Below are positions 1-36,308 of a DNA stretch of 36,308 nucleotides, piece after piece. Under the pieces are notes generated by a model. The model ran no database searches and was not told where the DNA came from. It saw only the letters and a program-made list of their open reading frames with translations. The position numbers and the translations under genes were made by a program. The DNA comes from Planctomycetota bacterium (lineage in GTDB: Bacteria > Planctomycetota > MHYJ01 > JACQRL01 > SBBU01), in contig JACQRL010000385.1 in NCBI GenBank assembly GCA_016206485.1, positions 1 to 36,308 on the forward strand, read 5' to 3'. Within the stretch, counting starts at the first letter, position 1. Every line of letters starts with the position of its first letter.

Positions 1-1
1 A

Positions 2-262
2 ACTGCATCAGTCCAAAATATAAACTCTAATACAATAAAAACTCTCAAAATAATCAGAAAAGTCATAACGGATACTGCGTTTGGGAGATTATGTTCAACC
101 ACTTACAGTAATAGCGCTCCGTCATTAGCAACATTTATATCAAGGCACGCGGCGCCGGCAGTTGTAATGAAAAACTTATTAACTTCGACAAGAAGTTTAA
201 TGTATGTATTAACAATAATTACTGGGTTGACTCTGCTGCAAATATTAAGGCGTTACTTCTGA
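2..262 (+). CDS. C-terminal fragment of an unidentified protein with a C-terminal hydrophobic helix (5' end outside window)
   Basis: Frame starting at base 2 is open for 86 codons (...AAPAVVMKNLLTSTRSLMYVLTIITGLTLLQILRRYF*), TGA at 260-262; not in the supplied ORF list because it has no start in the window. Confidence 0.5.
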   Translation, partial: TASVQNINSNTIKTLKIIRKVITDTAFGRLCSTTYSNSAPSLATFISRHAAPAVVMKNLLTSTRSLMYVLTIITGLTLLQILRRYF

Positions 263-326
263 TCCTTCTGCTTGCTGACTTCGGTATTCTGACTCCTGAT
301 TTCTGAATTCTTATTTCTGATTTATT
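262..326. repeat. Degenerate short-word repeat (TTCTGACTCCTGATTTCTGAATTCTTATTTCTGA)
   Basis: Reiterated TTCTGA/CTCCTGA words; reverse complement reads AATCAGAAATAAGAATTCAGAAATCAGGAGTCAGAA. Confidence 0.75.
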
Positions 327-1243
327 TCTTTTTTAAGGGCAAACGGATCAAACTCATCTATCTTTTTCTCTTTGATATCTATTATAATTCCGCTGTTCTC
401 TTCTAACTCAGTTTCATCTTTAAGCTGAAACGGTTTGATATCGAATTTCCTTCCCTGCATTGTGAATTCTTTAACTGCATTTTCCCATGCTTTTTTGATG
501 AGGGTAAGCTCAGAATCAAAGATCAAAAGACCCAGAGGTGGAATTTTTGCGTATGTCATGGGCAATCTGTTTCTAAGAAGATAAAGTTTGGTTGGATCGC
601 GCCCGTCTGCAAAAGCAAGCGCCATGCTCCCTTCAAGTTCCGCGCATGCTTTCTGGATAGACTCAACTGTTATTTCTTTTTCGCTGTAACGGTTAATCAT
701 GTGTGCTATTACCTCAGTATCAACTTCTCCGAGTTTGTTAAATCCGAATTTTTCAGTGAGTTCTTTATGATTTGTTATGTCTCCATTATGAACAAGATAT
801 ATTGAGCCTGCATATACGGGATGGTTATTGTTATTATTCTTCGGGCTGCCCACAGAAGCGGCTCTGTTATGCCCGATGATCAACAAAGTGTCAGCAGAGA
901 TCTTATCGAGGGTCTTTTTGAATTTTGAAAGTTCAACAAACTTCTCTCCTTTTTTAGCCTTTTTATAGAGCTCAGGCTTTTGCTCCTTATTAAAGATCAC
1001 AAGTCCTGTTGCATCTGTACCTCGTTTAGACGTACAAATGAGCAGATGTTTCATTAAAATTCGAATAAATTCAAACTCCCCATGATCACGCTCTTTTTCA
1101 AACAGTGCTATGCCAGATATTCCGCAATTTTCGCGGATAATCTGCTGACTATTTTCCGAATCAGATAAAACATCTTGATTGCAAGATAATATTCCGCTGA
1201 ATAAAAGAACATATAACAAAACCACGCAGGTCGAAAATCTCAT
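311..1243 (-). CDS. Class II (Ntn-type) glutamine amidotransferase-like protein with N-terminal lipoprotein-like signal peptide
   Basis: CGISGIALF, GHNRAASVGSP, VHNGDITNHKEL, DTEVIAHMI motifs of the GATase class II/GlmS-PurF N-terminal fold; N-terminus MRFSTCVVLLYVLLFSGILSC. ATG at 1243 preferred over the TTG at 1279. Confidence 0.8.
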   Translation of the reverse strand: MRFSTCVVLLYVLLFSGILSCNQDVLSDSENSQQIIRENCGISGIALFEKERDHGEFEFIRILMKHLLICTSKRGTDATGLVIFNKEQKPELYKKAKKGEKFVELSKFKKTLDKISADTLLIIGHNRAASVGSPKNNNNNHPVYAGSIYLVHNGDITNHKELTEKFGFNKLGEVDTEVIAHMINRYSEKEITVESIQKACAELEGSMALAFADGRDPTKLYLLRNRLPMTYAKIPPLGLLIFDSELTLIKKAWENAVKEFTMQGRKFDIKPFQLKDETELEENSGIIIDIKEKKIDEFDPFALKKEINQK

Positions 1244-1375
1244 ATAATATGTAGAATATTTGCTGAGCGGTAAATACAAGGCAATTTATCTAAATGCAAG
1301 AAAGATCCGATTCGGTACTCCAAATCAATAACTTACCGGATCAATATCTTCTATCCCTCAAAAACTTGTATGCAA

Positions 1376-1894
1376 CTACTTATTTTGACCAGTGGGTCTG
1401 GATGTCGGCTGTCCCCCATTTTCTCCACCCCTGGAAAACGGGCCTACAGGCAACCCATCAACAATCGTAAACCACGTTATAAACGGACCGCACGGATTTA
1501 TAACCACAACCTCAACTACGGTCCCAGTGGGTTTGAATTTGATGGTCACACTGGTTGTAACTGTACCAGTCACAGGATTTACAGTGGTTGATGGCGTGAT
1601 TTCTGCAGTTACAGGACCACTTGTCGAATACGAAGAGTGAGTGCTCGATACAGGACCGGTACTGGTTTGAATAGTTACTGTTACAGTCGTCACAAAATTA
1701 GTTATAGTCACTGGCGAACCGGGAAGTGACAACTGAACTGTGGAGCTGCTGACTGTAGTAGTAACAGCTGGATCACAGTTAGGTGTACTTGGCTGAGAGG
1801 TCTGCGCATTGACGTTATTCGTAACCGAATCACCAAAAATACCCAGAACTATAGAGAGTAAGCTGAAGATCATAAAGTTTCTCAAATTTCTCAC
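1376..1894 (-). CDS. Secreted Thr/Val/Ser-rich beta protein, unknown function
   Basis: Signal peptide (MRNLRNFMIFSLLSIVLGIFGDSVTNNVNA), strong SD AAGGAGG before a GTG start; only two Cys in the mature part. Confidence 0.7.
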   Translation of the reverse strand: MRNLRNFMIFSLLSIVLGIFGDSVTNNVNAQTSQPSTPNCDPAVTTTVSSSTVQLSLPGSPVTITNFVTTVTVTIQTSTGPVSSTHSSYSTSGPVTAEITPSTTVNPVTGTVTTSVTIKFKPTGTVVEVVVINPCGPFITWFTIVDGLPVGPFSRGGENGGQPTSRPTGQNK

Positions 1895-2088
1895 AATTTC
1901 CTCCTTAATACTTAAATAAAGTTTGTCCGGCCTTGCCGGTTAGAATCTAAATCAAAATTCAAGGATAAGTGTTTAGCTTTAAGAGCAGAAAATATTGGAA
2001 AAAAAACTGTTTATTTTAAACATACATAATTATTACTAGAAGATGTTTAACAAAATTGTGATAAACTGTAAAAAACTGCTGAAAGGAA

Positions 2089-2135
2089 ACAGAAGTCAGT
2101 AATAAGTAGATCGAATATAGAATTTGGAATATGGG
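2089..2135. repeat. Degenerate word repeat (CAGAAGTCAG...GAATATAGAATTTGGAATATGG)
   Basis: Same words as at 25373-25462. Confidence 0.5.
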
Positions 2136-2290
2136 GTGCAGAGCAGAACATAGCGCTTCCGCGACAGATAAGCCAATAATCCGTTCAGGACCTGCTAGGC
2201 AAATCATCTGTAGAAAACGTCAAATAGGTTGAGAAAGAAAGTGAAGATCTGTAACATTGCAAACTAGAAACCGTTTATATTTTAACATAG

Positions 2291-2959
2291 ATGGAAGTAT
2301 TAATACCTTTGTCTTTAATCCTGGTTGTAGCCATGATAATTTACAACATCATAAGCGCGGACAAACGCAGAAAGCTCCTTGCCGAATACGCAGGACAACT
2401 AAACCTTAGATTTACGAGCGCCAAGGATTATTATATAGATAAACATTTCCGTAATTTTAATTGTCTTCAGCAGGGGCGTGACAGATACGCTTATAACATT
2501 ATGCAGGGACAATGGAATAATCATGAATTTATAGGTTTCGATTATCACTATAAAACTGGCTCAGGAAAACATACACATACTCACTACCTGTCTTGCGTAA
2601 TACTTTCCAGCGCAGTCCGGCTGAAACCTTTGTTCATAAGACCTGAAAACTTTTTTGACAAAGTTACCGAATTCATCGGATTCGACGATATAGACTTTGA
2701 ATCAGCGGAATTCAGCAGGGAATTCTACGTGAAGTCCACGGATAAGAAATGGGCTTATGATGTTATTCACCAGCGTGCAATGGAATATTTGCTTTCACAA
2801 CCGAGGTTCAGCATACAGTTTGACAATGACCACGTAATCGCTTACAACAATTCAATGTTTGAACCGATAGAATTTGAGTCGTCAGCAAACACAGTTAAAG
2901 GTTTGCTTGATCTTCTTCCTAACTACCTGCTTCAACAACAGACAGGGCAAAATCCATGA
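2291..2959 (+). CDS. Membrane-anchored hypothetical protein adjacent to LemA
   Basis: Single N-terminal TM, 222 aa, directly upstream of LemA; resembles DUF3137-like proteins often found next to lemA. Confidence 0.7.
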   Translation: MEVLIPLSLILVVAMIIYNIISADKRRKLLAEYAGQLNLRFTSAKDYYIDKHFRNFNCLQQGRDRYAYNIMQGQWNNHEFIGFDYHYKTGSGKHTHTHYLSCVILSSAVRLKPLFIRPENFFDKVTEFIGFDDIDFESAEFSREFYVKSTDKKWAYDVIHQRAMEYLLSQPRFSIQFDNDHVIAYNNSMFEPIEFESSANTVKGLLDLLPNYLLQQQTGQNP

Positions 2960-3004
2960 ACAAATTCGCTCCTACCTTCAAGACCCCAGTTCCTATATTC
3001 TGAC

Positions 3005-3562
3005 ATGGAAGCACTTTATATTTTCGGATTAGTTGCCCTTATTGGATTCATCTGGGTAATTGCAACATACAACTGCCTCGTTAAATTGAGAAACCATTGT
3101 ACTGAATCCTGGTCAGACGTTGATACCGAACTTAAGCGGCGGTACGATCTTATCCCGAATCTTGTAGAAACCGTAAAAGGGTACGCCAAACATGAGCGGG
3201 AGATTATTGAAAAAGTTACCGAAGCTCGAGCCCGTGCAGTTGCATCGACAGGATCTCCCTCATCACAGGCAAAAGATGAAAATATACTGGTTGGAACGCT
3301 CCGCAGCCTGTTTGCTGTTTCTGAAGGATACCCTGACCTGAAAGCAAGCAGCAACTTTCTTCAGCTGCAGAAAGAACTGGCCAATACTGAAGACCGAATC
3401 CAGGCAGCAAGACGGTTTTATAATGGAAATGTGCGGGATCTGAACAACAAAGTAGAGATGTTCCCATCGAATTTGATCGCTAACTTCTTCAGTTTTCAAA
3501 AATCTGAGTTTTTTGAGATAGAGGACAGCGGGATCAGAGCTGCGCCCAACTTCAATTTATAG
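3005..3562 (+). CDS. lemA: LemA family protein
   Basis: N-terminal TM, YNCLVKLRNHCTESWSDVDTELKRRYDLIPNLVETVKGYAKHE and C-terminal RRFYNGNVRDLNNKVEMFPSNLIANFFSF are LemA signatures. Confidence 0.95.
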   Translation: MEALYIFGLVALIGFIWVIATYNCLVKLRNHCTESWSDVDTELKRRYDLIPNLVETVKGYAKHEREIIEKVTEARARAVASTGSPSSQAKDENILVGTLRSLFAVSEGYPDLKASSNFLQLQKELANTEDRIQAARRFYNGNVRDLNNKVEMFPSNLIANFFSFQKSEFFEIEDSGIRAAPNFNL

Positions 3563-3623
3563 ACATACATTTGATCTGCTGAATATCTCATTTATAATCA
3601 TGTTTCAAAATCGGAGGTACTCT

Positions 3624-5156
3624 ATGGTTGGAATCAGCCTGCTGGAATTTTTGTCATTAACATCACTTGCATTAGCCTATACATCTGTACAAGAAGAAGG
3701 AAGCAAAAAGGAGATCAAAGAAATCAAGTCACTGATAAAAGAACTTCGCAACGCAGAAAAAGATGAAGTAGACGACATTAGATACAAACTGATAGAAAAA
3801 TACAAAACATCTGAATCACTGTTAAATGATAGGCTTAAAGAGGCTGAAGATGATGAATTCACCGGTAGGATCAAATCAACGCTGGATGCGATCAAAGATC
3901 AGAAATTTATATGCGAAACCGTGACAAACAAACTCAACGAGCTTGTTAAATCAGAAAAGATTGCTTTTAACAGGAAATACTCGACTCTAAGCCGCATTGG
4001 CCACAAGAGCGGTTATTTAAATCTTTCTAATATGGAAGCAGATGAAGGAAGCATAACAATTGATGACTCCATGAAACTGGAAACAGGTCAGGGTTATGTG
4101 GACATGATATATAAAGGAACTTTAAAAATTAATTCGTTTTTAACAGTTGAACAAATGCAAATTAATCTGGAAACATCTGCCGGAAATGTAGTTGTTCAAA
4201 TTACAAATGAAAATAACGGAGAAATCTCAGTAGGCATTGAATCCCCGGCAAAACAAGAACAGGAGATCAGCTACCCTGAAAATTCCATGTCAGATACCAC
4301 TCTCCTTAGATTGCTTCCCTTTTTTCCATCGAGAAAAGGATTGAAATTTTATTTTACTTATTGGGAAGTTCTGGGTTTAAGTGAACCCAAAAAAGGCAAG
4401 GTCTTAGAATGCAAAGGAAGCGAAAAAATAAAATATTTAGGCAAAGAGACTGAGGTGACGCTCTGGGAATCCGATTTTGGCATCGGGAGAGGAATAACAA
4501 CTTTTTACGTGACTCCGGATGCAGTGATAAAAGAACTTTTTTCTTATGGGGCGAGATTTTATCTGACTGAAGATAGTAATGTCAAAATAACATACAAAGC
4601 AGTACAGGTTGCGGTTGACCAGCTGAAAAATTCTAAAGACGATGAAGTCTTTGGAACATTTAAAAAAATGGTTAAACCAAAGATTAAAGAGGCCGTTTTT
4701 GACGAAAAAGCAACCGCAGAGTTTGTTAACTGGACAGGAAACAGAATCACTGATTGCGCAGTCAAGAGATCCTACATCGTTTATCTGACAACACTGCCTT
4801 ACAATAAGGCAATCGTTAACCATATTTCATCATACTTAAGGGAAAATGAAGACTCGGAAGTGGTTGTTGTAGCTCTTCTTGCCTTGAAGGATCTGGATGC
4901 TAAGGAAAATGTCGATTCCATAGCAGCTCTTTTAACCTCTATAGATCCGGATGTTAGAGCAAACACGGCAAAAACCCTGGGATTATTCAAAGCAAAGCAA
5001 TTTATGAAAGAGCTCGGCAAACTCACGGATGATAATGCTGAATGCAAGATCTTTGAAGATTTGGAAGATAAAGAAGGGACCAAAACCACTGTCAAAGAAA
5101 CCGTTAAGGTTGTATTACAGGAGTTCGACCCCGCTCCTAAAACGAAGAAAAAATAA
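3624..5156 (+). CDS. Secreted protein with C-terminal HEAT-like repeats
   Basis: SD CGGAGG (3612-3617) precedes ATG 3624, giving signal peptide MVGISLLEFLSLTSLALAY; C-terminal EDSEVVVVALLALKDLDAKENVDSIAALLTSIDPDVRANTAKTLGLF HEAT-like. The listed ATG at 3600 lies 1 nt after a TATAAT box. Confidence 0.75.
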   Translation: MVGISLLEFLSLTSLALAYTSVQEEGSKKEIKEIKSLIKELRNAEKDEVDDIRYKLIEKYKTSESLLNDRLKEAEDDEFTGRIKSTLDAIKDQKFICETVTNKLNELVKSEKIAFNRKYSTLSRIGHKSGYLNLSNMEADEGSITIDDSMKLETGQGYVDMIYKGTLKINSFLTVEQMQINLETSAGNVVVQITNENNGEISVGIESPAKQEQEISYPENSMSDTTLLRLLPFFPSRKGLKFYFTYWEVLGLSEPKKGKVLECKGSEKIKYLGKETEVTLWESDFGIGRGITTFYVTPDAVIKELFSYGARFYLTEDSNVKITYKAVQVAVDQLKNSKDDEVFGTFKKMVKPKIKEAVFDEKATAEFVNWTGNRITDCAVKRSYIVYLTTLPYNKAIVNHISSYLRENEDSEVVVVALLALKDLDAKENVDSIAALLTSIDPDVRANTAKTLGLFKAKQFMKELGKLTDDNAECKIFEDLEDKEGTKTTVKETVKVVLQEFDPAPKTKKK

Positions 5157-5189
5157 TAAACAAAACTTCTAAAACTCAGTACAACAAAA

Positions 5190-5233
5190 ATGCGAAATAA
5201 GAAATCAGAAGTAAGGATTCAGAAATCAGAAAC
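5190..5233. repeat. Degenerate word repeat (AAGAAATCAGAAGTAAGGATTCAGAAATCAGAAAC)
   Basis: Tandem ATCAGAA/ATTCAGAA words. Confidence 0.65.
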
Positions 5234-5324
5234 AATTTGTTAAAGATCTGTTGGCAATTTGACTTAATCAAAGTTTCATATAAAACCTGCTTCTATCTAT
5301 GAGAAGTTCGGCGAAATTCATTTA

Positions 5325-5400
5325 CTTCCACAGAGGCGCAGAACATCCGCTAAGTCACAGAGAAATACAAAATTGGGTTTTTTGCGTGTTTTGTGGAAGA
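5325..5400. repeat. Palindromic CACAGAG-type intergenic repeat
   Basis: CTTCCACAGAGGCGCAGAAC...TCACAGAGAAAT...TTTTGTGGAAG; outer arms CTTCCACA/TGTGGAAG perfectly complementary (8 bp). Confidence 0.65.
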
Positions 5401-5429
5401 CGGCACAAATTCTGCCGAGCATCTGATAT

Positions 5430-6347
5430 ATGGAACCAACAGAGATGAGTCACCGGTGGAAAATAATCGGGGCATTCTCCATTATCTATATCATCTGGGG
5501 ATCAACCTATCTGGCAATACGATACACAGTTGAAACATTGCCGCCATTTCTGAGTTCAGGGATCAGATTCATAATTTCAGGAGCTATTTTATATCTATGG
5601 GGATTCCTGAGAGGCCAGCCGAGCGCAACATTTGCTCAATGGAGATCAGCAGCAATTGTCGGATTATTTCTTATGGTATGCGGTAATGGAGCTCTCAACT
5701 GGTCTGAACAACACATCCCTTCAAGTCTTGCCTCAATACTGATCTCAACAAATCCATTTTGGTTTGTCGTGATTGAATCTGTATTAGAGAAAAAATGGCC
5801 AAATATAAAAGTGGTAGCTGCTCTGATTGCCGGCTTCTTTGGCGTAATTTTATTGTCTAACGATCTTGGAGAAAACAATAATCCACTCTATTTCACCGGT
5901 ATTATAGTGATTATGATTTCATCTATTTTCTGGGCAGTCGGGTCCATATACTCGAAGCGCGCCGATCTTCCAAAGTCTTCGATACTTTCCACCGCGATGG
6001 CAATGCTTACCGGAGGAATTTTCTCCGCAATTGTGGGTTTATCGGCCGGAGAATATCAGCAATTCTCGATGATTAACTTACAAACTAAATCTGTCATCGC
6101 GCTCATCTACCTTATAATATTCGGATCTCTGATAGCTTTTGTTGCATATTTCTGGCTACTCAGAGTGGTATCACCCACAAAAGTCTCGACCTGCGTTTAT
6201 GTAAACTGCGTAATAGCTGTAATTCTTGGCTGGTCAGTAGGAGGTGAGGAGCTAAGCACCAGAACAATTTTAGCCGCCTTAATTATCATTGGTTCAGTAA
6301 TAATCGTAACTTCAACCAAATCTCATAACATGGAGCATGAAACATGA
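5430..6347 (+). CDS. EamA/DMT family drug/metabolite transporter
   Basis: Ten hydrophobic segments; IIYIIWGSTYLAIRYTVETLPPFLSSGIRFIISG is typical of RhaT/YedA-like EamA transporters. Internal ATG at 5445 is an alternative start. Confidence 0.92.
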   Translation: MEPTEMSHRWKIIGAFSIIYIIWGSTYLAIRYTVETLPPFLSSGIRFIISGAILYLWGFLRGQPSATFAQWRSAAIVGLFLMVCGNGALNWSEQHIPSSLASILISTNPFWFVVIESVLEKKWPNIKVVAALIAGFFGVILLSNDLGENNNPLYFTGIIVIMISSIFWAVGSIYSKRADLPKSSILSTAMAMLTGGIFSAIVGLSAGEYQQFSMINLQTKSVIALIYLIIFGSLIAFVAYFWLLRVVSPTKVSTCVYVNCVIAVILGWSVGGEELSTRTILAALIIIGSVIIVTSTKSHNMEHET

Positions 6348-6358
6348 AACATTGAAAA
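6329..6358. repeat. CATGAAA-word repeat
   Basis: CATGGAGCATGAAACATGAAACATTGAAAA; encodes the C-terminus NMEHET* of the upstream transporter. Confidence 0.7.
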
Positions 6359-6439
6359 TTCCCCAACACATAACCCGCGACTCGTTTATCATAAGTGGTT
6401 TCAATAGTTCTTTTAGTATTAAACGTCCTTTGTATACGA

Positions 6440-6445
6440 TATAAT
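6440..6445 (+). promoter_or_regulatory. -10 box (TATAAT), 7 nt before ATG at 6453
   Basis: TATAATaaatattATG; predicted start site coincides with the start codon. -35 not convincing. Confidence 0.5.
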
Positions 6446-6452
6446 AAATATT

Positions 6453-8168
6453 ATGCGATTTATCTCCTTGTTCATCGCAGTATCTTTTCTCCCATGCTTA
6501 CAACAAAATAATGAAAATCCTGAACAGATCCGTGAACTGATAAACCAGGTTTCCTCAAAAAATCCCAGAACAAGAAGCATCGCATCTGAACGACTTATTC
6601 ATCTTTGGAAGACAGACTCTATCATTGACCGCATAAATGAATCGATAAGCAATGCAAAAAACAACAACGACTCCGACGCAATTTCAAGGTTGGAAAGAAT
6701 ATACAACAGAATTCAATTCAATCGGGCTGTTGGAGACAAACTCGCATCCACAATCAGAAGTGAAGATGCCGATGATATATGCTCCGGCAATGAGCAAAAA
6801 ATCCTGGAGTATTTTCAGAAATGGATAGTTCGGCCAAAAAACTATGGACTTGATGCCAGACCAAAACAGGACAGATTGATTAAATGGGTATTCAACAATT
6901 TAAATACACAAGACGCGCTGAGAAATTTCCTATATACCTTCACCTGCATCGCCCAGGAAGTATCAAGCAAGCAAGATGGACTTTCTATTAACCGGCTTGA
7001 AATACTTCTGGAGGGCGACAATTTAAACAGTATAGAAAAGTTTCTGAATCTTGTTGTCGATTCAAGAGTCGTAGAGATGACAGATAAGATAGCAACTCTC
7101 GTTAATCACGATTCTCCAAGACTAAGATTTCTTGCTATCAATATTCTTGACAGTTTTTCTGCAAAAGAATATTACGGTGAAATTGCGGACAGGCTTGGAG
7201 ATCCCAACACAGAGGTGCGGCTCTGCGCGCTCAAAATACTGGTAAAACTGACCGAAGACGACTACAGGCAAAAAGTTCTGATGCTTCTTAATGATCCTGA
7301 GCTTGAAGTAAGGGCAACTCTCATTTCGTGGCTCTGGTACTATAACGGCAGAGAGATTGTGAAAAATAACATCACCATGCTCTCTGACCTTCTGAAGAGC
7401 AGTGATATCTACATAATAAAATCCGGGCTGGAAATTATTGATACTCTCAATGTTAAACAATTCCATAAGGAGATCGCCGGTCTGCTCAAACATAGCAATC
7501 AGGAGGTCTGTATCCGAAGTCTGCTTGTACTTAAAAAGATCGGTGCTCATCTTGCAGAGGAGGAAATATCTGGCCTGCTTCTCAGCGACGACCCAACTAT
7601 AAAGATTTACACGATTGGAGTTCTTGAAACACTGAGATCAGCAAAATGCGCAAAAAAAATTGCCAAGCTCTTAAAAGATCATGACGCCAATGTCCGTACA
7701 ACCGCAATCCGAACGCTTGGAAACCTTGAAGCTAAAGAATTTGTAAATGATATCGCAGAGCTGCTGAATGATGGAAATCTCACAATACGTTTGCTGGCAG
7801 CAGAATCTCTGACTCTCCTGAACTCACAGCAGCACAGTAAAGAAATATCTAAATTTCTCAAAGATGAAGAACTTACATCAATTTCAAAGCAGATTATAAT
7901 GGCGCTTCTGGTTCGACTTAATGCGAAAGAATGTATAGATGATATCGCAGTTTTTTTAAAGGAAGAGGATCCTTGGAGCAGATGCCAGGCAGTATGGGCA
8001 CTTGGAAATCTTAATGCGGTAAAGTTCGCAGATGAGATTAAAAAGCTGTCAAGTGACGAAACAACTTGCACCCTGTGGATCGATTCCGATTCCCAGATCA
8101 AAACAACAATTAATACAGAAGTAGAAGATGCGCTCAGGAAATTTGATTCCGATAAAACAACAAAGTAG
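6453..8168 (+). CDS. Secreted/exported HEAT-repeat protein
   Basis: Signal-like N-terminus MRFISLFIAVSFLPC; many HEAT units (e.g. AKLLKDHDANVRTTAIRTLGNLEAKEFVNDIAELLNDGNLTIRLLAAESL). Confidence 0.88.
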   Translation: MRFISLFIAVSFLPCLQQNNENPEQIRELINQVSSKNPRTRSIASERLIHLWKTDSIIDRINESISNAKNNNDSDAISRLERIYNRIQFNRAVGDKLASTIRSEDADDICSGNEQKILEYFQKWIVRPKNYGLDARPKQDRLIKWVFNNLNTQDALRNFLYTFTCIAQEVSSKQDGLSINRLEILLEGDNLNSIEKFLNLVVDSRVVEMTDKIATLVNHDSPRLRFLAINILDSFSAKEYYGEIADRLGDPNTEVRLCALKILVKLTEDDYRQKVLMLLNDPELEVRATLISWLWYYNGREIVKNNITMLSDLLKSSDIYIIKSGLEIIDTLNVKQFHKEIAGLLKHSNQEVCIRSLLVLKKIGAHLAEEEISGLLLSDDPTIKIYTIGVLETLRSAKCAKKIAKLLKDHDANVRTTAIRTLGNLEAKEFVNDIAELLNDGNLTIRLLAAESLTLLNSQQHSKEISKFLKDEELTSISKQIIMALLVRLNAKECIDDIAVFLKEEDPWSRCQAVWALGNLNAVKFADEIKKLSSDETTCTLWIDSDSQIKTTINTEVEDALRKFDSDKTTK

Positions 8169-8196
8169 CCCTGTCAATCTTCCAAACAATTATGAA

Positions 8197-8224
8197 TTGA
8201 CCATGCATACGCTCGCTTTATAAT
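8197..8224 (+). promoter_or_regulatory. Sigma70-like promoter for the adenylate cyclase gene
   Basis: TTGACC (8197-8202), 16-nt spacer, TATAAT (8219-8224), 11 nt before GTG 8236. Confidence 0.6.
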
Positions 8225-8235
8225 CGCTTACGCAG

Positions 8236-10404
8236 GTGAAAAATTTGATCAAAGATCGCGCAAAATTTCGCGCTACCGTACAGGCGATTCTGGTTCTCTG
8301 TACAATATCAGCAGTAACAAAGCTGCTACCAGCGTCAGAAAAGGTTCTAGACAAATTAGATCTCGCAATTTATGACGTTATGATGAAAAAGCTCGTAAAA
8401 AAACAGGAAAGTATAAACAATGTTGTAAACATTGCGATAACCTCTGAAGATCTGGCTTATTACCAGCGTGAATCAAGAATGGGATGGCCATGGAGCAGAG
8501 CCTTCTACAACCATGTTATCGGTTATTGCCAAAAGGGGAAGGCAAAGGCTCTCATGTTTGATTTACTCTTTACTGACTTCTCACAAGGAGCAGGAGATGA
8601 CACTGACTTCACAGAGGGAGGTCTCAAAAAATGGGACAAGATCTATCTTCTTGGTGAATTTCAGGAGACTGCACCAAAAGATATGCATGAATCTGACCAA
8701 GACTCTGTAAAAAAATATCTTCCAAATCTTTCCGTGCCGGTAACTATAAAAGATCCAAAAATAAAGATCAGAGAATCAAAATATGCAAGGCTCCCCATCG
8801 ACGATATGTGTGATGCCGGATTCAAGCTTGCGCAATCTACAGACTTGCCCGACTTCGATGCAAAAAGCAGAAGATACAATCTCCTGACAAAATATGATAA
8901 CTATTATATTCCTAACGCTGCGCTCAGGATACTCTGGGAGCTGGAAGGAAATCCCCCTGTAGTTATAGAGAACGGTTTTCTGACATTTGGTCAATATCGC
9001 ATCCCAATTGATAACAAATGCCAAATGCTTTTGAAATTTTATGGGGAAGGCAGAACAACATTCAAAACAATCAACACCTCTCACGTAATACAAAACAACT
9101 ATATAATGGACAATGAACCTGAGCAAAAACCGACATTTTCTCCAGAAATTTTTAAAGATAAGATTGTTCTGATAGGCACATATTTTCCCGGGATGGATAT
9201 AAAAAAAGTCCCAACTGATCTTTCTTATCCCGGAGTCGAACTGCACTCAACAGCACTTGTTAACATAATAGCAAAAGATTTCCTCGTCGAACTCCCGAAG
9301 CTCTGGATTATTATCTGGAGCATTTTTTATATTCCGATCTCGGTCTTTACCTTCAGATACATAAAAGCTTTCCTGTGCAAATATGCGCTATACGGTTTGA
9401 TAGGGATACATGTGGGACTTTCGATAGTTTTCTTCATGAACAATGTATGGATCAATGCTGTCCCGCAAATATCCGCAATACTTTCAAGCTTCATAACCGC
9501 AATGGCTCTTAACTATATTCAGGAAGGAAAACAAAAGGCCATGGTTAAGAAAACATTCCAATCATATGTTTCACCTTCGGTCGTTAATAAAATTCTGGAC
9601 AGCTCTAAAAGCCTTAATCTTCAGGGAGAGCGCAAAAGATTAACAGTTATGTTTCTGGATTTCGAAGGTTTTACTACCCTATCAGAAAAATTGCCCGCTG
9701 AAGAGCTTGTCGCACTGCTGAAAAAATACTTCACAAGAATCGGAAAAGAGATATTTGCAACTGAAGGAGTTATAGACAAATTTATCGGTGATGCGGTTAT
9801 AGCATTTTGGGGGGACCCATTACCTCAACCTGACAGTTCACTTCGTGCCTGCAGAACAGCACTACTTGCGCGAAAAGCCATGATAGAATTAAGACAAGAA
9901 ACATCTCATCAGCTTTTTGCCCGCATAGGAATCAACACCGGAGACGCAATCGTCGGAAACATGGGCTCAGATACCCTATTCAACTACACAGTAATGGGAG
10001 ATGAAGTTAATTTCACTTCAAGGCTTGAAGGAGCCAACAAGCAGTTCGGCACCAGAATTTTGATCAGCGAATCCACCCACAATGATGCAAAAGATAACAT
10101 TCTTGTGCGCGAGGTAGGCCCCGTAAAAGTCAAAGGAAAACAAAAGGCTGTTCGAGTCTACGAATTAGTGGGAATTAAAGGAGAAATGGAAATTTTAAAT
10201 GAACAGATCATAAATACTTACAATCAAGGTTTACAGGCATTCAAATCAAACAGATTTGATGACGCGCACAAAATATTTGCATCTATGCTCCAACAAGACA
10301 AAGATGACAAACTTGCAGAATTCTATTGCGACCTCACTAACCAGCTTAAATCTCATGTCAGGACAGTCTCAGATGAATACGTGCACGAATTAACCTCAAA
10401 GTAA
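8236..10404 (+). CDS. CHASE2 domain class III adenylate cyclase
   Basis: N-terminal CHASE2-like region (PWSRAFYNHVIGYCQKGKAKALMFDLLFTDFS), TM segments, and cyclase motifs LTVMFLDFEGFTTLSEKL, DKFIGDAVIAFWGDPL, ARIGINTGDAIVGNMGSDTLFNYTVMGDEVNFTSRLE; TPR-like tail. Confidence 0.93.
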   Translation: MKNLIKDRAKFRATVQAILVLCTISAVTKLLPASEKVLDKLDLAIYDVMMKKLVKKQESINNVVNIAITSEDLAYYQRESRMGWPWSRAFYNHVIGYCQKGKAKALMFDLLFTDFSQGAGDDTDFTEGGLKKWDKIYLLGEFQETAPKDMHESDQDSVKKYLPNLSVPVTIKDPKIKIRESKYARLPIDDMCDAGFKLAQSTDLPDFDAKSRRYNLLTKYDNYYIPNAALRILWELEGNPPVVIENGFLTFGQYRIPIDNKCQMLLKFYGEGRTTFKTINTSHVIQNNYIMDNEPEQKPTFSPEIFKDKIVLIGTYFPGMDIKKVPTDLSYPGVELHSTALVNIIAKDFLVELPKLWIIIWSIFYIPISVFTFRYIKAFLCKYALYGLIGIHVGLSIVFFMNNVWINAVPQISAILSSFITAMALNYIQEGKQKAMVKKTFQSYVSPSVVNKILDSSKSLNLQGERKRLTVMFLDFEGFTTLSEKLPAEELVALLKKYFTRIGKEIFATEGVIDKFIGDAVIAFWGDPLPQPDSSLRACRTALLARKAMIELRQETSHQLFARIGINTGDAIVGNMGSDTLFNYTVMGDEVNFTSRLEGANKQFGTRILISESTHNDAKDNILVREVGPVKVKGKQKAVRVYELVGIKGEMEILNEQIINTYNQGLQAFKSNRFDDAHKIFASMLQQDKDDKLAEFYCDLTNQLKSHVRTVSDEYVHELTSK

Positions 10405-10430
10405 TCAGAAATCAATATATGGAAGTCAGT
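10404..10430. repeat. Degenerate word repeat remnant (ATCAGAAATCAATATATGGAAGTCAG)
   Basis: Immediately follows the cyclase stop codon. Confidence 0.4.
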
Positions 10431-10503
10431 TTGGATAAATATAAGCACACTAACTTAATATTTGCTTTTTTCTGGGCATTGCTAGACTACCCATACATAA
10501 ATT

Positions 10504-11025
10504 ATGTTAAAGCTTCTCTACATAGTTTTACTGTTGAGTTCTGCGGGTGACAAAGACAAGAAAAAGGACAAAGAAAGCAATGAAATCGTAGTCAGCATAA
10601 AATACGCTCAAATAAAAGAAAAACCTGATCGTGCATCTAAGACAATCAAAGAGGTTACAGAAGGAACAATTCTTAAAGTATTGGAAAAAACCAGCAGCTG
10701 GAGCAAGGTAGAGTTTGAGACAGGAAAGTTTGGCTATGTCCACATCAGCGCATGCAATACAAAAAAAGCTTATATCCCGTCAGAAACAGCAAAAACTTCA
10801 GGAGATGTATCAAAAATTCAGGAATCAGCAGCAGCAAAAGGATTCAGTAAAGATATTGAACAGAAATTTAAGGCAGAAAATAAATTAGACGATCAATACA
10901 GGATTCTCGATGAACAAATAATCGCGAAACCCGCTTTTAAACGCAGGGGAACCAACAACACAGTTTCAGCCGATGAAATTGCAAAAGAACTGGAAGAGTT
11001 TCTAAAACAAGGAGGTTTAAAATGA
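10504..11025 (+). CDS. Secreted bacterial SH3 (SH3b) domain protein
   Basis: Signal peptide; IVVSIKYAQIKEKPDRASKTIKEVTEGTILKVLEKTSSWSKVEFETGKFGYVHISA matches the SH3b pattern. Confidence 0.78.
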   Translation: MLKLLYIVLLLSSAGDKDKKKDKESNEIVVSIKYAQIKEKPDRASKTIKEVTEGTILKVLEKTSSWSKVEFETGKFGYVHISACNTKKAYIPSETAKTSGDVSKIQESAAAKGFSKDIEQKFKAENKLDDQYRILDEQIIAKPAFKRRGTNNTVSADEIAKELEEFLKQGGLK

Positions 11026-11906
11026 GTTTAAAGTTTAAAATGGCCTCTTTGTTGCTAGTTTCAATGCTGTTGACATCCTGTATGACATCTTCCAAAGGGG
11101 AGGTTGTACTTTCGGAATCTCAGGAATATTATGCCGGAAGAGCAGCAGCCGCAAAATCTCTGACAGCTCTTAAGGTCTATAATGAAAAAGATCCGCAACT
11201 TCTCGATTACATAACGAGAATAGGTTATGCCATAGTTCTCAATTCAGACAGGGCGGAAATGTACGAAGGATATAATTTCGCTATCATAGAAGATGATCAA
11301 ATAAATGGATTTACTTTCCCAAGCGGATTTGTCTTTATATCCACCGGAGCGATAAAACATGCAAAAAATGAAGATGAACTTGCAGCAATTCTTGCACACG
11401 AAATTGCGCACGTAAATCTGCGTCATCCCGAGGTCGCTACTATTAATGAACTCAAGAAAGGAGAAACAGCAAAAATGCTGGCCGAAGGCGCGAAAATAGG
11501 AATGACGATTTTCAACATCCTTCAGGCATCGAAAAACAAAGAACCGAAATTTTCTGAAAAGGATATTGAAAAGTTATCCGGAGCTCTTGGAGGCGTTGCC
11601 GACCAGCTCGGAACTGTGGTTGTAAAAGGTTATGAACGAGATCAGGAGCTTGAAGCAGACGATCTTGGTTTAGAACTGCTGGCAAGAACAGGATACAACC
11701 CAGTAGCACTAAGAAATTATATTGAGCGTCTTGGGAAACAGAGCTCATCTGCAAAAGGCTGGCTCAACAATGGACATCCAGATCCAAAAGACCGCATTGT
11801 CAGAATCAATGAGCTGATAAAGAAAAATAACTACCAAGAAAAAGATGTATCACCTAGAATAAATCGCTTCAATACATATACAGCTAAAGTCAGGTCGAAT
11901 CAATAA
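11022..11906 (+). CDS. M48 family metalloprotease, putative lipoprotein
   Basis: Lipobox LLTSC; AAILAHEIAHVNLRHPE (HExxH), downstream ELEADDLGLELLARTGYNP (third ligand ExxxD). ATGA overlap with the upstream SH3b gene. Confidence 0.93.
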   Translation: MSLKFKMASLLLVSMLLTSCMTSSKGEVVLSESQEYYAGRAAAAKSLTALKVYNEKDPQLLDYITRIGYAIVLNSDRAEMYEGYNFAIIEDDQINGFTFPSGFVFISTGAIKHAKNEDELAAILAHEIAHVNLRHPEVATINELKKGETAKMLAEGAKIGMTIFNILQASKNKEPKFSEKDIEKLSGALGGVADQLGTVVVKGYERDQELEADDLGLELLARTGYNPVALRNYIERLGKQSSSAKGWLNNGHPDPKDRIVRINELIKKNNYQEKDVSPRINRFNTYTAKVRSNQ

Positions 11907-11907
11907 T

Positions 11908-11940
11908 CTAGAATACTCTAGTCAGAATACAGGAATCAGG
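11908..11940. repeat. Degenerate word repeat (CTAGAATACTCTAGTCAGAATACAGGAATCAGG)
   Basis: Same word lexicon as other loci. Confidence 0.5.
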
Positions 11941-11953
11941 CGTCCTTAATTGC

Positions 11954-12391
11954 ATGAAAGATAAGATAGTTATAACTGCCTTGATAGTTTTATGCGCAGT
12001 TATTATAGGTATTGCGTCTATATATGGCTGTTCTCAGATGGCAAAGCATTCAGAAATTAGCAAACTCAAAGAAACTGATGAAGTCGAAATTAAAGAGATT
12101 AACCTATTATCAGATTCATCCCAACCTATACCGCCGACTAAAACCTCAATAAGTGACAAAAAAATTATCCAGGAAATAATAAACATAATAGAAAAGACAC
12201 CGAGCAATGATAATCCCTTTACATCTTACCGATGCTCCTGCCTATATCTGAAATTCATCAATTTTAAAAAAGATGGGGAAAATATTATGGAGCTGAAAAT
12301 CTCAGACCATTGCATTATGTTTCCGTCGGACCGGGAGCTGCATACAAAGAAACTATACGCTTACCTGAAACCTTACTTTACAATTAAGTAA
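11954..12391 (+). CDS. Small membrane-anchored/exported protein, CxC family copy 1
   Basis: N-terminal TM/lipobox-like SIYGC; RCSCLYLKFINFKKDGENIMELKISDHCIMFPSDRELHTKKLYAYL aligns with the next gene. Confidence 0.75.
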   Translation: MKDKIVITALIVLCAVIIGIASIYGCSQMAKHSEISKLKETDEVEIKEINLLSDSSQPIPPTKTSISDKKIIQEIINIIEKTPSNDNPFTSYRCSCLYLKFINFKKDGENIMELKISDHCIMFPSDRELHTKKLYAYLKPYFTIK

Positions 12392-12498
12392 AAGTCTAAT
12401 CTACCGCGAGCATACCACAATATCACAATGACTTAAAAAATACATAACAATTCCGAATAATTACAAGCCGCTGTAGAAAAATAAACGTACTTGATTAT

Positions 12499-12960
12499 AT
12501 GAAAAACCGCACAAAAACAATCATCATTATTACTGCTTCAATCCTGACATCAGCTACCGTGATATTAGTCTACTACTCAATTTTTCTGACAACCCTTGAT
12601 AGATTATGTGAAGCAGATCAAGTAACGATAATTCCAGGCCTTTTGCAATTGCAATTGGCACCAGGTGGATTAGTAGATCCTAAATCCTCATGGGTACTGG
12701 ATGAACCTCCCACACAAATTCATGACAAGGATAAAATTAACGAAATAATAAAAACGATAAAATCAATTTATGGCTATTATTTCCCAATTAAATCAAACTG
12801 CACATGTACCTATATATCATACATTGAATTCAAAAAGGAAAATAACCCTCTGGGCAAAGTTTACTTCACTCCCAATTGTGTGAAACTTCCATCAGGAGAT
12901 AAATTACACTCAGACAATCTATTCAAATATTTGATTACACTTGGTAAAATCTTCCGCTAA
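12499..12960 (+). CDS. Small membrane-anchored protein, CxC family copy 2
   Basis: N-terminal TM; CTCTYISYIEFKKENNPLGKVYFTPNCVKLPSGDKLHSDNLFKYL aligns with copy 1. Confidence 0.75.
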   Translation: MKNRTKTIIIITASILTSATVILVYYSIFLTTLDRLCEADQVTIIPGLLQLQLAPGGLVDPKSSWVLDEPPTQIHDKDKINEIIKTIKSIYGYYFPIKSNCTCTYISYIEFKKENNPLGKVYFTPNCVKLPSGDKLHSDNLFKYLITLGKIFR

Positions 12961-12969
12961 TCAGTTGTT

Positions 12970-13002
12970 TCCTGTAACTTGCAGCTCGTAACCCGGAACC
13001 TA
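12970..13002. repeat. Degenerate word repeat (CTGTAACTTGCAGCTCGTAACCCGGAACC)
   Basis: GTAACTTGC/GTAACCCG words, same class as 6371-6390 and 18057-18090. Confidence 0.5.
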
Positions 13003-13866
13003 TTGTAAACCTTTGATCTTTGCTTCCAGATCCTGAACTGCCTGCTGGAGATTGAGCGCCTTTGCAATTGTTAATGCGCGGTCATAATACTCTTTCGCTG
13101 CTTTTTTATCTGAAGTCTCTGTGATCATACCGAGTTCTTTCAAATCTTTAAGTATAGCTACAGAAATCTCGCTCGCCTTATCTAACTCGAGGGCTTTATC
13201 TGCAAATGTTTTCGCCTTTGCAAGATCTCCCTTTAACCTTGAGACCTGAGCCTTTGCAAGATAAACAGATGCGACACCCCCAAATTCTTCGCTTTTTTCA
13301 TACAAGGGCAATACCTGGTCAGCCAGCTTATCAGCCTCATCTAATTTGTTTTTCTTAATACTAATAAACGCCTTTCCTGTTAATATTCTGGCTCGCTCCA
13401 GATTGCTCGATTTTTCTGTCAGGAACTTCTCCGCACTATCAAAATCACTTTCTGACTGATCAAGTTTGTTCATTTCCAACAGTATTGATCCACGGTTGGT
13501 CAGACAGCGTCCTTCAGAGACCTTATCCTGTAACAATACATACGAATCAATCGCTTTATTCACTGCCTCTAGAGCATCGCTATATTTACCCAGTTGATAA
13601 CTTACAACAGCAATATTGTTCGCAACTCTTGCCATATCCTTTTGGCGGTCTACCTTGGCAAAATGAGTATATGCATCTTTGTACTTAGTTAATGCCTCTC
13701 TAAACTTTCTATTTCTGTAATCAAGATGAGCTTCTCTGCTCAGCTGATCTCCCTTGAAACTGGGAGGTTCGGCAGGAGGAGAAGAACCGCAACCCACTAA
13801 CATAAAAGAATATAGAATACAGAATAGAGAATATAGGAACAAATATCTTGTCATCTTACACCTCAT
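13000..13866 (-). CDS. TPR-repeat lipoprotein, last gene of Mla-like operon
   Basis: Lipobox MLVGC; TPR units (ARVANNIAVVSYQLGKYSDALEAVNKAIDSYVLL). TAATG overlap with the MCE gene. Confidence 0.88.
   Translation of the reverse strand: MRCKMTRYLFLYSLFCILYSFMLVGCGSSPPAEPPSFKGDQLSREAHLDYRNRKFREALTKYKDAYTHFAKVDRQKDMARVANNIAVVSYQLGKYSDALEAVNKAIDSYVLLQDKVSEGRCLTNRGSILLEMNKLDQSESDFDSAEKFLTEKSSNLERARILTGKAFISIKKNKLDEADKLADQVLPLYEKSEEFGGVASVYLAKAQVSRLKGDLAKAKTFADKALELDKASEISVAILKDLKELGMITETSDKKAAKEYYDRALTIAKALNLQQAVQDLEAKIKGLQ
13808..13838. repeat. GAATA-word repeat lying inside the TPR lipoprotein signal peptide
   Basis: AATATAGAATACAGAATAGAGAATATAGG; its reverse complement encodes the signal peptide core LYSLFCILYS. 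Confidence 0.65.
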
Positions 13867-14807
13867 TATTGCCCGCAGATTGGATTAATTCCAAGAAGTT
13901 CGTCTTCAGTAGGCTGGCTGAAGGCTGAACTTATTGGCCATACTCGTTTTAAACCATCTACAACTTCACGACCGCTGGCCGCTGTCTCTGTACCATACCT
14001 TGTAAGTTCAGGTAATTGAGCTGTAGTTTTATTCAGATCTAAAAGCATACTATTGAGCCTTTCAAACATTATCTTTGTCTGCTGCAGCAGCTCTGCAGAC
14101 TGATCTTGCATCCTCAATATCTTATCATAAAGTTCCCTGTCGCTAAGAAGCGCGCCAACTGTTCCCTTTGGACTATTAACATTCTGAAGCGTTGTATTCA
14201 ACTGCCCCGTCAACCTTTCAACATTTTTAAGTAAATTTAATGTCGTTTCTCCGGTTAGGGATTCAACATTTCGAAGTGTAGTTAGTATTGAATTATAAAA
14301 TGCTCCCTTATCATTGAGCATCTTGCCAACCGTATGATCCTGATTATTCAATGAGTCTACAAGATTTTTTGCGCTATCGGTAATCTCTGCAACTGCATCC
14401 TTGAACGGCTCGAACCTGAGCTCATCCATCTCAGAAATTTCCGGAGAATCAGCATCTCCCGGTTTTATTTCAATGAAAGATTCTCCTATAACTGTAGATC
14501 TGAGCATTGCGGCAGAATTTGTCCTGATAAATTTCAGATGCTTTTTTCTGAACTGCATGACTACACGTACCTTCAAATCATCCTGCAGTGAGACTTCTTT
14601 TACAGTTCCAACATTAAAATCGAGCATCTTGACCGGCGCACCCTGTCTCAGATTGTGCGATCGCGACATGAACATGAAAGCGTTTACATTATCGGAAAAG
14701 AGCTGAGAAGGACCTCCTTTAACAACGAACACAACAATAAGCAGACCAATTGCCCCTCCAGCCAAACCTCCAACCCACAACTCAAATTTGCGAAGACGCC
14801 AGTCCAT
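13866..14807 (-). CDS. mlaD: MCE/MlaD family lipid-transport substrate-binding protein
   Basis: N-terminal TM; FMSRSHNLRQGAPVKMLDFNVGTVKEVSLQDDLKVRVVMQF MCE domain; SD AAGGAGG. Confidence 0.92.
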   Translation of the reverse strand: MDWRLRKFELWVGGLAGGAIGLLIVVFVVKGGPSQLFSDNVNAFMFMSRSHNLRQGAPVKMLDFNVGTVKEVSLQDDLKVRVVMQFRKKHLKFIRTNSAAMLRSTVIGESFIEIKPGDADSPEISEMDELRFEPFKDAVAEITDSAKNLVDSLNNQDHTVGKMLNDKGAFYNSILTTLRNVESLTGETTLNLLKNVERLTGQLNTTLQNVNSPKGTVGALLSDRELYDKILRMQDQSAELLQQTKIMFERLNSMLLDLNKTTAQLPELTRYGTETAASGREVVDGLKRVWPISSAFSQPTEDELLGINPICGQ

Positions 14808-14827
14808 ATAACCTCCTTACATCTAAC

Positions 14828-15541
14828 TCATAAACTAAATTTCTTCTTTAATTCCAATATTTCGTTCACCCATGGATCAGAAATAACTTCATCTGGTTTC
14901 CCCACAACTGAAAACTTCCCATCCTTCAATATCGCAATTCTATCAGCAACTCTTGATTCAGGATCGATATGAGTTGAAAATAACAGAACTGAAATATTTT
15001 CCTCCTCACAAAGAGATTTAATAAGGTCTAGCAGCTTTAATCCTTCAAGCGCATCTATATCGTGCAGAAGTCCATCAACAATCAAAAATTGCGGTCTTGC
15101 AATCAATGCTCGAGCTATCGCTACACGTCTTCTTACCCCACTGCTTATCTGAGAAGGGAGATTTTTGACAAAAGGATTGATACCAAATCCGCTGCATATT
15201 TTATCTATTCTTTCTTTTTCATAATATTTTTGAAGTTCAGGATGATATCTAAGCTTTAATACAATGTTTTCTACAACTGTTCGATTGCTGATCAGCCCGG
15301 AATTTGATGCAACGTATTCAACTCCATGCTGATACTTTGAAACTGAAATCCCATTTACAAGGATATCTCCCATAGTGGGAACAAGAAGTCCTGCGCAAAG
15401 CTTTGCGAGTGTAGTTTTTCCTGATGCATTCGGACCGGCTATCAGGACTATTTCTCCTTCATCTACCAATAAATCAATATTGTTAATAATTGGTTTCTTT
15501 TCATTCGAATAGAATACTCCTTTTAACTCAATCTGATTCAT
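14828..15541 (-). CDS. mlaF: ABC transporter ATP-binding protein (MlaF-like)
   Basis: Walker A AGPNASGKTT, signature SSGVRRRVAIARAL, Walker B FLIVDGLL. Start corrected to MNQIELKG (ATGA overlap with mlaE); the listed ORF start at 15673 is inside mlaE. Confidence 0.9.
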   Translation of the reverse strand: MNQIELKGVFYSNEKKPIINNIDLLVDEGEIVLIAGPNASGKTTLAKLCAGLLVPTMGDILVNGISVSKYQHGVEYVASNSGLISNRTVVENIVLKLRYHPELQKYYEKERIDKICSGFGINPFVKNLPSQISSGVRRRVAIARALIARPQFLIVDGLLHDIDALEGLKLLDLIKSLCEEENISVLLFSTHIDPESRVADRIAILKDGKFSVVGKPDEVISDPWVNEILELKKKFSL

Positions 15542-16308
15542 AACATATATAAGAACATCGCCATTACGGCAGAAAATACTATAACCGCAAACAAAGAGTG
15601 GACCATTGCCCTGCTCACCGCACGTGGAATTTCCGTAAGAGAAGGGATGATTTCGAGCCCTTTTATACAGCAAATCGTTGTTATAAGGATCCCATTCCCC
15701 ATATTTTTTATAATAAATGAAGCCAGCATAGATAAACTCAGCTCATCCTGTATCCTGCCAAGATATATTGGCAAAGGAACCCCTGCCTGAAAGTAGATAA
15801 GAAGAGCTTCAACCGAGATTGTTATCACGGCAAAATAAACAGATAAAACGATCGTCGCAAAAGTTATTCCAAGAAGTCTGGGGTAAATCAGAAATCTAAA
15901 TATGTTTATCCCAAGCGCCCTGTAAGTATTTATTTCTTCATTATAAACCAAGGTTGCAAGCTCGACAGCAACAGCACTTCCCGATCTGCCAAGAACTATT
16001 ATCGCAGTTGTAAGAGGAGCAAGCTCAAGAATAACGCTCCTGAAAAAAACTTTATCTACAAGCTCAGGATTTCCAACACTAGACAGTAAAAAAGAGATCT
16101 GAATACCCGCACCAAGCCCTATAATTGCGGCAAACATTGATATGAGCCAGAAAGCCTGCACTCCTGTAAAGTAAACCTGTTTTATCACCTCTTCGAAAAC
16201 AAGCGCTTTACCTTTCTCTCTATTTTTCCAAACCTCCCACAAAGTCAGAAAGAAAACCCGGATGATTTGTATGACAAATGCAAACGGATAAACAAAAGCT
16301 CTGATCAT
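15538..16308 (-). CDS. mlaE: MlaE-type ABC transporter permease
   Basis: GLGAGIQISFLLSSVGN, ELAPLTTAIIVLGRSGSAVAVELATLVYNEEINTYRALGINIFRFLIYPRL are MlaE/YrbE signatures. Confidence 0.95.
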   Translation of the reverse strand: MIRAFVYPFAFVIQIIRVFFLTLWEVWKNREKGKALVFEEVIKQVYFTGVQAFWLISMFAAIIGLGAGIQISFLLSSVGNPELVDKVFFRSVILELAPLTTAIIVLGRSGSAVAVELATLVYNEEINTYRALGINIFRFLIYPRLLGITFATIVLSVYFAVITISVEALLIYFQAGVPLPIYLGRIQDELSLSMLASFIIKNMGNGILITTICCIKGLEIIPSLTEIPRAVSRAMVHSLFAVIVFSAVMAMFLYML

Positions 16309-16315
16309 TCTGTGG

Positions 16316-16321
16316 ATTATA
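16316..16321 (-). promoter_or_regulatory. -10 box (TATAAT) for mlaE, 7 nt from ATG
   Basis: Minus strand TATAATccacagaATG in the Add-MlaE gap. Confidence 0.5.
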
Positions 16322-16340
16322 TATTATCGGTAATTTAAAT

Positions 16341-17348
16341 CTATAATGAGACCAGCCCTTCGATATATTTCTTTCGTTCCGATGGAAGAAAAACTGCCTC
16401 ACAAGAATTATGCAAAAGTGTTTTGATATCGCTTTCTTTAATAGATGAGTTTTTGATTGATGTCTCAAATTCATTGCTGAGCGAAGTTCCGGAAATTTGC
16501 GGATTATCTGTATTCAGGGTTACCTTTATTCCGCGCCTGAGCATTTCCCTGACCGGGTGAGGTTCTGTACCGCTCCATCCTCCTGTATGCCTGTTGCTTG
16601 TAGGGCAAACTTCAAACGTGACATTTCTTTTAGATGCAAGCTTAACGACTTCATCATCTTCAAGTACAAATATGCCATGTCCAATGCGATCACAGTTAAA
16701 TTCTTCAATTGCCTGTCTGATGTTTACTGACCCGCCCCTGACTTCACCGGCATGAATAGTAAGACCCATCCCCTTTTTCTTTGCCCTGTTAAATGATCCG
16801 CCAAACTCGGAGGCATCGCCTACAAATTCATTGCCGGCAAGATCAATCCCTGAAAATAATTCTCCTGCTGATCCTATTGCAAGTTCAAGCACAGGTTCCT
16901 GGAGCTTGAAATCAAAGTGACGTACAACAGTTACAATGAAAGAAAGTTGTACACCAAAAGATTTTGCAGCCCTGCGCGAGGCGCCTATAACCCACTCTGC
17001 GACCTTTTCATACTGGAAATTTTCTCTTCTTGCGAACGGGATCGGGCTGAAGCGGATTTCAAGATACTTAATACCATCCTGAGCGGCATCAGCAACTGCC
17101 TCGTATGCAGCACGCTCGATAACCTCCCTGCTAACCCAAAAATTTCTTATAAAATTGAACTTTCCAAGATAATTCAAAAAACTCGAAGGATCGCGCTGTG
17201 TTATTTTATAGTATTGAGCAAGTTTTTGATGGTTGTCAGTCGGAAGTGGAATGCGGAACTCTTTTGATATATCCATTAAAGTGTTCATTTTTACCGCGCC
17301 TTCAAGATGTCTGTGCAGATCAATCTTTGGAAGTTTCTTGAAATCCAT
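16341..17348 (-). CDS. add: Adenosine deaminase family protein
   Basis: LPKIDLHRHLEGAV, YLEIRFSP, GLTIHAGEV, RIGHGI, FEVCPTSN, VTLNTDNPQISGTSLSNEF. Confidence 0.95.
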   Translation of the reverse strand: MDFKKLPKIDLHRHLEGAVKMNTLMDISKEFRIPLPTDNHQKLAQYYKITQRDPSSFLNYLGKFNFIRNFWVSREVIERAAYEAVADAAQDGIKYLEIRFSPIPFARRENFQYEKVAEWVIGASRRAAKSFGVQLSFIVTVVRHFDFKLQEPVLELAIGSAGELFSGIDLAGNEFVGDASEFGGSFNRAKKKGMGLTIHAGEVRGGSVNIRQAIEEFNCDRIGHGIFVLEDDEVVKLASKRNVTFEVCPTSNRHTGGWSGTEPHPVREMLRRGIKVTLNTDNPQISGTSLSNEFETSIKNSSIKESDIKTLLHNSCEAVFLPSERKKYIEGLVSL

Positions 17349-18002
17349 TCAATTATAATTCCGCTCGATAGCCTGATCAAAATTCCTGATCTTGCAAATC
17401 CCAAGTAATTTTGTCAAGCGCGCCTCTGCGTTCGGTTCCTCCAAAATCCACTGTTTACTATATATATCCATGCTCGAACAATATGTAATAAGGTCGATAA
17501 GAGATCCGATTTCCATCTCTGCTAAGGCATCTTTAATCCCGGAATAATTAAACATTTTAGATAATACCGGGTGGAACTGATCAACAAGCAATTTCCTTTT
17601 TTTGTCTGCATTCGGGATATTTTGATCTCCTGATTCTTTGATGATAGCCGCTTCCGCAATCCTGTACGACTTTTTCTTATCGAGTTCCTTAAAGCTGAAT
17701 CTGGCAGCTCCATAAAGAATAATGTCATATTTACCATCATCCCGCAAAGTTGACTCGACTACTTTCCCCAGGCACCCAATATCATAGATTGTAGGATCTC
17801 CGAAATAGCTCTTTTCATATCCCTTTTTCAGCAACACCATTCCAATATATGGTTCTTTTTTCAAACTATCTTTAACCATTTCAATATAACGTGGTTCAAA
17901 TATATGAAGCGGGAGAAATGTGCTCGGAAAAAAAACAACATTTGGCAGGGGAAACAACGGGATAATTCCATTAAACTTTACTGCATCGAACGACAAATCC
18001 AT
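17349..18002 (-). CDS. LON peptidase substrate-binding (LON N-terminal) domain protein
   Basis: IPLFPLPNVVFFPSTFLPLHIFEPRYIEMV...IGMVLLKKG; no ATPase or protease domain. Confidence 0.93.
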   Translation of the reverse strand: MDLSFDAVKFNGIIPLFPLPNVVFFPSTFLPLHIFEPRYIEMVKDSLKKEPYIGMVLLKKGYEKSYFGDPTIYDIGCLGKVVESTLRDDGKYDIILYGAARFSFKELDKKKSYRIAEAAIIKESGDQNIPNADKKRKLLVDQFHPVLSKMFNYSGIKDALAEMEIGSLIDLITYCSSMDIYSKQWILEEPNAEARLTKLLGICKIRNFDQAIERNYN

Positions 18003-18008
18003 GGTTAT

Positions 18009-18014
18009 ATTATA
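18009..18014 (-). promoter_or_regulatory. -10 box (TATAAT) for the LON-domain gene, 6 nt from ATG
   Basis: Minus strand TATAATataaccATG. Confidence 0.55.
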
Positions 18015-18056
18015 CTCCTAATAACTAATACCAGAAGAACTAGCTTAACGTATTCA

Positions 18057-18090
18057 ATAAACGGATTACGAGTTGCGTGTTAACGGGTTT
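18057..18090. repeat. GAGTTGCG/GTTAACGGG word repeat
   Basis: AATAAACGGATTACGAGTTGCGTGTTAACGGGTTT; inverse-related copy CTCGCAACCCGTTTATT at 18227-18244. Confidence 0.5.
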
Positions 18091-18268
18091 TACTGCTTAT
18101 ATAACTGAGTCCGAATTCTCCGGTCGCTAATTGCATATTACTCTGTTTTCCCATGGATACTTTTTTTAATACGCAATCCGGCAATATTTAATCCGTCATT
18201 AATGTAAACAAGAAGTTGAAATTGCTACTCGCAACCCGTTTATTAAACAAAATTCCAAGCGTATTTGT

Positions 18269-21200
18269 TTATAATTCCTCAGACGATGAGTATTCGATTA
18301 CGCTTGTTCCTTCTGAATAGAAAATCGTTACATCATCAAAAACAGGTGTTGCAAGCAAGGTTGTACCGGGATTCACTCCTTTGACATTGAATATTATCTT
18401 GTATTTTATAAAACCGCCATTTTTAAGTTCATAAAACTTTTTCCCTTCATGTTGTATTTTACTATATGCAGAATTCTTTCCTTCGAGAACTGTCTCCAAA
18501 TTACTTGTTGAGTCAAAAACAAGGAGATTTACTTTTACTGCAGATCCTTCCTGCTCTTCCAGTCCCTGTCTAAGAGGTGATCCGGTTGTTTTCCCGTTAA
18601 AAAAGGATTCGCCTGAATAGTCATACATAATAGGTTCCAGGTTACCCTTATCATAATCTTCAGCAAACCAGGTCCATTGAACACCCAGAAGCTTTATCTT
18701 TTTTTCTGTTTCTTTCTGAGATGTGACAACAGATGTCATATTTTCATCTGAATAAACCCTTGATTCCTTCGAAAGTCTCCTTTTCAAATCATCAGCAAGG
18801 AAATAAATAGCTGCTGATTCGAATTCAGCATCACCTTTAGGCAGATAATATCTTCCTCTGTTATATACATCCTTAACTGCACCGAGAATACTGTCTACTT
18901 GACTTTTTCTTTCCGCATCCCCTGTGGCATTTGATCCATGCAGATAAAACTCATCGACAGTGAAGTCGCCTGAATAATTTCTTGGCCAGATCGACAGATT
19001 TGGATCACCTTTGATAAACCCCAATTTTTTAAATGTAAACCCATGGAAAGATGACTCTCCTATTCTGAAAGTGTTTGCCCGCAGATACTGACTGCCAAGC
19101 GGTTTTTCGTCAGGAACCTGTAATGTATCATCCGCTGAATGCAGCGCAAGTGTGGGCCTTCTGCCGCCCTTAAGCCATAGTTTTTGATCAATTTTGCTCT
19201 GTATGTTTGTTTCATAAGGAGCCCTTATAGTTCCGGCTAAATCTGTTCCATTTACCAATATTTTCATTTCGTGCTCAGGACTATATTTAGGCATCTCCGC
19301 ATAACTTGTACTATTAAACAATCCTCCTAATAAAGATGTCGATTGTACGACTACATCTCTATTAAATTTAATGTACCATGACCAGCTAACATGCGTCCAT
19401 TTATGCGCCTCCAAATAATTTCTTTTAGGCTGCGTTATGGATGAAGATTGAGATCTCGATGCGCTGCCAAGACCATCTTTCTTTAGGTTATGATTCAACC
19501 CGGGGGTATTGCTGAAGATTTCGATATCAATGCTGTGATGTTTACCTCCATCTTTTCTATCCGCCCCGGCAGACGAAGTTGTAATGGACGGCGTAAGTGA
19601 AGGAAGTGCTCCCGTCGGATTCGGATATTCATCCGCATATTGAGCACCCCATAATTTCCATGAATGAGGCTGCTGCAGCAGCATCCCGATAAAATCTGTA
19701 GGAAAGTTATCCTTAATATGCTCCCAGTCATCAAGTGAACCTGAGGCCCAATGCTGATAAATACCTCCAAATAATGATGCAGGTCTCATACCGAATGTTC
19801 CGCTCCGTCCTGATTCTAAATACTCAGTCTTATCAACAGGACGTCTGTTGTAATTACTCCTTGGCCTGCCATAATATTTAAAAATCGGATCTTCTGTAGA
19901 TTCAACTGTATAAGGGGAGCTGGCATGGGCCGGGGCGAAAAACAGACTGAACATATCCGGATTTCTGTACTCATAGAAATGACTTCGTTCGATAATCTTA
20001 TTATCGGGAAATCCTTTATGCCATTTATCATAACTGAACAACTTTCTCATTTTGCCGGTATGCTCAGGGAAGAAACTCGGCTTGACCCACATAGAAGCAA
20101 CACCACCATAGCTGAACATTGATGTACCTTCATCAATCCAATAAGCTATCCCGCTGTTTCTTTCAACATAAGCGCCATCAATCCTAAGATCACTCGGAGC
20201 GTATGTCCCTAATGGGGGAAGAACATCTGATGTGGCATCACTATTTTTACCATTACCCATTCTGAACGATCTCGCAATTCTATTGTGTGATTTAGAATCA
20301 TAAGGCCCTTTGGTTTCTTTGAGATCATCTCCAAAATTCATTGATCTTTCAACTTTCTTTTTAGTTGAAAGATTCACAACAAGATTTCTTGCTGACAATG
20401 CAGTTCCAAACAGTGATTGTGCCTTATAATATTCATCATATCCATCCCAACCGCAAACAGTCCCTTCATAAATTTTTTCTTTATAATTTGGATCAAATAA
20501 TGCAGGGTCAAGGCCTTTGTTCCCTGGCAACCTGTCGGTTTTATCTATAGTTTTATCACTTATTATTTCCCTCGAACTTGCCTCGCATCTGTACAATTCA
20601 CTTTTGCGGAGATCAACACTTGCATGATAATGGGCCTTGTAGTCGTGTGAAAAATGCGAATGGATGCCTTCAAATTTCGATATGCCTTCCACCGGCCAGT
20701 GAGGCACACCCTGCGGTGTCTCAACAACCTGCCCTTTTAATGAACCTTTCAATCTGTTGCCCTGTTCAACACCGCCATGAGTACTTAATTGAAGCCAACC
20801 ATCATATTCGCTTCCCCAGCCAGTCTGAATAGTCTCATTTTTTGTCTTATATCCGAGCCATCCATCCTTGCTGGATTTTGTCAGGTTAAAATAATCATTG
20901 AAATTATCCTCGAATGTATTTCTTCCGGCAGAAAGCCCTTTTGAAGCGGTACTATTATAAACTTCCGGTCCAATCTCCAAAGCTGCGCCGCTGTTCGTTA
21001 CTTCAACGCCAGCCTTATCTGATGCTTCACCATGGGCAAAGTGGCGCTGAGTGGTTTCTCTATATGCATCAAATACTTTAACAACCCCTCTGACTTTTTG
21101 TCTAGTAAGTTCTCTGACCGCTTCGGCATTAAAAATCGTCTCTTCTTCTTTCAGCTCTCTTAAAGGTTTTAAAATTCTTCCAATACTCTCAATCTCAAAA

Positions 21201-23251
21201 TATCCCATCGGTCTGAAACAAAATTCTGTAGAGTTGACAATAAGGTCTGTCTTATCAACCCTGAGCCACAGATTTTCATCCGGATTTGTTTCATTAAGAT
21301 GCATATTGGGATTGAAATTCGCTTTAATAGCATCGGCGATCGCATAGCTGGCAAATTCCTGCTGTGCAGGGTCATTTTTCGGCGCGGGATAATCTATCAC
21401 CCCCTCATAGCTCCAGTCTCCTGAGACGGGGTTATCAAACCCCTGAAATAGGTAGTTCCAAAAAATATTTCTTTGATCTTTTATTATTCCTGATTCAACA
21501 AGATAATCAATAAATCTATAAAACTGCGCCCAAGTTCCGAACTCACCTCCAAATGGAAGAGTGCTGTAATCAATACCGCCTTCTTTTCCCTTATTTCGAC
21601 ACGCAATAATATGCTTGGCAATAATCTGTGAATCGATAACACCATCAGATTGAATGGTCGTTCCGGTATTTGATTTCCATTGAGGTCTGATCGGAGCAGT
21701 TCTGTATAGAAAGCCATACTCATCACCATCATATTTTATCTGAATATTTTGCGCAGGATTTGAAATATTCATGGTATAACCGCCAGCATCATAAGTATAG
21801 CCGGTATATTCCCATCCAATATACTTTCGGGGAATCCTGAACAATTCCGCCTTTCCTCCGCACGATGTCGCCTTCCAGTATGGCTCCTGCAAAAAGTCAA
21901 ACTCAGGCGATGGAGCATATGGAGCAAATCTTCTTCTTTCAGTCAGGAAAAATCCGCTGACATCTGTAATCAGTGAAGTCAATAATTCCTCAGATGCGTT
22001 GTTTATATTAACCGGAGCTCTGTGAGTAACTTCAACATATTGAGGAAACAGCTCATCAAGCCCGTAAATTGCATTATGATATTCAGAAGCATGTGTATCG
22101 CCGGCATATTCTGTACTAAACCATCTGAGTGCTTCCTTAAAATATGACGAGCGAGCCGTTTTATTGAATCTATATTCACCTGCCGCGTTCATACCGCGTC
22201 CTCTTCTGAAAGTCATTACACCGGAGTCGAAACCTCTAGGCATTTCACCGGATTTGACATACGGTTTTTGTGACGGATTCGCCTGAACAGCAGGTCCAAC
22301 ACCTATATCAGCGTTATCACCACTTCTGTAATAATAGATAGGATACTCGTTGTAAACTTCATCGCTTAAAGGAACAGGATTAACTACGTTTTTATCAACC
22401 CAAGCGTACACCGTCAGAAATTTACCTATCTTTCTGTAAATAGATCTGCCTTTCTCTATTCCATATTGCTGTTCAAGAATTCTTTTGACCTGATATTTTG
22501 CTTTAAATCCGATTGAAGGTCTTGCATCAATTAACTTCTGGCCAAAATCTGAAGGAGCATTTTCTCCCAATATATTCGGATGATTTACAAGTTCATTCAA
22601 TATTCTTTTTAAATTCTGGCTGACGCTCGACTGATTCCCACCATACATATTGATTCCATCATTGATATACAGACATGACTGCAGATCAATAACTCTCAGT
22701 GAATAACAGTTGCTGCCATCTGCATAAGTGCCTTTGGAGCTCATCCCGCTCACGCCAACTTTCACAACCGGAGGAACATTTCGTGATCTCACATCTGAAT
22801 CTTTTACCCTGTTAGGAACTATCTTTATGGTTTTTAAAGTATTGCCATCTGCATAAGCAAAGCTTGGTTTTTGCGCCCACTCAGTCGCAATATTTACGAC
22901 ATCGCGCTCCTCATCCGATATTGCTCCATCCATATCTATATCCTGGATTTCATCATTATCAGAAACTCCGTTCTCGTTTAAATCCGATCCGCCATATTTA
23001 AGTCTTTTGTCAGAAGGATTGCTGTTGAGCTCCGCAATTGCCCTTTCAAAACCAAACTGCGCGAGCCATTTTGCTTCCAACAGTTCAATGTATCTGGTTG
23101 ACTCAATTTTGGAAACAGTCTGCAGGCTTGCAGCCGTAGTCGCTACTAACGCGAGCAATGAAAGAACACCAAGTGTGAGGATAAGAATGGTTCCACGATT
23201 AGATCCGTCCCGGAATATAGACTTCATAGACAATTTACTTATCAAGATCAC
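18269..23251 (-). CDS. Giant GspK-like type II secretion minor pseudopilin with EF-hand-like loops and C-terminal LamG-like region
   Basis: Prepilin-like RGTILILTLGVLSLLALVATTAAS lacking Glu5; DLNENGVSDNDEIQDIDMDGAISDEE; VNINNASEELLTSLI (GspK-like); GGVASMWVKPSFFPEHTGKMRKLFSY (LamG-like). GTG at 23251 or ATG at 23227 may be the start. Confidence 0.8.
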   Translation of the reverse strand: MILISKLSMKSIFRDGSNRGTILILTLGVLSLLALVATTAASLQTVSKIESTRYIELLEAKWLAQFGFERAIAELNSNPSDKRLKYGGSDLNENGVSDNDEIQDIDMDGAISDEERDVVNIATEWAQKPSFAYADGNTLKTIKIVPNRVKDSDVRSRNVPPVVKVGVSGMSSKGTYADGSNCYSLRVIDLQSCLYINDGINMYGGNQSSVSQNLKRILNELVNHPNILGENAPSDFGQKLIDARPSIGFKAKYQVKRILEQQYGIEKGRSIYRKIGKFLTVYAWVDKNVVNPVPLSDEVYNEYPIYYYRSGDNADIGVGPAVQANPSQKPYVKSGEMPRGFDSGVMTFRRGRGMNAAGEYRFNKTARSSYFKEALRWFSTEYAGDTHASEYHNAIYGLDELFPQYVEVTHRAPVNINNASEELLTSLITDVSGFFLTERRRFAPYAPSPEFDFLQEPYWKATSCGGKAELFRIPRKYIGWEYTGYTYDAGGYTMNISNPAQNIQIKYDGDEYGFLYRTAPIRPQWKSNTGTTIQSDGVIDSQIIAKHIIACRNKGKEGGIDYSTLPFGGEFGTWAQFYRFIDYLVESGIIKDQRNIFWNYLFQGFDNPVSGDWSYEGVIDYPAPKNDPAQQEFASYAIADAIKANFNPNMHLNETNPDENLWLRVDKTDLIVNSTEFCFRPMGYFEIESIGRILKPLRELKEEETIFNAEAVRELTRQKVRGVVKVFDAYRETTQRHFAHGEASDKAGVEVTNSGAALEIGPEVYNSTASKGLSAGRNTFEDNFNDYFNLTKSSKDGWLGYKTKNETIQTGWGSEYDGWLQLSTHGGVEQGNRLKGSLKGQVVETPQGVPHWPVEGISKFEGIHSHFSHDYKAHYHASVDLRKSELYRCEASSREIISDKTIDKTDRLPGNKGLDPALFDPNYKEKIYEGTVCGWDGYDEYYKAQSLFGTALSARNLVVNLSTKKKVERSMNFGDDLKETKGPYDSKSHNRIARSFRMGNGKNSDATSDVLPPLGTYAPSDLRIDGAYVERNSGIAYWIDEGTSMFSYGGVASMWVKPSFFPEHTGKMRKLFSYDKWHKGFPDNKIIERSHFYEYRNPDMFSLFFAPAHASSPYTVESTEDPIFKYYGRPRSNYNRRPVDKTEYLESGRSGTFGMRPASLFGGIYQHWASGSLDDWEHIKDNFPTDFIGMLLQQPHSWKLWGAQYADEYPNPTGALPSLTPSITTSSAGADRKDGGKHHSIDIEIFSNTPGLNHNLKKDGLGSASRSQSSSITQPKRNYLEAHKWTHVSWSWYIKFNRDVVVQSTSLLGGLFNSTSYAEMPKYSPEHEMKILVNGTDLAGTIRAPYETNIQSKIDQKLWLKGGRRPTLALHSADDTLQVPDEKPLGSQYLRANTFRIGESSFHGFTFKKLGFIKGDPNLSIWPRNYSGDFTVDEFYLHGSNATGDAERKSQVDSILGAVKDVYNRGRYYLPKGDAEFESAAIYFLADDLKRRLSKESRVYSDENMTSVVTSQKETEKKIKLLGVQWTWFAEDYDKGNLEPIMYDYSGESFFNGKTTGSPLRQGLEEQEGSAVKVNLLVFDSTSNLETVLEGKNSAYSKIQHEGKKFYELKNGGFIKYKIIFNVKGVNPGTTLLATPVFDDVTIFYSEGTSVIEYSSSEEL

Positions 23252-23298
23252 ACCGCAATGTGTTTAGATTCAAAAAAATAACATCATTAAAAAGACCT

Positions 23299-23319
23299 GC
23301 CTTTATTGAATAAAAAGGC
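23299..23319 (-). terminator. Possible hairpin terminator downstream of the sigma factor gene
   Basis: GCCTTTATTgAATAAAAAGGC near-palindrome; on the minus strand followed by AGGTCTTTTT. Confidence 0.3.
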
Positions 23320-23487
23320 TTAAAGTGCTTCCTTCCCATACAGGCTTGAAGAACCCTTTTTTGATGCTTAGGTAGTATTTTTGCTACATTAATCAAGATT
23401 TAAACCCGCTGAAACCCCGATAAACCCGGTTTAATCGTGAATTAGCAACAAAAGCAGCAAAAAGATTCAGAAATACCAGCGAGCAAT

Positions 23488-24228
23488 TTAAAGAAGTGAC
23501 AATAAATATTTCAATTCATCCTCGACTTCGGATTCCTCAAGAACATATTCCAAGATCCCTTTTCTGATGATTTTTCTTACGAGTCTGCGCGCATATACAA
23601 GATAGTTCCTGACATCTGAATCTTTTATACCAAGCTCCCTGGCAAGAACCACGTATGAAGGCTGGTCAGGGCCTGAAGAATCAAGATCATATCTTTCAAA
23701 CACTGAAAAATAAACTTCTTTGCCTTCTTCAATAAGTTTATTTCTGAGTATTCCTATCGATCTTGTTAAAATTGTCCTTGCCCATTCCCTGTCAAAAGAT
23801 TCGAGCGGATCAAGAAACTCTTTTTTATCGCCATGCTCACTGCCTACTTCTTCAAAACTTACAGTCTTCGTTCCGCCTCCATGTTTTTTAGTCTGCAGCT
23901 TTCTCTTTTTATCGATAAGGAAATGTTTGAGCGAAACCTTTAAAAATGTCCTGAATCTTCCTTTCTCAGGAGAGGCGGGCTGAAGATAATTTTTCTCTAC
24001 AAAAAACTGCGCGAAAAACTCCTGAGTGAGATCTTTTGCATCCTCATTTGACATCCTCCAAACGTTACGTATATAGCTGTAAACAGGCTTCCAATATGCC
24101 GAAATAAGATACTCCAGCTTCTCTTTGTAATTGCTGCTGGTTCTGTCCTTTGCATTTAAGACGACGTTCCACGTAGTTAGAGGAAAATGGTGCTCGTCAC
24201 CTCCCATCGAAGTATTGCGCCCTGACAT
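23488..24228 (-). CDS. ECF-like RNA polymerase sigma factor
   Basis: KDLTQEFFAQFFVEKNYLQPASPEKGRFRTFLKVSLKHFLIDKKRK region 2; long SSYVVLARELGI-type region 4; resembles planctomycete/myxobacterial ECF sigmas. Confidence 0.85.
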   Translation of the reverse strand: MSGRNTSMGGDEHHFPLTTWNVVLNAKDRTSSNYKEKLEYLISAYWKPVYSYIRNVWRMSNEDAKDLTQEFFAQFFVEKNYLQPASPEKGRFRTFLKVSLKHFLIDKKRKLQTKKHGGGTKTVSFEEVGSEHGDKKEFLDPLESFDREWARTILTRSIGILRNKLIEEGKEVYFSVFERYDLDSSGPDQPSYVVLARELGIKDSDVRNYLVYARRLVRKIIRKGILEYVLEESEVEDELKYLLSLL

Positions 24229-24356
24229 AATAGCACTTTGAATTTTAAATTTCTGATTCGCAATTGCAAAAACCAGCTAAACAGATGCTTATCGCAATCT
24301 TTCATCAAATTGATATTATTTCTTTTCTATAGACGTAAGATATATCCACTTCAATT

Positions 24357-25397
24357 ATGAAGAATGATCGATTTCTAAAGGCATGCAGGTCAGAACCCGT
24401 TGATTGCACTCCGATCTGGATGATGCGGCAGGCAGGCAGGTATATACCTGAATACAAGAAGCTCAGGGAAAAATATGATTTTATGACGCTTTCAGAAGAC
24501 CCCGAGCTGATAACAGAGGTTACGCTTATGCCGCTCAAACAATTTGATTTCGACGCCGCAATAATTTTCGCTGATATCATGACTCCGATTAAACAAACAG
24601 GCATCAAATTCGAGCTTCAGGAAAATATCGGACCGGTAATAGCCAGTCCAATCAGGACAAAATCAGATGTCGAAAAGATTGTAATCCCCTCACCACAGGA
24701 AATATCTCCACCACTTTACTCTGCAATTAAACTGGTAAAGCAGGAACTATCCGGAAAGATACCTCTCATAGGGTTTGCAGGCGCGCCATTCACTCTTGCA
24801 AGTTACCTAATAGAAGGCAGAGGGTCGAGAAGTTTTACAAATACGATTACACTTATGAAAGAAAATTCAGTGGCCTGGACTCTACTAATGGAAAAACTAA
24901 CAGAAGTAATAATAAGCTACTTGAACGAACAAATTAATGCCGGTGCGGATGCGTTCCAGTTGTTTGACAGCTGGGTCGGATGTATGAGTTTAAATGATTA
25001 TAAAAAATATGTATTCCCATACTCACAACAAATTTTCAAGTCACTAAAACAAGCACCATCAATACATTTTGGAACCGAAACAGCTCCATTATTACCTGTA
25101 ATGAAGGAAGCAGGTAGTAGAGTTATTAGTGTTGACTGGAGAATCGAGCTCGATAAGGCCTGGGAAATTATAGGACATAACCTTGCAATCCAGGGAAATC
25201 TCAATCCTTCAATATTGCTTGGATCTGTAGAACAAGTTAAGCTTTCAACCACAGATATTCTTAAACGAGCTGCAGGCAGACCGGGACACATTTTTAATCT
25301 TGGACATGGAATTTTACCCGAAACTCTGTTAGAAAATGTCGAAGCAGTAATTGAAACGGTACATAACTACAGGCAGAATATGGAATACGGAATATAG
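24357..25397 (+). CDS. hemE: Uroporphyrinogen decarboxylase
   Basis: PIWMMRQAGRYIPEYKKLREKYDFMTLSEDPEL, FDAAIIFADIMTP, GFAGAPFTLASYLIEG, GHIFNLGHGILPET. Confidence 0.98.
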   Translation: MKNDRFLKACRSEPVDCTPIWMMRQAGRYIPEYKKLREKYDFMTLSEDPELITEVTLMPLKQFDFDAAIIFADIMTPIKQTGIKFELQENIGPVIASPIRTKSDVEKIVIPSPQEISPPLYSAIKLVKQELSGKIPLIGFAGAPFTLASYLIEGRGSRSFTNTITLMKENSVAWTLLMEKLTEVIISYLNEQINAGADAFQLFDSWVGCMSLNDYKKYVFPYSQQIFKSLKQAPSIHFGTETAPLLPVMKEAGSRVISVDWRIELDKAWEIIGHNLAIQGNLNPSILLGSVEQVKLSTTDILKRAAGRPGHIFNLGHGILPETLLENVEAVIETVHNYRQNMEYGI

Positions 25398-25462
25398 GAT
25401 ATGGAAGATAGAAAACAGAAGACAGAAGACAGAAGACAGGAGTCAGGGGTCAGGAACCAGGG
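25373..25462. repeat. Longest degenerate word repeat (GGAATAYGGAATATAGGATATGG + CAGAAGA/CAGGAGTCAGG words)
   Basis: agaatatggaatacggaatataggatatggaagatagaaaacagaagacagaagacagaagacaggagtcaggggtcaggaaccagg; spans the hemE-hemH junction. Confidence 0.85.
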
Positions 25463-26378
25463 GGTTTTGCTGATGGCATACGGAAGTCCAAATAACCTTG
25501 AAGAAATTGAGGCGTACTACACTCACATACGGGGAGGGAGAAATCCAACTCCGGAACAGTTGGAGAATCTAAAAGCCCGTTATAAAGCAATAGGAGGAAA
25601 TACCCCATTACTGGAAATAACAAAAAATGTTGCCGGGAAACTAGGAAAACTTCTTAACGAACAACCTCATAACTCGCCAACCGACAATCAATACAAGGTA
25701 TACATAGGCATGAAACACTGGCATCCATACATTGAGCAAACCATCAGTGAAATGGTAAAAGATGGTATACAAAATGCCATTGCAATTGCTCTCGCTCCAC
25801 ATTACTCAAATCTCAGTGTCGGCAGCTATGTCAAAGCTGTTCAAACTGCTCAGGACAAACTCAACAGCGCAATTAAATTTACTTTCATTAATAGTTGGGC
25901 AGATAACCCTACTTTCCTGGAAGCAATTTCTGACAAAATAACAGATGCGCTGAACGAATTTAGTAATACAGAACGAGAGCAGGTTATGACACTTTTCACA
26001 GCACACAGCCTGCCATCTAAAATTCTTAAAGAGAATGATCCGTATCAGGAACAGTTACTTGAAACATCCAGAAAACTGGCTCAGTTGGCGCGACTCAAAC
26101 AATGGAGATTTGCATATCAAAGCGCCGGTAAGACCGGAGAAGAATGGCTTGGTCCCGATATAACCGAGGCGATCGAAGCTCTCGCTGAAGAGCAACACAA
26201 ATATATCCTCGTCTGTCCGGTAGGTTTTATAACCGATCATCTGGAAATTCTTTATGACGTTGATATAGAAGCGATGGAAACAGCGAAAAGAAATGAAGTT
26301 AAGCTCAAACGAACGGAATCGCTGAATGCAAGTCAAAAACTTATTGAGGCGCTTGCATCATTAGTCAAGTCAATCTAA
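25401..26378 (+). CDS. hemH: Ferrochelatase family protein
   Basis: GVLLMAYGSPNNLEEIEAYYTHIRGGR, GMKHWHPYIEQTISEM, FTAHSLPSKI, YQSAGKTGEEWLGPDI, VCPVGFITDHLEILYDVD. Confidence 0.96.
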   Translation: MEDRKQKTEDRRQESGVRNQGVLLMAYGSPNNLEEIEAYYTHIRGGRNPTPEQLENLKARYKAIGGNTPLLEITKNVAGKLGKLLNEQPHNSPTDNQYKVYIGMKHWHPYIEQTISEMVKDGIQNAIAIALAPHYSNLSVGSYVKAVQTAQDKLNSAIKFTFINSWADNPTFLEAISDKITDALNEFSNTEREQVMTLFTAHSLPSKILKENDPYQEQLLETSRKLAQLARLKQWRFAYQSAGKTGEEWLGPDITEAIEALAEEQHKYILVCPVGFITDHLEILYDVDIEAMETAKRNEVKLKRTESLNASQKLIEALASLVKSI

Positions 26379-26647
26379 CAACCAATAATTTCCACATATA
26401 GAATTCGACGGCTTCATCTGGAGCGTCGACATGACAGACGCTGCTCATGTTATCGATCCGGAAGACATAGATAGATAGTCTTCTATAAACAGACTTTATT
26501 CTAAGAAATCTTTAGCAGATCTCCTCCACAAAAATCTGTGGCAAACAGCATCCATGAGAAAGCTCTGCTGGAAATCTGATAGTTATATTTATCCAACATC
26601 GGAAAATAATCTAATGCTTCCCGGTTAAAAACGTCCTTATATAACAG

Positions 26648-27865
26648 ATGCAAAATAGATACGCGCTATTGGTCGTGCTCTTTGCGCTCTTTATTGCGCT
26701 GTTTTTTCTACCCAAACAACAGACAAAACCCGTTCAAATATCAGATAACAATGAAAATGCGCTTACAACGTCGGTTAAAGCCCCCGGCTCGGCTTTCAGT
26801 AACAGTCAAACCAAAAACGAAGAAGGCTCCGGCCAAGATGCGCAAACCGCGTTGAAATCTGAACAAGAAATCGAAAGGTCAGTAATAATAACAGGTTCTG
26901 TACTGAAACCTGACGCGACTCCAGTTGAGGGCGCACGCGTGCGAATATCTATCTGCGAACCTGCAGCAGAAGGAAAACAATCCGTAAAGTATGGCGACAG
27001 TTTTCTGAAGGAAACAGCTATCACTGGGTCTTACCCAAGCACAAATAAACAGGGAAACTTCAACACGTCATTCCAATACAGATCAAAGGAATCATCAAAA
27101 CACATTCTTCTGGCTGAAGTATGGTCGCCCTTCACAAATTATAACAAGAGCCTTCAACCGTACGATCGGGAAAAACATCTTGAACTTCTGTACAGCGATC
27201 TGTGTTATGTGAAACCTCAAACATTTATTATAGCGGAAAAAAACAATACTATAAATATCATTTTGTGGTGCCTGCCGACAGCAAAACTCACTGTTCAGAT
27301 TATTCCAGAAAGCACTGAAGCATATTTAAGATTAGAAATTCCGGGCATTCCTGATTCCAGATATTCACGTGAAGACTTCGCAACATTTGAAGGAAAAGCG
27401 ATCTTTGAAGTTCCTGCAGATACTGAATTCAATTTAACCTGCAGAAGCTGCAATTATCCTGATATAAAACACGACATCGAGCCGCTGCAGACCTTATCAG
27501 CTAAATATCTCCGTTTAGAATTCAGCAAGGGACATATCAGATACAGCGGAAATTTCGTAGATGAGAATGGAATCCCAATAAAAGACGCGGGCGTAGAAAT
27601 AATACAAGATGGATTGTCTTCTTACAGAACACAGACTGACAGTAACGGAAGTTTTGTCGCTGAAGGTCTCCTCGACAAACCAATTCGACAAATCAGCTTC
27701 ACCTCTCCAATCAAAAACAATACAAACAATACAATTGAAAAACCTCCAACCTGCGTGTCTGGTACCACGAATTCAATTATTATTTTTAAAAACGTAGACA
27801 TTAATATTTCCAAAACATTCATCTTCGAACAATCCAAGTCCAATCAAGAATCAACAATTGACTGA
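26648..27865 (+). CDS. TM-anchored protein with low-complexity linker and carboxypeptidase-regulatory-like beta domain, copy 1
   Basis: N-terminal TM, DGN-rich linker, SVLKPDATPVEGARVRIS and RYSGNFVDENGIPIKDAGVEIIQDGLSSYRTQTDSNGSFVAEGL. Confidence 0.78.
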   Translation: MQNRYALLVVLFALFIALFFLPKQQTKPVQISDNNENALTTSVKAPGSAFSNSQTKNEEGSGQDAQTALKSEQEIERSVIITGSVLKPDATPVEGARVRISICEPAAEGKQSVKYGDSFLKETAITGSYPSTNKQGNFNTSFQYRSKESSKHILLAEVWSPFTNYNKSLQPYDREKHLELLYSDLCYVKPQTFIIAEKNNTINIILWCLPTAKLTVQIIPESTEAYLRLEIPGIPDSRYSREDFATFEGKAIFEVPADTEFNLTCRSCNYPDIKHDIEPLQTLSAKYLRLEFSKGHIRYSGNFVDENGIPIKDAGVEIIQDGLSSYRTQTDSNGSFVAEGLLDKPIRQISFTSPIKNNTNNTIEKPPTCVSGTTNSIIIFKNVDINISKTFIFEQSKSNQESTID

Positions 27866-27935
27866 TTATTGACAAGAGACTCATAAAATACGAAAAACCT
27901 TCGGTTATTAATCAGTAATTGTATATTATTCCCCT

Positions 27936-29159
27936 ATGCCTTTGCCCAGATTAAGGAACATAGATGCATATCCGGTAGACATTGAAGGCAAACGATATGT
28001 TTGTCTGAAAGATCCTGAAAACATTATAGACAACCTTCTTATATTAACTCCGCACGCATTTATGATTGCAACCATGCTCGATGGTAAAAAAGACATACAT
28101 GCCCTTCAGGAATCGTGCGTAAAAATGTTCAAGGGAGCAATGATAGTATCTGATGACATCAAACAACTTGTCAATCAGCTTGATAAAAACGGCTTTCTGC
28201 TTTCAGAGAATTTTGACAGGATAAAATCAAAAATAGAGAATCAGTTTTTGAGTTCGCTGGAACGTCCCGCTTATCTTTCAGGAAAATCCTATCCTGAGTC
28301 GCCCGGAGAACTTTCCAAACTGCTTATCAACTATATAAATGGAGCTTCCAGGAAAACGAAGAAAATCAGCCATGAAAAAATAAAAGGGATTATATCTCCT
28401 CATATTGACTACAACAGAGGCGGCGACTGTTACGGATATGCGTACAACGTGCTGGAAAAAATCGGGCAGGATTATGACACATTTGTAATTCTGGGAGTCG
28501 CGCACTCATCACCTCCTTCACCATATGTATTAACAAGAAAATCATTTGTAACTCCTCTGGGGACAGTACAGACAGACCAGGAAGTTGTTGACTACATAGC
28601 GCAAAGGATTTCATTCGACCCGTTCAAATATGAAATAGTGCACAGAGCTGAACATTCCATAGAATTTCAAGCGATTTTTCTAAAGCACGCCATTAAACAC
28701 GATTTTAAAATAGTTCCGATTCTCTGTTCATCTTTTGAGTCACTTGGTGAAGATGATCCTTGCCACAATAAAAACATTGAGAACTTCATTAAAATACTGA
28801 AAGAAACACTGAAAAAATTCACAAAGAAGAAATTTTTTATTATTTCAGGATCAGATCTTGCGCATGTTGGACCACGATTTGGAGACAACGAGCCTGTAAA
28901 CGACAAAATGATTTCTTGGATGGAAAAAGATGACCAGAGCAGTCTTAAATTCATAAAAAAAGCTGATCCTCTGGGCTTTTACAAATCTGTAATGCATGAC
29001 GGCAACAAGCGCAAAGTCTGCGGACTTTCATCAATATATACAACCCTTAAACTATTAGAGGGAAGCAAGGGAACCATACTTAACTATAACTATGCATCAG
29101 ATCCTGCGGGAGGCATGGTAAGTTATACAAGTGCGGTTTTGAGCCGCCAAAAAGCTTGA
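27936..29159 (+). CDS. amrB: AmmeMemoRadiSam system protein B (MEMO1 family) with N-terminal PqqD-like domain
   Basis: KGIISPHIDYNRGGDCYGYAYNVL, VILGVAHSSPPSPYVLTRKSFVTPLGTVQTD, HRAEHSIEFQAIFLKHA, ISGSDLAHVGPRFGD, GLSSIYTTLKLL; N-terminal TPHAFMIATMLDGKKDIHALQESCVKMF... resembles PqqD winged helix. Confidence 0.92.
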   Translation: MPLPRLRNIDAYPVDIEGKRYVCLKDPENIIDNLLILTPHAFMIATMLDGKKDIHALQESCVKMFKGAMIVSDDIKQLVNQLDKNGFLLSENFDRIKSKIENQFLSSLERPAYLSGKSYPESPGELSKLLINYINGASRKTKKISHEKIKGIISPHIDYNRGGDCYGYAYNVLEKIGQDYDTFVILGVAHSSPPSPYVLTRKSFVTPLGTVQTDQEVVDYIAQRISFDPFKYEIVHRAEHSIEFQAIFLKHAIKHDFKIVPILCSSFESLGEDDPCHNKNIENFIKILKETLKKFTKKKFFIISGSDLAHVGPRFGDNEPVNDKMISWMEKDDQSSLKFIKKADPLGFYKSVMHDGNKRKVCGLSSIYTTLKLLEGSKGTILNYNYASDPAGGMVSYTSAVLSRQKA

Positions 29160-30070
29160 AGCGGTCAGATCAAGATAACAACAAAATTATCTCAGCTGTT
29201 TTCGCAATAGCAGCAGCAATTTTATATGGCGCGTCGTTTCCGCTTTCAAAGCAAATACTTGACCAGGAAGTTAATCCATTCATACTTGCGGGACTATTTT
29301 ATACAGTTCAGGCAATTCTTTTTTTCAGTATCAGGACGGTAAAACCTGCAGACCACGCAAATAGATTACAAAAATCTGACTGGCTCTGGCTTTCAGGAAC
29401 AATCATCGCCGGTGGAATAGCTGCTCCTGTGCTCTACCTTCTAGGGCAAAAACAAATATCAGCGCATCTGGCTTCTCTAATTTCACCGCTGGAAATTTTC
29501 TTCACAACAATCATCGCAATTATGTTATTCAAAGAACCTCATTCCAGATCAGAAATTATCTCTATTATATTGATCACTCTCGGCGCAAGCGTTATCGGGA
29601 TGAATATCAAAACAGGCGACAAATCAAATGATACGATGCTTGGGGCGATTCTTGTCCTTTCTGCATTTTTTGCTTGGGGAATTGATAACAATTGTACGGC
29701 ACAGATATCAAAACGGGACACGCTGCAGATTGCAGGATTTAAAGGACTTTTCGGAGGCGCAGCTAATTTATGCCTAGGAATCCTGCTTGGAGCTTCTATT
29801 CCTTCCAGCAACACAATTTTGATTAGAATCGGGCTTATAGGCATTTTCTGTTTTGGGATTTCATTTGTTTTGATTATTTTCTCTATGAGATCACTCGGCG
29901 CATCAAAAACAATCGCCCTTTTCGGCTCTAACCCGGCAGTCGGAGTAGCACTGTCATGGCTCCTGCTTGGAGAGTCCCCATCATTTTGGTACCTTATCGG
30001 CGGGGCAGTAATGATTATTGGCATATATGCGCTCATATTTAAACCGGTAAAAGCAGTACAGAACACATAA
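29156..30070 (+). CDS. EamA/DMT family transporter
   Basis: Two EamA repeats (ILYGASFPLSKQILDQEVNPFILAGLFY; GAILVLSAFFAWGIDNNCTAQIS...); TTG start overlapping the upstream stop. Confidence 0.92.
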   Translation: MKRSDQDNNKIISAVFAIAAAILYGASFPLSKQILDQEVNPFILAGLFYTVQAILFFSIRTVKPADHANRLQKSDWLWLSGTIIAGGIAAPVLYLLGQKQISAHLASLISPLEIFFTTIIAIMLFKEPHSRSEIISIILITLGASVIGMNIKTGDKSNDTMLGAILVLSAFFAWGIDNNCTAQISKRDTLQIAGFKGLFGGAANLCLGILLGASIPSSNTILIRIGLIGIFCFGISFVLIIFSMRSLGASKTIALFGSNPAVGVALSWLLLGESPSFWYLIGGAVMIIGIYALIFKPVKAVQNT

Positions 30071-30087
30071 CAATCGTTTAACAAAAG

Positions 30088-30183
30088 TTCCATAGAAGCA
30101 CAAAACAACAACACAGAGACACTGAAAGGATAAGAAATTTTATTTCTCTGTGTTTCTGCAGTTACTCTGAGTCTCAGTGGAAG
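30088..30183. repeat. Palindromic CACAGAG-type intergenic repeat
   Basis: AACACAGAGA (30110-30119) perfectly complementary to TCTCTGTGTT (30145-30154); outer arms TTCCA/TGGAA. Confidence 0.75.
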
Positions 30184-30322
30184 AAATTTGTCAAATACCC
30201 GATCAGTATTTCCATATTTCTTTAAAGGAAACCCAAAAAGCATTGTATATAGTATAGAGATATATGAGGTACAAAGCCGTAAGAGATTATGAGAAACGCC
30301 TTACATTATCGTATAGTATAAT

Positions 30323-31564
30323 ATGAAAAAATATTTGTTTGTGGGAATAGCCGTCCTAATAATAGCCGCCATTTTTATACTACAATCTCAGGGTATCAGG
30401 CATCAAACCAACAATCCCCCAGACAATAATAATACCAATCCGGATGCAGCTGCTACATCTTCAAATCTGACAAAAACCAAAGAAAATCAGGAAGCGCCGG
30501 CAGAGCAGATCAGCAAGCAGGCAGTCACCAAAACTGAAACTGCGCAAAAACATGAAGAGATTGAGAGGGTTGTAAAAATACATGGAACAGTTAAAGATCA
30601 CATCGGGAAATCAGTGAGGGGAGCATTCGTTGCTGTTGATATCGTCCCGGATAACACTGGTGAAAAATATATTCAGGATTCCGATAATCATCACCAAAAC
30701 TTTATAGCCTACAAGGGATATACCTCAGGTGTATATACAAACAAAAAAGGAAAGTTTTCCATAGAGATAAAATATAAAACAAAACAGCATGATATTCTCT
30801 ACATAGGAGTTGTTCCTGATTTTAGCTCAAAGCAGCTGGCGCTGCTTGAAAACATCTCTAACGTGCCGAAAAATAAAAGATATTCAAAAAATGAGCCGAC
30901 AGAGCTGTGTTATTCCGCGCCGCAAAAATTTATTCTCGCAAATGAACAGGAAATAATAGAAAGCGAAATAATCTTTAACTGCGCAGAAACCGCAACGATA
31001 ACTTTGGATGGCATAAACAAAGACACATTCCCTGAAATATTAATGAAGTTTTCTGACGCAAACTGGGCAATCGATGTTCAGCTTTCACCAAATCTGCTCA
31101 CCCAGAAATGGGTTTTAGACGTACCTTCAAATACATCTTTTGATCTCCTTATCTCTCTGGAAGGGTATCTTGATACCCGACATAGTTTCAATCAGCTAAA
31201 ACCGGGTGAGAATATCGTACTTGAACTGAATTTTGAAAAGGGTACAGAGGAACTGACAGGCGTATGCCTTGATGAAAACGGAGTCAATGTTATGCCGGGA
31301 GTGTATGTAAGTGCGATTCAAGATGGGCTTTCAGCAGGGGTAAGCACGGTAACAGACCAATCAGGACGTTTCACATTAAAAGGACTTTTAAAGAAAAAAA
31401 TCAGGAGATTAATATTTAATGATCAGCGACACGGTTACAGGATCATTGAATTGAAAGATATCGACATCCACTCGCCAATCGAAATCAAACTGCCAAAGAT
31501 GACAGAAAGCGAGAGAAATAAATTTAATTCCAAAGGCGAAGGAAAAAAAAGAGGAAGCGAATAA
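30323..31564 (+). CDS. TM-anchored protein with low-complexity linker and carboxypeptidase-regulatory-like beta domain, copy 2
   Basis: Aligns with copy 1: ELTGVCLDENGVNVMPGVYVSAIQDGLSAGVSTVTDQSGRFTLKGLLKKKIRRLIF; ELCYSAPQKFILANEQE vs DLCYVKPQTFIIAEKNN. Confidence 0.8.
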   Translation: MKKYLFVGIAVLIIAAIFILQSQGIRHQTNNPPDNNNTNPDAAATSSNLTKTKENQEAPAEQISKQAVTKTETAQKHEEIERVVKIHGTVKDHIGKSVRGAFVAVDIVPDNTGEKYIQDSDNHHQNFIAYKGYTSGVYTNKKGKFSIEIKYKTKQHDILYIGVVPDFSSKQLALLENISNVPKNKRYSKNEPTELCYSAPQKFILANEQEIIESEIIFNCAETATITLDGINKDTFPEILMKFSDANWAIDVQLSPNLLTQKWVLDVPSNTSFDLLISLEGYLDTRHSFNQLKPGENIVLELNFEKGTEELTGVCLDENGVNVMPGVYVSAIQDGLSAGVSTVTDQSGRFTLKGLLKKKIRRLIFNDQRHGYRIIELKDIDIHSPIEIKLPKMTESERNKFNSKGEGKKRGSE

Positions 31565-31616
31565 TCCGCAGTATGCTTATCGTGAGAACAATTTCAGTTC
31601 GTTTGGCATAAGATTT

Positions 31617-34151
31617 CTACACCTTAGAGCTCTCCAAAAATTCCATTGTCTTTCTTAGTCTTCTGCTCAGCATCGAAGCAAGTTCGATGACCAGATCAGG
31701 ATCCTCTTTTGCAAGTCTCCTAAAGTCATCTCCATTAAGACTCAGGCATTTTGTGTCCTCCAAGGCCCGTACAGTCGCTGATCTTACCTGCCTGTCGAGT
31801 ATCGACATCTCCCCAAACGCCTTGCCCTGATCAAGCTCTGTAACCTGCAGTACAATCCCATCATCTTTTTTTGTTTCAACCCCTACCTTACCGGATATTA
31901 TCAAAAACAGGGTGTCACCAATTTCTCCCTGTGAAACTACAACTTCCCCTTTAGAATAATTCCTGACAATGAGGGATTCAGCAAGAGTGAACAGCTTCTC
32001 AATAGATATTTCCCTGAAAACATCAGTTGATTTAAGAAAAACTATTTTCTCCGCACTTGTAAAAGAATGCGGTTTCGGCAGAGTCTTATTATCACTCATA
32101 ACAACCTCCTTAACAACCTTGGTGACATCAACTTTTGCTCTCTGTAGAATCTGCTCTCTTGTATTATCTGAAAGCTGAAGCCATTTTCTAAACACAGAGA
32201 GAGCAATTATCGATCTAAGCAATTTATTGCTTGAATCATATATATTCAGAACAGCCCGATTTTGATCATCTATTGATATATCCTTTTTGTCAGCAAAAAA
32301 GGTCTCTTTAAGCTCCGGTGAAAGATTTATCTTGAAGATTTTTATAGTGTATTCCCTTAGTTTTGGTTCGTTATGATACAAAAAAGGGACAAGAGACAGC
32401 AGGTCGGCTTTATTGTTCACGTATAACCAATGAGTCAAGGTGATGCTCGTCCACGCCGAGATCTCATCATCCAGCACATCAATTAAAGTCCTTGAAAAAT
32501 CAGAACTGCCATTTTTTGCCAATGTTCTAAATTGTTTGAGACTTATTATGTGCTCGTTTCCCCATTTTATAAATTCATCTGACATCGTTCCGGTTCGACT
32601 TCCGGAACTGAAATGAACACGTAATATTTCCTGATAATCAGAGGTTGAAAAATCTATTTTCTGAAGAAGGTCAACCGGTCTTGAAGCAAATGGAGACAGC
32701 TTCTGAAGTGCTGTCAGCCTGACTTTCTCATCGGAATCAGAAAGATATTTATCAAGTTCAGATGGATCCGATATTGTCAGATACTTCAACGCATGACTTC
32801 TTATTTCCGGATCAGCATCTGTTAGACCATCTCGTATATGGAATGTGCGCTCTTCAGCAGTAGGGTTATATCCATCCATAACATACCATGCTCCTTTGCG
32901 AATTACATTATCTGTTGAGCGAGTAAGCTCAATAACTCTTGATCGGAAACTTTGTATCGGATTTACCCTGAGAACATCAAGTGCAAGTATCAAATTATCA
33001 TTATCAGAAATATATGAGTTCAAAAGACTGCTTACAAAAAGAGGATCTACTGAATACAAGGCAAGAAGCAGCTCAACCCTGAGTGAATTTGAAATATCTT
33101 GTTTAAGTGAGTCTCTGCAGTACTGCTCTACACGTTCACCCGGAATAAGCGCCAGAATTGCCCTGAAAAGCAGCGGTTGTGTGTTATCCGGAAGCAAATG
33201 AAGTTCCTGAAGGATTTCAAGCGCAAAGTTTTTATCCAGTTCGTTGATCAAAAGTTTCGCGGCAGATTCAGCATGTTTTGAGTCAAAAGATTTAATAGAT
33301 CTCAGCAGGATCAGTTTTGATTCATCTCTGCATCTCTTTTCATAGTCATTATTCAGTATATACTTATTAACAGTCTCCCCAAGATCACTGTTTTCCGACT
33401 TTTCAAGGTCAGCCAGAAACCACGCCCAATGGAAATAACCGTATTCTATAAAACTTGCCATATAATTAGAATTGAAGTATCCGGCTACGCTTTTCTGCTT
33501 ACCCAAGATCTCATTGAGCTGGGATTGAGTAGCAATTTTTCTTGCGATTACCACATCCTGCAATGGCATTTTTGAAGTTTTGCTGAAGGTGATCGCCTCC
33601 TGTAGTTCATTTTCGCCAATCACGCCTGCATGCAGAAGAAGCTCACCAAGGTCGTGATAGCTGGAACCCACATCAATCTTTCTTTCACCAAGTTCTTTGA
33701 GTTTGGCAACTGCTCTTTGCAAAAAATCTTTTAGGAATGGCGAATGATCTGCATACATATCATGGGTGTAAGCAGATGCGACGGCATTGGCTACGTGTTC
33801 CTCCATCCAGTCATTATTTGTGGCAGTTTTATAGAAATCCCTCAGATGGTGGGCGATTTCATGCGAGACTATACGAGATATCGCTAATCGTCCGAACTTA
33901 GCAAGTTCATCAACCGAAGCCGCTCCATGTATGTCAGATAAATAGTACCACTGCAGCTTTCCCTGAATGGTATCAAGATCAGGTATGGAAAACGATATCA
34001 GCTTGCGATGTACATCGTAATAACAGAAAAAGCAATCCTCATATATGATTTTAAGATCAGGTGAGATCCCGACATCATATTTGCTCAGGACCGACAGAAA
34101 TTCATCAAATGCATTATGACAAAGTTTTATTAGGTCCTGTTTTAACGACAT
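31617..34151 (-). CDS. Multidomain protein: zincin-like HExxH + MshEN-like + HEAT repeats + C-terminal cNMP-binding domain
   Basis: VSHEIAHHLRDFY...EEHVANAVASAY; LGELLLHAGVIGENELQEAI (MshEN-like); HEAT middle; GEVVVSQGEIGDTLFLIISGKVGVE...GKAFGEMSILDRQVRSATVRALED (CAP-ED). Confidence 0.88.
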   Translation of the reverse strand: MSLKQDLIKLCHNAFDEFLSVLSKYDVGISPDLKIIYEDCFFCYYDVHRKLISFSIPDLDTIQGKLQWYYLSDIHGAASVDELAKFGRLAISRIVSHEIAHHLRDFYKTATNNDWMEEHVANAVASAYTHDMYADHSPFLKDFLQRAVAKLKELGERKIDVGSSYHDLGELLLHAGVIGENELQEAITFSKTSKMPLQDVVIARKIATQSQLNEILGKQKSVAGYFNSNYMASFIEYGYFHWAWFLADLEKSENSDLGETVNKYILNNDYEKRCRDESKLILLRSIKSFDSKHAESAAKLLINELDKNFALEILQELHLLPDNTQPLLFRAILALIPGERVEQYCRDSLKQDISNSLRVELLLALYSVDPLFVSSLLNSYISDNDNLILALDVLRVNPIQSFRSRVIELTRSTDNVIRKGAWYVMDGYNPTAEERTFHIRDGLTDADPEIRSHALKYLTISDPSELDKYLSDSDEKVRLTALQKLSPFASRPVDLLQKIDFSTSDYQEILRVHFSSGSRTGTMSDEFIKWGNEHIISLKQFRTLAKNGSSDFSRTLIDVLDDEISAWTSITLTHWLYVNNKADLLSLVPFLYHNEPKLREYTIKIFKINLSPELKETFFADKKDISIDDQNRAVLNIYDSSNKLLRSIIALSVFRKWLQLSDNTREQILQRAKVDVTKVVKEVVMSDNKTLPKPHSFTSAEKIVFLKSTDVFREISIEKLFTLAESLIVRNYSKGEVVVSQGEIGDTLFLIISGKVGVETKKDDGIVLQVTELDQGKAFGEMSILDRQVRSATVRALEDTKCLSLNGDDFRRLAKEDPDLVIELASMLSRRLRKTMEFLESSKV

Positions 34152-34174
34152 CCATCAAGAAAATAAAGTGTAAA

Positions 34175-34411
34175 TTAACCGCCGCCTTTTTTCCCTGAAA
34201 GCGCGCCGGTAAGTTCTTTGTTGAGCTGATCAGAAGGTAAATCCTTGACCTTATTGTGGAATTCTTTTATTGCATCAAGCTCTTCCTGAACCAGCTTGTC
34301 AAGAAATCCATACTTTGAAAGAGTTCCATCAAGATCCTTTACAGCCTCTTTCGCAAACTTCTTGTCATTAACCGCCTTTTTCACCAACTCCATTAATACT
34401 TCATCTGACAT
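34175..34411 (-). CDS. 78-aa leader-like/RiPP-precursor-like peptide ending GKKGGG
   Basis: SD GGGAGG 5 nt before ATG; VKKAVNDKKFAKEAVKDLDGTLSKYGFLDKLVQEELDAI resembles Nif11/Franean1_4349-type leaders; 23-bp gap to the next gene. Confidence 0.75.
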   Translation of the reverse strand: MSDEVLMELVKKAVNDKKFAKEAVKDLDGTLSKYGFLDKLVQEELDAIKEFHNKVKDLPSDQLNKELTGALSGKKGGG

Positions 34412-34516
34412 AAATACCTCCCAAACTAATATTAAATTAAATCAACTCAAATCAACACAGATTCATATGATAAAAAGTAACCATTAAAAAGATAACAAAA
34501 GATTGACTGACCAGGT

Positions 34517-35479
34517 TTAGAGCGAAGCCCTGTTTAAGATATCCAAAAATAGTCTGGACTTTTTCATCCCTACCGCGCGCTTTAAAAAATTGCATGCTTT
34601 TCTCTTATATACAGAGGTCATTAATGCAACGTACATTAATGCCCCGCTGTCTTTTATTATATTCCTGATTTTTTTATGGGTATATCCGCGTGAGTCTGCG
34701 CCAGCAGCAGTTTTCAACAGTTTCTTAAGAATTCCCTTTTTAGATGAAGTTTTAAGCGCAAAGGCGACCGGTAATGTCACCCTGCCATTCTTCAAATCTG
34801 AGCTTGTTTTTTTACACCAGATATCATTACAATCGCTCGAAACCTGCAACGAAATCCCAAGATATCTCCCAAAAAGCGAGAGATTCTCAATCTGACTATT
34901 ATTAGCCCCTGCAAGGATGGCAGCCGCTCTGCAAAAAAGTTCGATCTGTGATCCGCTCTTCATAGCCACAATATTTCCCACATGCTGAACTGAAACGGTT
35001 TCACCGGCACTTGCGGCAAGATCCATTGTCTGGCCCTGCAGCATTTTCAATAAGGTCTTGTCAAAATCGTTCTTCAACCTGGCGACAATCTTTTCCGGCA
35101 CTGAATAGTATTTCAACCGCTCCAATGCGCTATGGCTGACGAAATTAAGGAGCTCAAACGCCGAAAGTACAAGAATATCCGAATCAATTTTTCTTAGGCG
35201 TGCCGGAATATCCCGATCAGCTATATCATCCAGTATGTCGGCGCCGCAATGCAGAGCCGTACAGGCGGATAGAAATGGAACTAATTTGGAATCCGCTTTA
35301 CAAAAGCAGGAATAAATTCTGAGCGGGAGTTCGACTGAAGGGATAAAATTATAGCCTTTCAATTTTGAACGGGAGACTTCCGCGCAAATCCGGAGAAATC
35401 TGGAACAGGCAACAGTTTCACACTCCTCATGAATCAGTTCATATAATAATTGAAAAGCGCGATCAAAATATGATTTCAT
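34517..35479 (-). CDS. Divergent polyprenyl synthetase (class I isoprenyl diphosphate synthase) family protein
   Basis: ALHCGADILDDIADRD (first Asp-rich motif), GQTMDLA, KSGSQIELFCRAAAILAG, LGISLQVSSDCNDIW (degenerate second Asp-rich motif), DLKNGRVTLPVAFAL. Confidence 0.85.
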   Translation of the reverse strand: MKSYFDRAFQLLYELIHEECETVACSRFLRICAEVSRSKLKGYNFIPSVELPLRIYSCFCKADSKLVPFLSACTALHCGADILDDIADRDIPARLRKIDSDILVLSAFELLNFVSHSALERLKYYSVPEKIVARLKNDFDKTLLKMLQGQTMDLAASAGETVSVQHVGNIVAMKSGSQIELFCRAAAILAGANNSQIENLSLFGRYLGISLQVSSDCNDIWCKKTSSDLKNGRVTLPVAFALKTSSKKGILKKLLKTAAGADSRGYTHKKIRNIIKDSGALMYVALMTSVYKRKACNFLKRAVGMKKSRLFLDILNRASL

Positions 35480-35591
35480 CAAAATCGATTATTAATAATA
35501 AACAAGACCCGTCAATATGCAGAAATATAACAACATCCGGCCTGAACAAAAAAAGTGTAGACATTCAAACAAGTTTGCTGATTCATATCAT

Positions 35592-36308
35592 ATGCTTGCG
35601 ACATTTCAAAAGGGCATAATTGTAGGATTTATACTCCTAATTTTTATATTTGCATTTCTTATATTTCAGGACCGGAACCTCAAATACAATGAAGGGGAGT
35701 CCGACAAAATACCCGGAAATCCAACAAACAAAGCTGCCTATTCAACACACGACAAGGATGACAAAACCCAAACCGGCGCAACTACAGAATCAACTGCAGT
35801 AACCGCTTCATCTGAAATTAAAGATGCTATAATATCCCAGACAATCAAAGTGGACGTAATAGTTTTCGATTTTAACGCGCATCCGAGCAAATTCATAGAT
35901 TACTGGAAAGAAAGAAAACAACTTACTCTATCATCAAAAGACATCCAGATAAGATTTTCCATAAAATCATCTGAATCGCCCGAATTCCATCATTTTGAAC
36001 AAATCTTCAAGTCTGCTCCCAATAGCAGTTTCCGGGCGGAATTACAATATAAAAAACCTTCAAAAAGAGAAGATACCCTTTATATAAATTGGTCATTTCA
36101 TGACTATGCAAGCTTGTATGACCAAACCAAATCAGGACAATATTCCTCGATTTTCACAAATTTTTTCAAAACCTTTCCGATAAACGGGCTCAATCCGACA
36201 ATAACAGCAGAACTGGAAACTCCTCCTATGGGAACATTAATAATCGAAAAAAATAATCAGTCGGTGCAAATAAGGGCAACGAGCGGTAACAATTTTGATC
36301 CGATATAT
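35592..36308 (+). CDS. TM-anchored protein with low-complexity linker and beta-rich ectodomain (3' end beyond window)
   Basis: Open from ATG 35592 to window end: MLATFQKGIIVGFILLIFIFAFLIFQDRNLKYNEGESDKIPGNPTNKAAYSTHDKDDKTQTGATTESTAVTASSEIKD...; same layout as 26648 and 30323 proteins. Absent from the ORF list because it is truncated. Confidence 0.72.
   Translation, partial: MLATFQKGIIVGFILLIFIFAFLIFQDRNLKYNEGESDKIPGNPTNKAAYSTHDKDDKTQTGATTESTAVTASSEIKDAIISQTIKVDVIVFDFNAHPSKFIDYWKERKQLTLSSKDIQIRFSIKSSESPEFHHFEQIFKSAPNSSFRAELQYKKPSKREDTLYINWSFHDYASLYDQTKSGQYSSIFTNFFKTFPINGLNPTITAELETPPMGTLIIEKNNQSVQIRATSGNNFDPIY

Follow-up and report, generated by a model that had tools for sequence, protein, structure and literature searches.

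A ComQ-like prenyltransferase gene, a putative NHLP-clan small protein and an HExxH/cNMP protein in a planctomycetotal genome: a candidate locus of peptide modification

Does the three-gene unit of a planctomycetotal contig, in which a divergent isoprenyl synthase gene precedes the genes of a 78-aa peptide and of an 844-aa HExxH protein, belong to the loci where a ComQ-type enzyme modifies the neighbouring peptide? The contig is the whole stretch of DNA analysed here (the window, 36,308 bp). It comes from a draft genome of 3.4 Mb, 81% complete, whose nearest genomes share only the class with it; the source is an isolated lineage. The three ORFs of the earlier note were verified in position and strand, and the three-gene unit is real. 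On the minus strand the synthase is followed after 105 bp by the 78-aa ORF and the latter after 23 bp by the 844-aa ORF. The features are as follows.

34517–35482, minus strand: putative trans-IDS-like prenyltransferase of the ComQ-type clade, 321 aa (PF00348 71.9 bits, motif table, trees, leave-one-out HMM).
35216–35230, minus strand: FARM of this enzyme, DDIAD, residues 85–89.
34823–34837, minus strand: pseudo-SARM of this enzyme, SDCND.
34417–34422, minus strand: Shine-Dalgarno sequence GGGAGG, 5 nt before the ATG of the 78-aa protein (sequence).
34175–34411, minus strand: putative NHLP/Os1348-clan small protein, 78 aa (NF038399 E 3.6e-6, PF14407 E 0.009, own profile).
34259–34396, minus strand: leader-like match within the 78-aa protein.
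31617–34151, minus strand: multidomain protein, 844 aa, with HExxH zincin-like N-domain, MshEN-like part, HEAT-like helices and cNMP-binding domain (profiles and sequence).
33849–33863, minus strand: HEIAH (HExxH), residues 97–101 (sequence).
33495–33650, minus strand: degenerate MshEN-like motif (NF053729 35.7 bits against a cut-off of 38; alignment to 5htl).
31704–31964, minus strand: cyclic-nucleotide-binding domain (PF00027 79.7 bits, cut-off 27.5).

The codon usage of all three ORFs is coding-like, and in frame only. The unit is the sole minus-strand gene set from position 24228 to the contig end and has plus-strand genes on either side. There is no terminator-like site between the three genes and no Rfam match, and the small ORFs flanking the unit provide no convincing candidate for a second precursor.

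The PF00348 (polyprenyl_synt) match of the 321-aa enzyme lies above the Pfam cut-off of 27 bits. GGKRxRP and RR are the IPP-binding motifs of such synthases, and DDxxD holds the allylic diphosphate donor. The canonical isoprenyl diphosphate synthase has GGKRxRP, RR after FARM and DDxxD in SARM, while the window enzyme has neither a GGKRxRP-type motif nor the RR, and in its SARM the first Asp is replaced and the second is kept (SDCND versus DDxxD). When aligned with the PF00348 proteins detected in the genome and the phylum, it is the only one where GGKRxRP, RR and the first SARM Asp are all missing. DDIAD, GQ..D and the KSG Lys are retained, as are the Gln that precedes the second motif and the Asp within it. 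The FARM aspartates, GQ..D, K175, Q213 and D217 are common to this enzyme and the annotated ComQs, and the phmmer alignment with the synthase 1wy0 from the PDB places the same residues in register. In ComQ, FARM is conserved and the pseudo-SARM keeps the second Asp only, with Asn or Gly required at the first position, that is NDxxx or GDxxx (PMC5331326). The window enzyme has the intact DDxxD of the ComQ FARM, whereas its pseudo-SARM begins with Ser and thus departs from both forms.

In the maximum-likelihood tree the window enzyme and eight ComQ-like enzymes (9 rows) are separated from 16 canonical synthases, which include the genome's two other PF00348 copies, with a branch support of 100/99.7, and the same split appears under different tree sampling (98/97). 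In the leave-one-out HMM comparison the window synthase scores 176.6 bits with the ComQ-like profile, made of the eight enzymes without the window one, versus 90.8 bits with the canonical profile. The window synthase is fast-evolving and has a long branch, which calls for caution with the tree, but the motif losses common to the group agree with it. The remaining two PF00348 genes lie elsewhere in the genome, are canonical and have much stronger scores. Hence, the earlier claim of a divergent isoprenyl synthase, set against housekeeping ones, holds: motifs, tree and HMM put it with the ComQ-type enzymes and apart from the two other copies, and the foreseen opposite outcome, a single-copy gene grouping with the housekeeping synthases, did not come true. 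Judged by its sequence, the enzyme very probably belongs to the ComQ-like class, and its assignment to the trans-IDS-like prenyltransferases instead of the chain-elongating synthases is well supported.

Its closest relative found anywhere is a gene of a Priestia megaterium plasmid (E 3e-23 over 95%, tblastn of plasmids), and the best match in its own phylum reaches only E 4e-12. This Priestia gene (L120) stands by itself, with a terminator-like hairpin after it. The plasmid search also gave annotated ComQ–ComX loci of Lysinibacillus and Anoxybacillus, the Priestia pBM700 relative with the order 57-aa ORF, enzyme, kinase-type ATP-binding protein and response regulator, and further enzyme relatives on Streptomyces plasmids with Cys-ending ORFs alongside. 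Most relatives of the ComQ-like clade adjoin small peptide genes; near the Streptomyces relative L125 no obvious peptide was found. Among the 392 phylum genomes (391 besides the source genome) no other ComQ-like member was found.

Two observations concern these plasmid loci themselves. On three Streptomyces plasmids (L157:3332-4285, minus strand; L158:4577-4714, plus strand; L159:4577-4726, plus strand) ComQ-like genes lie beside short ORFs, 8/8 of which end in Cys; in S. clavuligerus six short ORFs are arrayed in tandem, their N-part conserved (mostly ESPLTLP) and their C-part variable, and DUF2332 and P450 genes come next in L157 and L158. The Cys-ending ORFs are candidates for C-terminal-Cys prenylated peptides; our search found no paper on such ORFs beside ComQ-like genes in Streptomyces. 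The record CP065518.1 (L123), a plasmid recorded as Stenotrophomonas rhizophila, has a comQ-comX-comP set with ComQ and ComX parts nearly identical to those of the Lysinibacillus plasmid L121, and the species label of this record may be wrong.

For the 78-aa protein, the strong Shine-Dalgarno sequence, the 23-bp spacing, the GGG end and the absence of Trp and Cys described in the earlier note are confirmed: it has zero Trp and zero Cys, and its C-terminus is KKGGG. Its match to NF038399 (Os1348 family, NHLP clan) amounts to 27 bits, under the cut-off of 40, and that to PF14407 is weak. With our own profile, built from the NHLP matches of the phylum, it scores 12.7 bits, a value reached by 0/5000 shuffles (best 9.4), which supports a distant NHLP homology. 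That it is a divergent leader-like protein of the NHLP/Os1348 clan is moderately supported by these profile matches. For its moderate-quality structural model no structural match was found, Os1348 (6LK7) included, and the 78-aa sequence has no significant match in the phylum sample or in plasmids. A RiPP precursor has a hypervariable core after GG, while this protein stops at GGG. The RiPP-like small peptide proposed earlier is thus retained in part: its sub-threshold match to a RiPP-leader clan stands, and the core is absent. A frameshift at the A6 run near the peptide end, hiding a core with Trp or Cys, was considered and rejected, as both shifted readings are without either residue (by eye).

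The NHLP clan occurs in 26/294 phylum genomes. Stand-alone NHLP-clan proteins of 64-77 aa lie there near housekeeping or apparent pilin/PilT-type genes (L110:7423-7614, L112:4578-4808, L113:1895-2104; neighbours named by eye), which suggests roles of the clan beyond RiPP precursors, so that clan membership alone is no proof of a RiPP. In three phylum genomes 3 to 5 NHLP-clan copies are found on one contig (G033:C95, G143:C125 and G161:C22; L107, L108 and L109).

In the 844-aa protein HEIAH is followed by WMEEHVAN, a gluzincin-like W-x-x-E with the second Glu at +17 from the second His; judged from the motif only, the WMEE Glu may be the third ligand. The gluzincin profiles PF13485 and TIGR04267 give no match to the protein with E up to 1, residues 1-225 alone give no Pfam match with E up to 0.01, and the fold model of the zincin domain (pLDDT 41) is too poor for use. 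The c-di-GMP-binding MshEN domain has the ligand residues RLG...Q; in the alignment to 5htl the conserved Arg is replaced by Asp and the Gln is missing, so that c-di-GMP binding is doubtful. The HEAT match is weak (20.1 bits versus a cut-off of 23.5). The cNMP domain has an intact phosphate-binding cassette, FGE...R-SA (by eye), and the whole-protein search gives matches to cNMP domains only. Profile searches found no kinase domain. Of the domains named in the earlier note, HExxH and the strong cNMP domain are therefore retained, while MshEN, below its cut-off and degenerate, and the weak HEAT are not secured.

The unit can be compared with several known systems. With ComQ-ComX(-ComP-ComA), the quorum sensing system of Bacillus, it has in common the enzyme clade, the kept FARM and second Asp of the pseudo-SARM, the lost IPP motifs, and the comQ-comX-comP order of enzyme, small peptide and large protein. 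However, unlike in ComQXPA, the first residue of the pseudo-SARM is Ser, the peptide belongs to the NHLP clan and has no Trp near the C-terminus, the third gene does not encode a histidine kinase, and there is no response regulator. In Paenibacillus alvei the precursor of a trans-IDS-like prenyltransferase, PalX, is of the NHLP type (PMC10853753). In PalQ-PalX(-PalP) such an enzyme stands beside this NHLP-type precursor, which is close in size to the window protein, about 80 aa as inferred from the T72/D73 cleavage site and the 8-aa core; the clan match of the window protein is significant but below the cut-off, and PalQ was compared by description. PalX ends in a Trp acceptor, whereas the window protein ends in KKGGG, and the third gene of PalPXQ is a histidine kinase, whereas that of the window has no kinase domain.

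The third parallel is Os1348 of Pseudomonas sp. Os17, the founder of a small-protein family, whose gene is followed by those of an acetyltransferase, the gluzincin-like Os1350 and a SagB-type protein; when Os1350 is deleted, the level of Os1348 rises (PMC7726476). As in this OS3 cluster, the window has a putative NHLP/Os1348-clan small protein and an HExxH gene, gluzincin-like by motif. It differs in having no acetyltransferase or SagB-type gene, in an HExxH domain without PF13485/TIGR04267 match, and in the sub-cut-off score with NF038399. The window unit thus combines elements of the PalQ-PalX and Os1348-Os1350 partnerships. The best NCBIfam match of the enzyme is NF041169 (Family 2 encapsulin cargo polyprenyl transferase), 76 bits versus a cut-off of 450. 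Such cargo goes with a cNMP-containing shell, and the window likewise has a cNMP domain nearby; however, no shell model matches the 844-aa protein outside this domain. We rejected the encapsulin cargo identity, the annotated ComQs giving the same weak NF041169 match (59-65 bits).

Conserved co-occurrence of the three genes, whose lack the earlier note had set as a test of its proposal, was not found: no second set turned up in 246-392 phylum genomes, 85,462 species genomes or plasmids. Neither the HExxH protein nor the synthase found a match in the scans of the species genomes; the viral collection gave none either, and the examined phylum NHLP loci have no ComQ-like or HExxH-protein neighbour. 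This negative is weak, since the source genome is an isolated lineage.

With reserve, we propose the unit as a candidate locus of the ComQ/PalQ kind, for the modification of a peptide or small protein. The three genes may act together on the small protein, a tentative reading drawn from gene order, clan membership and the two literature parallels, not from conservation. In this mechanism the enzyme would transfer a prenyl group, with GPP, FPP or GGPP from the genome's two canonical synthases as the donor and the NHLP-clan protein, or a peptide carried by it, as the acceptor. For the proteolysis and cyclic-nucleotide gating proposed earlier, we infer that the HExxH protein, a gluzincin by motif, would cut or mature the NHLP-clan protein and that the cNMP domain, rather than the degenerate MshEN one, would tune its action. 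The GGG end might result from cleavage, serve as a processing signal or be the trace of a lost core. All characterised trans-IDS-like prenyltransferases act on Trp (2026 review, PMC13290415), and this rule is the main difficulty for the Trp-free 78-aa protein as the acceptor itself. The fullest form of the proposal, in which the ComQ-type enzyme modifies a non-Trp residue in the NHLP-clan protein, outside the Trp-only rule, and a cyclic-nucleotide-gated HExxH protein matures this protein, is a long shot. The ComQ analogy is partly supported: the enzyme class and the gene order agree with it, while a conserved set and a Trp or Cys acceptor are absent. The locus is thus a candidate for a new form of trans-IDS-like peptide prenylation, its substrate and protease function being putative.

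An enzyme acting on a small molecule, as Ord1 does on free tryptophan, followed by a separate pair of NHLP-clan and HExxH/cNMP genes, is a serious alternative, although we consider it unlikely. The absence of Trp and Cys from the peptide and the stand-alone position of the closest Priestia relative agree with it, and the 105-bp gap could hold a transcription start of the peptide gene, which has its own strong Shine-Dalgarno sequence and the third gene 23 bp on. No terminator-like site, however, separates synthase and peptide, and most relatives of the clade adjoin small peptide genes. Alternatively, without any prenylation, the NHLP-clan protein could be a small structured regulator, or a protease substrate, of the HExxH/MshEN/HEAT/cNMP protein. 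The 23-bp spacing and gene order, the rise of Os1348 on deletion of the gluzincin-like Os1350 (PMC7726476) and the stand-alone clan proteins beside ordinary genes of the same phylum favour it; we regard it as quite unlikely, as it leaves unexplained the ComQ-type enzyme directly upstream, absent from the 391 other phylum-sample genomes.

A relic synthase, degenerate or inactive, in an arrangement without joint function has only a slim chance: its fast evolution, long branch and lost SARM Asp would fit, but the residues in common with the annotated ComQs are kept, the frame is intact and the coding bias is present. An ordinary housekeeping isoprenyl diphosphate synthase, for which the PF00348 score above the cut-off speaks, is hardly credible, because three conserved substrate motifs are lost, the tree and HMM exclude the enzyme from the canonical group and two canonical copies exist elsewhere.

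If modification of the small protein by the ComQ-type enzyme and its maturation by the HExxH protein are true, one locus joins two partnerships described separately, NHLP with prenyltransferase and NHLP-clan with HExxH protein. With a Trp-free NHLP-clan partner next to such an enzyme, the acceptance of other residues by this fold becomes directly testable.

The plus-strand neighbours deserve a remark of their own. The genes at 26648-27865 and 30323-31564 (both plus strand) code for paralogous proteins (26% identity, E 1e-24), each with a hydrophobic N-terminal stretch plus a CarboxypepD_reg domain, and the three-gene unit lies directly downstream of the second one on the opposite strand. Between the two, 27936-29159 (plus strand) encodes a Memo-family protein (AmmeMemoSam_B) whose N-terminal part includes a PqqD/RRE-like stretch (residues 36-88, TIGR03859 20 bits), possibly a peptide-binding domain fused to Memo.
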